The position numbers were made by a program, and so were the translations under genes. From NCBI RefSeq assembly GCF_003807585.1, contig NZ_RMBX01000016.1:62001-126000 (forward strand): a DNA stretch of 64,000 bases. Reading direction: 5' to 3'. Source of the stretch: Chitinophaga barathri (GTDB lineage Bacteria > Bacteroidota > Bacteroidia > Chitinophagales > Chitinophagaceae). Every line of letters starts with the position of its first letter. The stretch's first letter is position 1. Below the pieces are notes generated by a model. It had not been told where the DNA came from. It did not search any database and was given only the letters and a program-made list of their open reading frames with translations. Below are positions 1-64,000 of this stretch, piece after piece.

Positions 1-15
1 GCATAGTTTTTTCAT
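1..15 (-). CDS. 5' end of a truncated minus-strand gene
   Basis: Reading from position 15 leftwards the sequence gives Met-Lys-Lys-Leu-Cys and then leaves the window. Two lysines right after the start are typical of a signal peptide or lipoprotein, so an exported protein is plausible. Too little is present to name it. The terminator at 108-143 separates it from the sensor kinase gene that ends at 181. Confidence 0.4.
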
Positions 16-107
16 GTTACCGTTTTTTTTTAGGTTTTACTACAGGAGCGTATTTGGATCGGGGGCAAACATAGCGGTAAACAGGAATCGGGAAGGGCAG
101 GAATACA

Positions 108-143
108 AAAGCGCCCGGGATTGTTTTAAATCCGGGCGCTTTC
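108..143 (-). terminator. Rho-independent terminator after the sensor kinase gene
   Basis: The GC-rich stem AAAGCGCCCGG pairs with its complement across a TTTTAAA loop. On the minus strand it is followed by a short T-rich stretch. It lies just past the stop codon of the LytS-like kinase at 181. Confidence 0.75.
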
Positions 144-180
144 AGGGATTATCCGTATTGGTGGGAAGATAAAACTATCG

Positions 181-2097
181 TTACCGGCGGAACGGCACAT
201 CCAGCTCCACGCGTATCCCTTCGCCGTTCTCCGTCCGTTTGTCGATGACGCGGAGGCTGGCCGGGCGTTTGGTCTGTTTGCTGAGCATACTGAGCCTATC
301 CTGGGTGATGACGGTGGACAGGGAGGTCTTGTCCTGCTTTTCCTCCTGCATGCCGCGCCCATTGTCTTCTATCACACAATGCAGCACATGCGGCCCTCTT
401 TCTATGCGGATGCTGATCATCCCTTTGCGGTCCAGCTGGCGCATTCCATGCTGGATGGCATTTTCAACGAATGGCTGCAGCAGCATCGGCGGGATCAGCA
501 GGCCATCGTCTTCGTACTGATCATATACATCAAGACTGTAATCAAATGTACCTTCAAAACGCATGAGTTGCAGGCTCAGGTAACTTTCCAGGGCGGTGAT
601 CTCATCTTTCAGCGGCACAAAACTTTCGCGTGCGTTCTCCAGGCTGATACGCACCAGTTTGGCAAACTTGTTCAGGTACCGGATGGACTTCTCCCGGTCA
701 TCGTTGCGGATAAAACTTTGCAGCACGCTCAGCGTGTTGAAGATAAAATGCGGCTCCATCTGGCTGCGGAGCAGGCGCTGCCGGAGCGAGGTTTCGCGGA
801 GCTGCTGCTCCAGCTTCCGCCTGCGGTACAACAGGAAACCTATTGCGGCCACCAGCACCGCGCCCAGTATCATCGAGGCGATGATGAGCCTTTGCTGCTG
901 CCTGATCTGGCGGTTCACTTTATTTTCGAACGCCAGCTGCTGGATCTCTTCATCCTTTGCTTTGACGGCATACTGCGTTTCCAGTTCCCGCGCCTGCATG
1001 GCGATGGAGGAATCCACTTCCAGCCGGTATGCGCCAAGCGATGAATCCATGGAGGCATACGCCTGCTGGTATTGTCCACGGGCTGCATGGTTCTGCGCTC
1101 TTTTACGCCACACGGACGTGATCGTTTCCTGGTCGCCGGATTCTTTCGCCATGGTGTAGGCTGTATCCAGGTAAGCCTCGGACTCTGCATAACGGCCGAT
1201 CAGGTAATAAGTATCCGCCACGCCGAATACGGATTCCCCATCCAGCGTGCCCAATTCTTTATTCAGCGCCAGCGCCTGCAACTGGTATGGCAGGCCCTCC
1301 GCGGGTTTATCCTGTTTGCCCAGCAGGATGCCCAGGTTCTCATACTTCACCGCGTCAAAATATGGGTTGGAGAAAAGTGTATCGTTCAGCATCGCTTTAA
1401 AAAAATGCACAGCGGAATCGGGTTGGTTTTGATCGTCGTAATATTTGGCGATGTTGTTGGCGAAAACGGTTTTTAGTTTGGGCTGTGTGGCCCGTTCAAA
1501 ACCTTCGAAAAGATATTTACGGATGGCGGGCTCATCGCCTATCTCCATATAAATTTCGGAGAGGCGCAGGCAGATGATGGGCAGGCCGTTGGTGTCCGAT
1601 TTATGGGCGAGGTAATACGCGTCGCGGGCGTAATGCAGGGCGCTGTCAAACCGGTGCTGTTCTTTCAGCAGGTCTGCCAGCTGTATTTTGGCGGCGATGA
1701 TATGTTTGCCCGTACTGTCTTTTTCTTTTGCCAGCTGCATGGATTCATTGATAAAAGCCCGCGCGCTGTCATATTTTTCCTCCATGATGTACTGCACGCC
1801 CCGGAAGCGGAGATAAGAGCAGGTAAGCCCCACGTCGTCCAGTTTCAGGACGATGGGATGCAGGCTGTCCAGCATACGCCCCGCTGCTTCGGGATGATGG
1901 TCATGAAAATGCGGGTTGATGTCCGACTTCATAAAAGCCAGCACCGAATCGGCGTTTCCGGGGATACGGGCGGCCTGCTGCCGGGTGCAGCCGTTCATGG
2001 TGATGACGACGGCGGCCCATACGGATACTGAGCGCAGGAAAGCGCCGAGGACAGATGATACGGCAAAACATTTCAGCAGGGATGAGATCGGGCGCAT
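181..2097 (-). CDS. LytS/YehU-type sensor histidine kinase with TPR sensor region
   Basis: This 638-residue protein is a histidine kinase of the Bacteroidota LytS family. The N-terminus is hydrophobic and carries a lipobox-like Cys near residue 36. A long helical region with TPR character follows (about 60-370). One membrane helix (about 397-419) leads to a His_kinase block with the motif MEPHFIFNTL, whose His near 447 is the expected phosphorylation site. The ATPase domain has PPMLLQPFVENAIQHG. The stop of the sensor-to-regulator spacing is only 6 bp from the LytTR gene region at 2104, and both are minus-strand with the regulator upstream, so they form an operon. The ligand sensed by the TPR region is unknown. 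Confidence 0.9.
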   Translation of the reverse strand: MRPISSLLKCFAVSSVLGAFLRSVSVWAAVVITMNGCTRQQAARIPGNADSVLAFMKSDINPHFHDHHPEAAGRMLDSLHPIVLKLDDVGLTCSYLRFRGVQYIMEEKYDSARAFINESMQLAKEKDSTGKHIIAAKIQLADLLKEQHRFDSALHYARDAYYLAHKSDTNGLPIICLRLSEIYMEIGDEPAIRKYLFEGFERATQPKLKTVFANNIAKYYDDQNQPDSAVHFFKAMLNDTLFSNPYFDAVKYENLGILLGKQDKPAEGLPYQLQALALNKELGTLDGESVFGVADTYYLIGRYAESEAYLDTAYTMAKESGDQETITSVWRKRAQNHAARGQYQQAYASMDSSLGAYRLEVDSSIAMQARELETQYAVKAKDEEIQQLAFENKVNRQIRQQQRLIIASMILGAVLVAAIGFLLYRRRKLEQQLRETSLRQRLLRSQMEPHFIFNTLSVLQSFIRNDDREKSIRYLNKFAKLVRISLENARESFVPLKDEITALESYLSLQLMRFEGTFDYSLDVYDQYEDDGLLIPPMLLQPFVENAIQHGMRQLDRKGMISIRIERGPHVLHCVIEDNGRGMQEEKQDKTSLSTVITQDRLSMLSKQTKRPASLRVIDKRTENGEGIRVELDVPFRR

Positions 2098-2103
2098 AAC
2101 ATG

Positions 2104-2859
2104 TTATCGGTTTCCTGTGAGGTATTCCACCACGTAGTCCTTCCGGCGGGTGGACACCGGTATTTCTGTATTGTTGCGGAGGATGAGATAACCGTCTTTA
2201 TGATAACGGTCAATAAAGCGGTGATTCACCAGGTAAGACTGGTGTGGCCTGATGAACCAGGTTTCCGGCAGCAGCTCCTCATATTCCTTGATAGAGCGGG
2301 ACACGACTATCTTCCGGCCGTCCGCCAGGAAAAAGGTGGTATATCCGGCATCGCTCTGGCAATAGATGATCTCTTCAAACGCGACTACTTGTAAATATTG
2401 CTGGGAACGCAGCACAATACGGTTTTGCAGCCCGCCCTGCCTGAATTGCTGCTGGGCCAGTGTGAGCTGCTCCGGCGCGGCGGGCCTGCCTGCTGAAACG
2501 CGGGCGAGGGCCTGCTGCAACTCTTCTTCATCTACCGGTTTAAGGAGATAGTCCAGCGCGCCGAATTTGATGGCTTTGATGGCATAGTCCTGGTGGGCGG
2601 TAATAAAGATCACTTTGCAGTTGGCCGCGGCCGGCTCACGCAGGATATCAAAGCCGGTGCCGTCTCCGAGGGAGATGTCCAGCAGCAGGAGGTCTGGTTC
2701 CGTGGCGGGGATAATGGTGCGGGCTTCCTGTACGCTGCCGCAAACGCCGGTCACGATAAAACCGGGCTGCTGTTGCATCAGCGCCTGGAGGTCTTTCCGG
2801 ATGGCGGGTTCATCATCAATGATCACCACCCTCGTAACGGGAGATGGTCCGTTTTTCAT
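2104..2859 (-). CDS. LytTR-family response regulator
   Basis: The protein has an N-terminal receiver domain beginning VVIIDDEPAIRKDL, with the phospho-acceptor Asp in LLLLDISLGDGTGFDIL (about residue 61), and a C-terminal LytTR DNA-binding domain (about 145-245) with the typical run FIRPHQSYLVNHRFI. I chose the ATG at 2859 (MKNGPSPVTRV). An in-frame ATG at 2877 adds six residues, but a TAnnTTTG-like box (TACTTTAG) lies between the two, which favours the downstream start. It is the partner of the kinase ending at 181 and probably controls genes outside this window. Confidence 0.9.
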   Translation of the reverse strand: MKNGPSPVTRVVIIDDEPAIRKDLQALMQQQPGFIVTGVCGSVQEARTIIPATEPDLLLLDISLGDGTGFDILREPAAANCKVIFITAHQDYAIKAIKFGALDYLLKPVDEEELQQALARVSAGRPAAPEQLTLAQQQFRQGGLQNRIVLRSQQYLQVVAFEEIIYCQSDAGYTTFFLADGRKIVVSRSIKEYEELLPETWFIRPHQSYLVNHRFIDRYHKDGYLILRNNTEIPVSTRRKDYVVEYLTGNR

Positions 2860-2948
2860 ACCGCTAAAGTATCGCATTTAGGCAATAGTGCCTACTGAAA
2901 AGCCCTTGAAAATCCGTAACTTCGTATGATCAATTAATCAGAACGGAC

Positions 2949-3713
2949 ATGTCAATATCATCACAGGCGGAAATGCTGGGTATGCAGAAAGCCAGCGAAG
3001 CAGTAGCCCTCACGCTCAAAAGGATGCGGGATTTTGCCAAACCGGGCATGAGCACGGCGGAGCTGGATGAATTCGGAAGATCGGTGCTGGCGGCGTATGG
3101 CGCCCGTTCCGCTCCCAAACTCACCTATGGTTTCCCCGGCTGGACCTGCATCAGCGTGAACCAGGAGATTGCGCATGGCATCCCCACCCAAAAGACGATC
3201 CTGCAGGAAGGCGACCTCGTGAATGTGGACGTAAGCGCGGAGCTGGAAGGTTTCTGGGCGGACAATGGCGGGTCTTTTGTACTGGGCCGGGACTTCAACC
3301 AACACCAGCAGCTGGTGGACGCTTCCCGCGACATTCTCCGTATTGCTATCATGAACATACGGGACGGGGTGAAGATCGCTCAGGTGGGCGGCATTATTGA
3401 AGCCGAGGCCCGCAAACGCGGCTACCGGGTGATCAAAAACCTCACGGGGCATGGCATCGGCCGCAGCCTTCATGAAGAGCCGCATTCCATTGCCAATTAT
3501 TACGACAAATACAACCGCGGTAAATTCCGGAAAAACGCGGTGATAGCCGTGGAGACCTTTATATCCACGAAAGCCACCTGGGCATACGAAAACGGCGACG
3601 GCTGGACGCTGGCAGCCCGTGATGGCAGCTATGTGGCGCAGCATGAACATACGATCGTAGTAACGGATGGTTTGCCGGTGATCCTGACCGGGGATAACGG
3701 TATCTGGAACTAA
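2949..3713 (+). CDS. map: Type I methionine aminopeptidase
   Basis: This 254-residue cytosolic metalloprotease removes the initiator Met from new proteins. The pita-bread fold metal ligands are visible: Asp in VNVDVS (about 93) and Asp in FWADNGG, His in the signature GHGIGRSLHEEPHS (about 167-180), Glu in VETF (about 201) and Glu in QHEHTIVV (about 233). The length matches type Ia enzymes without an N-terminal extension. It is not next to ribosomal protein genes, where the essential copy often sits, so it may be a second copy. It is transcribed alone and ends at a terminator. Confidence 0.93.
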   Translation: MSISSQAEMLGMQKASEAVALTLKRMRDFAKPGMSTAELDEFGRSVLAAYGARSAPKLTYGFPGWTCISVNQEIAHGIPTQKTILQEGDLVNVDVSAELEGFWADNGGSFVLGRDFNQHQQLVDASRDILRIAIMNIRDGVKIAQVGGIIEAEARKRGYRVIKNLTGHGIGRSLHEEPHSIANYYDKYNRGKFRKNAVIAVETFISTKATWAYENGDGWTLAARDGSYVAQHEHTIVVTDGLPVILTGDNGIWN

Positions 3714-3737
3714 CATTACCTTCTTTCCATACATACA

Positions 3738-3772
3738 AACGCTTCGCGGGCCATCCGGGAAGCGCTTTTTTA
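3738..3772 (+). terminator. Terminator after map
   Basis: A GC-rich stem (ACGCTTCGCGG against CCGGGAAGCGCTT, one mismatch) is followed by a T6 run, 25 bp past the map stop codon. The rest of the gap to 4055 shows no gene. It is AT-rich and probably holds the promoter of the next gene, but I see no clean TAnnTTTG box in it. Confidence 0.7.
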
Positions 3773-4055
3773 TTGCCCTTATCACAAAATCATATCTGAA
3801 AAAGACAAAATACTATGCTTAATTGCGCAAACGATTGCATAACTTAGATAAACTGTTCGTAACACACCCTGACTATCGCGTAAACTGATACACAACAGCA
3901 ACACTTTTTCTGCCTGACATCTGCAAAATCTGATCGCAAAGTATGACCGTTATCCGGTGAATGACCCGCCAGGATTGGACGATAGCGCCATGCCCCCTCT
4001 TCGCTTTATCAAAATTCACCAGGCTTTTTGTTAACACACATAAACCCAGTCCCTT

Positions 4056-7000
4056 ATGTACAAAACTGATGTACCCATCCGGCTCAGGCAGGTCATGTTT
4101 TTCCTGTTACTGTGCCTACTGTTACCCGCAATGCAATCGTATGCACAAACCCTGCCCGCCAATTTCCAGCGGGTACTGGTGACAGGAGGGCTCACCGGGC
4201 CTACCTCCTTTGCCCAGCTCCCGGACGGCAGGATACTCATCTGCCAGCAGAACGGCCAGCTGAGAGTATTCAAAAACAACGCATTACTTGGCACACCGGC
4301 CGTATCCCTGTCTGTAAACACCAGCGGTGAACGCGGGCTGATAGGCATCGCGGTGGACCCAAGCTTCTCCACCAACAGTCATATTTATCTCTATTACACT
4401 TCCTCCTCCGGCCCGCACAACCGCGTGAGCCGCTTCACCATGGTGGGCGACCTCGCCCAGTCCGAACAGGCCATTCTCGATATGCCGACCCTCAGCGCTA
4501 TCTATCACAACGGCGGGGGCCTGGCATTCGACAATACCGGCAAACTGCTCGTAGCCACGGGAGACAACAAAGTGGGCACCAATTCCTCCAACCTGAACAG
4601 TTACCACGGCAAAGTGCTCCGCATCAACACGGACGGCAGTGTGCCCACCGGCAACCCGTTCTCCGGAGGCGCCCAGCAGAGCCGCGTTTGGGCTTACGGC
4701 CTGCGTAATCCCTTTACCCTCAACGTGGACCCCGGCACCGGTAAGATCTACGTAAACGATGTGGGCGAGGCCACCTGGGAAGAGATCAACGACGCGAGCG
4801 TGGGCGGCCGTAACTTTGGCTGGCCCTCCAAAGAAGGCATGTGTACCAGCGGATGCACCGGCCTTACCAATCCCATTTACGTATACCAGACCAACCGGAA
4901 CGACCCGCCCGCCACCGGCCAGGGCTGCGCCATCAACGGCGGCGCTTTCCTGCACGGGGCCATCAGCAACTACCCGGCCACCTATCACGGCAAATACTTT
5001 TTCGTGGATTACTGCGGCGCATGGATGGACTATATCAACCCATCCTCCCCTTCTACCCGCAACGGGTTTGCCACAGGCCTGAGCGACGGGCTTACCACCG
5101 TAAAACAAGGCATAGACGGCAACCTGTATTTTATCCGCAGGGGCAACAACTCCCTGTATAAGATCGTCTACAGCGGCAGCGCGGCACCCATCATCACCGC
5201 GCAACCGCAGAGCCTCTCCGTGTCCCAGGGCAGCAACGCCAGCTTCAGCGTCAGCGCTTCCGGCACACCCGCGCCCACTTACCAATGGAGAAAAGGCACC
5301 ACGAATATTTCCGGCGCCACCTCCGCCACTTACACCATCAACAACGTACAGTCCTCGCACGCGGGCAGCTACAACGTAGTGGTAACGAACAGCGCGGGCA
5401 GCGTAACCAGCAGCAACGCCACGCTCACCGTGACCGCGCCCAATACTAAACCTGTTGCGAACATCCTTACACCCGCCAACGGCAGCCAGTTCCGCGCAGG
5501 GGACAACATCAGCTTCAGCGGCTCCGCCAGTGATGCAGAAGATGGTTCATTGCCCGCCGGCGCATTCACCTGGTGGGTGGACTTCCACCATGCGAACCAT
5601 ACGCACCCTGGCCCTGAGATCAACGACGGCGTCACTTCCGGCAGCTTCCCCATCTCGCCCGAAGGCCATACTGAAACGGATATCTGGTACAGGCTCTATC
5701 TGGAGGTAACCGATTCGCAGGGCGGAAAAGACACGACCTTTATCGAGATCTTCCCCGTTACATCGGATCTTACGCTGGCCAGCGTGCCGGCGGGATTACA
5801 GCTTACGCTGAACGACATCCCCTTCACCACGCCCTTCACGCAGGACGCGCTTTCAGGCATGGTAAGGCCGATGGCCGCGCCCAGCCCGCAAACGCTCGGC
5901 GGCACTACTTACATTTTTGATTTCTGGGAGCACGGCGGCGCAAGACAACAAACCATTACCGTAGGTGATAACAACACCACTTATACCGCGCACTTCAAAG
6001 TAGCGTCCGCGCCCATCTCCATCGGCGTAACGCACGACGCGTACGTACGGGACGGTACAAATGCGGCCATCACGCATGGTACAACAGACTCTACCCTGCT
6101 TATCACCAAAGTATCCCCGGCCGGGCAGCTGAACAACGCCAGGGAAAGTTATCTCCAGTTCGATCTCAGTTCCATCACCAGCCCCCTGGCATCCGTGGTG
6201 CTGAAAGTGTACGGGAAAGTGGATGGCACGGCCGTTCCTTCAGTGGCCGTAGGCGCTTATTCAGTAGCCAGCACCACCTGGACGGAAAATGCCATCACCT
6301 GGAACAATAAACCCGCAACGGGCTCCGCTCCGCTCGCTACCGTAACTGTAGGCAATACCGAATTTGCGTATTACGACTTTGACGTGACCGCTTATGTGCA
6401 GGCTGAAAAAGCGGCAGGCAGGAACAAAGTGTCCTTTGCGCTGAAAAGCCAGGTAGCCCACGACCCGCGCATATTCTGGAACGCCAGCGAGTTCGGATCC
6501 AACCCGCCGCTGCTTTCCATCATTACAGACGCAGGCGGCAATGCCGCACCGGTGGCTTCCATCACTTCACCCGCCGGTGGCGCCAGCTTTACCGCACCGG
6601 CCAGCATCACCATCAATGCCACCGCTTCCGATGCGGACGGCAGCGTGACCAAAGTTGAATTTTTCAACGGCGGCAGCAAGATCGGGGAAGACCTGGACGC
6701 ACCGTACAGCTTCACCTGGAACAACGTGGCCGCAGGCACTTACAGCCTTACCGCCAAAGCGACGGACGATGACCTGGCTACCGGTACTTCCGCCGCCGTG
6801 AACATTTCCGTCACTACGCCGGCGGGCTGCGACCCCGTGACCGCCAGCGCGGACGACGGCAACGTGGCCGCCAATGTACTGGACAATGACCTGAACACGC
6901 GCTGGAGCGCCCAGGGAGACGGGCAGTGGATCGCCTTCTGCCTCGGCGACACCCTGAACGTAACCGGCGTGCAGATCGCATTCTTCAGCGGCAACGTCCG

Positions 7001-8048
7001 TTCTTCCACCTTCGACATACAGGTGAGCAACAACGGCAGCAGCTGGACCACCGTGTCCGCCAACCGCACCAGCAGCGGCACATCGCTGGCGCTGGAAACA
7101 TTCAGCATCACCACCACAGCCGCCAAATACGTGCGCATCCTCGGCCACGGCAACTCCGTGAACCTCTGGAACAGCTACACCGAAGTGAAGATCAACACGG
7201 GCGGCGGCGGTTCCACAGAAACCGCGCTGGCGCCCATTCACGATGCATATGTGCGCAACGGCACATCCGCCACCATCACACACGGCACCACAGATGCGGC
7301 GGCACTGGTGTTGAAACTCAACTCCAACCCCGCAGCAGGAAACGACCGACAGGCCTATCTTACCTTCAATACTTCCGGCATCAGCGGAACCGTAACGAAT
7401 GTGAAGATCAGGATCTTCGGCAGCCTGACGGACAACAGGACCAACAACGTGAGCATCACCGCCAACTCCGTGGCCACTACCAGCTGGACGGAAAGCACCA
7501 TCACCTGGAACAACAAACCGGCAGCGGGCGGCAGCGCACTGGCAACCACCGTGGTGACGGACTCCGTGCCAAGATGGTATACCTGGGATGTGACCAGCTA
7601 CGTGAACGCTGAAAGGGCCGCGGGCAGGAACACTGTTTCCTTCGCAATGCTCCCCGTCACGATCAGCACGCCCATCCTCAGCTTCAACTCCAAAGAAACC
7701 GGCAGCAACGCGCCGCAACTGGTGGTAACGCACAGCACCAGCCTGCTGCGCCAGGCTGTGAAAGGCAACAACGAAGTGGATATGGACAGCAAAGCCGCGG
7801 AAGTGGAAAGTTATCCCAACCCCTTCCGTGAAACGATCAATGTGGCTTATACGCTGAAGCAGGAATCCCGCGTGCAGCTCTCACTCGTGGACATGAGCGG
7901 CAAACAGGCCGGCGTGCTGAAAGAAGCAAGGCAACCCGCCGGAAGACACAGAACGTCTTTCCAGGCAGGCCACCTGCCCTCCGGCATCTATATCCTGAAA
8001 TTGAATATCAACGGAAAAGTGATCACCAAAAAACTGATGAAGGAATAA
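4056..8048 (+). CDS. Secreted multidomain PQQ-type sugar (sorbosone/glucose) dehydrogenase-like protein with T9SS signal
   Basis: The 1330-residue exported protein starts with a signal peptide ending near AMQSYAQ. Residues about 33-372 form a soluble glucose/sorbosone dehydrogenase beta-propeller (motifs PDGRILICQQNGQL, GERGLIGIAVDP, YHNGGGLAFD, YGLRNPF). An Ig-like domain follows (about 376-458), then a PKD/DUF-like segment (about 461-560). A first CBM96/DNRLRE-type module lies at about 655-825, an Ig-like module at about 828-921, an F5/8-type discoidin domain at about 925-1045, and a second DNRLRE module at about 1053-1228. The end is a type IX secretion sorting domain (YPNPF, then PSGIYILKLNINGKVITKKLMKE). 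It probably oxidises or binds a polysaccharide at the cell surface. The substrate is not readable from sequence. Confidence 0.88.
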   Translation: MYKTDVPIRLRQVMFFLLLCLLLPAMQSYAQTLPANFQRVLVTGGLTGPTSFAQLPDGRILICQQNGQLRVFKNNALLGTPAVSLSVNTSGERGLIGIAVDPSFSTNSHIYLYYTSSSGPHNRVSRFTMVGDLAQSEQAILDMPTLSAIYHNGGGLAFDNTGKLLVATGDNKVGTNSSNLNSYHGKVLRINTDGSVPTGNPFSGGAQQSRVWAYGLRNPFTLNVDPGTGKIYVNDVGEATWEEINDASVGGRNFGWPSKEGMCTSGCTGLTNPIYVYQTNRNDPPATGQGCAINGGAFLHGAISNYPATYHGKYFFVDYCGAWMDYINPSSPSTRNGFATGLSDGLTTVKQGIDGNLYFIRRGNNSLYKIVYSGSAAPIITAQPQSLSVSQGSNASFSVSASGTPAPTYQWRKGTTNISGATSATYTINNVQSSHAGSYNVVVTNSAGSVTSSNATLTVTAPNTKPVANILTPANGSQFRAGDNISFSGSASDAEDGSLPAGAFTWWVDFHHANHTHPGPEINDGVTSGSFPISPEGHTETDIWYRLYLEVTDSQGGKDTTFIEIFPVTSDLTLASVPAGLQLTLNDIPFTTPFTQDALSGMVRPMAAPSPQTLGGTTYIFDFWEHGGARQQTITVGDNNTTYTAHFKVASAPISIGVTHDAYVRDGTNAAITHGTTDSTLLITKVSPAGQLNNARESYLQFDLSSITSPLASVVLKVYGKVDGTAVPSVAVGAYSVASTTWTENAITWNNKPATGSAPLATVTVGNTEFAYYDFDVTAYVQAEKAAGRNKVSFALKSQVAHDPRIFWNASEFGSNPPLLSIITDAGGNAAPVASITSPAGGASFTAPASITINATASDADGSVTKVEFFNGGSKIGEDLDAPYSFTWNNVAAGTYSLTAKATDDDLATGTSAAVNISVTTPAGCDPVTASADDGNVAANVLDNDLNTRWSAQGDGQWIAFCLGDTLNVTGVQIAFFSGNVRSSTFDIQVSNNGSSWTTVSANRTSSGTSLALETFSITTTAAKYVRILGHGNSVNLWNSYTEVKINTGGGGSTETALAPIHDAYVRNGTSATITHGTTDAAALVLKLNSNPAAGNDRQAYLTFNTSGISGTVTNVKIRIFGSLTDNRTNNVSITANSVATTSWTESTITWNNKPAAGGSALATTVVTDSVPRWYTWDVTSYVNAERAAGRNTVSFAMLPVTISTPILSFNSKETGSNAPQLVVTHSTSLLRQAVKGNNEVDMDSKAAEVESYPNPFRETINVAYTLKQESRVQLSLVDMSGKQAGVLKEARQPAGRHRTSFQAGHLPSGIYILKLNINGKVITKKLMKE

Positions 8049-8060
8049 GCAGTATGTATA

Positions 8061-8093
8061 AAGCAGGGCCAACGTTTGGCCCTGCTTTTTTCT
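8061..8093 (+). terminator. Terminator after the sugar dehydrogenase gene
   Basis: A perfect stem (AAGCAGGGCC with GGCCCTGCTT) is followed by a T6 run, 13 bp after the stop codon. The PL6 gene that starts at 8112 is therefore probably transcribed separately or by read-through. Confidence 0.85.
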
Positions 8094-8111
8094 TTATAAA
8101 AACCACATGTT

Positions 8112-10304
8112 ATGAAACAGTTTTACAAACTGGGCGGCGCATTGCTGATCCAGTTATCGCTTTTATCATCCGCATCTGCAACAGACCGGTTAGTCACGAA
8201 CATGACACAGCTGAACTCGGCTGTCAGCGCCTCCGTTGCGGGCGACAACATCATTCTTCAAAACGGCACCTGGAACAATGCTGCCATTACTTTCAGCGGC
8301 TCCGGCAGCTCTTCCAATCCCATCACCATGAAAGCGCAGACGCCCGGCGGCGTCACGTTTACCGGCAACTCCACCATGAACGTTACCGGCACTTACCTCG
8401 TCGTGAAAGGATTTAAATGGACCAACGGCACCGTCAGCGGAAACGTGGTGACCATCCGGGGCGGGAACAACCGCATCACCCAATGCGCGATCATCAACTT
8501 CAACTCCGGCTCCAAATGGATCGTGCTGGACGGGCTGAGGGGAAAGGTGGACCATTGCCATTTTGAAGGCAAAAACACCGTGGACCCCACCATGCAGATC
8601 GAAGTGAAGGACAAGACGGCGGACTACCACATCGTGGAGTACAACCACTTCGCCAAAAGGGAACCGCTGGGCGCCAATGGCGGCGAAACCGTGCGTGTAG
8701 GCTACTCCGGCCAGATGGACAACATCTCCCGCACCATTTTCCAGTACAACCTTTTCCAGGAATGCGACGGGGAAAATGAGATCATCTCAAACAAAAGCTG
8801 TGAGAACCTTTACCAGTTCAACACCTTCCGCCGCTCCGTAGGGCAGTTCTGTTTCCGCCATGGCGACAGGAATATCCTTTACGGCAACTGGTTCCTCGGC
8901 GAAGGCAAGGCGAACACCGGTGGCGTGCGGGTGATCGGCTCCGGGAACTATATCGTGAACAATTTTTTCCACGGCCTGGACGCGGCGAACAGCACGGGCG
9001 ACGCGGTGATCATCCTCCAGAAAGGGGAAACCTATCCGGCGGGTGAAGTACGTTTTAACCCGCAGGTCGTGGGCTGTGTGATCGCTTACAACACGGTGTC
9101 CGAATACACCAGCGGCAGGGCGCTGGACGTGAACAACGGCAGCAGGCCGCTCTCTCCCACCGGCGTAAAAGTGGCGAACAATATTTTCGTGGATGCGAAC
9201 CAGAGCCTGATCGCCAATAACCTCACCGGCAGCGAAACCTGGCAGGGGAACATTGCGTTCGGCACACTGGGTATCACCAATCCCGGCGGCATCACCATGG
9301 ACGATCCTGAGCTGGAAGCAGCGGGCAGCTGGCGTATCGGCGCCACCAGCCCCGCCATTGACGCAGGCGTTGGCGGATGGGGCGGATTACTGGATATCTC
9401 CGGCCTTGGCGTGGACGTGAATGTATCAAAAGATATAGACGGCCACACACGCACCAGCTCAAAAGACGTTGGCTGCGACGAACGCGTGACCGGAAATGCC
9501 GTGAACCGCCCGTTGCTCCCCGCGGACGTTGGCCCCTCCTGGCTGGGCGGCCCAGCCGATCCGGAAGAGCCCGCCGGCCCTGAGAACGTAGCGCTGAACA
9601 AAACCGTAACGGCCAGCAGCGAGCCACAGCCTGAAAACCCCGCCAGCAGCGCCGTAGATGGCAATACCGCCACCCGCTGGTCCGCCACCGGCTACCCGCA
9701 ATGGCTGGAAGTGGACCTGGGCGCGGAGTACAGCATCAGCAAAACGGAAGTGATCTGTATGGACGACAGAGCTTACCAGTTCACCGTTTCCTCCAAAACC
9801 ACCTCCGGCGGCAGCTACACACAGATCGTGAACAGGAACACCAATACCACACCGGGCACTATCGCGGCGCCCATCACCAATAGTTTCACCGCTATCAATG
9901 CAAGGTATGTACGCATCAATGTGACCGGCGCATCCGGCTATACCGGTCCATGGACGAGCATTCCGGAGTTCCGCGTATTTGGCGTGCCCACCGGCTCGCT
10001 GATGCTGGCGGCCAAAGCACCGGAAGAAACCACTTCCGGAAAAGAAACACTGGACGTTTCCGTATATCCGAACCCGGTAGTAAGCCCTTCCGCTACCATC
10101 CGCTACAGCCTGCCCGCCGCGGCACAGGTATCGCTGGCAGTATATAACATGAACGGGCAGCCGGAAATACTGGTGAACGGGCAGCAGCCCGCGGGCAAAC
10201 ACAACGTACAATGGAACACCGGCGGCAAAGCCAACGGTGTATATATCATCAGGCTGAGGGCCGGTAATATTGAAAAACAGTACAGGCTGATGCTCAGCAA
10301 ATAA
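8112..10304 (+). CDS. Secreted polysaccharide lyase family 6 (alginate lyase/chondroitinase-B type) with discoidin and T9SS domains
   Basis: The 730-residue protein has a signal peptide (MKQFYKLGGALLIQLSLLSS) and then a right-handed beta-helix of PL6 type. Typical pieces are TWNNAAITFSG near the start, KGFKWTNG, CHFEGKN, EYNHFAKREPLGANGGETVRVG, and the conserved ISNKS with FNTFRRSVGQFCFRHG. An F5/8-type discoidin domain follows (about 489-626; TASSEPQPENPASSAVDGN, TRWSA). The C-terminus is a type IX sorting domain (VYPNPVVSPSATIRYSLP to the end). PL6 enzymes split alginate or dermatan/chondroitin by beta-elimination. Which polymer is used here is open. It forms a carbohydrate group with the sugar dehydrogenase upstream and the acyltransferase and epimerase genes downstream. 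Confidence 0.88.
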   Translation: MKQFYKLGGALLIQLSLLSSASATDRLVTNMTQLNSAVSASVAGDNIILQNGTWNNAAITFSGSGSSSNPITMKAQTPGGVTFTGNSTMNVTGTYLVVKGFKWTNGTVSGNVVTIRGGNNRITQCAIINFNSGSKWIVLDGLRGKVDHCHFEGKNTVDPTMQIEVKDKTADYHIVEYNHFAKREPLGANGGETVRVGYSGQMDNISRTIFQYNLFQECDGENEIISNKSCENLYQFNTFRRSVGQFCFRHGDRNILYGNWFLGEGKANTGGVRVIGSGNYIVNNFFHGLDAANSTGDAVIILQKGETYPAGEVRFNPQVVGCVIAYNTVSEYTSGRALDVNNGSRPLSPTGVKVANNIFVDANQSLIANNLTGSETWQGNIAFGTLGITNPGGITMDDPELEAAGSWRIGATSPAIDAGVGGWGGLLDISGLGVDVNVSKDIDGHTRTSSKDVGCDERVTGNAVNRPLLPADVGPSWLGGPADPEEPAGPENVALNKTVTASSEPQPENPASSAVDGNTATRWSATGYPQWLEVDLGAEYSISKTEVICMDDRAYQFTVSSKTTSGGSYTQIVNRNTNTTPGTIAAPITNSFTAINARYVRINVTGASGYTGPWTSIPEFRVFGVPTGSLMLAAKAPEETTSGKETLDVSVYPNPVVSPSATIRYSLPAAAQVSLAVYNMNGQPEILVNGQQPAGKHNVQWNTGGKANGVYIIRLRAGNIEKQYRLMLSK

Positions 10305-10376
10305 ATAACTGAAAGCCGGTTGTACAGTTTCCCGGCTGATGTTTATGAAAAATACAGGATGAGCACACTGTCGGAT

Positions 10377-10413
10377 AAAGGGCCGGTGAACACTTGTTCT
10401 GCCGGTCCTTTTT
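10377..10413 (+). terminator. Terminator after the PL6 lyase gene
   Basis: The stem AAAGGGCCGG pairs with CCGGTCCTTT (one G-T pair) over a 15-nt loop, and a T run follows. It lies 73 bp past the lyase stop codon. Confidence 0.75.
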
Positions 10414-10469
10414 ATATACAACAAGCGGAAATAATTTATATATTGATACACCAAAATCCCTGACTATAT

Positions 10470-11648
10470 ATGACGCCAACGCAACGCATTGCTTCCATCG
10501 ACATTACACGGGCGCTTACCATGTTACTGATGATATTTGTGAATGACCTCTGGAGCCTGAAAGACATACCCGCCTGGCTGGAGCATACGGCCGCGCAGGA
10601 AGACGGCATGGGCCTGGCGGACGCGGTTTTTCCCGCTTTTCTTTTCATTGTGGGCATGAGCCTTCCCTACGCCATCAGCAACCGCATCAAAAAGGGCGAC
10701 AATACCCTTCAGCTGCTGCGCCATGTAATAGAACGTTCCATCGGCCTGCTGGTCATGGGCCTGTTCCTCGTGAACGGCGAAAACCTGAACGAAGCGGCCA
10801 CCGGTATGAACCGGGGCGTATGGAACATTATCTGCTGCATCTGTTTCATCCTCATATGGAATCAATATCCTGCCAAATGGTCCAAAACGGCCCAGAACAT
10901 TATGAAAGGCCTGGGCATCGCGGTACTGCTGCTGATGGCCTGGATCTGCCGCGGCGGTGACGATGCGCAGCGTTTCTCCACTTACTGGTGGGGCATCCTG
11001 GGCCTGATAGGCTGGGCATATTTTGCGAGCGCGGTGATCTATGTATTGGGCAAGGGTAAATTTTCCGTGGTGCTGGCGGGCTGGATCGTATTCTGCGGGC
11101 TGAGCATGGCCACCCATGCGCACATCCTGCCCCGCGATACGTTCCTCAGCACCCTGCTGGGCCCGCTGGACAATGGCGCCATGCCATCGCTGGTATTGGG
11201 CGGCACCCTGGTGTCTATGATCTTCAGAAGTTATACGGCCGCGGGGAAATGGAAATCCGTTATCCCCCTGCTGCTGGGCATTGCCGTGGTACTGGCTACC
11301 GCCGGGCTGCTCACCAGGCCGATATGGGAAATATCCAAGATCCGCGCCACACCCAGCTGGGTAATGATATGCAGCGCGCTTACCATCGGGCTGTTTGTGA
11401 TCACTTACTGGCTGGGAGATCTTCAGCAGAAAGCTCATTGGTTTAAGATCATCAAACCGGCGGGTACGGATACGCTGCTCTGTTACCTGATCCCCTATTT
11501 CGCGTATGCGATCCTGTCCATGGCCGGCGTGTTTGACATGGAAGCACTGGCGGGCTGGACAGGTATTATCAAGTCCCTTCTTTTTTCCATACTCATGATC
11601 CAGATCGCGGGGTTACTTACTAAAGCAGGTATCCGCCTGAAACTGTAA
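10470..11648 (+). CDS. Membrane acyltransferase of the DUF5009/HGSNAT-like family
   Basis: The 392-residue integral membrane protein has about ten hydrophobic segments. It opens with RIASIDITRALTMLLMIFVN, followed by FPAFLFIVGMSLPYA, which is typical of the heparan-alpha-glucosaminide N-acetyltransferase-like family in Bacteroidota. Those proteins are thought to move acyl groups across the inner membrane onto sugars; the substrate here is inferred only. Its stop codon overlaps the TAACTTTG promoter box of the next gene. It sits with polysaccharide-degrading genes, which suggests modification of imported sugars. Confidence 0.8.
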   Translation: MTPTQRIASIDITRALTMLLMIFVNDLWSLKDIPAWLEHTAAQEDGMGLADAVFPAFLFIVGMSLPYAISNRIKKGDNTLQLLRHVIERSIGLLVMGLFLVNGENLNEAATGMNRGVWNIICCICFILIWNQYPAKWSKTAQNIMKGLGIAVLLLMAWICRGGDDAQRFSTYWWGILGLIGWAYFASAVIYVLGKGKFSVVLAGWIVFCGLSMATHAHILPRDTFLSTLLGPLDNGAMPSLVLGGTLVSMIFRSYTAAGKWKSVIPLLLGIAVVLATAGLLTRPIWEISKIRATPSWVMICSALTIGLFVITYWLGDLQQKAHWFKIIKPAGTDTLLCYLIPYFAYAILSMAGVFDMEALAGWTGIIKSLLFSILMIQIAGLLTKAGIRLKL

Positions 11649-11653
11649 CTTTG
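11646..11653 (+). promoter_or_regulatory. Bacteroidota -7 box TAACTTTG immediately before an ATG
   Basis: The box matches TAnnTTTG perfectly and overlaps the stop codon of the acyltransferase gene. The next ATG begins at 11658, four bases after the box, so a transcript from here would have almost no 5' leader. No convincing -33 element was seen. Confidence 0.5.
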
Positions 11654-11657
11654 CGGA

Positions 11658-12527
11658 ATGATGGAAATTGCCAATGAATATATCCGTGTGCAGGTAAGTG
11701 CCCAGGGGGCGGAACTGCAAAGCATCGTAAGAAAAGACAACCAGCTGGAATACCTCTGGAGCGGAGACCCGGCCTTCTGGGGCAAAAAAAGCCCTATCCT
11801 GTTCCCCATCGTGGGCGGGCTGAAGGACAATACCTACCGTTATAAAGGGAAAAGTTACCAGCTGGGCCGTCATGGTTTCGCCCGCGAAATGGCGTTTAAC
11901 GTCAGCGAACACACGCCCACGAGCATCACCTTCAGCCTGTCCGACGACGACAGTACGCTGGCTAAATACCCTTTTCATTTTAACCTCACCGTGCGTTACG
12001 CTATTCAGAACGCTACGCTGAGTGTAAAATATACCGTACAGAACACCGGGGACGAGCCGATGTATTTTTCCATCGGCGCGCATCCGGCGTTCAAAGTGCC
12101 GCTCGTGGAGCAGACCGCCTTCGACGATTATTCCCTTCATTTTAATAAACCTGAAACCGCCGGCGTCTGGCCTCTATCCGATGCGGGGCTGATACAAACC
12201 GCGCCTGTGCCTTACCTGGAAGACGTGACCGAACTAATGCTGCAAAAGTCCCTCTTTTACAAAGACGCGCTTGTGTTCAAACACCTCGCGTCCGACGTCA
12301 TCTCTATCCGCAGTTCCCAGACGCCGCATGGACTGGAAGTAAGTTTCCCGGGGTTCCCCTACATGGGCATATGGAGCGCAAAGGATGCGGACTTCGTGTG
12401 CATAGAGCCATGGTGCGGTATTGCGGACCCGGTAAATACCAGCGGCGAACTGGAGGAGAAGGAAGGCATCCACCTCCTGGCGCCGGAAGAGATCTTCAAA
12501 AGAGAGTGGTCCGCCATCTTCTTTTAA
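11658..12527 (+). CDS. Aldose 1-epimerase family protein (LacX-like)
   Basis: This 289-residue soluble protein belongs to the galactose-mutarotase-like fold. Visible family motifs are LEYLWSGDPAFWGKKSPILF, FPIVGGL, the catalytic-region RHGFARE (His), SIGAHPAF (His) and the late CIEPWCGIADPVN (Glu). It would interconvert the anomers of an aldose or act on a hexose phosphate. The start is ATG 11658; an ATG one codon later is equally possible. It follows the acyltransferase gene by 9 bp but appears to have its own promoter box at 11646-11653. Confidence 0.88.
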   Translation: MMEIANEYIRVQVSAQGAELQSIVRKDNQLEYLWSGDPAFWGKKSPILFPIVGGLKDNTYRYKGKSYQLGRHGFAREMAFNVSEHTPTSITFSLSDDDSTLAKYPFHFNLTVRYAIQNATLSVKYTVQNTGDEPMYFSIGAHPAFKVPLVEQTAFDDYSLHFNKPETAGVWPLSDAGLIQTAPVPYLEDVTELMLQKSLFYKDALVFKHLASDVISIRSSQTPHGLEVSFPGFPYMGIWSAKDADFVCIEPWCGIADPVNTSGELEEKEGIHLLAPEEIFKREWSAIFF

Positions 12528-12647
12528 ATTAACAATTTCAAACTCATTTGTGCGTACGTGTTACACCACACGTTAACAGCTTTGCATTGCCATAATGACT
12601 TATTTGCAGCGGTCAAATCTATTTTGTTAATCTAATACACCCCTGCA

Positions 12648-14693
12648 ATGTCTATCTTTGATTACCCCCGCATTAACGTAAAGGGCCTCATTGCCATTAA
12701 CGTAGGCACCGCAAACAATGACGATTATTCCGGCTACCAGTTCCCCACCGGCTCTAAATTTGCCGGCCAGCCCATGCGCCTCTGCGACTCCCAGAATGTA
12801 CAACCCATCATGTACAATATGGATGACGACGAATGGGTGAAATGGGTACAGCAGACTGTGGATGTTTATGAACCGCCGCAGGATGTAAAACTGAAAAAAG
12901 TGCCTCCCCGTTTTGAAGGCGCGCCCTCCAACGGCCAGGTAATACCTTCGGAATGGAATTATTACGGCGATATGGGGGCCACGATGATGAATGTGAACGT
13001 AACAGGCATCAACGACCCGAACAGCCAGATACCCGCCAGCCTGCTGACGCAGCTGCAAAGCAGCCAGCTTTCTTTCCTGAACAGGCTGGGGCCGAACGGC
13101 CGGAACACGGGGATGGTGATAGACGTCAACTCCGAAGACCCTACCAACACGCAAATGTTTGCAGACACGATGTCGCTGATGACAAGCAGCGAAGTATTGT
13201 TTTCCGGCAAACCCAGCAAAGGCATGACGCGCTGGATCAACTTCGCGCGCAATGCAAACCTCACCGGGCCAAATGGTGCCGCGGCCACTTTTCAGCAGAT
13301 AGTTCCATTATCAGAACTGCAAGGCCAGCCGATACTGGCGGGCCTTCCGCAGAAATCGCCTTTGGGCAGACCGCTGGCGGGAATCGTTTGCCGGTATACG
13401 TTATACCGACCGCTACAGGAGATCAATTATTTCGCGCCGCAATACCAGGGCCAGGGATGGTTTAACGCGATGATACAACTCTATTCCACACAAGGCATCA
13501 ATCCGGATTACCTGACCTTACAAGGCACTATTGCTCCATGGTTCGAGGGTGATGCCACTTCTCAGCCCATCGGCCGTTACCTGGAGCCAATAGCATTCCC
13601 CACCCCCAAAGACTTCAAAGGCAATTCAGGCCCCGGCCTGCCCATGCGTGTACCGCCCGCCATGATGGCGATTGATGCGAAACAGCAAGTCCTGTCTATC
13701 GACTGCTCCGCCGTATGGCCCGATTATTATGCCGGCGCCCCGGCGTACAATCCCCTGGCCACGGACGATAATCCCAAATATCCCTTCGGCACCATGAGCG
13801 TGAGTGTAGTGGCCAATGGCATCCGTACGTCTCTCGGGGATATCGATTATATGAACATGGCGAAGAACGATGCCAACGGCTGGATATTCGACCTTCCGCT
13901 GACAGCCACTACCGGCGACATGGTGGCAACCGGCGTGGTTTCCGTGAAATGTTACAGCGATACAATCAATCAATACATCCTCCAGGAAAAAGACCTCTTC
14001 ATTTTCTCCGAACAGTCCGGCGTGTATGCGGAACAGGTAGTTGGCAACCTCAATCCCACCACCGGCCGCTTCCGCTACGACGGCATCGATACCACGCCTA
14101 TTTCTTTTACCGTGTACAGAAAAGGCCTGCCCCTGCCGCCGGATGACCCGATGCGCTTCACGCTCTATTACTGGGAAACCACGCCCAACCAGAACGATGG
14201 CCAGCAGCGGTTTACCATCCTCCAGACAGACTACCAGGCCGGCGCGCCCATCACGTTCCCGGCAGGCAAATGCGGCAACTTCCTCATCACCTGCACCCCG
14301 CAGAATGATCCCCCGCCGCCGGACCTCTATTCCAATTTCGACCCGCTGACGGGCTGTTATATCAATATCCGCATACTGCCCAATTACAAAGATTACTCGG
14401 AGTTTTATAAAGACCCGAACGCGGCGATACCTGTAGGCAACGATAAGCTGACCTTTGAAGTGATCTACGAAGAAGTGTTGCGCAACTATTACCTGATGTA
14501 CCCGGCCATGAGCAAAGTGGTGAAGCTGAACGATCCCAAGGCCTGGAACGACCCGGTAATGGCGCGTATGCTCATGCAGCGCATCAGCCTGGAAGTATGG
14601 GGCCAGTCCATTGCCATGCCCCGCACCCGCGACCTTTCCGATTCACGGAGGACGCTGCTGAATGCCTGGTGCCTGAAGATCATTAATGCATAA
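12648..14693 (+). CDS. Stand-alone homologue of the N-terminal half of VioB (iminophenyl-pyruvate dimer synthase)
   Basis: The 681-residue protein has no signal peptide. Its opening MSIFDYPRINVKGLIAINVG closely parallels the VioB opening as I recall it (MSILDFPRIHFRGWARVN). Further matching pieces in the same order are DVNSEDPTNTQMFAD (about 158-173; VioB has a DSDPT..AQIYAG run), GRYLEP and, near the end, YPAMSKVVKL...MARMLMQ...AMPRTRDLSDSR (VioB YPFMSDKVFSL...YMPSTRELS). It stops where VioB continues into its ferritin-like catalytic half, so that half is missing. No VioA, VioC, VioD or VioE gene is nearby. Its function is unknown. The homology is from memory of the VioB sequence, not from a search. 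Confidence 0.65.
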   Translation: MSIFDYPRINVKGLIAINVGTANNDDYSGYQFPTGSKFAGQPMRLCDSQNVQPIMYNMDDDEWVKWVQQTVDVYEPPQDVKLKKVPPRFEGAPSNGQVIPSEWNYYGDMGATMMNVNVTGINDPNSQIPASLLTQLQSSQLSFLNRLGPNGRNTGMVIDVNSEDPTNTQMFADTMSLMTSSEVLFSGKPSKGMTRWINFARNANLTGPNGAAATFQQIVPLSELQGQPILAGLPQKSPLGRPLAGIVCRYTLYRPLQEINYFAPQYQGQGWFNAMIQLYSTQGINPDYLTLQGTIAPWFEGDATSQPIGRYLEPIAFPTPKDFKGNSGPGLPMRVPPAMMAIDAKQQVLSIDCSAVWPDYYAGAPAYNPLATDDNPKYPFGTMSVSVVANGIRTSLGDIDYMNMAKNDANGWIFDLPLTATTGDMVATGVVSVKCYSDTINQYILQEKDLFIFSEQSGVYAEQVVGNLNPTTGRFRYDGIDTTPISFTVYRKGLPLPPDDPMRFTLYYWETTPNQNDGQQRFTILQTDYQAGAPITFPAGKCGNFLITCTPQNDPPPPDLYSNFDPLTGCYINIRILPNYKDYSEFYKDPNAAIPVGNDKLTFEVIYEEVLRNYYLMYPAMSKVVKLNDPKAWNDPVMARMLMQRISLEVWGQSIAMPRTRDLSDSRRTLLNAWCLKIINA

Positions 14694-14721
14694 CGTTCTT
14701 TCATCCTTAAAAATCCATTGC

Positions 14722-16050
14722 ATGAAAAATATACTTTTCAGTATCCTGCTTTGCGCCGCATTCAGCGCGCAGGGTCAGTCTCCTTATACGCTTACGCTCA
14801 AACAGTATGAAAACCAACCCGCACCGGCTTTACAATCTTTTTGTATCGCCACCGGCAATGGCCTCTGGCTGCTGGTGGGCGGCCGCACGAACGGCTTTCA
14901 CGGCACGGCGGATTCCAGTTCCACGTTCCCTACCGCGTTTGACAACCAGACGCTGTATGTGATAGACCCGGTGAACAATAAATCCTGGACCGCACCCATC
15001 CCCCAGCAGTTCCTTTACCAGCTGCGCAGTACGAACATGGCGTATTGCCAGGACGGGAATACGCTCTATTGCATCGGCGGCTATGGCAACGGCTGCGACG
15101 GCGATAATCCCGGTTGTTACCAGACCTTCCCCAATCTCACGGCTATCAATGTGCCGGGCATCATCAGCGCGATACAGTCCGGCGGTAATGTAGCGGCGAA
15201 TATCTCCACCCTCTCAGATCCGAGGATGGCGGTGACAGGAGGTTATCTTACCAAAAACGCGGGCGTGTTTTACCTGGTGTTCGGGCAGAATTACAATGGG
15301 AAATACCAGGGCGGCGTCACCGGGAAATACACGCAGCAGATAGCCAGGTTCCTGGTCACGAACAACGGCGGGCAGCTGTCCATCAGCAATTACCAGACCT
15401 TCACCACGAAGCAGACATACCTGGGGCTTTCACAATTTCACCGGCGTGATTTTGTGGCTTCCACTTACATCAATCCCATGAACCGCTCGGTGGGCATGGG
15501 AGTGTTCGGCGGGGTGTTCAACAGCCAGGGCGGCCCCTTCAGGAACCCGATCTATATCCAGAACTACGGGCATACCACTACCACCACCATCGACACGGCC
15601 TATTCGCAGATGTACTGCATGTACGACTGCGCGGTGGTGCCGCTGTACAACACCAGCGGGCAGCAGATGTATGTGTCCATGATCGGCGGCATTACGGATT
15701 ATTATTTTAATAAAAACGGGGACCCTGTCCCCAGTAACGCCTCGAACTTCATGCCCTGGTTCAACTATGTGAGTACGCTGGTAAAAACCACGAAGAGCAC
15801 CGTGGAATACCCGCAGAAAGGCAATCCCCTGCCGGGTTACATCGGTGCGAACGCGGCGTTTATCCCCGCGCCGGGCATTGCCATGTACGGCGGCACGGCA
15901 GATGTGATAGACTTTGCAAAATTACCGTCGGGGCAAACGATGATCGGGTGGATGTACGGGGGCATTGTGGCTACGGCGGAGCAAAGCAACGGCTTTAACC
16001 CCACCAGTTCGAGCAACGTCATTTACGCCGTGTACCTGACGAAAAACTAA
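14722..16050 (+). CDS. Secreted propeller-like protein downstream of the VioB-like gene
   Basis: I placed the start at ATG 14722 (MKNILFSILLCAAFSAQGQ), which begins a clean signal peptide; an in-frame ATG at 14686 would add 12 residues and overlap the preceding stop. The mature protein (about 420 residues) has repeated Gly-Gly motifs such as LLVGGRTNGFHG, LYCIGGYGNGC, MGVFGGVFN and VSMIGGITDYY, as in Kelch-like propellers. It has no T9SS tail or lipobox. It begins 28 bp after the VioB-like gene on the same strand, so the two are probably co-transcribed although one product is cytoplasmic and the other exported. I do not recognise a named family. Confidence 0.7.
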   Translation: MKNILFSILLCAAFSAQGQSPYTLTLKQYENQPAPALQSFCIATGNGLWLLVGGRTNGFHGTADSSSTFPTAFDNQTLYVIDPVNNKSWTAPIPQQFLYQLRSTNMAYCQDGNTLYCIGGYGNGCDGDNPGCYQTFPNLTAINVPGIISAIQSGGNVAANISTLSDPRMAVTGGYLTKNAGVFYLVFGQNYNGKYQGGVTGKYTQQIARFLVTNNGGQLSISNYQTFTTKQTYLGLSQFHRRDFVASTYINPMNRSVGMGVFGGVFNSQGGPFRNPIYIQNYGHTTTTTIDTAYSQMYCMYDCAVVPLYNTSGQQMYVSMIGGITDYYFNKNGDPVPSNASNFMPWFNYVSTLVKTTKSTVEYPQKGNPLPGYIGANAAFIPAPGIAMYGGTADVIDFAKLPSGQTMIGWMYGGIVATAEQSNGFNPTSSSNVIYAVYLTKN

Positions 16051-16090
16051 TACTTTCCCTGATAGGTGTAAGCGCCAGAGAGCGCGTATA

Positions 16091-16125
16091 AAAAGAGGTT
16101 GCCTTATGGTGACCTCTTCTTTTTT
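16091..16125 (+). terminator. Terminator after the propeller-like gene
   Basis: The stem AAGAGGT pairs with ACCTCTT over a short loop and is followed by a T run, 40 bp after the stop codon at 16050. Confidence 0.65.
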
Positions 16126-16133
16126 AAAGGTGG

Positions 16134-16163
16134 GGATAAAAAAAGGTTGCCGCCCGGCAACCT
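16134..16163 (-). terminator. Terminator after the AlkD-like gene
   Basis: The stem AGGTTGCC pairs with GGCAACCT with a 4-nt loop. On the minus strand it is followed by seven T residues. It directly follows the minus-strand stop codon at 16170. Confidence 0.8.
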
Positions 16164-16169
16164 GGTATT

Positions 16170-16871
16170 TCAGCACTTCAGCGTCTTTTTCTTTTTAGGC
16201 CCCCGTTTGCGCGCGGCGCCGATATATTCTTCCGCAACAGGCACTTTACAGGCCGTATCGCCCACATTCACGGATACCAGGCCTATCCTGCGGGCCACCT
16301 CTACGGCTTCCTCATGCAGGGCTTCCACGTAAGTACCCAGGTGGATCACGAAGTTGTTCATGGTATAGCGCACCCAGTTCGGGGCTTTATGGATATCTTT
16401 TTCTACCCTTTTGAGCAGCTTCCGCAGTTGCGGAATGTCCAGCTCCGCGTCGGGTTTCAGGGAAGTGAGGCCGCTGACCAGGTTCCAGCCGCTGCTGGCC
16501 ACGTTTTCGTTTTTATCTTCTATCCATTCCAGGCCCAGTTTCCAGGCATCGGGGTGCTCGGCCGCCACCCATACCACCGTACTTTGACTGATGCCGTGGG
16601 AGTTGGCGGTCCTGGCCCATTTATCCAGCTGCGCCGGGGTCATCTTCGATCCGTCCGCCATCAGGCCTGCCAGGTACTGCGCGTCGTACACGCCGCTGTC
16701 GTACAATTGCAGCGCCAGCTGCTGGTCGTTTTTGATCTTTTTCAGGATCACCTTCAGGTCCGCCACTTTAGCGCCGTAGATCGGCTCTCTGGCGTCGTGT
16801 TTCATCAGTATGCGCTTAATGCTGTCGGTGCTCACGGCGGCAATGGCTTTGAGTGTTTCCTGCAGGGTCAT
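16170..16871 (-). CDS. DNA alkylation repair protein, AlkD-like HEAT fold
   Basis: The 233-residue protein is all-helical. It has the opening KHDAREPIYGAKVADLKVIL, then AGLMADGSKMTPAQLDKWA and a run with VVWVAAEHPDAWKLG, which fit the AlkC/AlkD DNA alkylation repair family. A lysine-rich tail (RKRGPKKKKTLKC) could help DNA binding. AlkD-type enzymes remove bulky positively charged alkylated bases. It is last in a minus-strand gene group that includes pirin and GNAT genes. Confidence 0.8.
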   Translation of the reverse strand: MTLQETLKAIAAVSTDSIKRILMKHDAREPIYGAKVADLKVILKKIKNDQQLALQLYDSGVYDAQYLAGLMADGSKMTPAQLDKWARTANSHGISQSTVVWVAAEHPDAWKLGLEWIEDKNENVASSGWNLVSGLTSLKPDAELDIPQLRKLLKRVEKDIHKAPNWVRYTMNNFVIHLGTYVEALHEEAVEVARRIGLVSVNVGDTACKVPVAEEYIGAARKRGPKKKKTLKC

Positions 16872-16900
16872 GGTAAAGAGATTTATATGAAAATTACTGA

Positions 16901-17773
16901 TTAATCTTCAATCAGGATACCCATCTTGCCGATCTGGTAATCACGCATGGCCCGTAGTACTTCCGTTTCCGTATTCATGACAAACGGGCCGTTGGCCGCG
17001 ATCTTTTCGTTCAGCGGTTTGCCCGTGGCGATGAACAGGCGGGTGTCTTCTTCCGCGATGATGCCGATGCCCTCCCCGTCTTCGTGGAACACCACGGCAT
17101 GAAAACCGGTGTACACGCTGCCGCCTTCCACTTTCAGCTCCCCGTCCAGCAGGTAAATAAAAGCATGATGGTCCGTGGGAATGGGGATGTACATGCTGCC
17201 GCCCTTTTTACATTCCGCCGTAAAGGTGTTCACCGGGCTGAGGGTAGGCACGGGGCCTTTGACGCCGTTCAGTTCACCAGCTATTACGTGTACTTTAATA
17301 AGGCCGTCTTCGCTGGTTACAACGGGCGTATCGGCGGCATGCAGCGGGAAATAAGAGGGCTGGTCCATTTTATGCGCGGCGGGTGAGTTCACCCAGACCT
17401 GGATAAGCTCCTGCACGCCGCCGGTCTCATGAATGTCTGCCGGCGGTCTTTCGCTGTGCACGATGCCCATGCCGGCATGCATCCACTGGGTGCCGCCCGC
17501 GTGTACCACGCTGTTGTTCCCCCGGCTGTCCCGGTGGTGAACGCCGCCTTCGAAAATAAATGTAACGGGAGAAAAACCCCTGTGCGGGTGCGGGCCTACA
17601 CCGGCGTGGCGCAGCGGGATGTCGTCGCGCACCTGCGCGCGGATGTGATGCAGCAGCAGGAAAGGATCGATGCGGTCCGCATGTACGGTGGGGAACGGCT
17701 GCCGCAGCGGCATCCCGTCCATGTCTTTCTGGTCTGCGTAAAGTACATCCTTTACGCTTCGGTATTTATTCAT
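16901..17773 (-). CDS. Pirin family protein
   Basis: The 290-residue bicupin has the pirin N-domain signature: DPFLLLHHIRAQ, then HPHRGFSPVTFIFEGGVHHRDSRG with the metal-binding His residues, and WMHAGMGIVHSERP. The C-terminal cupin contains LFIATGKPLNEKIAANGPFVMN. Pirins bind iron and some are quercetinases; the role here is unknown. It is encoded 51 bp downstream of the Fe-S mini-protein gene on the same strand. Confidence 0.92.
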   Translation of the reverse strand: MNKYRSVKDVLYADQKDMDGMPLRQPFPTVHADRIDPFLLLHHIRAQVRDDIPLRHAGVGPHPHRGFSPVTFIFEGGVHHRDSRGNNSVVHAGGTQWMHAGMGIVHSERPPADIHETGGVQELIQVWVNSPAAHKMDQPSYFPLHAADTPVVTSEDGLIKVHVIAGELNGVKGPVPTLSPVNTFTAECKKGGSMYIPIPTDHHAFIYLLDGELKVEGGSVYTGFHAVVFHEDGEGIGIIAEEDTRLFIATGKPLNEKIAANGPFVMNTETEVLRAMRDYQIGKMGILIED

Positions 17774-17824
17774 GGATTACTCCGGGTTGTATGGTACTGG
17801 TAGTTGGGGAATCCCGGAATGGCG

Positions 17825-18064
17825 CTATTCCGGTTTGGGCTCCGGCTTGTCCGCATTCATATAAAAGCTCAATGCGCCGGAAGGGCATTTTTGCACCTGG
17901 GCGATGATCGCATCGGTAGCGGCATTCGCCACCTTGATCCAGGGCCGCTCCTGCGGCTGGAACACCTGGGGCAGGCCCCTGACGCAAATGCCCGTGTGGC
18001 GGCAGATATGCGGCTGCCATACCACGGTTACTTCACCATTGGTATATTCCACTTTTGCTTCCAT
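17825..18064 (-). CDS. Small (4Fe-4S) mono-cluster protein, YjdI/Fer4_19-like
   Basis: This 79-residue protein has the pattern CRHTGICVRGLPQVF followed by KCPSGALSFY, as in the divergent single-cluster ferredoxin family that includes E. coli YjdI. The context agrees: a YjdJ-like GNAT gene lies two genes upstream, and in enterobacteria yjdI and yjdJ are adjacent. Its redox partner is not known. Confidence 0.8.
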   Translation of the reverse strand: MEAKVEYTNGEVTVVWQPHICRHTGICVRGLPQVFQPQERPWIKVANAATDAIIAQVQKCPSGALSFYMNADKPEPKPE

Positions 18065-18076
18065 ATCAGATGAGTT

Positions 18077-18448
18077 TTAAACGTTGAGCAGGCTCCGCTT
18101 AAACCCTTTGAACTCTTCGCGGAGGTCTATAAAAAGCCGGTCGAATGTATCCATATCATCCTGCAGCTTGTTGTGCAGCATGTGCAGCTGCGCATTGTCG
18201 CCGCCTTCTTCGGACATCATTTTGTCCCCTTTTATCACGTGTTGCAGCAGATCGTTCACCACTTCCTTCTGGCGGATGAGGGCGTTCTGAAAATGTTCGA
18301 CCTTTGCCAGCTGGTCGTTGTCCAGCTTCTGCGAAGCCAGCTCCGTCAGCTCTTCGGTGAGCGACTTGATTTCCTTTTCATTCAATAGCAGGTCTTTTTT
18401 CCATTCCTGGTGCAGGCGATGGAGCTGGTCGTAGTTTTCTACAGGCAT
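18077..18448 (-). CDS. Hypothetical coiled-coil protein
   Basis: The 123-residue protein is strongly charged and helical, with heptad-like runs (LLLNEKEIKSLTEELTELAS and KLQDDMDTFDRLFIDLREEF). It has no signal peptide or membrane segment. It lies between the GNAT and Fe-S genes with short gaps (18 and 12 bp), so it is part of that operon. I do not recognise a family. Confidence 0.75.
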   Translation of the reverse strand: MPVENYDQLHRLHQEWKKDLLLNEKEIKSLTEELTELASQKLDNDQLAKVEHFQNALIRQKEVVNDLLQHVIKGDKMMSEEGGDNAQLHMLHNKLQDDMDTFDRLFIDLREEFKGFKRSLLNV

Positions 18449-18466
18449 AAATAAAAAATGGATTGG

Positions 18467-18766
18467 TTAAACATTGATGCCGTGCGCCAGGAGCTTTTTC
18501 CATTCCGGGTGCTTACGGATGTAAGTAGCCACGTAAGGGCAGAGAGGTACAAGTTTAAGACGGCGCTCTTCCAGGATATTCAGCACTCTTTCCACGAGGG
18601 CGGAGGCGATGCCTTTGCCTTCCAGCGCGGAGGGAACTTCCGTATGGGTCAGGAAGATCTTATTCCCGCCGAACATATATTCCACCTTCGCCAGATGCCC
18701 GTCTATCTTCGCCTCAAACTGGCGGGCATTCACATTATCAATAACTTCCAACAGCTTCGTTTCCAT
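18467..18766 (-). CDS. Small GNAT-family acetyltransferase, YjdJ-like
   Basis: The 99-residue protein is a minimal GNAT domain of the COG2388 type. It has the acetyl-CoA loop region with HTEVPSALEGKGIASALVER and the end PLCPYVATYIRKHPEWKKL. It is the first gene of a minus-strand run that continues with the coiled coil, the Fe-S mini-protein, pirin and AlkD-like genes. A TAACTTTG box lies 50 bp upstream. Confidence 0.85.
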   Translation of the reverse strand: METKLLEVIDNVNARQFEAKIDGHLAKVEYMFGGNKIFLTHTEVPSALEGKGIASALVERVLNILEERRLKLVPLCPYVATYIRKHPEWKKLLAHGINV

Positions 18767-18814
18767 AATGTCCTTTTAGGGGTATGACCAAATCTTGTGC
18801 CGTACAATAAAATA

Positions 18815-18822
18815 CAAAGTTA
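18815..18822 (-). promoter_or_regulatory. -7 promoter box TAACTTTG for the GNAT operon
   Basis: A perfect TAnnTTTG match read on the minus strand, about 50 bp upstream of the GNAT start at 18766. No clear -33 TTTG was found at the expected distance. Confidence 0.45.
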
Positions 18823-18896
18823 CGTAAATGGTTCCGTCCGGGAATCATTAGCATATTCATGTATGTTTGGATTTCCTCATTTCTGTTATACATACA

Positions 18897-20201
18897 ATGG
18901 ATTACTTTTGCCGGATGCAAAAAAGTTTAAGCGAGCGTGACCAGGCGGTGATCTGGCACCCCTATACGCAAATGCAAACGGCCCCCGCTCCTGTGGCGCT
19001 TGTACGGGGCGAAGGCGCCCTGCTTTTTGACGAGCAGGGCAACAGTTACCTGGACGCAACTTCCAGCTGGTGGGTGAACATTCACGGCCACGCCCATCCG
19101 CATATCACAGCCAAACTGGCCGAACAGGCCGCAAAGCTGCACCATTCCATCTTCGCGGGCTACACGCACGAACCGGCCGTGACCCTCGCGGAAAAACTGC
19201 TGCCGGTGCTCCCGGGACAGCAGGCAAGGGTGTTTTATTCGGACAATGGCTCCACCGCCGTGGAAGTGACGCTGAAAATGACGATCCAGTACTGGCAGAA
19301 CAAGGGGATCACCCGCAAAAAGATACTGGCCTTCAAAGATGCCTATCACGGGGATACTTTCGGGGCTATGAGCGTGAGCGCCCGCAGCGTGTTCACCCGC
19401 GCGTTCGATGACTACCTCTTCGAGGTCACGTTTATGGACAGGCCCGCGGAAGAAAATATAGACAGTTTACTGGAAGACATGGCCATCCTGGCGCCGGATA
19501 CCGCCGCGTTCATTTTCGAGCCGCTGGTGCAGGGGGCGGGCGGCATGCTGATGTACGCCCCCGAACTGCTGGACCGCCTGCTGGCTTTCTGCCGCGAAAG
19601 GGGCATCCTGCTGATCGCGGACGAGATCATGACGGGTTTTGGCCGTACGGGTACGAACTTTGCCATGGACCAGCTGAGAACGCCCCCGGATATGATCACC
19701 CTTTCCAAAGGCCTTACGGGCGGCACCATGGCCATGGGCATCACCACCTGCACAGAGGAGATCTATGATGCCTTTTTGAGCCAGGATAAGCTAAAAACCC
19801 TCTTTCACGGGCATTCCTTCACGGCCAACCCCCTTACCTGCGCGGTGGCCCTGGCCAGCCTGGAGCTGTTCCTCCAGCCGGAAAGCAGGGCAAACCGGGA
19901 CCGGATCAATGCCAGGCACCGGCAATTTGCCGTGGAGCTGGCTTACCAGGACGATGTGCGGAACGTGCGCACCATGGGCACCATCCTGGCATTCGAGATA
20001 GAAACCGGGGAAGCGGACGGGTATGTGAACAACCTGGCGGGTTTCCTTTCCCGCTTTTTCACCGAAAGGAGGATCATGCTGCGGCCGCTGGGCAATACGC
20101 TGTATATCCTGCCGCCTTATTGCATTACCGATGAGCAGCTGGATGAAGTGTATCAATCCATCCTGGATATGCTGAAGGCGTACCAGGAGCAATGGGGGTA
20201 A
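18897..20201 (+). CDS. bioA: Adenosylmethionine-8-amino-7-oxononanoate aminotransferase
   Basis: BioA makes 7,8-diaminopelargonate in biotin synthesis, using S-adenosylmethionine as amino donor and PLP as cofactor. The family features are clear: AVIWHPYTQMQ at the start, DATSSWWVNIHGHAHP, AYHGDTFGAMSVS, the PLP-contact Asp in LLIADEIMTGFGRTG, and the catalytic Lys in ITLSKGLTGG (about residue 271). I start at ATG 18897; ATGs at 18867 and 18915 are in frame, and family lengths fit either 18897 or 18915. No other bio gene is in the window, so the gene is isolated from the pathway here. Confidence 0.93.
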   Translation: MDYFCRMQKSLSERDQAVIWHPYTQMQTAPAPVALVRGEGALLFDEQGNSYLDATSSWWVNIHGHAHPHITAKLAEQAAKLHHSIFAGYTHEPAVTLAEKLLPVLPGQQARVFYSDNGSTAVEVTLKMTIQYWQNKGITRKKILAFKDAYHGDTFGAMSVSARSVFTRAFDDYLFEVTFMDRPAEENIDSLLEDMAILAPDTAAFIFEPLVQGAGGMLMYAPELLDRLLAFCRERGILLIADEIMTGFGRTGTNFAMDQLRTPPDMITLSKGLTGGTMAMGITTCTEEIYDAFLSQDKLKTLFHGHSFTANPLTCAVALASLELFLQPESRANRDRINARHRQFAVELAYQDDVRNVRTMGTILAFEIETGEADGYVNNLAGFLSRFFTERRIMLRPLGNTLYILPPYCITDEQLDEVYQSILDMLKAYQEQWG

Positions 20202-20210
20202 CAGAGCCGA

Positions 20211-20228
20211 TTGTCATGCTCATGACAA
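20211..20228. repeat. 18-bp perfect palindrome, copy 1
   Basis: TTGTCATGCTCATGACAA is a perfect inverted repeat with 9-bp arms and begins 10 bp past the bioA stop codon. An identical copy lies at 20369-20386. It could be a protein-binding site or a small hairpin element. Confidence 0.8.
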
Positions 20229-20735
20229 AAGTGGCGTATCCATACACTCCCTATACACTATCCTAGGCGTATTCCAGGAGTATCTATACTTCACCGGTAA
20301 GGATCGACAAAAGGTTGCAGTGAGTTAGACAAAGGTTAGCGGGCATTTTGTTGCTACCCCGGCATCAATTGTCATGCTCATGACAAGACCCAGGATTGTA
20401 CGAAAAAAATGTGACCTAGGTTAGACGTAGGTTAGACGTAGGTTAGACGTAGGTTAGACCGGGTTTTTACCTAGGTTAGACGTAGGTTAGAGGCCGGTTA
20501 GAAACCGGAAAAACGACGGCATATTTCCCCAAATCCCAGTGTATACGATCGGTATAAGATCGCTATAGGATCGCTATAGGATAAAAAATGATAAAATAGT
20601 ACCGGGAGCCCCTGGATCCGGCAGGGTTAAAGGCCGTGCGATCGGGAGGAAGGCCGTTGCAAGGCCGTTGTGAGGCCGTGAAGAAGGGGTCTAAAGGCGG
20701 TCTAAAGGCGAATCCAAGGCCGTAACCATGCGGAA
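20229..20735. repeat. Intergenic region made of 11-bp-period tandem repeats of several families
   Basis: The 600-bp gap between the convergent bioA and DUF2911 genes has no credible gene. It holds several short arrays, all with an 11-bp period but different sequences: TAGGTTAGACG (20417-20460, four units; two more from 20473), GATCGCTATAG and variants (from 20548), AAGGCCGTTGC and variants (from about 20651) and GGTCTAAAGGC (from about 20689). The stretch 20230-20290 also looks like a decayed 11-bp array around CTATAC/TATCC. Confidence 0.8.
20369..20386. repeat. 18-bp perfect palindrome, copy 2
   Basis: The second identical copy of TTGTCATGCTCATGACAA lies 158 bp after the first (start to start), inside the repeat-rich gap between bioA and the DUF2911 gene. 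Confidence 0.8.
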
Positions 20736-20742
20736 AAGGGAC

Positions 20743-20783
20743 AAAAAAACGGCCCGGCTGCCATAAAAGCTGCCGGACCGTGA
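20743..20783 (-). terminator. Terminator after the DUF2911 gene
   Basis: CGGCCCGGC pairs with GCCGGACCG (one mismatch), and on the minus strand a T7 run follows. It lies 19 bp past the DUF2911 stop codon. Confidence 0.65.
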
Positions 20784-20801
20784 ATGATTTTTTGCGTATT
20801 C

Positions 20802-21296
20802 TTAGAATGTCAGGGGAACTGTCGCCTTGGTATCGTCCCATTCGAACACCAGGGAGCCTTTAGGCAGGGCGAAGGTCAGTTTTTCAACCGTGGAAGCCGT
20901 TTTCTGACGGGCAGCCTTTACTTCCACCACATTTTTATCCTTGTTCTTTTCGTAGTCGAAAGCACCAGGCTGACCGGCTACGCTGTTCAGGATAAAGGTG
21001 AAGTCCTTTTCGCCGGGAACGATGAAGAGGGCGTAGGTACCTGCTTTCACAGCTTTACCGCCGAATTTGGCGTCTTTCTTGAAAGTGATGTCGGTAGATT
21101 TGTTGGCACCTGCACGCCATACTTTTCCGTAAGCTTCGAGGCCCGGGAAGATCTGACGGCCATTTTTAGACGGCTGGCCATAGGCAATTTCAACGTTGTC
21201 GCCGGTGGCTGTTACACGCGGGCTCTTGGGTGGGTTCTGCGCCAGCACGGTAGTGGCGGTGAACAGGAAGGCAAGGCCGAATAACATACTTTTCAT
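20802..21296 (-). CDS. DUF2911 domain-containing exported protein
   Basis: I start at ATG 21296 (MKSMLFGLAFLFTATTVLAQ), which gives a normal signal peptide and 164 residues; an upstream ATG at 21374 overlaps the SRPBCC gene end. The mature part has the DUF2911 features: SPRVTATGDNVEIAYGQPSK, RQIFPGLEAYGKVWRAGANK, STDITFKKDAKFGGKAVKAG and YALFIVPGEKDFTFILN. The family is common in Bacteroidota and periplasmic; its function is not known. Confidence 0.9.
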   Translation of the reverse strand: MKSMLFGLAFLFTATTVLAQNPPKSPRVTATGDNVEIAYGQPSKNGRQIFPGLEAYGKVWRAGANKSTDITFKKDAKFGGKAVKAGTYALFIVPGEKDFTFILNSVAGQPGAFDYEKNKDKNVVEVKAARQKTASTVEKLTFALPKGSLVFEWDDTKATVPLTF

Positions 21297-21370
21297 AAAA
21301 TAGGATTTGATTTGAATGAAATGGAAATTTACGCTGTTCGTTTCACAATTACCATACCATTCAAATAAAA

Positions 21371-21919
21371 TCACCGCCCTTCGCAGATATCCCGCAGTTT
21401 ATTCAGCCCATCTTCCATGGATGCGCCATAGATCCGGTCCATCAGGAAGCCGCGCAGCTTCCACCAGGGCGTAAGCCCTACTTTCGCTTCCATTCGCCAC
21501 AAAATAGCGGTGCCTTTACCATCTGTGGTCGGTTTCAGTTCGATATACCCTTTTACGGGTTTCATGGAAGGATCGGTCATGTTAAATTCTATGCCTTTCG
21601 TGGAGTCCGCGGCCACTACTTCCACCCTTCCGGAGGCGGTATTGCCGGTGGTATCGCTCCAGGTGTACCAGGCGCCAATGCCGGCGGAGGGGGCGGAATA
21701 TTGCAGGCTGATATGCTCACGGCCGCGGTAGCCGGGGCTCCAGGGGTTCCAGTCGGGCCAGGTCCGCAGATCGGCGATCTGCGCATAAACTTTTTCCAGC
21801 GGCGCGTCTATGGAGCCGGAGCGTTCCATACGGGCGGTGGAAGGGAAAGCCAGGGACAATAAAAATACCAGTACGCTTAATACGGCCACTGCGGCCAGGA
21901 ACATTTTTAAAAATCTCAT
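21371..21919 (-). CDS. SRPBCC (START/polyketide-cyclase-like) protein A
   Basis: The 182-residue protein has an N-terminal membrane helix (about 4-24) and then an SRPBCC domain with SIDAPLEKVYAQIADLRTWP followed by WNPWSPGYRG and, at the end, AKVGLTPWWKLRGFLMDRIY. The fold binds hydrophobic ligands. A related gene (22003-22536) lies upstream on the same strand, with a terminator-like hairpin between them. Ligand unknown. Confidence 0.85.
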   Translation of the reverse strand: MRFLKMFLAAVAVLSVLVFLLSLAFPSTARMERSGSIDAPLEKVYAQIADLRTWPDWNPWSPGYRGREHISLQYSAPSAGIGAWYTWSDTTGNTASGRVEVVAADSTKGIEFNMTDPSMKPVKGYIELKPTTDGKGTAILWRMEAKVGLTPWWKLRGFLMDRIYGASMEDGLNKLRDICEGR

Positions 21920-21946
21920 AGTTGTATCGATGCGGGCCTTGGCCCA

Positions 21947-21975
21947 ATAAAAAAGGGCCTTTCCAGCCCTTTTTC
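21947..21975 (-). terminator. Terminator between the two SRPBCC genes
   Basis: A perfect 9-bp stem (AAAAAGGGC with GCCCTTTTT) and a T run on the minus strand, 28 bp past the stop of the upstream SRPBCC gene. It may reduce transcription into the downstream one. Confidence 0.7.
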
Positions 21976-22002
21976 TATAACAAAATTACCGGTTGCGGGG
22001 TT

Positions 22003-22536
22003 TTATAATTCACTCAGTCTTTTCAGGTTGCTCAGCCCTTTTTCAAAGTCGCTGCCCACCCATTTGTCCATCAGTTTGCCCATCAGCTTGCGGATGGGAT
22101 TGTGCCCCATATCCGCTTCCATGCCCCAGGTGACCAGTGTACCCGCTCCCGCGGACCTGAACCTGAAATAACCTTTTGCGGGGCCCTGCTGCATGAAGTC
22201 CATTTCGTTGGCAATATACTCATTCATCCGCGATTCGGTGATCCTGAGACTGCCTTTGCCAATGTTCCGGTTCCGGCTGTTCCAGGAGTAAGCAGCGCCC
22301 TGGCCGGAATCTTTCGGCGAATATTCCACCTTCATCTGCGGGTCCGCCCCATGCCACGGGCTCCATTTGGGCCAGTTGCGGAGCGTGTTCACGAAGCTGA
22401 ATATCCTGCCTGCGGGGGCGCGGATGAGTAAGGATCGTTCCACTCTTACGCGGGAAGGCAAATAGGTTGCAAATACAAATAACCCTAACACAATCACAGC
22501 CAAAGCCCCCAGGATGATCATCAAGGCTTGTTGCAT
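22003..22536 (-). CDS. SRPBCC (START/polyketide-cyclase-like) protein B
   Basis: The 177-residue protein is a paralogue of the neighbour at 21371-21919. It has one N-terminal membrane helix (about 7-26), then SLLIRAPAGRIFSFVNTLRN, WPKWSPWHGADPQMKVEYSP, and an end WGMEADMGHNPIRKLMGKLM. Both paralogues share the order helix, PWxPW-like motif and amphipathic C-terminus, so a local duplication is likely. Confidence 0.85.
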   Translation of the reverse strand: MQQALMIILGALAVIVLGLFVFATYLPSRVRVERSLLIRAPAGRIFSFVNTLRNWPKWSPWHGADPQMKVEYSPKDSGQGAAYSWNSRNRNIGKGSLRITESRMNEYIANEMDFMQQGPAKGYFRFRSAGAGTLVTWGMEADMGHNPIRKLMGKLMDKWVGSDFEKGLSNLKRLSEL

Positions 22537-22600
22537 AACGCGTGTTTTAAGGATGGTGAAGAACGTAAAAGTTACGCCCTTTCCGGCAAAAAACCAGCAA

Positions 22601-23701
22601 TTATTCCCAGCGGAAAGCTTTCACCGCCACGGCATAAACAACAATACCCCAAACCGTCAGGATCAGCAACTGCGGCCCCAGGTTCCAGAGGTGCAGGCCT
22701 TCAAAAGCCACCTTCCGCAAAGCATCGTTCAAATAAGTGAGCGGCAATACTTTACAGATAGGCTGCAGCCATCCGGGGAACACGTCTATCGGGAAAAAAG
22801 TGCCCGCCAGCAGGAATTGCGGCAGCGTCACGATGTTCGCCAGCGGGGGGATCGTGCTTTCCGTCTTCGCAATCCCGCTCACCACAAAACCGAAACCCAT
22901 GAACACGATCAGGCCGAAAAGGCAGAGGAGCAGCATTTCCAGGAAAGTGGCAAAGCCGTGTACCAGGGTGAACCCGAACAGGAAATACCCCACCCCGATG
23001 ATGATGATGGAGCCGAAAGACTGGAACAGCAGGCGGCTGATGGCTTCGCCCAGTATGATATACATCCTGCTCACCGGCGTGGCGAAAAACCGCTTCAGCA
23101 CCAGCGTCTGCCGCAGGCTGAAAAACAGGAAGGCCGTGCCGAACACCGCCGCGCTCAGCAACGAAAAACCGAGCTGCCCGGGCAGGATGAAGTCTATGCG
23201 TTTATAAATACGCCCGGGCACCGTTTCCGGTACAATGCGCGCTACGGACGGGCGGGGATACGCCCTGTCGTTCGCGATATTGATACCCGTGCCCATGATG
23301 TTCATCAGCATGCCAACGTTATCCGGCGAGCTGGCGGTGGACGTTTTGAGATGTATGGTATAAGGCGGCACGGGCGCGTGGCCGCCGGTATCTATTTTCA
23401 GGATGGCGGTGAGCCTGCCTTTGGACAGGTCATCCTCCATATTTTCCTGTGACAGGTCCGTTACCAGCCGGATATTTTTGCTGAGCCTCAGCCCCTTGTA
23501 AACGGGGTTGAGCGTGTCCGACGCATGGTCCACCCCTACTTTTACGGAAGAACCGCCACCACCGATGAAACCGAACACCATTGTGAACATCAGCGGGAAA
23601 CCAAGGCTGAATACGATCGCCGAAGGGCTTCTGAACATCGCCCGGATGCTTGCCTTTGTAATTGACCACATTGCCCGGCCCTGGTTATACTTTTCTGCCA
23701 T
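22601..23701 (-). CDS. ABC-2 type transporter permease
   Basis: The start at ATG 23701 (MAEKYNQGRAMWSITKAS) follows a TAGTTTTG box at 23723-23730; an in-frame ATG at 23734 lies upstream of that box and is unlikely. The 366-residue protein has one N-terminal helix, a large periplasmic domain, and five clustered C-terminal helices, including VGYFLFGFTLVHGFATFLEM and a late LAGTFFPIDVFPGWLQPI. This is the ABC-2 membrane architecture of drug or lipid exporters. No ATP-binding subunit gene is adjacent. Confidence 0.85.
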   Translation of the reverse strand: MAEKYNQGRAMWSITKASIRAMFRSPSAIVFSLGFPLMFTMVFGFIGGGGSSVKVGVDHASDTLNPVYKGLRLSKNIRLVTDLSQENMEDDLSKGRLTAILKIDTGGHAPVPPYTIHLKTSTASSPDNVGMLMNIMGTGINIANDRAYPRPSVARIVPETVPGRIYKRIDFILPGQLGFSLLSAAVFGTAFLFFSLRQTLVLKRFFATPVSRMYIILGEAISRLLFQSFGSIIIIGVGYFLFGFTLVHGFATFLEMLLLCLFGLIVFMGFGFVVSGIAKTESTIPPLANIVTLPQFLLAGTFFPIDVFPGWLQPICKVLPLTYLNDALRKVAFEGLHLWNLGPQLLILTVWGIVVYAVAVKAFRWE

Positions 23702-23722
23702 GCGTTTTGCTTTAGATGGACG

Positions 23723-23730
23723 CAAAACTA
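23723..23730 (-). promoter_or_regulatory. -7 promoter box TAGTTTTG for the ABC permease
   Basis: A perfect TAnnTTTG match on the minus strand, about 21 bp upstream of the ATG at 23701. It decides the start choice for the permease. Confidence 0.45.
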
Positions 23731-23780
23731 GCAAACGCCGGCCAATTATTCCAGATCATTCCCAAACGCGGGGAAAACGG

Positions 23781-23803
23781 AAAATCCCGGCAAAGCGCCG
23801 GGA
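23781..23803 (-). terminator. Terminator after the lipoprotein gene
   Basis: TCCCGGC pairs with GCCGGGA over a 5-nt loop and is followed by four T residues on the minus strand. It lies about 70 bp past the lipoprotein stop codon at 23874. Confidence 0.6.
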
Positions 23804-23873
23804 CTTCCCTTCTTAAACCCAGGTAAACCTTAGTGAACTAAAAGCCTGTATTTCTTATGACCAGGTTTGGAGA

Positions 23874-24833
23874 TCAGAAACCGTCCAGTGCGGAGATCTC
23901 TGCCTGTATGGCGCTTTCCGTGGTTTCGGAAAGGGTCATGGCTTCATCCATGTTCGCGCTGATCGTAATGTCTTTTTTCATGAAGTAATATTTGCCGTCT
24001 TTGATGGAGAAGGCGATCAGGCGTCCCTCCGCGCCTACCGGCATCATGTTGTCATAACTTTTTACGCGGTTCGCGCCGTCCGGTGTGTAAAGCTGTGCTA
24101 CCACGTTGGCATTTTTTGCGATGAAGAATACGAACGTTTCCCCGCTGAAAGCCCTGAAGCTGGCCATGCTGCCGGGATTGTTCGGCACGGATACCTTCAC
24201 CGTGGTTTTGGGATTGGCCCATGACCAGAAGATGTCGCAGTTCACCCAGCCCAGCTGGCCGAAGTCGAAAGTGAATTTGTTGTTCTCCATTTTAACATCC
24301 ACCTGGCCGCCATTGGGCTGGCGGGGCTGCTGCCATGCGAACTGATTGCCCTGCACGCTGTCCACCCCTACCCACAGCTGCGTACCGCCGTCACGTTTAG
24401 CAGGCACTTCTACCCTGATGGGCACTTTGAGCTGCTGGTCCACTTTTTCGCCATTGGCTTTTACATCGATGAGGAAGGAACCGTCCGACTGGAGGGGGGC
24501 GCCGGAGATGTGGTTGGTATTGGCGCCGAAGAGCACGATGTCGCTGCGTTTGAGCAGTTCCACCGCTTCCACGGTGACATTACCGGTTACGGCTACACCG
24601 CCTTTGGTCAGGGAACCGGCGGGAAAGGTAACCTTAACGCCGCCTTTGAGGGATATCGTTTTGGGAAGCTCTGATACGTTGAAGGTGAAAGACTGCGTCT
24701 GGGGGCCCAGCTTTTCAAGTAAGTCGCGGGTATCCTGTACGGGATTGGCCGGCTCCGGTGAATCGTTCTTTTTGCAGGCTGCAAATAATAATGTACCGGC
24801 GATGAACAGGGCTGCTAAACTTTGCTTTTTCAT
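23874..24833 (-). CDS. Putative outer-membrane or periplasmic lipoprotein
   Basis: The 319-residue protein has a lipoprotein signal (MKKQSLAALFIAGTLLFAAC, lipobox LFAAC). The mature part is predicted all-beta. A segment GGVKVTFPAGSLTKGGVAVTG resembles the ZU5-like module found in bacterial surface proteins. The C-terminal half includes FVFFIAKNANVVAQLYTPDG. Function unknown. The gap to the next gene at 25074 is AT-rich and probably holds both divergent promoters. Confidence 0.8.
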   Translation of the reverse strand: MKKQSLAALFIAGTLLFAACKKNDSPEPANPVQDTRDLLEKLGPQTQSFTFNVSELPKTISLKGGVKVTFPAGSLTKGGVAVTGNVTVEAVELLKRSDIVLFGANTNHISGAPLQSDGSFLIDVKANGEKVDQQLKVPIRVEVPAKRDGGTQLWVGVDSVQGNQFAWQQPRQPNGGQVDVKMENNKFTFDFGQLGWVNCDIFWSWANPKTTVKVSVPNNPGSMASFRAFSGETFVFFIAKNANVVAQLYTPDGANRVKSYDNMMPVGAEGRLIAFSIKDGKYYFMKKDITISANMDEAMTLSETTESAIQAEISALDGF

Positions 24834-25073
24834 GAGATATCAATTTTTTGTGAGTAATAAGTTTTGAGTTTTTGTTTGTTTGGAAGAGGATAAACGGATG
24901 GAAAGATTTGTTACCCCCGTTCTCAAAACTTTTCTCAGGAAATCAATAACCGGTCATTAACAAATTTGAGGCTGAAGGGGTTAGGAACATTTATTAAGTT
25001 GCGTAAGCATCATATCTAAACCAAATCTATCAACCAATCGCCCGGACAAAGCCGGCAGTAAACCCGACTGATT

Positions 25074-25415
25074 ATGGCAGAGTTAAAAAAACAAACCACC
25101 ACCGCGGAACCGGCCGGTTCCATGGAAAAAATGTGTGAATGTTACGATCAGATCCTGAGCGGTCTCCAGGAATTCGAGCCGTTCACCGCGTCGCAGATCC
25201 TTTGTAATGTGATCAATGAGCATATCAAACGCCTTACAAGCGTGATACGCCATCACAACGAGATCGCCGAAGCCGCCGAAAAAAGCATGGAAGCGCTGGC
25301 AGACGGGCTGCGCCGCCTGCGCATACAGGCGCAGAAAGTAGTGGACGACAATCACAACAACGTGATCAGGCTGAGCCCCGAAGAAAGGGACCCGGTGTAT
25401 TCGGAAGAAGGCTGA
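25074..25415 (+). CDS. Hypothetical helical protein
   Basis: The 113-residue protein has no signal peptide. It is helical and charged, with CECYDQILSGLQEFEPFTAS and the heptad-like NEIAEAAEKSMEALADGLRR. It is alone on its strand between two minus-strand lipoprotein regions. I do not recognise a family. Confidence 0.65.
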   Translation: MAELKKQTTTAEPAGSMEKMCECYDQILSGLQEFEPFTASQILCNVINEHIKRLTSVIRHHNEIAEAAEKSMEALADGLRRLRIQAQKVVDDNHNNVIRLSPEERDPVYSEEG

Positions 25416-25478
25416 GCCAGCTGTATGATTTGAACTTACGGTAAAAGTAATGCTAACGGTAGCGGTCAAACGGAGCAA

Positions 25479-26237
25479 TCAATAACGAGGCACTAACTTC
25501 ACGTACCGGTCATGTTCCCGCATTTCCGCGTCCAGTTCTTTTATATGGGCTACGAAACTGCGTGCGTCTCTCCATTTGATGATCACCGGCCCCCACTTTT
25601 CAGGCAAGGCCGATTGCACCTTTATTATTTTGTTCCCTTTTACCCGGAAAAGTTCAAAACCATTTGGGTTAAAATGTGCGTCCAGGTCTGCATTGCTGCA
25701 GATGAACCGCTGCATGTCCGGCGAGAACTGCGGCTCGCCTATCGTTTCCAGCACATTGCCGGTACCAGTGTGTATCAGCATGTAAGAGAACATCTCGTCT
25801 CCTACGGAAATGACCATGGTGGATTTTAATCCGGGCAGGTAGTGAAGGAATTCGTATATCCGTTCCCCTTCCGGGTTGTCTTCACTTAAGGGCGGGCGGT
25901 TCACAAAAAAAAGCCGCTTCCCATCATCCAGTTTCACCGCTAAAGAATCACCCAGGCGCTCTGCCCTGCCCGCAAAGGTTTTTATTTTTAGTTCTTCATC
26001 CCCGCGCCATTCCTGTTCGGGTACTGTATCAAATTCCGTTTTCCCGATGGTAATGACGTTATACATTGTATCGCCGATGGCAAGGCTATCCAATACCACG
26101 GGAGCTGCTTGTTCCACCGGTGTAGCGGCGGTGGCGGGCATGGGAGAAATGATGGTATCAGACGGCTGTTCTGCAACGGGGGCCTGTTGACAGGAAAAGA
26201 GGATGGCCAATCCAATCAGTTGAAAATAGTACTTCAT
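25479..26237 (-). CDS. Putative lipoprotein, paralogue 1 of a tandem pair
   Basis: I start at ATG 26237 (MKYYFQLIGLAILFSCQQAP, lipobox LFSC); the longer ATG at 26279 would overlap the upstream gene. About 252 residues. The end, HIKELDAEMREHDRYVKLVP, matches the end of the neighbour (HLKELDPQMQEINRYVKFVP), and both contain a WGPVIIKW block, so this is a tandem duplication. No known domain was recognised. Confidence 0.8.
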   Translation of the reverse strand: MKYYFQLIGLAILFSCQQAPVAEQPSDTIISPMPATAATPVEQAAPVVLDSLAIGDTMYNVITIGKTEFDTVPEQEWRGDEELKIKTFAGRAERLGDSLAVKLDDGKRLFFVNRPPLSEDNPEGERIYEFLHYLPGLKSTMVISVGDEMFSYMLIHTGTGNVLETIGEPQFSPDMQRFICSNADLDAHFNPNGFELFRVKGNKIIKVQSALPEKWGPVIIKWRDARSFVAHIKELDAEMREHDRYVKLVPRY

Positions 26238-26265
26238 AGGTATCAGTGGGTTATATAAAATGTGA

Positions 26266-27012
26266 TCAACGCGGCACAAATTTCACGTAACGGTTTATTT
26301 CCTGCATTTGCGGGTCCAGTTCTTTTAAATGGGCCACGAAACTTTTTTCGTCTTTCCATTTGATGATCACCGGTCCCCAGGTTTCGGGCATACGTAATTG
26401 TAATTCTTCAAATTTATTGCCCGTTACGCTGTACAGTTCAAAACCGTTGGTGAAAAAACCGGCGGCAAGATCCATATTGCTGCATATAAAAGCGTCCTCA
26501 TCCGGGGACAGCTGCGGTACGCCGATCACCGTCGTGATGCCGCCGCCGGCAGTCTGTACCAGCTGGTAGTCAAAATCTTCATACATCCCGCAATACACGA
26601 GGTACGATTTCAGTGCCGGCATATAGCCGCAAAATTCATATTCACGGTTATCATCATTGTCGCTCATGTTGGATACCATGGATTTGTAGCTGCCATCATC
26701 CAGCTTCAGGAACAGTGTATCTCCTCTCCTCGAAACCTTATCCGCGTATTTTTTTATACTTTCTTCTTCTTTATTGGCCTCCCATACCCAGCCCGGCACC
26801 TCGTCAAACTCCACCTGTTCTATATCCACGATGTCGTATAATTTCCCGTAGATCGTAACGGTATCCCTTTCCTTTAATACAACGGGCGCAACGCCTGCTC
26901 CCGCTGAAGTAACAGCGGCGGGGACGGTTGAATCGGCAGATTGTTGTGTGGAGGGGCTGCCCTGGCAGGCGGCGGTTAAAACAAACCCGAGCGGAAAGAT
27001 CCATCGTTTCAT
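26266..27012 (-). CDS. Putative lipoprotein, paralogue 2 of a tandem pair
   Basis: The 248-residue protein begins MKRWIFPLGFVLTAACQGSP with lipobox LTAAC. It shares the middle motifs PQLSPDEDAFICSNMDL and WGPVIIKWKDEKSFVAHLKE with the gene 28 bp downstream. The two genes are probably co-transcribed. Function unknown. Confidence 0.8.
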   Translation of the reverse strand: MKRWIFPLGFVLTAACQGSPSTQQSADSTVPAAVTSAGAGVAPVVLKERDTVTIYGKLYDIVDIEQVEFDEVPGWVWEANKEEESIKKYADKVSRRGDTLFLKLDDGSYKSMVSNMSDNDDNREYEFCGYMPALKSYLVYCGMYEDFDYQLVQTAGGGITTVIGVPQLSPDEDAFICSNMDLAAGFFTNGFELYSVTGNKFEELQLRMPETWGPVIIKWKDEKSFVAHLKELDPQMQEINRYVKFVPR

Positions 27013-27046
27013 AGGTAACGGTACGTTTGTGAACGAAGATAAAATG

Positions 27047-27079
27047 AAAAAGTGAAAAGCACAGGCCTTTCACTTTTCC
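27047..27079 (-). terminator. Terminator after sppA
   Basis: The stem AAAAGTGAAA pairs with TTTCACTTTT over a 10-nt loop, with a T-rich flank on the minus strand, about 27 bp past the sppA stop codon. Confidence 0.65.
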
Positions 27080-27105
27080 GTTTGTATATGATGCAGTGGA
27101 ATTCG

Positions 27106-28863
27106 TTATTCGATCACCATCTCATAAGGCAGCTTCGCCTGTACTTCACCGGTGGTGAGGGCGCGCAGCTTTTTGATGGTTTCATAGAATTTATAATCCT
27201 TGCCCAGTTCTTCCTTCAGCATATTGGCTTTGGTATTTCCGCCGATGCTTTTGAGGTATAATTCCAGTTTGTTTTTGGGTTTGGGATAAGCGGAGATCTC
27301 CACTTTCGGGATGTTGGCCATTTTAGCCGCACAATCCACCGCTGCCTGGATGCCGCCCAGCCTGTCCACCAGGCCCATCTTCTGCGCCTGCACACCCGTC
27401 CATACCCGGCCCTGCGAAATACTGTCCACCACGCCCTGGCTCAGTTTACGGCCTTCCACCACGCGCTGTTTGAAAGTGGCGTAGATCGTATCCACGGAAC
27501 GCTGGAACAGTGCTTTTTCTTTATCGGTGAGCGGGCGGGTCGTGTTGCCTGCATCCGCAAATTCACCGGTTTTCACACCGTCGAAAGTGATGCCGAGCTT
27601 GTTGTTGAAGAAACCCTGCATATTGGGCACGATCGCAAATACGCCGATGGAACCGGTGAGCGTATTAGGCTCTGCAAAAATGGAATCCGCCATGCAGGAG
27701 ATATAATAACCGCCGGAGGCCGCGTAGTTGCCCATGGACACTACGACAGGTTTGCTTTTGCGCGCCAGTGTCAGCTCTCTCCAAATGCTCTCGGAAGCGA
27801 GTGCGCTGCCGCCGGGTGAGTTCACACGGAATACGATGGCTTTGATATTTTTGTCCTGCCGCACTTCCCTGATCGTTTTTACATAATCATCGCTGGATAT
27901 CTGGTTTTCACCGTCGCCGCCGCTTACGATATTGCCGTCCGCATATATCAGCGCGATGTTCCCGCTGGATTCGTAGAAAGGATTGGCGGAGAAATAACGG
28001 TTGAGCGACACGAAGTTCACCTTTTCATCACCGGTAAGGCCAAGACTGCGTTTGATGTCGTCCATCACCTGGTCGTTATATTTCAGCGCATCCACCAGTT
28101 TGTATTTTTCAGCATCGGAAGGTTCCATGATCAGGCCTTCGTTTGCATACCGGTGCAGGGTGGCGGTATCTATTTTCCTGGCTTCGCTGATGCGCAGCAG
28201 GAAGTCGGCATACAGTTCACCGAGGAAAGCGGTGGTCTGGATGCGGTTCGCATCGGTCATTTTTGTTTCGCGCAGCGGTTCGGTGGCGCTTTTGAATTTG
28301 CCGTTGTAGAAGATCTGCGGCTCGATGTCCAGTTTCTCGAGCGTGCCTTTCAGGTACATCGTGGTCACGGAAAAGCCGGAGAAGTCGATAAAACCTTTCG
28401 GGTGCAGGTAAACCTTATCCGCCGAGGAGGCAAGATAATAGGCGTTTTGCGTAAGCGTTTCCGCGTACGCATATACGAATTTTTTGCTCTTTTTGAATTC
28501 AACGATAGCCCTGCGTATCTCTTCGCTGGCGGCATAGCCGTTGCCATTGCCGTCCGCTTTCAGGTAAATGCCTTTTACGTTATCATCTTTGGCGGCATTC
28601 CTGATGAGCCTTACAGCGTCGAAAAGACCGGGCTCCTGGTCCTGATCCTGGCCTAAAAACGGCAGTTCACGGAGCGGGTCTTCCATACGCTGCTCCAGCA
28701 GTGCGTTGCTCAGGTCCACCACCACCACGGCATTAGCCCCGGTCACTACCTTATTGGAAGTACCCATTCTGGCGAATAACATGATCATGAAGAAAAAAGC
28801 GAGGATGGAAAAAACAACCAGGGCTACAAAGGACGCCAGGAAAAATTTTAAGAAACTGCGCAT
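27106..28863 (-). CDS. sppA: Signal peptide peptidase SppA, long (67K) type
   Basis: The 585-residue inner-membrane protease digests signal peptides after cleavage. It has an N-terminal membrane helix (about 8-30) and two S49 peptidase halves, as in E. coli SppA. The catalytic Lys lies in YNGKFKSATEPLRE of the first half and the nucleophile Ser in SMGNYAASGGYYISCMAD of the second. It is followed by DSIFAEPNTLTGSIGVF. The gene is alone on its strand. The gap to folK holds divergent promoters. Confidence 0.94.
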   Translation of the reverse strand: MRSFLKFFLASFVALVVFSILAFFFMIMLFARMGTSNKVVTGANAVVVVDLSNALLEQRMEDPLRELPFLGQDQDQEPGLFDAVRLIRNAAKDDNVKGIYLKADGNGNGYAASEEIRRAIVEFKKSKKFVYAYAETLTQNAYYLASSADKVYLHPKGFIDFSGFSVTTMYLKGTLEKLDIEPQIFYNGKFKSATEPLRETKMTDANRIQTTAFLGELYADFLLRISEARKIDTATLHRYANEGLIMEPSDAEKYKLVDALKYNDQVMDDIKRSLGLTGDEKVNFVSLNRYFSANPFYESSGNIALIYADGNIVSGGDGENQISSDDYVKTIREVRQDKNIKAIVFRVNSPGGSALASESIWRELTLARKSKPVVVSMGNYAASGGYYISCMADSIFAEPNTLTGSIGVFAIVPNMQGFFNNKLGITFDGVKTGEFADAGNTTRPLTDKEKALFQRSVDTIYATFKQRVVEGRKLSQGVVDSISQGRVWTGVQAQKMGLVDRLGGIQAAVDCAAKMANIPKVEISAYPKPKNKLELYLKSIGGNTKANMLKEELGKDYKFYETIKKLRALTTGEVQAKLPYEMVIE

Positions 28864-28978
28864 GAGGATTTGATTAGTTTAGACTTTGGTTCATAGGAGA
28901 AAAGCTGTTTAACACCTTCTTCGCCGTGCCCCAAGTTGCGAAAACTTCATTAATTTTTTCAAAAATAGGGAATATAGC

Positions 28979-28986
28979 TACTTTTG
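28979..28986 (+). promoter_or_regulatory. -7 promoter box TACTTTTG for folK
   Basis: A perfect TAnnTTTG match 15 bp before the folK ATG at 29002, giving a leader of about 10 nt. It supports that start over the in-frame ATG at 28984, which lies inside the box. Confidence 0.5.
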
Positions 28987-29001
28987 ATCCGTCAAAAATA
29001 C

Positions 29002-29496
29002 ATGAATACAGCAATATTACTTATAGGTGGCAATATGGGGGACCGCCCGAAATACCTCCAGGAGGCCGTAAGGCTGCTGGGGGAAAGGGCCGGCAAGGTA
29101 ACGCTTGAGTCCGCCATGTATGAAACCGCTCCCTGGGGGGATGTGCAGCAACCGGATTACCTGAACCAGGCCCTGGTGCTGGAGACGCCCCTGAGCGCCG
29201 TACAGCTGCTGGAAGTGACCCTTGAGGCTGAAAGGGAGATCGGGCGCATCAGGCGGCTGAAATGGGATTCAAGGGTGATAGATATCGATATTATCTTCTT
29301 TAACCGTGAAGTGATCACCCTCCCGCACCTGAAAATACCCCATCCGCAGATGCAGAACCGCCGTTTTGTGCTGGCGCCGCTGCAGGAAGTGATCCCCGAT
29401 TGGGAACATCCTATCCTGCAACTGACTGTGAACCAGCTGCTGGAGGTTTGCCCGGACCCCTTGCCCGTGCATAAATACATCGCCGCCACCCATTGA
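29002..29496 (+). CDS. folK: 2-amino-4-hydroxy-6-hydroxymethyldihydropteridine diphosphokinase
   Basis: FolK transfers pyrophosphate from ATP to the pterin in folate synthesis. The 164-residue protein has the family blocks: ILLIGGNMGDRPKYLQEAVR, ETAPWGDVQQPDYLNQALVL, RRLKWDSRVIDIDIIFFN with the metal-binding DID, and HPQMQNRRFVLAPLQEV. The kinase gene at 29498 begins one base after its stop, so the two are an operon. Confidence 0.93.
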   Translation: MNTAILLIGGNMGDRPKYLQEAVRLLGERAGKVTLESAMYETAPWGDVQQPDYLNQALVLETPLSAVQLLEVTLEAEREIGRIRRLKWDSRVIDIDIIFFNREVITLPHLKIPHPQMQNRRFVLAPLQEVIPDWEHPILQLTVNQLLEVCPDPLPVHKYIAATH

Positions 29497-29497
29497 C

Positions 29498-30121
29498 ATG
29501 TTATACCGTTTTATTACCATAGAAGGCAATATCGGCGCCGGGAAGACCACCCTGGCGCTCAAACTGGCAGAACACCTGCAGGCGCGGCTGATATTGGAAG
29601 AATTCGCGGACAACCCTTTCCTCCCCAAGTTCTACGCCGAGCCAGACCAATATGCTTTCCCGCTGGAATTGTTTTTTATGGCGGAACGGTACAAACAGCT
29701 GAAGGAAATGCTGGCCACCCGCGATCTTTTTTCAAAATATACGGTGAGCGACTACCTTTTTGTGAAAAGCCTGCTGTTTGCCAAAATGAACCTGAAAGCA
29801 GATGAGTTCGGCCTTTACCAGAAACTGTTCGACATCATCAATCCCCAGCTGGCACAGCCGGACCTGCTCATTTTCCTGAATGCGCCCGTTCCGAAACTGC
29901 AGCAGAACATCCGCAAACGCAACCGCCCTTACGAGCAGCAGATCCAGGACAGTTATCTCCAGAACGTGCACAACATGTACATGCAGTACATCCGCCAGCA
30001 CCCGATGCGCACGCTGATGGTGGACACCACCCGGATGGACTTCCTGCACCGCCCGGAGGATTTCACGGCGCTGCTGAACGCCCTGGAGAAGGATTATCCG
30101 CCGGGGATCAGTTACCTGTAA
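29498..30121 (+). CDS. Deoxynucleoside kinase
   Basis: This 207-residue kinase phosphorylates deoxynucleosides for nucleotide salvage. It has the P-loop IEGNIGAGKTTLA, the following LEEFADNPFLPKFY, the hydrophobic FFMAERYKQLKE, LLIFLNAPVPKLQQNIRKRNR (lid region with Arg residues) and YEQQIQDSYLQ. This is the dCK/dGK type. It is coupled to folK (1-bp gap). Confidence 0.9.
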   Translation: MLYRFITIEGNIGAGKTTLALKLAEHLQARLILEEFADNPFLPKFYAEPDQYAFPLELFFMAERYKQLKEMLATRDLFSKYTVSDYLFVKSLLFAKMNLKADEFGLYQKLFDIINPQLAQPDLLIFLNAPVPKLQQNIRKRNRPYEQQIQDSYLQNVHNMYMQYIRQHPMRTLMVDTTRMDFLHRPEDFTALLNALEKDYPPGISYL

Positions 30122-30140
30122 CTTTATCGGAAGGTATTTA

Positions 30141-30148
30141 TATATTTG
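30141..30148 (+). promoter_or_regulatory. -7 promoter box TATATTTG just before an ATG
   Basis: A perfect TAnnTTTG match ends six bases before the ATG at 30154, so the transcript would be leaderless or nearly so. It implies that the small Cys/His protein and the TonB receptor have their own promoter, apart from the kinase. Confidence 0.5.
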
Positions 30149-30153
30149 CCCAT

Positions 30154-30477
30154 ATGAAATGGCTGATGATCTTATTTTCACTGTATATCCTGGCACTGTC
30201 CGCGGTGCCTTGCTGTGGAGATGATTTCTGCTGCGAAGATGAAGTGATGGCATTCGAGACAGGCGAAGCCGGCCATGAAGAGCATGATCACAACAAACCG
30301 GATGCACCCTGCAGCCCGTTTTTTTCCTGCAATACCTGCCATGGCGTGGTAGTACCGGATATTGATCCCGCCGTCACACCGGGGCTGACCACTGAAAAAA
30401 GCCTCCGTTTTTATTATACCGAACATTTCCTCTCAGAATATGCCACCGCCATCTGGCAACCTCCCCAGGCAGCCTGA
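30154..30477 (+). CDS. Cys/His-rich small exported protein, DUF6660-like
   Basis: The 107-residue protein starts with a hydrophobic signal (MKWLMILFSLYILALSAVP) and then has many Cys and His: CCGDDFCCEDEV, HEEHDHNKPDAPCSP, SCNTCHG. This resembles the small DUF6660 proteins that precede TonB receptors in Bacteroidota. A metal-binding role is inferred from the residues. The TonB receptor begins 70 bp downstream. Confidence 0.7.
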   Translation: MKWLMILFSLYILALSAVPCCGDDFCCEDEVMAFETGEAGHEEHDHNKPDAPCSPFFSCNTCHGVVVPDIDPAVTPGLTTEKSLRFYYTEHFLSEYATAIWQPPQAA

Positions 30478-30491
30478 TTAATTTTAGTTTG

Positions 30492-30515
30492 TATGCCCCG
30501 CGTTTCGCGGGCATA
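30492..30515. repeat. Hairpin between the small Cys/His gene and the TonB receptor
   Basis: TATGCCCCGCG pairs with CGCGGGCATA with one bulge and a 3-nt loop. No T run follows, so this may be a processing or attenuation hairpin rather than a terminator. Confidence 0.45.
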
Positions 30516-30547
30516 TTGTATTTATTCAGGTAACAACAAAAAACAGA

Positions 30548-32716
30548 ATGGGTAAAATTTTATTCGGCCTGCTCATGCTTTGCATGGCGCAGACGGGCAT
30601 GGCGCAGCATACACTCACCGCCATCATCAAAGATGCGGAAACAAAAGAACCGCTGGCGGGCGCGTCCGCATTATTGGCCGGAACCGGCAAAGGCGCTGTG
30701 GCGGATGAACATGGCATAGTGAGTATTACAGGGATCCCCGCCGGTAAACAGGCGGTCGTTTTCCGGTTTGTAGGATACGCGGAAAAAACGGACACGCTGA
30801 CGTTTCCTTTTAATGATACGCTTGTCGTATTACTGGAGCATGAGGGCGAAGAAATGGAAGAGATCGTGATCTCCTCCACGCGCAGCAACCGCAGCATAGA
30901 CGATATACCCACGCGTGTGGAATTCATAGCCGGGGAAGAACTGGAAGAAAAAGGCAATATGAAACCGGGCGATATCCGCATGATGCTCAATGAAAGCACG
31001 GGCATCCAGACGCAACAGGTGTCCGCCACGTCCGCCAATTCCAGCATCAGGATACAGGGGCTGGACGGGCGTTATACGCAGATCCTGAAAGACGGCTTCC
31101 CTTTATATGCCGGTTTCTCCGGCGGCCTGGGCCTGCTGCAGACGCCACCGCTGGACCTGAAGCAGGTGGAGGTGATAAAAGGCTCTGCCTCTACTTTGTA
31201 TGGCGGCGGCGCGATTGCCGGGCTGGTAAACCTCATATCGAGGACGCCCACGGGAGAACGGGACCTTCGTTTCCTGGTGAACGGCACATCCGCCGGCGGG
31301 CTTGACCTGAGCGGATTCTACGGCCAGCGTTTTAAAAAAGCAGGCCTCACCGTTTTCGCCTCGCGCAACAGCAACCGGGCCTACGACCCTTCTAACACCG
31401 GTTTCACCGCAATTCCGAAGTTTGAACGATATGTCATCAATCCAAAGCTGTTCCTCTATTTCACGGAAAAAAGCAAACTGAACTTCGGGGTGAACTACAT
31501 CACGGAAGACCGCACCGGCGGAGATATCGAATACATCAAAGGCCGGGGAGACGATACGCACAGTTATTTTGAGCAAAACAATACCAGGCGTTTCTCCACC
31601 CAGCTCGCATTCGATCAGGCATTCAATGAAAACAGCAGCCTGAGCGTTAAAAACTCCGTCAATGTTTTTAACCGAAAAATATCCATACCGGGTTATGTTT
31701 TTGACGGTAAACAACTGTCGTCCTACACAGAAGCCGCTTACAGCCACCGGCGGGAGAATATGGAATGGATAGCGGGGCTTAATGTCTACACCGATAACTT
31801 TAAAGAAAAACAAACCGATACCATTCCCAAACGCGACTATGACCAGAATACCATTGGTGCGTTTGTGCAGAATACCTGGAAGGCCAACGAATGGCTGCAG
31901 CTTGAAACAGGGCTTCGCGGGGATTATATCGTTGATTACGGGTTTGTTGTTTTACCAAGGTTGTCTGCCCTGTTTAAGTTTTCGCCCAAAGTATCTTCAA
32001 GGCTGGGCGGCGGTTTGGGATACAAAACCCCGACCATCTTTACGGAAGAGACAGAACGTATACAGTATAGATCCGTATTGCCCATCAGCCCGGACGATAA
32101 CGAGCTGGAGCGGTCTTACGGCGTAAACTTCGACGTGAACTACCAGACCGGGCTGTTTGACGATAAAGTGAGCTTCAGCATCAACCAGATGTTCTTTTAC
32201 ACCCGCATCAGCGACCCCTTGCTGATGAATACCGCTCCCGGCAATCTTTACAGGCTTGAAAACGTGGATGGTTACATCAGTACAAAAGGCTGGGAAACGA
32301 ACCTGAAGCTGGGTTATGGCGATTTTAAGCTATTTGTGGGGTATACTTTCACCGATGCGCAGCTGGATGAAAACGGCATTAAACGGGAAAACCCGCTGAC
32401 GGCCCGCCACCGGCTGAATAACGTGCTGATGTATGAAATCGAGGAAAAATGGAAGATCGGGCTGGAAGCGTATTATTACAGCAAACAGCAACTGAGCGAC
32501 GGTACCACGGGTAAACCGTACTGGATATGCGGCTTTATGGCGGAGAAGTTATGGGAACGGTTCTCCCTGTTCATCAACTTCGAGAACTTCCTGGATGCGC
32601 GGCAGACGCGTTTTGACACGATCTATACCGGCACGGTCACCAACCCCGTGTTCCGCGACATCTACGCGCCGCTGGATGGATTTGTGGTAAATGGCGGCCT
32701 GAAGCTGAAGTTATAA
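30548..32716 (+). CDS. TonB-dependent outer-membrane receptor (possible metal receptor)
   Basis: The 722-residue protein has a signal peptide (ending near TGMAQ), a carboxypeptidase-regulatory-like domain (about 20-100), a plug (about 105-225, with IRIQGLDGRYTQILKDGFPL and GSASTLYGGGAIAGLVNLIS) and a beta-barrel to the C-terminus. The plug is of the FecA/BtuB type, not SusC. It follows the Cys/His-rich gene, so uptake of a metal or metal complex is a reasonable inference; the ligand is not visible in the sequence. Confidence 0.9.
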   Translation: MGKILFGLLMLCMAQTGMAQHTLTAIIKDAETKEPLAGASALLAGTGKGAVADEHGIVSITGIPAGKQAVVFRFVGYAEKTDTLTFPFNDTLVVLLEHEGEEMEEIVISSTRSNRSIDDIPTRVEFIAGEELEEKGNMKPGDIRMMLNESTGIQTQQVSATSANSSIRIQGLDGRYTQILKDGFPLYAGFSGGLGLLQTPPLDLKQVEVIKGSASTLYGGGAIAGLVNLISRTPTGERDLRFLVNGTSAGGLDLSGFYGQRFKKAGLTVFASRNSNRAYDPSNTGFTAIPKFERYVINPKLFLYFTEKSKLNFGVNYITEDRTGGDIEYIKGRGDDTHSYFEQNNTRRFSTQLAFDQAFNENSSLSVKNSVNVFNRKISIPGYVFDGKQLSSYTEAAYSHRRENMEWIAGLNVYTDNFKEKQTDTIPKRDYDQNTIGAFVQNTWKANEWLQLETGLRGDYIVDYGFVVLPRLSALFKFSPKVSSRLGGGLGYKTPTIFTEETERIQYRSVLPISPDDNELERSYGVNFDVNYQTGLFDDKVSFSINQMFFYTRISDPLLMNTAPGNLYRLENVDGYISTKGWETNLKLGYGDFKLFVGYTFTDAQLDENGIKRENPLTARHRLNNVLMYEIEEKWKIGLEAYYYSKQQLSDGTTGKPYWICGFMAEKLWERFSLFINFENFLDARQTRFDTIYTGTVTNPVFRDIYAPLDGFVVNGGLKLKL

Positions 32717-32739
32717 ATACCGGCACAGGGACTTATAAG

Positions 32740-32768
32740 AAAAGGCGGCACACATGTGCCGCCTTTTT
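32740..32768. terminator. Bidirectional terminator between TonB receptor and peptide gene
   Basis: A near-perfect palindrome (AAAAGGCGGCACA with TGTGCCGCCTTTT) with T runs on both strands. It serves the TonB receptor gene on the plus strand and the double-glycine peptide gene on the minus strand. Confidence 0.85.
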
Positions 32769-32798
32769 CAGCGATATTCATTTCCATTTGTTGTATGA

Positions 32799-33005
32799 CT
32801 ATGCAGCGTCAATTACGGGATCGACGAAAGAGGTGAGCAGGCCGGCTACCAGCGGGCCAGCCAGGGGAGCTGTGGCTACAAATCCTTTTGTAAGGGCGTA
32901 GAGGGCTTTGCCGATAATAATGACATTGCCGAAATAACCGCCACCGGTAATATCCTGCATGGCTACGGGGGTTAATTCTTCACAACCGAAAAGTTTGTTT
33001 TCCAT
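32799..33005 (-). CDS. Double-glycine leader peptide precursor (bacteriocin-like)
   Basis: From ATG 33005 the product is 68 residues, MENKLFGCEELTPVAMQDIT followed by a GGG run. The leader has the ELxxxxMxxIxGG pattern of peptides cut by C39 peptidase transporters. The mature part (about 45 residues) is hydrophobic and rich in Gly and Ala (about 22 onwards), as in class II bacteriocins. The upstream codon usually called as start (33038) only adds 11 residues before the leader. No transporter or immunity gene is adjacent, so an export system elsewhere would be needed. Confidence 0.65.
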   Translation of the reverse strand: MENKLFGCEELTPVAMQDITGGGYFGNVIIIGKALYALTKGFVATAPLAGPLVAGLLTSFVDPVIDAA

Positions 33006-33201
33006 AGTACAAAGTTTGGTGATTAATGGAGTGACCAATAAAGTTAAAAATCCCCTGCCTGTTCAGTTTGTTCATTTTATTCTCTTCCCATTCAATTTGT
33101 TCACTCCTTCCGTACAGGGCGTCACAAAAAAAAATTCAGGGGCTTATAGGGGGAGGCGGCATTTATCCGGTCATATTACCAGAACAATAAAATAACGACA
33201 T

Positions 33202-33810
33202 ATGAAAACGTTTACGCTTGTATGCGCCCTGATCCTGACGGCACTGTTTGCCCAGGCACAAGAAATGGAAACTCTCTCCGCCGGTTTCAGAAACAAAGGC
33301 GGCGGTAAAAAACTCAGCGCTTATGGTGCACTCGCGGGCACTGTGTCCACCTTCGACGACCGTTTTGCCGTGCTTACCGGCGGTTACGGCGGCGTATTCC
33401 TGAACAAAAAGATCATGCTGGGGGCAGGTGTCTATAACCTTACAAACAGCCTTAAAGTAGACAACTTTAATGACGACCGCAGGTGGAACCTCTGGTATAC
33501 CGGCGGTGTGGTGGAATACGTGCACAACTCGGATAAACTGTTCCATTGGAGCGCGGGCGCACTGATCGGCGGTGGCGGCGTATCCCAGCGCACCAGCTAC
33601 GACAAAGACAAAAAAGACCATGTATATGAATCCGACGGGGTATTTGTAGTAGAACCATATATCAATGCGGAGATCAATATCACCAGCTACCTCCGCATTT
33701 TTGCAGGTGGAACCTGGCGCCAGGTCATGGGTGCGGACGGTATGTCCATTGAGAACAGCAAAATGAGCGCTCCCGGCTTCCGCCTGGGCGTAAAAGCGGG
33801 CGTATTTTAA
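33202..33810 (+). CDS. Exported outer-membrane-like protein of unknown function
   Basis: The 202-residue protein has a signal peptide (MKTFTLVCALILTALFAQAQ). The mature part is Gly- and aromatic-rich with alternating beta pattern (GYGGVFLNKKIMLGAGVYN, RWNLWYTGGVVEYVHNS, LFHWSAGALIGGGGVSQ), suggesting a small beta-barrel. No family was recognised. Confidence 0.75.
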   Translation: MKTFTLVCALILTALFAQAQEMETLSAGFRNKGGGKKLSAYGALAGTVSTFDDRFAVLTGGYGGVFLNKKIMLGAGVYNLTNSLKVDNFNDDRRWNLWYTGGVVEYVHNSDKLFHWSAGALIGGGGVSQRTSYDKDKKDHVYESDGVFVVEPYINAEINITSYLRIFAGGTWRQVMGADGMSIENSKMSAPGFRLGVKAGVF

Positions 33811-33852
33811 CCGCTTATGTATTCCTCCTTTTAACCATTGTACTATTTACGC

Positions 33853-33860
33853 TAATTTTG
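33853..33860 (+). promoter_or_regulatory. -7 promoter box TAATTTTG for the STN/surface-repeat gene
   Basis: A perfect TAnnTTTG match 36 bp upstream of the ATG at 33897; the predicted leader is about 30 nt. Confidence 0.4.
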
Positions 33861-33896
33861 GCCGCCGGGTTCTGAAAAGAAGACCCGGCGTTCGCC

Positions 33897-35840
33897 ATGT
33901 ATAAACCCTGCTCCGCCTTGCTACGTGCTTGTATTTTGCTACTGGTCCTCCTCCCCTCAGGCCTTTTAGCCCAGCAATTGGGCAAAACCATTTCCGTCAA
34001 AGTGGTGCGTAAACCCGTGGATACTGTGCTGGCCCGCATCAGCGAAGCCGGCAACTGCAATTTTTCTTATATCGGCAAACCTTTCCGGGCAGACAGCCTG
34101 GTGACCTTCTCCGTGACCAACAAAACCGTCCGGCAGACGCTGGACCAGCTGTTCCAGGGCCGCATCCAGTACATGGAAAGCGGGGAACATATCATCCTCC
34201 AGCGGACAGACGCCGTGCGGGAACGGCATTATGTGATCAGCGGATACGTGCGCGACCGTGAAAACGGCCAGAACATCGTGAACGCCAGCGTATACGACCG
34301 TACGGAGCTGGCCTCCGCCTTTACCAATCACGAAGGGTATTTTCAGCTGCGCCTCAGGGACAAGGGCCGCCAGCCCTCCGTACAGCTCACCGTGAGCAAA
34401 GAGCTGTATACGGACACGAATATGTACGTAATGCCCGGCTTCGACCGCGAAGTAGCGGTGACCATCGCCCCGGCCCGGACGGTGGTGCTGAAGGAATTCA
34501 CCGTCAGCGACCAGGTGGAAAAAACCTGGCTGGGCAAACGCCTGCTGTCCGAAGGGCTCCGCAGGCAAACGGATAACATTTCCCGCTTTTTTGCCAGCAA
34601 ACCGGTACAATCTTCCATTTTACCCTCCATCGGCTCCCATGGCAAGATGTCCGGCCAGGTGGTGAACAAGTTTTCGCTGAACATCCTGGGCGGTTACTCT
34701 GCCGGTACAGACGGGTTCGAGATCGCGGGTGGTTTTAATATCAACAAAAAAGACGCGCAATACGTACAGGTGGCGGGCATCTTTAATATGGTGGGCGGCA
34801 ACATCAGGGGCGCGCAGGTAGGCGGCATCTTCAACCACAACCTGAAAAATGTGGAAGGCGTGCAGGTAGCCGGCATCGGCAATTTCTCAGAAGGCTGGAT
34901 GAAAGGAGTGCAGGTAGGCGGCATTTACAACCTGATGGGCGATTCAGTGACCGGTGTGCAGATCGGCGGTATATATAACGGCAGCAAAGGAAATGTGAAC
35001 GGCATCCAGATCGGCGGCATCGCCAACATGGCCAAAGGAAGCGCCAAAGGCGGGCAGATCGCGGGCATTACCAATCTTTACCGCGGTAGTGTGAACGGTA
35101 TCCAGATCGGCGGCATCGCCAATGTGAACATCGATACGGCTGTAGGCGTACAGATCGCGGGCATTACCAATTTTGTGGGAGACGATGCTTCGGGCGTACA
35201 GTTGTCCGGTATCACCAATGTTACCGGGCACAACTTCCATGGCATGCAGTTCGCCGGCCTGTATAACTATGCTGGCGGCAGGGTAGGCGGCGTACAGATC
35301 GGTTTGTTCGGCAATTATGCAAAGACGCTGGTACGCGGGGTGCAGTTTGGCCTCGTGAATGTGGCGGACAGCTCGGGCGGCATCAGCATTGGTTTGCTGA
35401 ACATCGTGCGGAAAAACGGCTATTACAAACTCAGTATATATTCCAGTGACCTGATGCCGGTCGGTCTTTCCTTTAAAAGCGGCAGGAAACAGTTTTACTC
35501 CATCCTTGCCGGCGGCGCGGGCAACGACCTTTACAGCGTGGGGCTGGGCTTCGGGCGGGAGTTTTCGCTGCGCAACAGCCGGTTTGCCATCACCACGGAT
35601 ATCCTGCAGCAAAACCTGTTTGACAAGGACTGGAAAAGCATGGGCCAGGTGTACCGGTTCATCCCCCAGCTGCATTTCAAAGCCACGAAATGGTTTTCTA
35701 TCCAGGCGGGGCCGGTGGTATCTTATGGGGAATATGAGAATGGGATCAAACAGATCCCCGGGAAAGGGTATCCTTCCATTTCTTCAGGAGGGAACAACGG
35801 CAGCTGGCTCGGCTGGCAGGCGGGGATCAGTTTCTTTTAA
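33897..35840 (+). CDS. STN-domain protein with LA_2272-type surface repeats
   Basis: The 647-residue exported protein has a signal peptide ending near LLAQ, a secretin/TonB short N-terminal (STN) domain (about 25-110; ISVKVVRKPVDTVLARISEA), and a carboxypeptidase-regulatory-like domain (about 115-195; YVISGYVRDRENGQNIVNAS). Residues about 288-500 carry roughly 20-residue repeats of the form GVQVGGIYN / GIQIGGIAN / GVQIAGITN, the pattern annotated as LA_2272 surface repeats. The C-terminus looks like outer-membrane strands ending in aromatic Phe. STN domains usually talk to a TonB or anti-sigma partner. Function unknown. Its stop overlaps that of the convergent flavoprotein gene. Confidence 0.8.
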   Translation: MYKPCSALLRACILLLVLLPSGLLAQQLGKTISVKVVRKPVDTVLARISEAGNCNFSYIGKPFRADSLVTFSVTNKTVRQTLDQLFQGRIQYMESGEHIILQRTDAVRERHYVISGYVRDRENGQNIVNASVYDRTELASAFTNHEGYFQLRLRDKGRQPSVQLTVSKELYTDTNMYVMPGFDREVAVTIAPARTVVLKEFTVSDQVEKTWLGKRLLSEGLRRQTDNISRFFASKPVQSSILPSIGSHGKMSGQVVNKFSLNILGGYSAGTDGFEIAGGFNINKKDAQYVQVAGIFNMVGGNIRGAQVGGIFNHNLKNVEGVQVAGIGNFSEGWMKGVQVGGIYNLMGDSVTGVQIGGIYNGSKGNVNGIQIGGIANMAKGSAKGGQIAGITNLYRGSVNGIQIGGIANVNIDTAVGVQIAGITNFVGDDASGVQLSGITNVTGHNFHGMQFAGLYNYAGGRVGGVQIGLFGNYAKTLVRGVQFGLVNVADSSGGISIGLLNIVRKNGYYKLSIYSSDLMPVGLSFKSGRKQFYSILAGGAGNDLYSVGLGFGREFSLRNSRFAITTDILQQNLFDKDWKSMGQVYRFIPQLHFKATKWFSIQAGPVVSYGEYENGIKQIPGKGYPSISSGGNNGSWLGWQAGISFF

Positions 35841-37072
35841 CCCTCGAGCTGCGCAGCTACCCATCCGCTTGTCCAGGCGTGCTGGAAGTTGAAGCCACCG
35901 GTGATACCGTCCACGTCCATCACCTCTCCCGCAAAATATAATCCGGGTGCAATGCGGCTCTGCATGGTCTGCGGGTCTATCTCCGACAATTTTATACCGC
36001 CGCAGGTCACAAATTCCTCTTTGAAAGTGGTTTTGCCCTGCACAGGAAACTCCATGGCCGTCAGGCTGCGGATGAGTTTATTCTGTTCTTTGGCGGGTAG
36101 CTCCGCCCACCTTGCACTTTCGTGTATGCCTGCCTGTTGCAGCAGGAAATGCCAGAGGCGTTGCGGCAGGCCGAAAGGATTTTTAGTCCAGATAACCTGG
36201 CCCCCCATATCCAGCCGCCATTGCGGCCAGGCATCGCGGAGGGAGCTTTCGTTGTAAGCGGGCAGCCAGTTCACCAGCAAAGTAAACGTGTATTGCTGTT
36301 CCTGCAGATACCTGGCGCCCCAGGCGGACAGCCGGAGGATCACCGGGCCGCTCATGCCCCAGTGGGTAATGAGCAGGGGACCGTTTTCCAGGAGTTTGCT
36401 GCCGGCAATCTTTACCTGCGCCAGCGGTACGGATACGCCCATCAGCTCTGTAACGGGATTTTTCGGCATGTTGAAAGTGAACAACGATGGGGCAGGCTCT
36501 TCGATGCTGTGGCCTAAAGCGGTGAGCCAGCCGAACTTCTGCGCCTGGGCAAAACCGCCGGCCGCCACGCATACATACCTGGCTTTGAGGGTGGCGCCGC
36601 CTGCGAGGTGTACCGTCCAGTCATCCCCTGTCCGTTCCAGCGCCGTCACGTCCGTATGGGTGCGCACGTTCACGCGATGGCGGTCCGCTTCGCGCAGCAG
36701 GCAGTCTATAATAGTCTGGGAATTATCGGTGACGGGAAACATCCGGCCATCGTCCTCCGCCTTCAGTTCCACGCCCCTGGCCGCGTACCATTCAATGGTA
36801 TCGGGCACGAAGAAACGGGAGAAGGACTTTTTCAGGAAACGTTCGCCCCGGGGATACCGCCTGGTCATTTCAGCGATGGACTCCAGATTGTGTGTCACAT
36901 TACAGCGCCCGCCGCCGGAAACCTTCACCTTGGAGAGCAGTTTGCCCGTTTTCTCCAATAGGGTCACCTCCAGCCCCGGATGCAGCCGGGCCGCGTTCAC
37001 CGCGCAAAAGAAACCGGCTGCGCCGCCGCCGATCACGATCAGCCTGTTTGTATCCTGGTGTTTATTTGCCAT
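35837..37072 (-). CDS. NAD(P)/FAD-dependent oxidoreductase, HI0933/BaiN-like
   Basis: I start at ATG 37072 (MANKHQDTNRLIVIGGGAAG), giving 412 residues; a longer reading from 37210 adds a 46-residue unlikely extension. The FAD motif GGGAAGFFCAVNAARLHPG and later SGGGRCNVTHN, CVAAGGFAQ, the TxxGGI loop (TCGGIKLSEIDPQTMQSR) and the end GLYFAGEVMDVDGITGGFNFQHAW are the HI0933 family pattern. Members reduce unsaturated bonds in diverse substrates; this one is not assignable. The gene converges on the STN gene with overlapping stop codons. Confidence 0.92.
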   Translation of the reverse strand: MANKHQDTNRLIVIGGGAAGFFCAVNAARLHPGLEVTLLEKTGKLLSKVKVSGGGRCNVTHNLESIAEMTRRYPRGERFLKKSFSRFFVPDTIEWYAARGVELKAEDDGRMFPVTDNSQTIIDCLLREADRHRVNVRTHTDVTALERTGDDWTVHLAGGATLKARYVCVAAGGFAQAQKFGWLTALGHSIEEPAPSLFTFNMPKNPVTELMGVSVPLAQVKIAGSKLLENGPLLITHWGMSGPVILRLSAWGARYLQEQQYTFTLLVNWLPAYNESSLRDAWPQWRLDMGGQVIWTKNPFGLPQRLWHFLLQQAGIHESARWAELPAKEQNKLIRSLTAMEFPVQGKTTFKEEFVTCGGIKLSEIDPQTMQSRIAPGLYFAGEVMDVDGITGGFNFQHAWTSGWVAAQLEG

Positions 37073-37304
37073 GAATGTTCTCCTCTGTTCCCTTTTATAA
37101 AAATTATTGCCCAACAATCCTTTATGGGCGCGGCACGTTATAACCCGGGGTCCGGCGGCGCCTTTAGTGCCAGTTGACACCACGCTGGCCCGGTGGGGCG
37201 AATTTCGCAATAAAGCGCTAAAAACGAAATGTTAAAATATCAATATCCTTATCTACTAATTATTCGTAAATCACTATCTTGGATCATTAAACGATTAGCA
37301 CTCC

Positions 37305-39743
37305 ATGCAACGACACTCCCTGAAAAAGCTGAGAATTCTGCTTACCGCCGGTCTTATGGCCACGGCAATCTGGGGTTCGCTGGGCTTTTCCCGACCCGAT
37401 GACTGGACCGAAAGGATCATCAAGGCTTTAGAGAAATTCACCAACAACTACCCGCAGGAAAAAGTATACCTGCATCTCGATAAAGACTACTACGCTTCCG
37501 GCGAGAACATCTGGTTTTCCGCCTACCTCACGCTGAACGACCTCCCCGCCCTCGGCGCCCGCAACCTCTATGCGGAACTGCGGGACGGGAAAGGCGCCAT
37601 CGTGCAGAAAGAACTGCTGCTCGTGAATGAAGGCGGGGCCGCCGGCCAGTTTGCCCTACCCGAAAACATGAAGCCCGGCCTTTACCAGATCAGGGCCTAC
37701 ACCGCATGGATGCTCAACTACGACAGCACTTTCCTTTTTTATAAAAACATCCAGGTGCTGGACCCGAAAACCGGCAAAGGAGGCGATGAGTCCACCGCCG
37801 CCAAAGATTACGCCGTACAGTTCTTCCCCGAAGGCGGGGATCTGATCGCTGATGTGAACAGCCTCGTGGCCTTCAAAGCCATCGACCAGAACGGTTATCC
37901 TCTCAAAGTGGCCGGCGCCGTGCGCAACAGCAAAGACGAACAGGTGGCCGTGATAGAAACCCAACACGACGGTATGGGCACATTTGAACTGAAACCCGTA
38001 GCGGGCGAAAGTTATAAAGCCGTAGTAGCCACCGCGGGCGGCCAGCAGAAAACGATCGGCCTGCCCGCCGTAAAATCTTCCGGCATCGCGCTGAAAGTAT
38101 ACAACCGCGGCGCCAGGATATTTTACCTCACCGGTTTCAACGGCCTGGCCCCGGATATCAACGAACTGCTGCTGATCGCCACGATGCAGAACCAGGTGAT
38201 CTACAAAGCCAACCTGAATATTTCCGAAGGTAAAGTGAGCGGTCTCATTCCCGCCGCACAGATACCCACCGGCATTATCACCCTCACCCTGTTCGATCAG
38301 AAAGGCACGCCGCTGTCGGAGCGCCTGGTGTATGTAACACAAAAGAACGACCAGATAGAATATTTCCTGGACCCGCAGGAACTGAACAAAGGCCCGCGCC
38401 AGCGCACCGAGCTGGTATTGCAGGTGCCCGATTCCATGCGCGGCCGCATCAGCGCTTCCGTAACCGACGCGGACCAGGTAGGCTTCGACCCGCTGGGCAA
38501 CAATATCGTGAGCAATACCCTGCTTACGTCGGACATTCATGGATATGTGCACAACCCGGCCTGGTATTTCAGGAACGACAGCGCCAGCACCCTCCAGGCG
38601 CTGGACCTCGTGATGCTCACCAATGGCTGGAGAAGGTTCAGCTGGCAGCAGATATTACAGGATAAATACCCGCAGATCAAATACCCTTACGAACAAGGCA
38701 TCAATATCAGCGGCAAGGCCACCGGCGCCGGCGGCAGGCTTATCACGGACGGCAATGTGAACTTCCTGATCAAAATACCGGTGGACAGTTCATCCGCCTT
38801 CGCGTCCGCGCCCGTGAGCCCGGACGGTTCGTTCCAGCTGAACAACCTGTTTTACAACGATACCGCCAACGTATACTTCCAGGGCAGCGCGGCCGGTAAA
38901 GCCGGCAGAACGGTAGACGTTACTTTCGACCGTCACTTCTTTGACGTATACGCCAACGTAAAAACGCCCATTCCCTTATTGCCTCCTCCCCCGCTGGACA
39001 ACAGGATACTGAAAAACTACCTGGCCACCGTGGTGGAAAGCAATAGCGTGAACCGCAGGATCAACAACCGCACGATACAGTTGCAGGGTGTGGACGTAAC
39101 GGCGAAAAAACCGACCGAAGCCGAAACCACCGAAAAACGGTATGCGAACGGGATGTTCTCCGGCGGCAACGCGATGACGTTTGACCTTACGAACGAAAAC
39201 CCGACCTCCTTCAACGTATTCCAATACCTCCAGGCACGCGTACCGGGCCTGCAGATCACCGGGGATATCAGCAATCCCGTGCTTTCATGGCGCGGCGGCG
39301 CACCAGGCATATACCTGGACCAGATGCCGGTGGATATCGGCACCGTGTCCAGCATCCCCATGCAGGACGTAGCGCTGATCAAAGTATTCCGCCCTCCGTT
39401 TATGGGCGGCATCGGCGGCGGCAACGGCGCCATTGCGATCTGGACGCGCCGCGGCGGGGACAATAAACCGGACCCGAATGTGAAAGGCCTCGAGCTGCTA
39501 AAAAAAGGCGGTTACAAGATCATCAAGGAATTCTACAGCCCTGATTATTCCGTGCGCAAAGCCGTACACGAGCTGCCGGACAAACGCCTCACCCTCTTCT
39601 GGAGCCCGAACCTGGTAGTGGACAGCACCAATCATACGGCCCGCCTCATCTTCTACAACAATGACAACACGAAGAACTTCAGGGTGGTAGTGGAAGGCAT
39701 GGACCAGTTCGGAAGAGTGGGCCGGATAGAAAAGAACTTTTAG
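37305..39743 (+). CDS. Exported MG2-domain protein with embedded TonB plug-like domain
   Basis: The 812-residue protein has an N-terminal signal-type segment and then a macroglobulin MG2-like domain (about 45-140), including QEKVYLHLDKDYYASGENIW. After several beta domains, about 625-720 is a TonB plug-like module (RVPGLQITGDISNPVLSWRG, PPFMGGIGGGNGAIAIWTRR). There is no beta-barrel after the plug, unlike real TonB receptors. Many Bacteroidota encode such MG2/plug proteins, apparently outer-membrane-associated. The role is unknown. Confidence 0.85.
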   Translation: MQRHSLKKLRILLTAGLMATAIWGSLGFSRPDDWTERIIKALEKFTNNYPQEKVYLHLDKDYYASGENIWFSAYLTLNDLPALGARNLYAELRDGKGAIVQKELLLVNEGGAAGQFALPENMKPGLYQIRAYTAWMLNYDSTFLFYKNIQVLDPKTGKGGDESTAAKDYAVQFFPEGGDLIADVNSLVAFKAIDQNGYPLKVAGAVRNSKDEQVAVIETQHDGMGTFELKPVAGESYKAVVATAGGQQKTIGLPAVKSSGIALKVYNRGARIFYLTGFNGLAPDINELLLIATMQNQVIYKANLNISEGKVSGLIPAAQIPTGIITLTLFDQKGTPLSERLVYVTQKNDQIEYFLDPQELNKGPRQRTELVLQVPDSMRGRISASVTDADQVGFDPLGNNIVSNTLLTSDIHGYVHNPAWYFRNDSASTLQALDLVMLTNGWRRFSWQQILQDKYPQIKYPYEQGINISGKATGAGGRLITDGNVNFLIKIPVDSSSAFASAPVSPDGSFQLNNLFYNDTANVYFQGSAAGKAGRTVDVTFDRHFFDVYANVKTPIPLLPPPPLDNRILKNYLATVVESNSVNRRINNRTIQLQGVDVTAKKPTEAETTEKRYANGMFSGGNAMTFDLTNENPTSFNVFQYLQARVPGLQITGDISNPVLSWRGGAPGIYLDQMPVDIGTVSSIPMQDVALIKVFRPPFMGGIGGGNGAIAIWTRRGGDNKPDPNVKGLELLKKGGYKIIKEFYSPDYSVRKAVHELPDKRLTLFWSPNLVVDSTNHTARLIFYNNDNTKNFRVVVEGMDQFGRVGRIEKNF

Positions 39744-39796
39744 GGCATTATTATTGGCCCTGACGCGCCCGAAAAAGAAATAACTACAGATGACAC

Positions 39797-39830
39797 AAAA
39801 AAGCCCCGGCGATATGCCGGGGCTTTTTTT
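39797..39830. terminator. Strong bidirectional terminator
   Basis: AAAAAAGCCCCGGC and GCCGGGGCTTTTTTT form a perfect stem with a 5-nt loop. It serves the plus-strand MG2 gene and the minus-strand unknown gene ending at 39846. Confidence 0.9.
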
Positions 39831-39845
39831 ATGCTATGATTGTAT

Positions 39846-41051
39846 TTAATCCTTCAGTTTGTTCAGGTAGTAGCTCAGCTTATACAGCAGCTCGTCCTGC
39901 AGGCCGGCGCGCAGCTTCGCTTCTTCTTCCGTGATACCAAGCCTGCGGAGGCGCTGATAATATACGTATGAGCCGCCTATCAGTTCCAGGCATTCCTGTA
40001 TCTTGGTTTTTACTTCCGCTTCCTTGGAACGTTTTTCGAATTCTTTTTTAGACAGGATCTTATCCACAAAATAAAACGCGTCCTTGTCTTCCATCCATTT
40101 TCCGTTCTCCTGGTGCTGCGGCTTGTATACTTCCAGGAAGCAGTTGTCCAGCTTCAGCGGCTCGCCGAATTCCGCCTTGATGTCTATCACCAGCGGTTTG
40201 GCTACCGCGGGGTTGGACAGGCGTTTTTTGATGGCGTTGCTGATCTCCACTCCCAGTTCACCACTGCTCATAAGCAACTGGTTCAGCTCGGAAAATTCGA
40301 GGCTGATGGTGATGCGGGTGTAACGGCTGCCGGATTTGATTTTACCAAAGAGACTGGGCGTGGTCTTATCGTCGAACACGATGTCTTCCACCTGTACTTT
40401 GGAAATGGTTTTGTAATTCGGTTTGTACCCTTCTTCCGCGGGGGTAAGGCGTTTGTTGTTCGGGCGCGTTACTTCCTGGCGGTGCTGGTGCTGTACAAAA
40501 TCATCCACGAACCGGAGGTCGAATTTCTTCAGTTTCTGGTACAGTTCATGGCTGGAAAAGTTGCTGATCTTGCTAAGCATCAGCAGGTCTTCCCAACTGT
40601 TGTGCTTATGTGCGCGCTGCAGTTCGTCCAGTACGTCCTGGGCGCCCATATTGCGGCGGTACAGCAGTTCCCCGATGAGGAACACGGCGTATTCCTGCGC
40701 GGGATAACCCAGCTCCGGCAATACATCGAAAGGATTCCTTTTCTGGTCGCGGGCCTGGTTGAGCGTTTCCACATCGCTCATCACCGGGGCAAGCAGGTAC
40801 TTGCGGGCGGCGGTGCGCAGTTTTTTGCTCACGTAGTCCAGCAACTGGTCATTTACCTGGCTGTGATTGACAAAATCGTGCAATATCTGTACAAACCTTT
40901 TGGATACCGGTAGCCCGAACTGTGTGAGGATATCATTCTCGAGATCCTGAACCGGATCTTTCCCCGCCTCCTGAGCCTCTTTCTTCGGCAGTTTGTCCTG
41001 CTTCCGGTAACGCTGATAATACTCCTGTAATTTCAATTTTAGCTGATCCAT
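39846..41051 (-). CDS. Conserved hypothetical protein
   Basis: The 401-residue protein starts at ATG 41051 (MDQLKLKLQEYYQRYRKQDK); an ATG at 41057 is also in frame. It is highly charged, without signal or membrane segments. Distinct blocks are VRNARDQKRN-like Lys/Arg stretches, VEDIVFDDKTTPSLFGKIKS and KPLVIDIKAEFGEPLKLDNC. The last part (RLRRLGITEEEAKLRAGLQD) is helical. I do not recognise a family or function. Confidence 0.8.
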   Translation of the reverse strand: MDQLKLKLQEYYQRYRKQDKLPKKEAQEAGKDPVQDLENDILTQFGLPVSKRFVQILHDFVNHSQVNDQLLDYVSKKLRTAARKYLLAPVMSDVETLNQARDQKRNPFDVLPELGYPAQEYAVFLIGELLYRRNMGAQDVLDELQRAHKHNSWEDLLMLSKISNFSSHELYQKLKKFDLRFVDDFVQHQHRQEVTRPNNKRLTPAEEGYKPNYKTISKVQVEDIVFDDKTTPSLFGKIKSGSRYTRITISLEFSELNQLLMSSGELGVEISNAIKKRLSNPAVAKPLVIDIKAEFGEPLKLDNCFLEVYKPQHQENGKWMEDKDAFYFVDKILSKKEFEKRSKEAEVKTKIQECLELIGGSYVYYQRLRRLGITEEEAKLRAGLQDELLYKLSYYLNKLKD

Positions 41052-41102
41052 ATGCATAGTTAGTTGTATGTCAACTTTTTATATAATTTTTCTTTGGTTC
41101 AT

Positions 41103-41137
41103 AAAAACGAAAAGCCCAGCACTTCGCATGCTGGGCT
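41103..41137 (-). terminator. Minus-strand terminator-like hairpin upstream of the conserved unknown gene
   Basis: AGCCCAGCA pairs with TGCTGGGCT and is followed on the minus strand by TTTTCGTTTTT. It lies between a TATCTTTG box (41165-41172) and the start at 41051, so it could be an attenuator of that gene or the end of a short RNA. Confidence 0.55.
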
Positions 41138-41164
41138 AGTAAGTTTCGGGTGATTTGCGAATGG

Positions 41165-41172
41165 CAAAGATA
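41165..41172 (-). promoter_or_regulatory. -7 promoter box TATCTTTG (minus strand)
   Basis: A perfect TAnnTTTG match that would start a transcript near 41160, running into the terminator at 41103-41137 and then the gene starting at 41051. Confidence 0.4.
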
Positions 41173-41336
41173 CGCGATTTTTTGTGGAAATCCTGTGCAT
41201 AACCAGGGGGTGCAAACAGATTTCCATTCGCTATATGTTACGATGAACAGCATCAGGGGGTTATCGGGAAACAACAATTTTCCATTTTTGTAAAATATTT
41301 CCGCCTCAACATTTGGAAATTGAACATGAAAAATAT

Positions 41337-41344
41337 TACCTTTG
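41337..41344 (+). promoter_or_regulatory. -7 promoter box TACCTTTG for tRNA-His
   Basis: A perfect TAnnTTTG match 20 bp before the tRNA, with TTTG 21 bp further upstream (41312-41315) as the -33 element. It is the best full promoter in the window. Confidence 0.65.
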
Positions 41345-41363
41345 CACTCCATAAAACACACAT

Positions 41364-41441
41364 GGTGGTTGTAGCTCAGTCGGTTAGAGCATCAGATTGT
41401 GGTTCTGAGGGTCGGGGGTTCGAGCCCCCTCATCCACCCCA
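41364..41441 (+). tRNA. tRNA-His (GTG anticodon)
   Basis: A full cloverleaf is visible: acceptor start GTGGTTG preceded by the extra G-1 typical of tRNA-His, D-arm with TAGCTCAGTCGGTTAGAGCA, anticodon loop TTGTGGT giving GTG, T-arm GGGGGTTCGAGCCCCC and an encoded CCA end (41439-41441). There is one T-T mismatch at the fifth acceptor pair. A terminator follows at 41450. Confidence 0.95.
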
Positions 41442-41449
41442 TCGTTTTG

Positions 41450-41482
41450 AAAATGGCTCCTGTAAATCAGGAGCCATTTTTC
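41450..41482 (+). terminator. Terminator after tRNA-His
   Basis: A perfect 13-bp stem (AAAATGGCTCCTG with CAGGAGCCATTTT) with a 5-nt loop and a T run, 9 bp after the tRNA. Confidence 0.85.
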
Positions 41483-41494
41483 ATTTCCGGCCCA

Positions 41495-41690
41495 TTCGTC
41501 ATTGCGAGGAGCAGCGGGGATTTTGTGCAAGGCGCGACGAAGCAATCTCCAAAGATTGGGATACCTCACTTCAATGAAGGAGATTGCTTCGTCGCGCCCC
41601 TCCCGAATTAGCTCCACTGCTCCTCCTTGACGGTTTTCCCTGCTTCGTCACCCCACCCACTTTAGCCCGGCTGCTCCTCGCAATGACGAA
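41495..41690. repeat. Nested inverted-repeat element (MITE/REP-like)
   Basis: The outer arms TTCGTCATTGCGAGGA (41495-41510) and TCCTCGCAATGACGAA (41675-41690) are perfect complements. Inside are perfect 20-bp arms GGCGCGACGAAGCAATCTCC (41531-41550) and its complement (41579-41598). The motif TCATTGCGAGGA...GACGAAGCAATCT is a widespread bacterial intergenic repeat. No transposase is inside, so it is non-autonomous. It sits just after tRNA-His, a common insertion place. Confidence 0.85.
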
Positions 41691-41863
41691 TACCTTCCGA
41701 CACCGTTTTCCCGTCACTCGTAATATAATTCCCTCCCTTCATACCATTCCGCCGATCATGCTTCGAATTGCGGTTAATTTTGCGAAGGCTTTATTTCCCG
41801 ATACCGTAAATGCCAATTACAAAAACAACGTCTAAAATCTGAGTCAAGTCAAAGTTCATTAAG

Positions 41864-44446
41864 ATGAAAAAATTGTACGCATTATTCCTGGGACTGATCG
41901 TCATGCAAACCTATGTGGCAGCGCAGGCTCCCCAGGGAGGCAACCGTCCGGCGGGAGCACCGAATAACCAACAAGGCCAGCAACGTCCCGGCGGCGGGCA
42001 AATGCCGCAGATCGGTCATATATATGGTAAACTCGTGGACGCACAAACGCGCCAGCCGGTGGAATACGCTTCCGTTGCGCTGCTCCGCCAGAAAGATTCC
42101 AGCGTGGTAACCGGCATGCTCAGCAAAGGCAACGGGGACTTCAGCCTGGAACAACTTCCCTTCGGCCCCTTCCTCATTCGTATCAACTTCATGGGTTATA
42201 AAACCATCTTCAAAAAAGTAACGGTAACGCCGCAGGCGATGGACCAGGACCTTGGCAACATCCGCCTGGAGCCCAATGCCAAAGCGCTTTCAGAAGTAGA
42301 AGTGACCGGCCAGCGCAGCGCTTTCCAGATGAACATCGATAAAAAAGTGTTTAACGTTGACCGCAACCTGACCAGCGTGGGCGGTACCGCGGCGGACGTG
42401 CTGAAAAGCGTGCCCTCCGTGAACGTGGATATAGACGGGAACGTAAAAGTGCGCAACTCCTCCCCCAATATTTTTGTGGACGGCAAACCCAGCACCCTTA
42501 CCATCGACCAGATACCGGCGGACGCAATCGAAAGCGTGGAGCTGATCACCAACCCCTCGGCCAAATACGACGCGGAAGGGATGAGCGGCATCATCAACAT
42601 CGTGCTGAAAAAGAATAAAAAAGCCGGCTTCAACGGTATGATCCAGGGCGGCATCGGCACGGGCGACAAATACAACGCCGGCGGCAACATCGCCGTGCGC
42701 CAGGGCAAATGGAACGTAAGCGCAAACTATAACTACAACGCAAACCGCAACTGGGGCAACGGTACGACAGATCGTACAAACTTCGCCACCGGCGCATCCG
42801 ACCTGAACTATATCAAACAGGAAAGCGACAGCCGCAACGGCGGCAACTTCCAGTTCGGCCGCATCGGCGTGGATTATTTTATGGACAACCGGAATACCAT
42901 TTCTCTTTCGCAGAACATCGTGAACGGTACGTTCAAAAACTACGAAGAACTGGGAAGCATTTACAGCGATTCCAAAATGGACATGACCCGCAGGAACACC
43001 CGGTATACGAACAGCCAGTTCGGCTTCCGGAACTACTCCACCACGCTGGGCTTCAAACACCTGTTTGCAGAACCGAATAAAGAACTGACAGCGGATGCGT
43101 CTATCAACTTAAACAGCAACGACCGCAGCGGCGGCTTCAGCACACAGCAGCAGTCGCTGGCAGGCGCGCCCGTGGGCGATCCTTACATGCAAAGCAACCG
43201 TGGCGACGGCAATACGGACTTCTATTCCTTCCAGGCGGATTACGTGGACCCGATGGGCAAGACCGGAAAATTTGAAACCGGTATCAAAGGCACCATCCGT
43301 AAATTCGGCAGCACTTACGAAGTAGGCGAAGGCCCGAACGTGAATGTACCCATAGACAGCCTCAGCAACGATTATAAATACAACGAACAGATATACGCGG
43401 TATACGCCAATTATTCGAACGCCATCAAAAACTTCGGTTACCAGCTGGGCTTACGCGCGGAGCAATACATCTACTCCGGCGAGATCCCAAGCGAAGGCAA
43501 AACCTTCAAGCCTACCAAGGCCGTGCCCGGGCTGTTCCCCAGCGTATACCTGAGCTACAAGCTGCAAAAAGAGCAGGAGCTGCAACTGAACTACTCCCGC
43601 CGTGTGAACCGCCCGAACTTCTTCCAGCTGGTACCCTACCGCGACTTCAGCGACCCGCTGAACCACCGCGAAGGTAACCCCAACCTGAAGCCGGAATACA
43701 CGAACAGCCTTGAGTTCTCCTACATGAAGACCTGGAAAAAACACAACTTCCTCGGTTCATTGTACTACCGTAATACAAACAACCTGATCAGCACGCTGAA
43801 CGAGCCTATAGCCCCCGGCAGCGATACCCTGCTCACCACCTTCATCAATGCGAACAAAAGTTTCTCTTACGGAGCCGAGCTTACGATGAAGAACCAGATC
43901 ATCCAGGGATGGGACATCACCACCAACGTGAACCTGTACCAGCAGGAACTGCAGGTGCGCAACGAAAAAGAGAATTATACAAACCGCGGTTTCAGCTGGC
44001 TGGCCAAGATCAACTCTGAAACCAAACTGCCCTGGAACCTCACGTTCCAGCTGACAGCGAACTACCAGGCGCCCACGATCACCATCCCCACCGGCGGTGG
44101 TGGAGGAGGCCGTGGCGGCGGCGGCATGGGCATGATGATCCCCACTTCCGCGCAGGGCCGTATCAGGGGCATGAGCTCGGTGGACATTGCGCTGAGAAAA
44201 GACTTCCTGAAAAGCAAAACGCTCACCGCCACCCTCGGCCTCAGCGACGTGTTCAACACCCGCGAGTACGGCATGGAGCAGGAATCCATGTACTTTTCGC
44301 AGGACATGGTGCGCAAACGTGAAAGCCGCATCCTGCGCCTGAACCTCAGCTACCGTTTCGGCAAGTTCGACACGCAGCTGTTCAAACGCAGGAACAACCG
44401 CTCCGGTTCAGAAGGCATGCAGATGGAAGGACAGGGCGGATTCTAA
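41864..44446 (+). CDS. TonB-dependent outer-membrane beta-barrel protein (OMP_b-brl_3 type)
   Basis: The 860-residue protein has a signal peptide (ending near VAAQ), a proline/glycine/glutamine-rich linker, a carboxypeptidase-regulatory domain (about 50-130; IYGKLVDAQTRQPVEYASVA), a plug (about 150-240; with the LKSVPSVNVDIDGNVKVRNS block) and a long barrel. A Gly-rich stretch (GGGGGGRGGGGMGM) interrupts the barrel near residue 745. The type is the outer-membrane beta-barrel family 3, of unknown ligand. No SusD gene accompanies it. Confidence 0.9.
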   Translation: MKKLYALFLGLIVMQTYVAAQAPQGGNRPAGAPNNQQGQQRPGGGQMPQIGHIYGKLVDAQTRQPVEYASVALLRQKDSSVVTGMLSKGNGDFSLEQLPFGPFLIRINFMGYKTIFKKVTVTPQAMDQDLGNIRLEPNAKALSEVEVTGQRSAFQMNIDKKVFNVDRNLTSVGGTAADVLKSVPSVNVDIDGNVKVRNSSPNIFVDGKPSTLTIDQIPADAIESVELITNPSAKYDAEGMSGIINIVLKKNKKAGFNGMIQGGIGTGDKYNAGGNIAVRQGKWNVSANYNYNANRNWGNGTTDRTNFATGASDLNYIKQESDSRNGGNFQFGRIGVDYFMDNRNTISLSQNIVNGTFKNYEELGSIYSDSKMDMTRRNTRYTNSQFGFRNYSTTLGFKHLFAEPNKELTADASINLNSNDRSGGFSTQQQSLAGAPVGDPYMQSNRGDGNTDFYSFQADYVDPMGKTGKFETGIKGTIRKFGSTYEVGEGPNVNVPIDSLSNDYKYNEQIYAVYANYSNAIKNFGYQLGLRAEQYIYSGEIPSEGKTFKPTKAVPGLFPSVYLSYKLQKEQELQLNYSRRVNRPNFFQLVPYRDFSDPLNHREGNPNLKPEYTNSLEFSYMKTWKKHNFLGSLYYRNTNNLISTLNEPIAPGSDTLLTTFINANKSFSYGAELTMKNQIIQGWDITTNVNLYQQELQVRNEKENYTNRGFSWLAKINSETKLPWNLTFQLTANYQAPTITIPTGGGGGGRGGGGMGMMIPTSAQGRIRGMSSVDIALRKDFLKSKTLTATLGLSDVFNTREYGMEQESMYFSQDMVRKRESRILRLNLSYRFGKFDTQLFKRRNNRSGSEGMQMEGQGGF

Positions 44447-44473
44447 ACATAACATTTCCCTATCTTAGTGATA

Positions 44474-44510
44474 AGAAGCCGTTCCCGGGTATACCGGGGC
44501 GGCTTTTTTC
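44474..44510 (+). terminator. Terminator after the TonB barrel gene
   Basis: AAGCCG pairs with CGGCTT, extended by a partly paired GC-rich inner stem, and a T6 run follows, about 30 bp after the stop codon. Confidence 0.7.
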
Positions 44511-44539
44511 ATTCGGCCCACCGGCGGTCTTTCACCGCC

Positions 44540-44661
44540 CATCCTCCGGCGATCCTCCGACCATCCTCCGGCTATCCTCCGACCAAAGTACCTCAAACCC
44601 TTGCTACGACCGAACACGGTCGGAGGATGGTCGGAGGATGTCAGTAGGATGTCAGTAGCCC
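44540..44661. repeat. Second 11-bp-period repeat array, with inverted arms
   Basis: Left half: four 11-bp units from 44540 (CATCCTCCGGC, GATCCTCCGAC, CATCCTCCGGC, TATCCTCCGAC). After a 34-bp spacer the right half has GGTCGGAGGAT twice (44618-44639) and GTCAGTAGGAT plus a variant (44640-44661). The right units are complementary to the left, so the region could form a long hairpin. The rest of the gap between 44447 and 44809 holds only terminators. Confidence 0.8.
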
Positions 44662-44755
44662 TGTGGGAAGAAAATAGCAAATACCTATTGATTTTAAATT
44701 AGTTATGAAGAACTGAAAATAAAGGAGCGGGAAAAAACAAAGGTTTCCGGGAAAA

Positions 44756-44794
44756 AGAAAAACGGCCGCCCTGTAATAAGGCGGCCGTTTTTCC
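44756..44794. terminator. Terminator after pcm
   Basis: AAAAACGGCCGCC and GGCGGCCGTTTTT form a perfect stem over a 9-nt loop; it is symmetrical and would work on both strands. It lies 16 bp past the pcm stop codon. Confidence 0.85.
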
Positions 44795-44809
44795 TGTAAT
44801 GATTTTCTG

Positions 44810-45466
44810 TTATCCTTTTTTGCCTGCAAGCATGGGCACAAATGAAAAATCGTCGAAGATCTCCTGTTCAAATTCTTCATCGCCGGTTTTGGTAATGCGC
44901 AGCATCCGCTGTACATCGCCGCCGCCTACAGGGATCACCATTTTCCCGCCTACTTTCAGCTGTTTGAGCAGCTTTTCAGGGATCTGCGGCGCCGCCGCGG
45001 TGACCAGCACTTTGTCAAAAGGAGCATAGGTAGGCAAACCTTCATACCCGTCCCCATAAAAAAAGCGGAGGGTGGGATACTTTGCCTTGAATGGGAATAA
45101 TTTTACCAGGTCGAACAGTTTTTTCTGCCGTTCGATGGTATAGACATTTGCTTTCAGCTCGCCCAGTACACACGCCTGGTAGGCGCTTCCCGTGCCGATC
45201 TCAAGGACCTTTTCAAATGGTTTTACTTCCAGCAACTGCGTTTGGTATGCCACCGTATAGGGCTGCGAAATGGTTTGCCCCTCCCCGATCGGGAAAGCCC
45301 TGTCTTCATAAGCAATCCCTTCAAAAGCCGTGTCCAGGAAATAATGCCGGGGGATGTTGTTGATGGCTGCCAGTACGTTTTCGTCCGTAATACCTTTCTG
45401 CCTGATGTTGTCTACCAATTGTTTGCGTAATCCTTTTTGTTTGTAATTATCTTCGTACCGCCTCAT
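44810..45466 (-). CDS. pcm: Protein-L-isoaspartate O-methyltransferase
   Basis: Pcm repairs isoaspartyl residues in damaged proteins with S-adenosylmethionine. The 218-residue protein has FPIGEGQTISQPYTVAYQTQ, the SAM motif VLEIGTGSAYQACVLGEL, FYGDGYEGLPTYAPFDKVLV and VPVGGG. I start at ATG 45466 rather than 45484 because a TATTTTTG promoter box (45472-45479) lies between them. A HEAT-repeat gene begins 50 bp away on the other strand. Confidence 0.92.
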   Translation of the reverse strand: MRRYEDNYKQKGLRKQLVDNIRQKGITDENVLAAINNIPRHYFLDTAFEGIAYEDRAFPIGEGQTISQPYTVAYQTQLLEVKPFEKVLEIGTGSAYQACVLGELKANVYTIERQKKLFDLVKLFPFKAKYPTLRFFYGDGYEGLPTYAPFDKVLVTAAAPQIPEKLLKQLKVGGKMVIPVGGGDVQRMLRITKTGDEEFEQEIFDDFSFVPMLAGKKG

Positions 45467-45471
45467 GGGCG

Positions 45472-45479
45472 CAAAAATA
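45472..45479 (-). promoter_or_regulatory. -7 promoter box TATTTTTG for pcm
   Basis: A perfect TAnnTTTG match on the minus strand with only five bases between it and the ATG at 45466, suggesting a leaderless mRNA. Confidence 0.5.
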
Positions 45480-45518
45480 ACCATTACAGGCGATTTTTAA
45501 AGTCAAAACAGCGGGCAT

Positions 45519-46268
45519 ATGGCTTATTACGATCTTCCGAAAACAGAACGCGCGGCGCTGGCGCAGCGGATGGAAGCGGAAATAGCCCGGGAGACCGGCA
45601 ACGGCACACAAAACCTTTTGCTGCAATATGCGGGAGATGAGGACACTTACATCCGCAAAAATGTATACCTCGCCCTTGGCAGGCTGTATGCACAAGACCC
45701 GGGGAATGTATTAAAAACGATCGCCGCCATGCTGGGATCGGACATGCCGAAAGTGCGGCAGACCGCCATCAACGCCGCCGGTGAAATTGGCCGGAAGGAC
45801 TTTGAGGCCGTACAGGCCATGATGGACAAAGGGCTGACGGACGAACACCATATGGTACGGAACGCGGTGATCGGCTCGGTGAAAAAGATGGGAGAAAAAA
45901 ATCCCGTGCCTGTGCTGGCCTGGGCAAAAACGTATCTTACACATCCGGACAAGGAAATACGGCGTGAAATTTGCCATGGCATCGAGCTCCGGGGAAGAAC
46001 GCACCCGCAGGACATCCTGCCGCTGCTCCAGGCCCTGGAAATGGACAAGACCGCCCGCGTGCGCAACACACTCGTGCATGTGATCGGCCAGATCGCCTAC
46101 AAAAAGGGCTGCCTGGAAACGGTAGTTGCCCATCTGAAAGGCTGGAAAAACAAGGCGCTGGTGAAAGAAGCCCTGGACGAAATCGTGAGCGTGCACGAAC
46201 GGTACGCCCAATTTGCGGTAAAAACGCCGGCCGAAGCGCTGGACTATATAACAAACCATTTTGACTGA
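45519..46268 (+). CDS. HEAT-repeat domain protein
   Basis: The 249-residue protein is made of paired helices, e.g. KVRQTAINAAGEIGRKDFEA, DEHHMVRNAVIGSVKKMGEK, and DKTARVRNTLVHVIGQIAYK. These are HEAT/PBS-type repeats, a protein-binding scaffold. It has no signal peptide. It lies between the divergent pcm gene and the downstream mutase gene. Partner unknown. Confidence 0.85.
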   Translation: MAYYDLPKTERAALAQRMEAEIARETGNGTQNLLLQYAGDEDTYIRKNVYLALGRLYAQDPGNVLKTIAAMLGSDMPKVRQTAINAAGEIGRKDFEAVQAMMDKGLTDEHHMVRNAVIGSVKKMGEKNPVPVLAWAKTYLTHPDKEIRREICHGIELRGRTHPQDILPLLQALEMDKTARVRNTLVHVIGQIAYKKGCLETVVAHLKGWKNKALVKEALDEIVSVHERYAQFAVKTPAEALDYITNHFD

Positions 46269-46337
46269 AAACCTTTTTCTCATTATTTTACAGTCCATTT
46301 GATCACAACACTGGCCCTGTAAAAAGTAATTCAACAC

Positions 46338-48062
46338 ATGGACGCAAACATTCTCAGCAAAGCAGAGCAATGGCTCAACGGAGGCTATGACCCTGAAACG
46401 GTAGCAACAGTGCAGAAACTCCTGAAAGAAAACCCTGACGAGATCACGGACGCATTTTACCGCAACCTTGAATTCGGCACCGGCGGCCTCCGCGGTGTGA
46501 TGGGCGTGGGTACGAACCGGATGAACAAATACACGGTGGGAGTAGCCACGCAGGGCTTCGCCAATTACCTGAAAAAATCCTTCCAGGGCGAGATCAAAAT
46601 GGCCATCGCGCACGACAGCCGGAACAACAGCCGCTTTTTTGCCGAAGTGACCGCCAATGTAATGGCCGCCAACGGCATCAAAGTATTCCTTTTTGAGGCC
46701 CTCCGCCCCACCCCCGAGTTGTCTTTCGCCATCCGTCACCTGGGCTGCCAGGCCGGCGTAGTGGTGACCGCCAGCCACAACCCCCGTGAATACAACGGGT
46801 ACAAAGCCTACTGGAACGATGGTGCACAACTGGTGCCTCCGCACGATAAAAACGTGATACTGGAAGTGGAAAAGATCGCCGGCATCGGCGAAGTGAAATG
46901 GACCGGCTGGGAAGAAAACATCACCCTCATCGGCAAAGAGCTGGACGAGGCCTATCTCACCATGCTCAAAAGCCTGAGCGTGTACCCCGAGATCGTGGCC
47001 CGGCAGCATGACCTCAAGATCGTATATACACCCATACATGGCACAGGCATCACCCTGGTGCCCGAAATATTGCAGCGTTTTGGTTTTACCAATGTGCATG
47101 TGGTGGAAGAACAGTCCAAACCGGACGGCAACTTCCCCACGGTGGTATATCCCAACCCCGAAGAAGCCGAAGCCATGAGCATCGGGTTGAAAAAGGCGGC
47201 GGCGCTGGATGCGGACATCCTTCTCGGCACGGACCCCGATTCCGACCGTGTAGGCATTGCCGTGAAAAATCATACCGGCAAATGGATTCTGCTGAACGGC
47301 AACCAGACGGCCGTGCTGCTCTTCAACTATATCGTGGAAGCGCGCAAACGCAAAGGCCTCGCGCAGCCGAACGATTACATCTGCAAAACCGTGGTGACGA
47401 GCGACCTGATAGACGTGTTCGCCGCCAGCAACAATATCACCTGTTACAATACCCTCACCGGTTTTAAATGGATCGCGGACCTGATACGCCGCAAGGAAGC
47501 CACTGAGAAATTCATCTGCGGCGGCGAGGAATCCTACGGTTACATGATCGGGGACAATGTGCGCGACAAAGACGCCATTGCATCCGTAGCCATGATCTGC
47601 GAGATGGCCGCTTACGCGAAAAACGAAGGCAGATCGCTGTATGAGCAGCTGATCGACATCTACGTGCGTTACGGTTTCTACAAGGAATCCCTCATTTCCA
47701 TTACCAAAAAAGGCATGAAAGGAGCGGAAGAGATCGCGGACATGATGAGCAGCTACCGGCAGCACCCGCCGGCGTCCATCAACGGCTCTCCCGTGGTAAA
47801 AATATTTGACTACCAACTGTCTCATGTCACTACGCTGGCTACCGGTGAACAAACACCGATAGATCTTCCCAAATCCAACGTGCTGCAATTCCTGACTGCG
47901 GATGGCAGCCGTATTTCGGCGCGCCCTTCCGGTACGGAGCCGAAGATCAAGTTCTATTTCAGCGTGCATGAGCCGCTGGAGAGTATTGCGGACCTCGAAA
48001 GAGTGGAGCAGCAGCTGGACGCAAAAGTGACCAATATTATTCACGATATGCAGCTCGGATGA
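46338..48062 (+). CDS. Phosphohexomutase (phosphoglucomutase/phosphomannomutase, alpha-PGM family)
   Basis: The 574-residue enzyme moves phosphate between C1 and C6 of a hexose. The active-site Ser is in VVTASHNPREYNGYKAYW (Ser about 146), the metal loop is GTDPDSDRVGIAVK, the sugar-binding loop is GGEESYGYMIGD, and the phosphate loop RPSGTEPKIKFY. The length fits the eukaryote-like PGM2/PgcA group. Glucose, mannose and glucose-1,6-bisphosphate roles cannot be separated here. The next gene starts within its stop codon. Confidence 0.93.
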   Translation: MDANILSKAEQWLNGGYDPETVATVQKLLKENPDEITDAFYRNLEFGTGGLRGVMGVGTNRMNKYTVGVATQGFANYLKKSFQGEIKMAIAHDSRNNSRFFAEVTANVMAANGIKVFLFEALRPTPELSFAIRHLGCQAGVVVTASHNPREYNGYKAYWNDGAQLVPPHDKNVILEVEKIAGIGEVKWTGWEENITLIGKELDEAYLTMLKSLSVYPEIVARQHDLKIVYTPIHGTGITLVPEILQRFGFTNVHVVEEQSKPDGNFPTVVYPNPEEAEAMSIGLKKAAALDADILLGTDPDSDRVGIAVKNHTGKWILLNGNQTAVLLFNYIVEARKRKGLAQPNDYICKTVVTSDLIDVFAASNNITCYNTLTGFKWIADLIRRKEATEKFICGGEESYGYMIGDNVRDKDAIASVAMICEMAAYAKNEGRSLYEQLIDIYVRYGFYKESLISITKKGMKGAEEIADMMSSYRQHPPASINGSPVVKIFDYQLSHVTTLATGEQTPIDLPKSNVLQFLTADGSRISARPSGTEPKIKFYFSVHEPLESIADLERVEQQLDAKVTNIIHDMQLG

Positions 48063-49180
48063 TCCGAGGCATCAAAGTTTTTAATAAAAAGGCTGTAGGA
48101 GGCATCTGCTTCGCTTACAGCCTTTTTGCTGTCTGCTGGTGGCCGGTGTCCGCGTATGCGGAAGACGGAATGCGCCTTCATTCGCCGGATACCGGCACGG
48201 TCAGGGCCTCCGCATCATTTGCCGGGCATACAACCGCCACGGACACATCCTTCCATCCTGTACCTGTCCGTGACAGCATTCCCATCGTACAAGACAGCGC
48301 GCGTTACATCGGCTTCTTCGACATCCCGGACGCGCCGATGAAAGGCAGGATATGGGCGCTCAGCGGGGTTACCGCGGCGGTATATACAAATTCCCTGCTG
48401 GTATTGAACCAATTCTGGTACAGCGGCTACGCACAGCGCAGCTTCCATACTTTCAACGATGCCGGGGAATGGCTCCAGATGGATAAAGCGGGACATATAT
48501 TCAGCGCCTATATGTTATCCAAATACAGCCGCGAAATATGGCGCTGGACGGGGCTGCCGCGCAGGCAGCAGATATGGATCGGGGGGATGAGCGGCCTGGC
48601 CTACCAGAGCGTAATAGAGCTGCTGGATGCGCATTCCGAGCATTGGGGCTGGTCCTGGAGCGATATGGCCGCCAATACACTCGGAACGGCCATTATGATG
48701 AGCCAGGAACTGGCCTGGAACGAGCAGCGTTTCCAGCTGAAGTTTTCGTCCTTTCCCGTACGGTATACAGACCCCGCTTTAAAGGCGCGGGCCACCGACC
48801 AGTTCGGGCGTTCGCTCGCGGAAAGGACGCTCAAGGATTACAACTCCCAGACCTACTGGCTGAGCCTCAACCTCAAAAGCGTGATGCCCGAAAGCAACCT
48901 GCCCCGGTGGCTGAACATTGCCGTGGGTTACAGCGCGGACAATATGTACGACGATTATTCCAATCAGTGGACGGACGCGGAAGGCGTATTCCATGACTAT
49001 ACCCATACCCTGCGCAAACGGCAGCTGTTCCTCTCCCCGGACATCGACCTCACAAAGATCAGGACAAGGCACAAAGGCGTAAAAGTACTGTTCCAGGTAC
49101 TGAACATGATCAAAATACCGGCGCCCGCGCTGGAGCTGGACCTGAACGGGCGGCTGAAGATGCACGCCCTTTATTTTTAA
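48059..49180 (+). CDS. DUF2279 family protein
   Basis: The 373-residue protein overlaps the mutase stop codon by ATGA. Its N-terminus is a signal peptide (residues about 10-35, AYA cut). The mature part has the DUF2279 features FWYSGYAQRSFHTFNDAGEW, QMDKAGHIFSAYMLSKYSRE and GLAYQSVIELLDAHSEHWGW, typical of membrane-associated proteins of unknown function. A perfect terminator-like hairpin (48086-48127) lies inside the signal-peptide codons. Its stop overlaps that of the convergent phosphoribosyltransferase gene. Confidence 0.85.
   Translation: MIRGIKVFNKKAVGGICFAYSLFAVCWWPVSAYAEDGMRLHSPDTGTVRASASFAGHTTATDTSFHPVPVRDSIPIVQDSARYIGFFDIPDAPMKGRIWALSGVTAAVYTNSLLVLNQFWYSGYAQRSFHTFNDAGEWLQMDKAGHIFSAYMLSKYSREIWRWTGLPRRQQIWIGGMSGLAYQSVIELLDAHSEHWGWSWSDMAANTLGTAIMMSQELAWNEQRFQLKFSSFPVRYTDPALKARATDQFGRSLAERTLKDYNSQTYWLSLNLKSVMPESNLPRWLNIAVGYSADNMYDDYSNQWTDAEGVFHDYTHTLRKRQLFLSPDIDLTKIRTRHKGVKVLFQVLNMIKIPAPALELDLNGRLKMHALYF
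48086..48127 (+). terminator. Terminator-like hairpin inside the DUF2279 signal-peptide codons
   Basis: AAAAAGGCTGTA and TACAGCCTTTTT form a perfect 12-bp stem with an 18-nt loop and a T run at the 3' arm. It lies 24 bp past the mutase stop codon, where a terminator is expected, yet within the next reading frame. Confidence 0.6.
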
Positions 49181-49677
49181 TTGGTAAGATAGGCGGAAGA
49201 GATGTTTTCGCCTGAAACGTCCACCATCACCATGTCCTGCAGGGTGGTGGCAAGGCTGTAGCCTACAAAATCCACGGACAGCGGGAAGGATTTATGCCTC
49301 CTGTCCACCAATACGGCTGTTTGTATCTTTTTGGGGAGGAACTGGAGGAAAGGTTTGAGGGCGTAGAGCATGGTGCGGCCGGAGTTTGCCACATCGTCTA
49401 TGAGAACGATCACTTTGCCGGTGAAATCCAGCTGGCGGGAAAGCTCCACTTCAGCGGGTTTCTGTTTATCCAGCTTTATTTCCATTACTTCCACGGTAAA
49501 GGGCGCGATACGGTGAAGATGCGCGGCGATCTTCTGGGTGAGGATGGAACCACGGTCCCAGATGCCCGCCAGTATGATGGATGGCTCGTCGTAATTGTGT
49601 TCGTATATTTCATACGCAATCCGTTCAATCTTCTTTTCAATCGCCTCCTGCGTCAGGATAACGTTCTTATTTTCCAT
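49177..49677 (-). CDS. Phosphoribosyltransferase family protein
   Basis: The 166-residue protein has the PRPP-binding motif VIVLIDDVANSGRTMLYALK and a following VDRRHKSFPLSVDFVGYSL, the type I PRTase pattern of the PyrR/hypoxanthine group. The base it uses is not visible. It is transcribed against the DUF2279 gene; the gene and the Fe-S gene at 49742 are divergent. Confidence 0.88.
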   Translation of the reverse strand: MENKNVILTQEAIEKKIERIAYEIYEHNYDEPSIILAGIWDRGSILTQKIAAHLHRIAPFTVEVMEIKLDKQKPAEVELSRQLDFTGKVIVLIDDVANSGRTMLYALKPFLQFLPKKIQTAVLVDRRHKSFPLSVDFVGYSLATTLQDMVMVDVSGENISSAYLTN

Positions 49678-49741
49678 ATCGCAATTTTGTACAGCCGTAA
49701 AAATACATAAATTGCAACTAACAACCGGTCAAATCAAGGAT

Positions 49742-51040
49742 ATGCAAATTGTTTCTCAACTACTTTTCCTGGTAGCACTAGGGGCTGCCGTTTACTTCTT
49801 CTCGCGCAGGGCGGCGGGTATACGGCGGAACATACTGCTGGGCAGGGACATAGACCTGAACGATCAGCCCGCATTGCGCTGGAAGAATCTTTTCCTGCTT
49901 GCATTCGGCCAGAAAAAGATGTTCCGCAACCCGCTGGTGGCGGTGCTCCACTTTTTTGTGTACGCCGGCTTTGTGATCATCAACCTGGAGATCCTGGAGA
50001 TCATCATAGACGGCCTGGCGGGCACCCATCGTATATTCGCGCCCGTACTGGGGCCGGTATACGGCGTACTGATCGGCTGCTTCGAGATACTGGCGGTACT
50101 GGTGGCCGTATCCTGCGCGATCTTCCTGGTGCGCCGCAACATCCTAAAACTCAAACGTTTCATCAGCAAAGACCTGGACGGCTGGCCACGGTCCGACGCC
50201 AATTATATCCTGGTCACCGAGATCGTGCTCATGCTGCTGTTCCTCACCATGAACACGGCGGACGGCATCCTGCAAAGCCGCGGCGTGCCGCATTACCCGG
50301 TCACCGATCCTTTCTGGATCACACAGCACTTTGCCGGCATCTTCAACGACCTCTCCGATTCCGCGCTCACCGGTGTGGAAAGAGCGGCCTGGTGGCTGCA
50401 CATACTCGGTGTACTGGCTTTTCTGAACTACCTGCCCTGGTCCAAACACCTGCATATCATACTGGCTTTCCCGAATGCCTATTACGCCAGCCTGAAGCCT
50501 AAAGGCAAAATGGACAATATGCCCGAGATACAGCAGGAAGTATTGTACGCCATGCAGCCGGAGCTGGCCGCCAACGCCGCTCCCGGCGATACGCCGCCGA
50601 AGTTCGGTGCAAAAGACGTACACGACCTCACCTGGAAAAACCTGCTGGACGCGTTTGCCTGCACGGAATGCGGCCGCTGCTCCGCAGCCTGCCCCGCCAC
50701 ACAAACAGGCAAAGCCCTTTCTCCCCGCCTCATCATGATGAAAACGAGGGACCGCGCGGAAGAGACCGGCAAGCTGAACGGGGAAACAGACAACAAAAGC
50801 CTTTTGAGGGATTATATCACCGAAGAAGAGCTGCGCGCCTGCACCAGTTGCAACGCCTGCGTGGAAGAATGCCCCGTGAGCATCAACCCGCTGGATATCA
50901 TTTTACAGATGCGCAGGCACCTGATCATGGAAGAAAGCAGCGCACCGCAGGAATGGAACATGATGTTCTCCAACATAGAAAATAACATGGCGCCCTGGAA
51001 ATTCAGCCCGGATGACCGTGATGCCTGGATCAACAGTTAA
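49742..51040 (+). CDS. Membrane Fe-S oxidoreductase subunit (two 4Fe-4S clusters)
   Basis: I start at ATG 49742 (MQIVSQLLFLVALGAAVYFF); a longer frame from 49595 runs into the divergent gene. The 432-residue protein has four or five membrane helices (about 1-240) and a 4Fe-4S domain with CTECGRCSAACPATQTGKAL (about 309-330) and CTSCNACVEECPVSINPLD (about 366-385). It is a HdrE/NarI-like membrane subunit combined with ferredoxin clusters. The next gene (51051) encodes a CCG-domain partner. Confidence 0.88.
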   Translation: MQIVSQLLFLVALGAAVYFFSRRAAGIRRNILLGRDIDLNDQPALRWKNLFLLAFGQKKMFRNPLVAVLHFFVYAGFVIINLEILEIIIDGLAGTHRIFAPVLGPVYGVLIGCFEILAVLVAVSCAIFLVRRNILKLKRFISKDLDGWPRSDANYILVTEIVLMLLFLTMNTADGILQSRGVPHYPVTDPFWITQHFAGIFNDLSDSALTGVERAAWWLHILGVLAFLNYLPWSKHLHIILAFPNAYYASLKPKGKMDNMPEIQQEVLYAMQPELAANAAPGDTPPKFGAKDVHDLTWKNLLDAFACTECGRCSAACPATQTGKALSPRLIMMKTRDRAEETGKLNGETDNKSLLRDYITEEELRACTSCNACVEECPVSINPLDIILQMRRHLIMEESSAPQEWNMMFSNIENNMAPWKFSPDDRDAWINS

Positions 51041-51050
51041 AAACAAACGT

Positions 51051-51845
51051 ATGCAGATCAAAACAATGGCCGAATATTTTGCCAATGGGGAAACACCGGA
51101 AGTGCTCTTCTGGGTGGGGTGCGCAGGCAGCTTTGACCAGCGCGCGCAGAAGATCACCCGGGCATTTGCGGAGATACTTACAAAAACGGGGATACAGTTT
51201 GCCGTGCTGGGCAAGGAAGAAGCCTGCACCGGCGATCCCGCGCGCAGGGCCGGCAACGAATTCCTGTTCCAGATGATGGCGTATAACAATATCCAGGTAC
51301 TGAATAATTATGGGGTAAAAAAGATCGTGACGGCCTGCCCGCACTGCTTTAACACCATCAAAAATGAATATCCCGAGCTGGGCGGCAGTTATGAAGTGAT
51401 CCACCACACCACTTTCCTGCAACAGCTGATAGACGGCGGCCGCATCAAAATAAAGGAAGGCGGATCATTCAAAGGCAAAAAGATCACCTATCACGACAGC
51501 TGTTACCTCGGCCGGGCAAACGATATCTACGAAGCGCCCCGCGCGGTGCTGGAAACGCTGGATGCGGACCTCGTGGAAATGAAACGATGCAAAAGCAAGG
51601 GCCTCTGCTGCGGCGCCGGCGGCGCGCAGATGTTTAAGGAAGAAGAAAAAGGCGCTACCCGTGTGAACTTCGAAAGAGGCCGCGAAGCCGTGGACACCGG
51701 CGCATCCGTGATAGCCGCCAACTGCCCCTTCTGCATGACCATGCTCACGGACGGCGTGAAAGAACAAGGGAAGGAAGATACCGTGAAAGTGCTGGATATT
51801 GCGGAGATTATTGTGGGAGAGATGATCGGGGATAAAACGGTATAG
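51051..51845 (+). CDS. (Fe-S)-binding CCG-domain protein, HdrB/GlcF-like
   Basis: I start at ATG 51051 (MQIKTMAEYFANGETPEVLF), 10 bp after the previous stop; ATG 51012 would overlap it. The 264-residue protein has two CCG repeats: TACPHCFNTIKNEYPELGG and the CKSKGLCCGAGGAQMFKEEE run. This is the HdrB-like/lactate-glycolate oxidoreductase domain. With the membrane Fe-S subunit it makes a two-gene electron-transfer operon. The substrate is unknown. Confidence 0.88.
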   Translation: MQIKTMAEYFANGETPEVLFWVGCAGSFDQRAQKITRAFAEILTKTGIQFAVLGKEEACTGDPARRAGNEFLFQMMAYNNIQVLNNYGVKKIVTACPHCFNTIKNEYPELGGSYEVIHHTTFLQQLIDGGRIKIKEGGSFKGKKITYHDSCYLGRANDIYEAPRAVLETLDADLVEMKRCKSKGLCCGAGGAQMFKEEEKGATRVNFERGREAVDTGASVIAANCPFCMTMLTDGVKEQGKEDTVKVLDIAEIIVGEMIGDKTV

Positions 51846-51871
51846 GATTATGTAGTTCTGGCATTACAGGA

Positions 51872-52354
51872 TTATGCTTCTTCATCCCTGATCTTCCGGA
51901 TTTTTTCTAATTCGATAACATCAATCTGATCTTTCGGACGATTTACTACCTTTTTATTCTCAATGAGGTGATTAATATGTAGGAATGGGATAGCAACCCC
52001 CTCAATGTCAGCAATTGAAGCCATTTGCAAACATTCATCAAAAGATAACTGCTCCAAGCCTTTCATATTACCAAGAATATCCAATTCGATTCCCTTACAG
52101 ATAGTAATGTTTGAAAATCCAGGTATAAAGGGAATTGTTTCTAAAGGTTCAAGATCACCATATCCTAATTGCACAAAAGCTGCTCTCAGTCTTTTTCTAT
52201 TTTCCAGTGTATCTTCCAACCACATATCAAGATCCTCCGTACTCCGGTTAAATCCATGGAAACGAGTTGCAAAGCCACCAACCATAATATATCTGACCTT
52301 CTTCTCATTCAACGTCCGCCAAAACCTGATCAGTTCTTCATCCAGGAGGTCCAT
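51872..52354 (-). CDS. Nucleotidyltransferase of MNT/DUF6036 type
   Basis: The 160-residue protein has the nucleotidyltransferase core MVGGFATRFHGFNRSTEDLD followed by MWLEDTLENRKRLR, and a second conserved segment PFLHINHLIENKKVVNRPKD. Such stand-alone NTases occur in toxin-antitoxin and defence modules. A small gene ends 5 bp upstream (52360-52539) on the same strand. The stretch is visibly AT-richer than its neighbours, suggesting recent acquisition. Confidence 0.8.
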   Translation of the reverse strand: MDLLDEELIRFWRTLNEKKVRYIMVGGFATRFHGFNRSTEDLDMWLEDTLENRKRLRAAFVQLGYGDLEPLETIPFIPGFSNITICKGIELDILGNMKGLEQLSFDECLQMASIADIEGVAIPFLHINHLIENKKVVNRPKDQIDVIELEKIRKIRDEEA

Positions 52355-52359
52355 TCTTT

Positions 52360-52539
52360 TTATTTATGAGTGACTTTAGCCTTTTTAAATAAAGCATTTA
52401 CCCGCAGCATTTGGGTAAAAAGATGCAGTTTTTCAATATCCGGACGATAAATATCACGCTTCAACCGTTCGTGTTCACTAATGGCAGATAACTCAGCCTT
52501 CGGCGTTATCTCAGGGGAAACTTGTTTCTTAGCTGACAT
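52360..52539 (-). CDS. Small protein in operon with the nucleotidyltransferase
   Basis: From ATG 52539 the product is 59 residues (MSAKKQVSPEITPKAELSAI), basic and helical, ending FKKAKVTHK. It precedes the NTase by 5 bp, so it may be its antitoxin or accessory protein. A TTG start three codons upstream is possible. I do not recognise a family. Confidence 0.6.
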   Translation of the reverse strand: MSAKKQVSPEITPKAELSAISEHERLKRDIYRPDIEKLHLFTQMLRVNALFKKAKVTHK

Positions 52540-52668
52540 TGCATACAATTTTCAGTAATATCAATAATGCAATTTACCAAATTCCCTAATAGCAAATAGT
52601 ATCCTTAAATACACAATAATATTAATCCATTGGATATCAGTCAATAAACCATAATGTAAAACCAATAC

Positions 52669-55600
52669 CTAGCCTCTCTTTCCAAAAGGCAATATCCTCC
52701 CTATCGTCCCTTTGATCAAGGTTTTCGCAATACCCGTCGTAAGCTGTATAGCCCCGCTCACCGCCATATTCATTAATTGCTCGCCGGATTGTTTGTCCAG
52801 CCGGAAGGCGGGCGGCGGATTGTTTTCATCCACCATTCTCACTCCGCTCATGCTGGCGCGATAGGCGGCCGTGCCGGGGTAATACATCGCGATATCGTCG
52901 CTCATATATTTTTCCAGTTTGTCAAAATCATGCCGTTCCAGTTCGTCCACCGGGCAGCAGTCCTGCCGGTCTTTCGGACGCATAATGAGCGGGTACGGAT
53001 CGCAGGCCTGTATCATAAAGAGCGCGGCCCGGTCTATGTACAATTCGCTTTCTCCATTTTCCTGGTACACGGCGATAAAACAGGTGATCCTGGATTTTAA
53101 CGCGGTCACCCGTACGGACATATGCACCCATTCGTCAACAGCGGCGGCTTCCACCCATACAATGTCTTCCGAGACGGGATTGGTGCCGCCGTTGGGATCG
53201 ATGCCGATCCTTGCCATTCCCCTGCTGCGGGTGGGCAGGTGATAAAAAGTAGTGAATTCATAATCCCAGCCACAGTTCGCACAGATGCTCTGCCGTATGC
53301 CCGCGATCCCGGAGCCTTCTATGGTCACGCCCTGCGCACGCTGGCCATCCCTGCAAATGAACTCATCCGGGATAAAATAAGCGGCTTTAAAAGGCGGCAC
53401 GTTCGAGTTTTCCGGGTCTATGATGAGCACCGGCGAAGCAAAAGGCTGCCATTCGTTGGCCACGATCGCGTCTTCCTGCGTATTGCGCGCTTCCTTCTGC
53501 GGTTTGTAACGGAAGCCACCTTCGAAATCGGCGTTTTGAAGCTCCGTAACGGTGACGAGCGAATAGGCCATGCCCACGCCGCCGTCATCGTCCTGCACGG
53601 TCACCTTGGCCACGTAATTGCCCTTGCAGGTGTATACATGCGAAGCGGAGGCGATGCCCACCCCCTGCGGTGATTTATTTTTCTCGCGGATAGTTGCCAT
53701 TTTGATATGACCGTCCCCGCTATCCCAGGTGCCTACATGCGAGTCGCACCAGCCCGCATCTATAAATACGGCGTCGAGGCGTACGGGCTGATTCCTGAGC
53801 ACGCAGAGGCGTTTGTAGGTGAATACTTTAGGCGCCACGTTCGTGACGTTCACGGTCATGACGGCTTCACCCACGCCGCCGGCACTGTCCTGCACGGTGA
53901 GGCGGACGGTATAGGTGCCATTGTCGCACCAGGCGTGCTCCGCGCTGGCAGTGCCCTGCGCCTGGGGTTCTTTGTTGGTTTCAGTGACGGAGAGCGTTTG
54001 TGGCGCCGTATTATCGCCGAAGTCTATGACCGCTTTGTGGGTATCCAGCCAGTTATCATCCGTGAATACCGCTTTCAGCGTCACCTTTTCCCCTTCTTCC
54101 ACCGTGATCACGGGTAATTCAAAACTAACCACCGGGGCCACGTTTTTCACATTCACGCGGGTGTAATGTTTGGTGGTGGCACCGCCGGTTTCATCCACCT
54201 GTATCTGCACGCGTGCAACATATACGCCGCTCTTTCCGAAACGGTGGGATACATTGCGGAGGGTGAACGATGCGCCGTCTCCCGCCAGCCAGTGGGCTTT
54301 TGAAGTAGGTTTGTCCGCACCGCCGTTGAAGTTCACAAAGGCGTTGCCGGTTACGTTGTACGGGCCATGAGAGCGGGCCATATCTTCAGAAGTGAGCGCG
54401 TGCGTACTGGTGATGATCATATTGCCGGCGAACACCAGGCCGCTCGGTTCTATCACCACGGGGTTTTCAAAACGTGCCTGCACATTACCGATAGCATCCA
54501 GGCTACCCGGCCATGCACCGATGCCCGTCACTTTCCCGGATTCATCTTTTGCCACTACCCCGCCGATCTTCGAAGCAATACTTTCCACCACCGCCATAAT
54601 GATCAGGCCAATGATAAGGCCGATGATACCAAAGGTGAGGAAACCGAGGAAAGCCACCAGCAGCCAGGCTCCTGCGCCAAGGTCCACATCGGGGTCGCCG
54701 ATCAGCTCATGCTCCAGCATCTGCGTGCCGTCTGATTTATCTACCCATTTGAGTTTTACCTTTTGGTCAAAACCGGCGTCTATATCGATGCTGTCCAGCA
54801 CGGCATCTACGATCGTCACTTCCCCGTTCACGCTCAGCTCGCCGGTAAGGAGGTCCAGGCCGATGCTGTTGAGTTTTACGGTTTTGCCTTCCACCGGTTC
54901 ATCCAGCGTGGTAGGCAATGTACCGTATTGATCGGCCACGGTCTCGTTGAATTCCTGCCGCACTTTGGCTTCGCTGGTAGCGATCGCAAAGTCGCGGCCC
55001 GCGGGCACAAAGCTGGTCACCGCGCCGGGATTGCCGCCTCCGCCGCCGTTGATGCAAAGCGCAAAGCCATTGCTGTAGGCCTGTGGGGTTACATCATTGA
55101 TGGTGGTGGTGCCGGTGGGGTCTTCCACTTTCCATACCTGTATTTTCTGCCGCGCCACCAGTTCGTCCCGCACGCGGGCGGCGATAAAACCTTCTATCTG
55201 CGCCATGGTGGGCACAAATACTTCCACGTCGCCAAAGGCGTGAAGAGGACCGGCGGCGGCGGAACTGAAGTTTGTTTTGATGAGCGCTTCCAGGTCGTAG
55301 CCGCCGATGGAAGCGGCATTTTTGTTGAAGGTATAATTGCTGCCTTCGTCGCCGGAAGCGGGTGTTACGTTTTCCAGCGTAACGGTGGCGGTAGAGGTCT
55401 TCACGAAGATGCGGTCCGCTGCTTCCGTATATTCCGCCAGCATTACGGCTTTCCCGGTGATGCCCATGGGCGTGCGGAGAGAAAACCCGGCAAGGCTGCC
55501 GGTGATATCATAAAACCGAAGGTAACAGGGGATGATCACTTTCACATGCGTGGGGTCCGGCTTTTCGATGGTGATCTTACGCGCGGGATCATTCACGTCA

Positions 55601-56172
55601 TCGTACAGTTCGGTATGTACCTTCATGCTGAAGGGGCCGAAAGAAATGGTGGGGTCCGGCGTGATCTGCGAAGGGATGGCGCCTTCCTGGTATTTTTTAT
55701 GTACAAACTCTTCGATGGCGGCCGTGGTAATGGGCGCAATGGGATCGCCGCTGGTGATGGACACGCTTACCGCGTCCGCGGGCATGGCTGTGAAGTCCGC
55801 CCCTATCTCATGATTGGCGGTATTGATTTCCCGGATGGGCACACGCACGTGCACGTCCGCCGTGATATCGAACAATTTGGCCGCATCGATCGGCGGGTTG
55901 GCGATCTCAATATGATTGATGGTGCCCAGCTTGATGCGGACGCCGTTCACGCCGGTATCCATTTCCAGGTCCAGTTGTTCCTTCGGTATCTGTACATGCC
56001 CGCTGGCCACCTGGTAGGGGCCGAAGCTGATCGTATTGGGAATGTTGACATATTCAGGTATCACACCGGGGCCGCTGGCATCGCCGCCGGATTTCCATGC
56101 GGCCAGCAGCAATTGTTTCAGGGCGGGAACGGTGAGTTGCGCGATCACTTCAAAACCATGCGTGTTTGCCAT
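52669..56172 (-). CDS. 1167-residue PKD protein with candidate TULIP/P47-like N-terminus
   Basis: No signal peptide. The N-terminal ~490 residues (MANTHGFEVIAQLTVPALKQ at the start, repeated beta/helix pattern with Gly-Pro turns such as ISFGPYQVASGHVQIP) look like a two-lobed lipid-binding TULIP/P47 fold; this is by eye only. Residues about 497-530 are a hydrophobic segment (LVAFLGFLTFGIIGLIIGLI). Two PKD-type domains follow (about 677-850; FGDNTAPQTL, WDSGDGHIKM), then a jellyroll-like domain (about 855-1010) and a basic tail. It is the largest gene of the isoprenoid locus. Function unknown. Confidence 0.6.
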   Translation of the reverse strand: MANTHGFEVIAQLTVPALKQLLLAAWKSGGDASGPGVIPEYVNIPNTISFGPYQVASGHVQIPKEQLDLEMDTGVNGVRIKLGTINHIEIANPPIDAAKLFDITADVHVRVPIREINTANHEIGADFTAMPADAVSVSITSGDPIAPITTAAIEEFVHKKYQEGAIPSQITPDPTISFGPFSMKVHTELYDDVNDPARKITIEKPDPTHVKVIIPCYLRFYDITGSLAGFSLRTPMGITGKAVMLAEYTEAADRIFVKTSTATVTLENVTPASGDEGSNYTFNKNAASIGGYDLEALIKTNFSSAAAGPLHAFGDVEVFVPTMAQIEGFIAARVRDELVARQKIQVWKVEDPTGTTTINDVTPQAYSNGFALCINGGGGGNPGAVTSFVPAGRDFAIATSEAKVRQEFNETVADQYGTLPTTLDEPVEGKTVKLNSIGLDLLTGELSVNGEVTIVDAVLDSIDIDAGFDQKVKLKWVDKSDGTQMLEHELIGDPDVDLGAGAWLLVAFLGFLTFGIIGLIIGLIIMAVVESIASKIGGVVAKDESGKVTGIGAWPGSLDAIGNVQARFENPVVIEPSGLVFAGNMIITSTHALTSEDMARSHGPYNVTGNAFVNFNGGADKPTSKAHWLAGDGASFTLRNVSHRFGKSGVYVARVQIQVDETGGATTKHYTRVNVKNVAPVVSFELPVITVEEGEKVTLKAVFTDDNWLDTHKAVIDFGDNTAPQTLSVTETNKEPQAQGTASAEHAWCDNGTYTVRLTVQDSAGGVGEAVMTVNVTNVAPKVFTYKRLCVLRNQPVRLDAVFIDAGWCDSHVGTWDSGDGHIKMATIREKNKSPQGVGIASASHVYTCKGNYVAKVTVQDDDGGVGMAYSLVTVTELQNADFEGGFRYKPQKEARNTQEDAIVANEWQPFASPVLIIDPENSNVPPFKAAYFIPDEFICRDGQRAQGVTIEGSGIAGIRQSICANCGWDYEFTTFYHLPTRSRGMARIGIDPNGGTNPVSEDIVWVEAAAVDEWVHMSVRVTALKSRITCFIAVYQENGESELYIDRAALFMIQACDPYPLIMRPKDRQDCCPVDELERHDFDKLEKYMSDDIAMYYPGTAAYRASMSGVRMVDENNPPPAFRLDKQSGEQLMNMAVSGAIQLTTGIAKTLIKGTIGRILPFGKRG

Positions 56173-56280
56173 TTGCAGGGGTTTTATGGGGATTTAACAT
56201 GTTGCGGTTCAGTGCCGCTGATTATCGGTATTGATATCGTATTGTGTTTGTCTTAGTGTTCTGAGTTATGCCGGTGGATG

Positions 56281-56934
56281 TTATTTTGTATTGCCATTCG
56301 AACGGTTCATCCGGAAACTGATATTGCGCAGGGGCAGCTTATCTTTTTGTTTCACGAGCGCTTCAGCCACGCTTTGCTGCGCCAGCTGCGGATGAGTGGC
56401 TTCCAGTTTGCGGTATTCCAGCAAAGGGGCTATCACCGCGTGTTTTGCGCTGAATGTTTCCAGCGGGTCGGTTACTTTCCCTCCCACTATCTTCACCGGT
56501 TTTTTAACGCTCTCCAGGATGGCGTCTACTTCTTCTTTGGGCAAAGCCAGCTTCACCGGGCCGGGGGCGGCCGCTTTTGCTTTGGCTATTGATTTATCTG
56601 GTTTCACTTCGCTGGAAGCAGCTGTTTTGGAAAGCACGGCGTTGAGGTTTTGTTGCAGCGCGGCGGCGTCACGCAGGTCGAAGGGTTTGCCGGTGACGGC
56701 GAATATCTGCGCCTTCAGTGTTTCCACTTTAGCAGCGCCTGTTTTACCAAAACGGATATGCGCGGTGATCTCTTCCTTCGCTTCGGGGCTGAAGGTGTAG
56801 CCAATTTTTTCCAGTGCCAGCAAAGGATTGGCGAGTGCGAGCAAAGTAAGTGAAGGATCTTTGCCATGTTGTTCGAGAATACGGGGCATCTGCTGTTGCA
56901 ATTCTTTCAGGGAGGAAATTTTTCCTTTTTCCAT
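56281..56934 (-). CDS. Hypothetical protein of the isoprenoid locus
   Basis: The 217-residue protein is basic and low in complexity in its middle (AKAKAAAPGPVKLALPKEEV). Its N-terminus is helical: SLKELQQQMPRILEQHGKD and LALANPLLALEKIGYTFSPE. There is no signal or membrane segment. It lies 108 bp upstream of the 1167-residue protein gene, both on the minus strand. A TAAATTTG box lies at 57008-57015. Family not recognised. Confidence 0.6.
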   Translation of the reverse strand: MEKGKISSLKELQQQMPRILEQHGKDPSLTLLALANPLLALEKIGYTFSPEAKEEITAHIRFGKTGAAKVETLKAQIFAVTGKPFDLRDAAALQQNLNAVLSKTAASSEVKPDKSIAKAKAAAPGPVKLALPKEEVDAILESVKKPVKIVGGKVTDPLETFSAKHAVIAPLLEYRKLEATHPQLAQQSVAEALVKQKDKLPLRNISFRMNRSNGNTK

Positions 56935-57007
56935 AAGAAGCGTTTTTATTGGGGCGAATGATATGCAGTACCGTTGTGCTGTTGAATTGGGGCTCGGGGT
57001 GATATGT

Positions 57008-57015
57008 CAAATTTA
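57008..57015 (-). promoter_or_regulatory. -7 promoter box TAAATTTG (minus strand)
   Basis: A perfect TAnnTTTG match about 75 bp upstream of the start at 56934. It could drive the two minus-strand genes of the locus. On the plus strand a near match TAAATTCG (57049-57056) precedes the reductase gene. Confidence 0.4.
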
Positions 57016-57073
57016 AGGAAAACCATGGAGACTGCATGTTATTTTTCGTAAATTCGGATATAAACCAAACCCC

Positions 57074-58528
57074 ATGAAACTGCATGTAACCCCGCAGTAC
57101 GATACGGATGTGCTGATCATCGGCGGCGGCCCTGCGGGCGCTTCCTGCGCATATCACCTCGCCACGCAGGGTATACAGGTCACCATTCTCGATTACCAGC
57201 CCTTCCCCCGCGATAAGGTATGCGGCGACTTTGTAGGCCCTGTAGCCATACGGGAGCTGGCAGGCATGGGCATCGATCAGTACGAAGCTTTCCGCAAGAC
57301 CAATGTGATCACCCAAGCGGCCCTTTACCTGGACGGCAAACCGATGATAACCAAAAACATCCCGTTGGTAAGCGGCATCCCCGACCATGGCCGTGTGATA
57401 CCCCGCATGGAACTGGACGACTGGATACTGAAAGCCGCCGTCAAAAAAGGCGCAAAACTGCTGGCGGGCAGGCTGCTGGATTACCAGGTGTTCAGCAACG
57501 GCGTGCTGGCGCATCACAAAAAAGGATCGTTGTTCGCCAAAATGATCGTAGGCGCTGATGGCAGCAGTTCTACCGTGGCGCGTATACTCACCGGCAGCAA
57601 GCCGCAGGCGGAAGACAGGATACTGGCCGTGCGGGCATACTACAAAAACGTGAAGTGCATGCCGGACCAGGCCGAACTGTATTTCACCTCTCAGAGTTTC
57701 CCGGGTTATTACTGGTTTTTCCCCACCGGCCCCGATACCGCGAATGTGGGCGTGGGTATGGTACAGGAGAATTTCCCGCACCAGGAAGTGAACCTGAAAA
57801 CGCTGCTGCTGGAGCTGATCGAAAAAGATCCCGCGCTGAAAGCAAAGATCGGCGATGGCGAACTGGAGGACAAAGTGGTGGGCTGGCCGCTGGCCACCTA
57901 CAATCCCGATCATCCCAAAACAGCGGACCGGCTTGTGCTCGTGGGTGATGCTGGTGGGCTCATCAACGCGCTAAACGGGGAAGGCATACAATACGCCACG
58001 CTCAGCGGGCGCTGGGCGGCGGAGACGATCACGGAATGTATCCGGCGGGAGCAGTTCCATGAAGCCGCGCTGGCGCCTTACAAAAAGAAGATCGTGGAAG
58101 AGCTGGGGTTCGACATGTCGCTTTCCAACACGCTGATACAATTTATCCGCAACCGCAATCTGAACCCGCTCTGGCTGAAACTGCTGGACATCATCGTTCA
58201 GAAAGCCCGCCGGGATGATGAATACGCGGATATCGCCGGAGGCATACTCGCCGGCCTCAAACCCGCAAACGAAGCCATGAGCGCTTCATTTATCGGCAAA
58301 AGCATAACGCAGGGTGTGCAGACGCTGGCTACGGACGCTTTCCGCGAAGCAGCCAAAGGGCCCGGGAATATCACCCGGCTGGCCTGGGGCGGGATGATGT
58401 TCGGCATGCAGACCGCCGGCGATCTGATGCAGCATCCCGGGAATTATCTCAGCTGGGGAAAAGGCATTGTAAGTAATTCTTTTCAGCTCGCGGGGCATGT
58501 GCTGAAAGGTATCAATAATCGCGGTTGA
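57074..58528 (+). CDS. Geranylgeranyl reductase family flavoprotein
   Basis: The 484-residue FAD enzyme has the Rossmann motif DVLIIGGGPAGASCAYHLA (Gly run at about 17-22), DKVCGDFVGPVAIRELAGMG, VGADGSSSTVARIL, and the second FAD-binding block LVGDAGGLINALNGEGIQYA (about residue 291). This fits the geranylgeranyl reductase family, which saturates double bonds of prenyl chains, but members also oxidise other substrates. A long C-terminal helical extension (about 380-484) is unusual. It runs convergent to the polyprenyl synthase gene and overlaps it by 17 bp. Confidence 0.85.
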   Translation: MKLHVTPQYDTDVLIIGGGPAGASCAYHLATQGIQVTILDYQPFPRDKVCGDFVGPVAIRELAGMGIDQYEAFRKTNVITQAALYLDGKPMITKNIPLVSGIPDHGRVIPRMELDDWILKAAVKKGAKLLAGRLLDYQVFSNGVLAHHKKGSLFAKMIVGADGSSSTVARILTGSKPQAEDRILAVRAYYKNVKCMPDQAELYFTSQSFPGYYWFFPTGPDTANVGVGMVQENFPHQEVNLKTLLLELIEKDPALKAKIGDGELEDKVVGWPLATYNPDHPKTADRLVLVGDAGGLINALNGEGIQYATLSGRWAAETITECIRREQFHEAALAPYKKKIVEELGFDMSLSNTLIQFIRNRNLNPLWLKLLDIIVQKARRDDEYADIAGGILAGLKPANEAMSASFIGKSITQGVQTLATDAFREAAKGPGNITRLAWGGMMFGMQTAGDLMQHPGNYLSWGKGIVSNSFQLAGHVLKGINNRG

Positions 58529-59552
58529 TCATATACAGGATCATACTTTCAATAAACTGTTTGTCCTCCGATTCGGGCATATGCCCGAATACCGTATAAA
58601 ACTCTTTCAGCGCGGCGCCGGCAAGGTTTTGCGCGTTTTTCCTTCCATACGCGATACAGTCGTATTTTTTCATCATCTTCATCACCCACTCCGTTTCGTC
58701 GGGCATCCGTAAAGAACGTTTTTTGGCAAGATAGGTTTCCAGCTTTTGTTTCTCTTTCTGATTGCAGGTATTCAGCAGGTAGATCAGCATCAGCGTGCGT
58801 TTGCCTTCCAGCACATCGCCGCATATTTCTTTGCCGTATTTATCCTGGTCGCCTACAAGATTGAGCAGATCGTCCTGTATCTGGAACGCTGCGCCGAGAT
58901 AATAACCAAAGCGGTTGAACACATCCGGGTCCATGGCGCCGCCGGAGCCGATGATGGCGCCGATGCGCAGCGGGTGGATGCAGGTATACCAGCATGTTTT
59001 TTTGAGTATCATGCGGAGGTAATCGTCTTCTTTGAGATCACAGAGATTGTCCTGCCGCCAGCCCAGCTCCATAGCCTGGCCTTCCACGCTTTCCAGCACC
59101 ATATGTTCTATTTCCGAAAACACCTGCCAGGTAAGGCTGGGGCCAAGCGTAAAGATGTTGTGCATCAGCGGGCGGATGCTGAGCACGTTCATGGCGTCGC
59201 CTACATTGATGGCGATGGGCACGCCGTGTGCGGCATGCATGGTGGGGCTGCCGCGGCGGTCGTCGCTTTCGTCCTCGATGTCGTCGTGTACCAGGAAGGC
59301 GTTGTGAAACAGTTCCAGCGCAATGGCGGAGTTCATGGCTTCGGCGGTGGTGCCGCCAAAGATATTGCAGGCCGCAAGGCATAGCCCGGGCCTGAAACCT
59401 TTACCGCCGCGTTTGGGGTAAAGCGTTACCAGGTCGTACAGATATTTCTTTGGCTCGCGGTCCGGGATAAAATCGATCAGGGTTTTGAGGCTGAGGTCCC
59501 GGTACGCGCCCAGCTTCGCCAGGAATTGTTCCTGTATATCGGTGGAGAGCAT
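58512..59552 (-). CDS. Polyprenyl diphosphate synthase (FPP/GGPP synthase family)
   Basis: The 346-residue enzyme joins isopentenyl units to allylic diphosphates. The first Asp-rich motif is in LVHDDIEDESDDRRGSPTMH (about 88-100), with the upstream Lys/Arg patch FRPGLCLAACN. The second motif is QIQDDLLNLVGD (about 225), where DDxxN replaces the usual DDxxD. Product length cannot be read from this. With the geranylgeranyl reductase-type gene next to it, a C20 product is a natural guess. The gene is downstream of the 245-residue protein gene (3 bp gap), same strand. Confidence 0.88.
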   Translation of the reverse strand: MLSTDIQEQFLAKLGAYRDLSLKTLIDFIPDREPKKYLYDLVTLYPKRGGKGFRPGLCLAACNIFGGTTAEAMNSAIALELFHNAFLVHDDIEDESDDRRGSPTMHAAHGVPIAINVGDAMNVLSIRPLMHNIFTLGPSLTWQVFSEIEHMVLESVEGQAMELGWRQDNLCDLKEDDYLRMILKKTCWYTCIHPLRIGAIIGSGGAMDPDVFNRFGYYLGAAFQIQDDLLNLVGDQDKYGKEICGDVLEGKRTLMLIYLLNTCNQKEKQKLETYLAKKRSLRMPDETEWVMKMMKKYDCIAYGRKNAQNLAGAALKEFYTVFGHMPESEDKQFIESMILYMINRDY

Positions 59553-59555
59553 GCG

Positions 59556-60293
59556 TTAAACTACTTTCACCAGCAGGGTGGCCTTGAGGTTCGACACGTT
59601 TTTTCCCTGTATAAAACAGGTATAGGAGCCTGGTTTTGCCCCATCCGGCACTTTGATGGCGATCTTCACACTGCCGTTGCTGCCAGGCTGTAAAACGAGC
59701 GGATTGGGGGTGTACGTGATAGCCGCCGCGGCTATCTGGTTGTTGGACGCGTCCATCAGCGCGGTGTTTGTGAATTCGATGGTCTTCACGTCCGTTTTAC
59801 TGTCGTTTTCCAGCGTGATGGGCACTTCCAGGGCCTCGCCCGCTTTCATGTCTTTGGGCGCGTGGATAAGGGGGATCTGAACAGGGTCTTCGGCCTGCGG
59901 GCTGCCATCCGTGCCGTCCGTACCGCCCTGCCGGATATTGATGATGCGGGAAGCGAGGCTGCCTGCATTTTTCACGGCAATGGTGGTAAAGTCTATGAGG
60001 AGGTCTATCACATCATGCGCATCCTGCCTGAAGCGGGTAAGGAGCTCTTCCTTGTTCCCGCCCCTGAGCTTCTGTACGTCCGTGAGTTTGCCTTCTATCT
60101 GTTTGGCCGCCACAATGCCGCGCGCAATCTCCTCTTCGAGGATATTGGCTGCTTTCAGCACTATTTTGGATGCACTGTCTACGATATTACCCAGGCCTTC
60201 GAACTGGATGCCGGTGGCGGGAGCGCTTTTTTCGGGCGCCGGTTGTGTGGCAGCCACCGGCTCCGCCGCTTTTTGCTTCGCTTTTACGGGCAT
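59556..60293 (-). CDS. Hypothetical protein with C-terminal Ig-like domain
   Basis: The 245-residue protein begins with a proline/alanine-rich stretch, followed by a helical part (about 30-130; KIVLKAANILEEEIARGIVA) and a C-terminal beta domain (about 145-245) with LQPGSNGSVKIAIKVPDGAK followed by PGSYTCFIQGKN. The latter resembles NEW3/Ig-like modules. No signal peptide. It precedes the polyprenyl synthase gene by 3 bp, so the two are one operon. Function unknown. Confidence 0.65.
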   Translation of the reverse strand: MPVKAKQKAAEPVAATQPAPEKSAPATGIQFEGLGNIVDSASKIVLKAANILEEEIARGIVAAKQIEGKLTDVQKLRGGNKEELLTRFRQDAHDVIDLLIDFTTIAVKNAGSLASRIINIRQGGTDGTDGSPQAEDPVQIPLIHAPKDMKAGEALEVPITLENDSKTDVKTIEFTNTALMDASNNQIAAAAITYTPNPLVLQPGSNGSVKIAIKVPDGAKPGSYTCFIQGKNVSNLKATLLVKVV

Positions 60294-60327
60294 ATAGGGG
60301 ATGTTTTGGGGGATGAACGATATACTG

Positions 60328-60654
60328 CTAACCTACGGGCGGTACGTGCGTTGTGGGGCCGCCGGGGTTATCATTCGGTTTGTCATTGGGCTTATCGTTG
60401 CTGTCCCGGCAATTGAACAGGCGGGTGACGCCTTTGATCACGATCTCGGCGAACGGCTGTCCCAACAGGTTGATACCGATGCGGTAATTGCTTTCGGCGC
60501 AGATAGGCTCGCATAATTTGATACATAACGGAACGGCCTGTCCCTGGTTGTGCAGCATGCTGACCTGTAAAGGTTTTTCGTTGAAAAAGTGCTCAAGGCG
60601 GGCGTTTCCCTCTTTTGGCCACTCGACAATGTGGACATTGTGATCTTCTGCCAT
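60328..60654 (-). CDS. Small hypothetical protein, first gene of the isoprenoid operon
   Basis: I start at ATG 60654 (MAEDHNVHIVEWPKEGNARL), giving 108 residues; a longer frame from 60852 would run through the promoter. The C-terminal tail is rich in Asn, Asp, Lys and Pro (NDKPNDKPNDNPGGPTTH). The core is a small beta-rich domain (NYRIGINLLGQPFAEIVIKG). It is followed by the 245-residue protein gene with a 34-bp gap. Function unknown. Confidence 0.6.
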   Translation of the reverse strand: MAEDHNVHIVEWPKEGNARLEHFFNEKPLQVSMLHNQGQAVPLCIKLCEPICAESNYRIGINLLGQPFAEIVIKGVTRLFNCRDSNDKPNDKPNDNPGGPTTHVPPVG

Positions 60655-60734
60655 GATGAGAAATTTTGAGGTTAAAGGAAATCTAAGGATTCTTCTTTCT
60701 TTTGGAACTTTGGAGTCTACAACGGTTACTATAC

Positions 60735-60742
60735 CAAATCTA
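60735..60742 (-). promoter_or_regulatory. Promoter of the isoprenoid operon (TAGATTTG)
   Basis: A perfect TAnnTTTG match on the minus strand with TTTTTTG 16 bp further upstream as a -33 element. It gives a leader of about 75 nt before the ATG at 60654. Confidence 0.5.
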
Positions 60743-60809
60743 ACTAAATAATCCCATGCAAAAAAGAAAACCGGGTTAATTCTTCGGTCCGGTTTTAGCC
60801 GGATTCCCG

Positions 60810-60817
60810 TAATTTTG
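60810..60817 (+). promoter_or_regulatory. -7 promoter box TAATTTTG just before an ATG
   Basis: A perfect TAnnTTTG match four bases before the ATG at 60822, which suggests a leaderless transcript. Confidence 0.5.
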
Positions 60818-60821
60818 CAGG

Positions 60822-61334
60822 ATGAATACCGATATCGTACATATTTTACCATCAGACTTCTCCCCGGCCAGCCGGGTTTGGATATACCAGAGCAACCGGC
60901 CTTTTTCAGCCAAGGAAGCCGTTGAGATCGAAGAACAGCTCCACCAGTTCACCGAACAATGGAACTCCCACGGAACGCCCGTAAAAGGCTGGGGACGCCT
61001 CCTGTTTGACCAGGTGATCGTGCTCATGGCGGACGAAAGCGAGGCGGGCGTAAGCGGATGCAGCACAGACAGCTCCGTGAGGATCATAAAAAGCATGGAA
61101 AACCAGTATAGCGTAAACCTGTTCGACCGCCTGGCGCTGGGTTTCATCGTGAAGGAAAAATTGCAGCTGCTGCCCCTGGCGCAGGTAGGCTACGCGATCG
61201 AAAAAGGGTATATTTCCACAGACACCATTTACCTGAACAATACCGTGCAGACAAAAGGCGAACTGGAGAAACACTGGCTCGTGCCGCTGAAAAACAGCTG
61301 GCTGGCCGGCAAACTCGGGCTGCACGCCTATTAA
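60822..61334 (+). CDS. Conserved small cytoplasmic protein of unknown function
   Basis: The 170-residue protein has an opening VWIYQSNRPFSAKEAVEIEE and a C-terminal block WLVPLKNSWLAGKLGLHAY. Such proteins are common in Bacteroidota and are often mislabelled ABC transporter ATPase, but no Walker A or signature motif is present here. Role unknown. Confidence 0.8.
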   Translation: MNTDIVHILPSDFSPASRVWIYQSNRPFSAKEAVEIEEQLHQFTEQWNSHGTPVKGWGRLLFDQVIVLMADESEAGVSGCSTDSSVRIIKSMENQYSVNLFDRLALGFIVKEKLQLLPLAQVGYAIEKGYISTDTIYLNNTVQTKGELEKHWLVPLKNSWLAGKLGLHAY

Positions 61335-61365
61335 AAGATATTTAACCCGCGGAATCACCGCGCTG

Positions 61366-61400
61366 AAAAGGGTGCACCGGATTCCGATGCACCCTTTTCT
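61366..61400 (+). terminator. Terminator after the small conserved gene
   Basis: AAAAGGGTGCA pairs perfectly with TGCACCCTTTT over an 11-nt loop. It is 32 bp after the stop. The rest of the gap to 61567 is AT-rich and holds the promoter of the sigma factor. Confidence 0.85.
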
Positions 61401-61567
61401 CTTCCGGCCCTATGGGAAAATAATAGTTGGCCGCTTGCTGAAAGTTTTATTAATTTGGGTCAGTTACTCTTTTAAAAAATCAATCAGAATCCGAACATCC
61501 AACAGAATCCACGAAGAAATAATATTGCGTTAATATTTGCCATCGAACAATTCTATACTTTTCCGGC

Positions 61568-62155
61568 ATGATGAATGAGGAAGTGCTCCACCAATATTTC
61601 CGCCAGGTATGTGACGACGGTGACCAGGATGCCTACAATGAGCTGTACAAAGCTTTGTGTTCGCGCCTGATCCACTTCTCCGCCGCTATTACCGGCAGCT
61701 GGCAACTGGCTGAAGAAATAGTGTCGGACGTGTTTATAATGCTCTGGCGCAAACGGGCACAGCTCTCGAACGTAGCCAATCCCGTGGTATACCTGTACGT
61801 GTGCACGCGCAACCAGAGCCTCAACGCCGTGCGCCAGCACCGCCGGCACCAGCACCTGAGCCTGGACAACCTGGATACAGACGCCCTCGCCATCCTTCCC
61901 GATACCGAACAGAATATGCTTTCCGCCGAAGTGACCCAAAAGATAGAATCCGCCATCCGCAGCCTCCCCGCCCGCTGCCAGCTGATATTCCGGCTGGTGA
62001 AACAGGACGGGCTGAAATACCGCGAAGTGGGCGAACTATTGCAGATATCCCCCAAAACGGTGGACGCCCAGCTGGCCATCTCCGTTAAAAAAATAGCCGA
62101 AGCGATCCGCCTGGATATGCCGGCAGATCTCGCCCAATCTTACCTTCTCCGCTAA
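61568..62155 (+). CDS. FecI-type ECF sigma-70 factor
   Basis: The 195-residue sigma factor has region 2 (NELYKALCSRLIHFSAAITG, WQLAEEIVSDVFIMLWRKRA) and region 4 (IRSLPARCQLIFRLVKQDGL with the helix-turn-helix LKYREVGELLQISPKTVDAQ). It precedes a FecR gene by 59 bp and then an STN-domain TonB receptor, the usual Bacteroidota arrangement for polymer-responsive loci. The -10/-35 signals it recognises cannot be seen. Confidence 0.93.
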   Translation: MMNEEVLHQYFRQVCDDGDQDAYNELYKALCSRLIHFSAAITGSWQLAEEIVSDVFIMLWRKRAQLSNVANPVVYLYVCTRNQSLNAVRQHRRHQHLSLDNLDTDALAILPDTEQNMLSAEVTQKIESAIRSLPARCQLIFRLVKQDGLKYREVGELLQISPKTVDAQLAISVKKIAEAIRLDMPADLAQSYLLR

Positions 62156-62214
62156 ACCGAAAAAAAATTTCTAATCCTTTAGGGAACTTTTATTCCTGAA
62201 ACTGTCCTTGTATT

Positions 62215-63270
62215 ATGATGCATGATAAGATCTGGAACCTGCTGGCCAAAAAAATGGCAAACCAGTTGCCGCCTGAAGAGGAAAAGGAGCTGGAACGCCT
62301 GCTCCAGCAGCATCCTGACGCTTCTTACGTAAAGGAAGTAATGATGCAGCCCTGGAAAGACAAACACAAACGCTTCAGTCCGGAAGAAACGGACCAGGCT
62401 TTGCAACGGCATCGTCAAAGACTGGAAGCCGCCATGGAGACCGAAGAGGAGCCTGAGCCCGGTACCGGCCGCATCCGGCGGATGATATTCCGCCTGACCG
62501 GTGTAGCTGCCGCGCTGGCGCTTGCGTTTTATGTGGGGTACGCCTTGTGGCCCAAACAGAAGGGCCAGGCCACTGAAGAATTGCAGCAAATGGTGACCCA
62601 TCAGGGCTCCCGCTCGCAGATCAAACTGCCGGACGGCACCACCGTATGGCTCAATGCGGGCAGCCAGCTGGACTATCCCAAACAGTTCGCCGGCAAAACC
62701 CGTGAAGTGACGCTCGCCGGTGAGGCCTTCTTTGACGTAACCAAAGACGCCGAGCATCCTTTTATTGTCAAAACAAACACCTTTTCCATCAGGGTACTGG
62801 GCACCACCTTCAACGTACGCGCCTACCCGCATGAAGACAATGCCGTAACCTCCCTGGTGACCGGCGCCGTGGAAGTGGTGATGGACAAAAAGACCGTGCG
62901 CCTGATGCCGAACGAAAAACTCAGCGTATCCACCCTTCAGCCCGTGAGCAGCGGCGTGGCGGACCGTGAGACTATCGTGCCCGCGCCCGCCGTGAAATCC
63001 ACGCTGACCGAAGTGAGGGACAGTGTGATCGCGGAGACGGCCTGGGTGCAGAACAAACTCGCTTTCAAATCGCAGCCCCTCGAAAAAGTGGTCATACTGC
63101 TGGAGCAGTGGTATGGCGCGGATATCCGCTTCAGGAACGAAGATAAAAAACAGGTGAGCCTGACGGCCGTATTTGAAAAAGAATCGCTGACGGAGGCATT
63201 GGAAGCGCTGGAGCTGACAGGATCATTTCATTTTAAGAAAGATGCCGCGGGCATTATCTGGATAGAATAA
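62215..63270 (+). CDS. FecR-type anti-sigma factor
   Basis: The 351-residue protein has a short cytoplasmic N-terminus, one membrane helix (about 85-108; LTGVAAALALAFYVGYALW), then the FecR domain (QIKLPDGTTVWLNAGSQLDY; LAGEAFFDVTKDAEHPFIVK; VLGTTFNVRAYPHED) and a C-terminal DUF4974 domain (FKSQPLEKVVILLEQWYGAD). It would sense the periplasmic STN/TonB signal and control the sigma factor just upstream. Confidence 0.93.
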   Translation: MMHDKIWNLLAKKMANQLPPEEEKELERLLQQHPDASYVKEVMMQPWKDKHKRFSPEETDQALQRHRQRLEAAMETEEEPEPGTGRIRRMIFRLTGVAAALALAFYVGYALWPKQKGQATEELQQMVTHQGSRSQIKLPDGTTVWLNAGSQLDYPKQFAGKTREVTLAGEAFFDVTKDAEHPFIVKTNTFSIRVLGTTFNVRAYPHEDNAVTSLVTGAVEVVMDKKTVRLMPNEKLSVSTLQPVSSGVADRETIVPAPAVKSTLTEVRDSVIAETAWVQNKLAFKSQPLEKVVILLEQWYGADIRFRNEDKKQVSLTAVFEKESLTEALEALELTGSFHFKKDAAGIIWIE

Positions 63271-63664
63271 AAAACAAAATCAATTTTCGGGTGTAAACAG
63301 GAACAGGTAAAACGAATGCGGGAATTATAGTATATCGGGACATGCCCGCATTGAATATTTCGCTAACAAACAGAACAAATTAGAGCCGGATGCGGGAAGA
63401 TATACCTGCATTTAACATGTGAAAACTTAACAGGCTGTGGGTGCAACGGCATGACCTTGCACACATTTAATTTCTCGAAAAAGGATCATTACATTTTTAA
63501 CGACATGCCGATGGTATAACAAGACACACCAGCACAAATTTTTAATTAAAGCAATAGGGCCAAAAAAAACGGGAAATGTTCGCACCATTCCCCGTGTAAT
63601 TACCGGCTAATGACGTTGCTATGCGTATACATGAACTATTTCAATTAACCGACAATTCAAAGGT
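63271..63664 (+). other. 394-bp gap between fecR-like gene and the TonB receptor
   Basis: No gene. A hairpin AATGCGGG (63316-63323) with CCCGCATT (63346-63353) lies early in the gap without a T run. The remainder is AT-rich and probably carries the sigma-factor-dependent promoter, but I could not identify its elements. Confidence 0.5.
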
Positions 63665-64000
63665 ATGAAAAAATGTCAAGAGGTGAGATGGCTTCCACCC
63701 CGGCGAGGCCTCAAAAAACTACTCCTTATTATGAAGCTCTCCGCGATCATCGTTTTTGTTGTATGCATGCAGGCTAGTGCCTCCGTACGCGGGCAGAACA
63801 CGATTTCCGTAAAATTATCCCGCACCAATCTTGAGAAGGCATTCTCACTCATTGAGCTCACAACGGAGTACCGTTTTGTGTACAATGATGATCATCTCCC
63901 GCTCACCACCAGGGTGAGCCTGGACGCCAGGAACTGGCCCATCACCAAAGTGCTGGACCAGATGCTGCAAAATACACAGCTCAGCTACCGCCTGATGCCG
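63665..64000 (+). CDS. STN-domain TonB-dependent receptor (SusC-like), N-terminal fragment
   Basis: The open frame runs from ATG 63665 to the window end (112 codons) and is cut there. It has a basic N-terminus, a membrane signal (LLLIMKLSAIIVFVVCMQAS) and then an STN domain: ISVKLSRTNLEKAFSLIELT and VSLDARNWPITKVLDQMLQN, as in SusC receptors controlled by FecI/FecR. The body and any SusD gene lie beyond the window. Confidence 0.85.
   Translation, partial: MKKCQEVRWLPPRRGLKKLLLIMKLSAIIVFVVCMQASASVRGQNTISVKLSRTNLEKAFSLIELTTEYRFVYNDDHLPLTTRVSLDARNWPITKVLDQMLQNTQLSYRLMP

Follow-up and report, generated by a model that had tools for sequence, protein, structure and literature searches.

What could join a polyprenyl diphosphate synthase and a geranylgeranyl-reductase-type flavoprotein to four uncharacterised proteins in one locus of Chitinophaga barathri? 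We addressed this question in a window of 64,000 nucleotides (contig NZ_RMBX01000016.1, positions 62,001 to 126,000), in which the six genes, here A to F, encode proteins of 1167 (A, 52669-56172, minus strand), 217 (B, 56281-56934, minus strand), 484 (C, the flavoprotein, 57074-58528, plus strand), 346 (D, the synthase, 58512-59552, minus strand), 245 (E, 59556-60293, minus strand) and 108 residues (F, 60328-60654, minus strand). The start of F was placed at the ATG at 60654, within an open frame of 174 residues, and the F protein of locus L004 opens with the same residues. F and E are separated by 34 bases and E and D by 3, and the convergent C and D overlap by 17 bases. Since A to F are found as one block in all four genomes with full-length A (the window, L004, L005 and L006), the grouping is not due to chance. 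The three further genomes with all six genes are C. chungangae, a Pinibacter and an uncultured bin; in one of them C has moved to the opposite end.

An earlier note on this DNA had read the locus as a possible prenyl-lipid or terpenoid system with operon-like spacing, and this reading is supported by the intergenic gaps, by the conservation of all six genes together in three other genomes, and by the scores of D (PF00348, 197.7 bits, curated cut-off 27) and C (TIGR02032, 209.6, cut-off 158.8), which uphold its family assignments. Its statement that signal peptides are absent agrees with a plain hydropathy scan, used in place of a signal-peptide program, in which none of the six proteins has a hydrophobic N-terminus. 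C and D are the only proteins of the six to match enzyme families above cut-off; family-model searches found no terpene cyclase or prenyltransferase among the six genes, and none of the proteins has a PADLOC defence match at E ≤ 0.01. No literature on this gene set was found among the titles and abstract openings considered. The enzymes are ordinary; the proteins associated with them are unusual. We favour, with about even confidence, the reading of a transferable prenyl-lipid cassette in which D, partnered by E, would produce an isoprenyl diphosphate whose chain C would hydrogenate, with the remaining proteins serving as anchors or scaffolds for the enzymes inside the cell.

D is confidently predicted to be a trans-isoprenyl diphosphate synthase, similar to GGPP synthases and part of a distinct group. 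The best PDB relatives of its profile are 1wmw (8.3e-54) and 1wy0 (8.7e-45), which we take to come from Thermus and Pyrococcus. The first Asp-rich motif, DDIED (59271-59285, minus strand), reads DDxxD in all 14 group members, and the second, DDLLN (58860-58874, minus strand), reads DDxLN in all 14, with Asn in place of the third Asp. A small residue five positions before the first Asp motif is typical of longer-chain synthases. The motif HN[AG]FLxHDD was present in 14/14 group members (the window, L004-L006, L064-L066, L072, L073 and L082-L086) and in 0/8 other synthases, and the 14 rows lie on one side of a tree branch with support 85/96 (not starred). D shares 33.6% and 29.3% identity with the two other synthases of its own genome and stands apart from them in the tree; because it joins this rare group, we class D, on sequence, as a member of that group and not as a housekeeping synthase. 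The group was found in 6 of 294 genomes of the family (G088 having been dropped) and 3 of 395 of the phylum, as well as on Ruegeria and Kitasatospora megaplasmids; the two Ruegeria loci are not independent of each other, nor are the two Chitinophaga loci. The synthases of G088 and G283 were removed from the group, given their 34-35% identity and position outside it in the tree. A viral contig, L110 (36%), was also noted.

An active-site Cys and the motifs YxWxFPx7-8GxG and GGG/GEG have been described, together with their meaning, for geranylgeranyl reductases (PMC6309074). C carries Cys50, YxWxFPx8GxG (with YYWFFP at residues 212-217, 57707-57724, plus strand) and GEG, and all of these are kept in the four copies from loci with A and partly changed in the three sister-locus copies read. 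C is found inside the D locus at 7 of the 14 loci. At L085 the contig ends inside D, and a gene of the geranylgeranyl reductase (GGR) family is present on another contig of that genome; at L064-L066, L072, L073 and L086 no C relative was found among the proteins and frames compared, apart from a 28-residue nucleotide-binding match in L073. An HpnE/desaturase-like FAD enzyme adjoins D in place of C at L064 (4e-23, below cut-off), and an amine-oxidase/Rieske/ferritin-like protein is encoded about 2.4 kb from D on the other strand at L073. Because GGR-family genes are common, exceeding the cut-off in 11 of 12 genomes searched, including all three D-less congeners, and numbering three in the window genome, finding C next to D carries less weight as evidence than finding E there.

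E combines an amphipathic N-terminal part with an Ig-like C-terminal domain. The presumed helical region, residues 36-120 (59934-60188, minus strand), is the part shared with the L066 and L072 proteins, and its mean hydrophobic moment is above that of shuffled sequences in eight E proteins (z 1.7 to 3.6). E, whole or in part, lies beside D at 13 of the 14 loci, clearly at 12 (the window, L004-L006, L064-L066, L072 and L082-L085) and weakly at L073 (E 0.016); it was not found at L086, a 6.3-kb contig with D near the contig end. This association spans three phyla. The gene directly upstream of D encodes E or its helical part in 10/14 loci, overlapping D in L066, and in L072 the helical part is fused to an F-like part. 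On each of two whole megaplasmids the sole match to the E profile adjoins D, and across 238 genomes the helical part matched only G000 and G284 (the latter presumably a Chlorobium relative), each time beside D; matches to the Ig part extend to other Ig proteins (7/9 genomes). The frame-based comparison omitted the L066 helical protein, the L066 D, one Q protein of the sister loci and one F-position protein, owing to longer overlapping frames; scored directly, the L066 helical protein gave 1.1e-10 and that Q protein 5.8e-12. A plasmid search with E, the E/F fusion and the N-terminus of A gave no match, and one with the L066 protein found only itself.

In four other genomes of the family, E and D occur with other amphipathic-plus-Ig proteins that replace A and B. 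Since these sister loci carry such proteins at that place, E-D, usually with a redox flavoenzyme, looks like the constant core, with the remainder exchangeable. These observations bear on the alternative that the locus is an ordinary specialised terpenoid cluster, with D and C supplying a saturated precursor and the other proteins serving in tailoring, transport or resistance, with no structural role. Such clusters typically show a patchy distribution, as the D group does, and a turnover of accessory genes, and other redox enzymes are present at the Ruegeria and L073 loci. However, the restriction of enzyme-family matches to C and D and the persistence of E with D across three phyla weigh against this explanation, which we consider rather unlikely.

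The proteins around the core also raise the possibility of a prenyl-lipid body or granule, which E and the sister proteins Q and R would coat in the manner of phasins on polyester granules, onto which A and the L072 amidohydrolase would dock by hydrophobic stretches, and which D and C would fill with a stored isoprenoid. Amphipathic regions were seen in 18 proteins, namely E, Q and R proteins together with the two from L066 and L072 that contain part of E (z 1.7 to 5.1, assuming a helix), and weak Phasin_2 matches, below cut-off, in two of four Q and one of two R proteins scanned (E 0.02 to 0.14). A has a 46-residue hydrophobic stretch (residues 496-541, 54550-54687, minus strand), kept in 4/4 orthologues and the only strongly hydrophobic one in the six window proteins by the hydropathy scan; among all proteins scanned, a single long stretch of this kind was otherwise seen only in the L072 amidohydrolase. 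Yet no phasin match reached a curated cut-off: for PF09361, Q and R gave at most 15.5 bits (cut-off 24.9), and E was without a match at E ≤ 1. The membrane hairpin is conjectural, and granule proteins with Ig or PKD domains are not known to us. All this counts against a granule, which we regard as improbable.

B was found only in loci with A and had no match in the frames of L072, L073 and L082-L088. Two of four B members matched DNA polymerase A (best 8.5e-4), a PDB search gave many chains of that enzyme from 0.0079 with matches limited to about 35 residues, and one member resembled HrpK1 (3e-4); both resemblances were taken as chance. The small protein F has four Cys (44, 48, 52 and 82) invariant in four copies; the window copy had no Pfam match at E ≤ 10, and no relation was found to the F-position protein of the sister loci (hhalign probability 0.4%). 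A consists of an N-terminal half without a family, the hydrophobic stretch, a PKD region at about residues 603-880 (53533-54366, minus strand; PF18911 and PF00801) and a C-terminal region without a family. The PKD domains named in the earlier note are evident (PF18911, 93.3 bits, cut-off 27; 9.4e-27 over three stretches). Both the PKD domains and the invariant Cys would be in keeping with export, in contrast to the lack of a hydrophobic N-terminus.

The same note had likened the N-terminus of A to TULIP/P47 lipid-binding proteins, a resemblance that gained no sequence support from Pfam or the PDB profile. P47 was absent from the Pfam matches of whole A at E ≤ 1 and from those of four N-terminal members at E ≤ 10, a negative limited by the HMMER filters, which discard most matches above about 0.1. 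The N-terminal profile matched nothing at E ≤ 10 in PDB sequences, a set in which the P47 entry was not confirmed; a P47 structure has been solved (PMC7020563). Against 247 phylum genomes the profile gave four matches besides the window (E 1.4e-4 to 9.3e-4), all regarded as spurious: a membrane cytidylyltransferase-like protein in G431, a ProA-like protein in G375 (both by eye), one in G281 where no listed surrounding frame matched again, and one in G372. When the full A sequence was compared with 195 genomes of the family and 395 of the phylum, the matches listed outside G000 and G180 fell in residues 566-893, that is, the PKD part and its edge, and a PKD-rich query can mask other matches. 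An internal duplication of residues 10-128 and 145-249 (55426-56145, minus strand) is suggestive (hhalign score 27.05, E 8.8e-4, probability only 23%; 0/150 column shuffles as high); it would fit a tandem TULIP pair and likewise many other folds. That A carries prenyl lipid from D and C in a tandem TULIP domain is very improbable, for all that the possible duplication of about 120 residues and the hydrophobic stretch would agree with it, as neither Pfam nor the PDB profile gave a P47 or other TULIP match and the frames of L072, L073 and L082-L086 contain nothing that matches A at E ≤ 0.01.

Returning to the transferable cassette, D would join IPP to an allylic diphosphate by condensation, giving an all-trans chain that is probably about C20 in length, since GGPP or short-chain synthases are its closest relatives among solved and curated enzymes. 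From their adjacency and the domain shuffling, we infer that E is a dedicated partner that binds D through its amphipathic region and Ig-like domain and may set its working place or chain length. C, an FAD enzyme, would then hydrogenate double bonds, either in the chain itself or in a lipid that bears it; isoprene chains are also known from the membranes of archaea and the tails of chlorophyll. The structural side within the cell would consist of F, B and the large A, the hydrophobic stretch of A probably tethering the whole to a membrane or lipid surface. With regard to an ether-lipid route, a PcrB-type gene is above cut-off elsewhere in 5/5 genomes of the window family tested and absent in G284; as all five carry D, this does not discriminate. 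A bolder proposal, which we put forward tentatively and think unlikely as a whole, is that E is a previously undescribed subunit that makes a GGPP-type synthase a surface-bound, redox-coupled prenyl-lipid factory and, with A, F and the sister amphipathic-plus-Ig proteins, forms a prenyl-lipid body with a coat of amphipathic helices and of Ig/PKD domains located in the cytoplasm, and that transfer has carried this system across Bacteroidota, Pseudomonadota and Actinomycetota.

Prenyl-chain synthesis and hydrogenation in bacteria are known mostly for quinones, chlorophyll and carotenoids. If our reading is true, bacteria also carry these steps on mobile cassettes that bring dedicated structural proteins; a genomic address and a likely partner are then provided for A, B, E, F and the sister Q, R, S and F-position proteins, and D with or without E, followed by C, makes a small testable set. 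Because two D relatives are near an encapsulin gene, the locus also bears on how bacterial prenyl synthases become compartmentalised; in Ruegeria, two genes separate D from a family 1 encapsulin shell gene on its upstream side.

Among known systems, D resembles the solved GGPP synthases in its Asp-rich motifs but belongs to its own group, marked by HN[AG]FLxHDD and the partner gene E. C is like the geranylgeranyl and digeranylgeranylglycerophospholipid reductases (TIGR02032, 3oz2) in its family score and motifs, but, for the 25 models listed out of 146, it reaches none of the equivalog cut-offs. The polyprenyl transferases that are family 2 encapsulin cargo (NF041169) are the second-best NCBIfam model for D, the third for the L082 D and the best for the Kitasatospora D, yet D reaches 177.7 bits against a cut-off of 450, and a scan of the six proteins found no encapsulin match. 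Such cargo has a disordered N-terminus of 50-100 residues, according to PMC8346489, unlike D, whose synthase domain begins at residue 36. To P47/OrfX2 TULIP proteins (PMC7020563 and PMC6791001), A is linked by the earlier impression and the possible duplication only, with no sequence match in the tests run. In HepS-HepT, the two-component heptaprenyl or hexaprenyl diphosphate synthases, a small helical protein partners the catalytic subunit; although E has no match to such a family at E ≤ 1 and bears an Ig-like domain, it would by analogy be the small helical partner of D.

In the window sequence, the six open frames A (1167 aa), B (217 aa), C (484 aa), D (346 aa), E (245 aa) and F (108 aa) have the positions and intergenic spacings that an earlier note gave them. 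D, a trans-isoprenyl diphosphate synthase, and C, a geranylgeranyl reductase (GGR)-family flavoprotein, both scored above the curated cut-offs for these families, and the PKD domains in A were confirmed. In keeping with the claimed absence of signal peptides, none of the six window proteins showed a hydrophobic N-terminus in a hydropathy scan; the sole strongly hydrophobic stretch is A 496-541, which is present in the three A orthologues too. As to the Ig-like call for E, its C-terminal part matches Ig-like or similar domains, but weakly. No confident family match was found for B, F or the first half of A. Just beyond A, positions 51872-52354 (- strand) show weak matches to DUF6036/AbiEii nucleotidyltransferases. 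A stretch beginning ~0.9 kb beyond the F start codon (61568-64000) encodes, as judged by eye from its translations, an ECF sigma factor, a FecR-type anti-sigma protein and the start of a TonB-dependent receptor.

With A as query, a single pattern-based scan over a collection holding 84,980 species genomes returned three loci (91, 61 and 58% identity), found in Chitinophaga chungangae (L004), a metagenome bin labelled Bacteroidales (L005) and Pinibacter aurantiacus (L006); genome G180 and L006 were counted once, A identity and alignment length being equal in both. Each locus holds all six genes, and the synteny proposed as a check is thus borne out. Gene order and strands are as in the window in L004 and L006, while in L005 all six genes share a strand and C is placed beyond A. 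That C is relocated yet still in the group argues for a shared function. The flanking window genes that were compared had matches in L004 only.

Searches of the family, the phylum, two classes and plasmids indicate that D is rare and scattered. Within the window's family, D matched 7/294 genomes at E ≤ 1e-45, or six after G088, whose synthase is a housekeeping-like enzyme, was dropped; all five congeners of the window genome were without a match in this search. Across the phylum, 3/395 genomes matched at E ≤ 1e-50, and at 1e-45 the class of G351 gave 3/119 (G283 was dropped; G351 and G618 remain) and that of G284 1/98. The plasmid collection (72,556 records) contained 196 records matching D; among the best 20, identity exceeded 40% in three, two from Ruegeria and one from Kitasatospora, with Collinsella next in rank (34.6%). 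Ruegeria D as query (E ≤ 1e-40) again matched only the two Ruegeria and the Kitasatospora records.

D-type synthases form a separate group. A tree of 22 rows has a branch (support 85/96, not starred) that separates the 14 D-type rows from the same genome's two other synthases and from six further enzymes. HN[AG]FLxHDD precedes the first Asp-rich motif in 14/14 D-type and 0/8 other sequences; DDxLN in the second is found in all 14 and also in Collinsella. The best PDB matches of D are two GGPP synthases; of the NCBIfam models, one for a short-chain synthase scores highest, but below its cut-off. Since both Asp-rich motifs are retained, D is unlikely to be inactive.

A clear E part lies beside D at 12 of 14 loci, a count in which neither the Ruegeria pair nor the Chitinophaga pair of loci is independent; the part is weak at L073, and none was seen at L086, where D is near the end of a 6.3 kb contig. 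E or its helical part is directly upstream of D at 10/14 loci, and at the Ruegeria and L073 loci the E-like part is an Ig protein downstream of D. When 343 frames taken from 16 sources were searched with a profile built on eight E proteins, the matches comprised the E proteins, a G284 fusion of E-helix and F (2e-21), the Ig protein adjoining D in both Ruegeria (1e-16 and 4e-16) and, at loci described below, Q proteins (6e-9 to 1e-11), with weak matches to S, R and L073 proteins (3e-4 to 0.05). A Kitasatospora 139-residue protein that overlaps the D start, absent from the 343-frame set and scored separately, matched the profile directly at 1.1e-10 and the E helical part by BLAST at 1.1e-6, and is the sole E match on its 853-kb plasmid (9.6e-6). 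Over 811 kb of Ruegeria, the sole E match is the Ig part adjoining D (1.8e-6). Across 238 genomes, matches to the E helical part were confined to the D loci of the window genome and G284, and seven further genomes weakly matched the Ig part only.

At the sister loci of G119, G055, G161 and G716, the order is an F-position protein, S (~262 aa), R (~216 aa), Q (~218 aa), E and D, and A and B were not found. C follows D in the first three; in G716 the contig ends inside D and a GGR-family gene is on another contig. In Q and R, as in E, the N-terminal region is amphipathic and an Ig-like part is present. By profile comparison, the E-Q relation is solid (hhalign 97.5%), and the E-R (9.9%) and E-S (46.6%) relations are weak. 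In the R proteins (L082:11821-12471, L083:7532-8173, L084:7054-7716, L085:4126-4788), CC...CPPHC is invariant and the WQSW..H.YCE tail conserved; they are possibly metal-binding, although apparently cytoplasmic.

Among more distant loci, one same-strand run in G284, from its genes presumably a Chlorobium relative, has an amidohydrolase, which bears a hydrophobic stretch of 55 residues, ahead of the E-helix/F fusion and D (L072:9129-12356). In Ruegeria, L064:7871-16496 encodes in a row a cyclase/AAA/TPR protein, a family 1 encapsulin, DUF3237, an HpnE/desaturase-like flavoprotein and D; L065 has the same order, and the Ig protein is convergent to D in both megaplasmids. At L073:6974-16319, D, an Ig protein and three unknown proteins are encoded by genes that overlap or nearly abut one another; on the other side of D, ~2.4 kb away and on the opposite strand, lies a 1080-aa ferritin-like/Rieske/amine-oxidase protein. 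Taken with C, the Ruegeria HpnE-like and L073 amine-oxidase proteins indicate that a redox flavoenzyme, from more than one family, is a frequent D companion. The L072 and L086 frames contained no C relatives, nor did the four proteins compared at L066 (Kitasatospora), whose annotation lists no such flavoprotein.

C from loci with A retains the active-site Cys, YxWxFPx8GxG and GEG (4/4), motifs whose roles are taken from PMC6309074. The readable sister-locus copies (3/3) retain the Cys and have IYWMFP or IFWMFP, GxA and GDG instead. According to PMC12004948, sterol reduction is also possible for a GGR-family protein, so GGPP should not be assumed to be the substrate of C. Genes of this family scored above cut-off in 11 of 12 genomes searched, including three D-less congeners, and three times in the window genome; being widespread, also without D, they leave C meriting less weight.

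The TULIP/P47 lipid-binding fold suggested for the A N-terminus drew no supporting sequence match in Pfam, NCBIfam or PDB. With segments picked by eye in a comparison based on four sequences, one pair of six scored 27.05 (E 8.8e-4, probability 23%) versus 19.6 for the best of 150 shuffles. The region may thus contain an internal duplication of ~120 residues, which would suit paired domains and is not specific to them.

Gene content, its conservation, the distinct D group, the motifs and the association of E with D are observations; as a mechanism, we propose that D would make an isoprenyl chain with E as its partner, that C would hydrogenate the chain, and that A would serve as an anchor. A granule or lipid body is an attractive alternative because lipid-body proteins use amphipathic helices and hydrophobic stretches, but phasin matches were all below cut-off. 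For the proposed isoprenyl system, D and C belong to known families, and the E-D arrangement with changing amphipathic-plus-Ig proteins was absent from the literature searched (titles and abstract starts, with subscription journals mostly outside). The placement of E directly upstream of D would, by analogy only, recall the two-component prenyl synthases.
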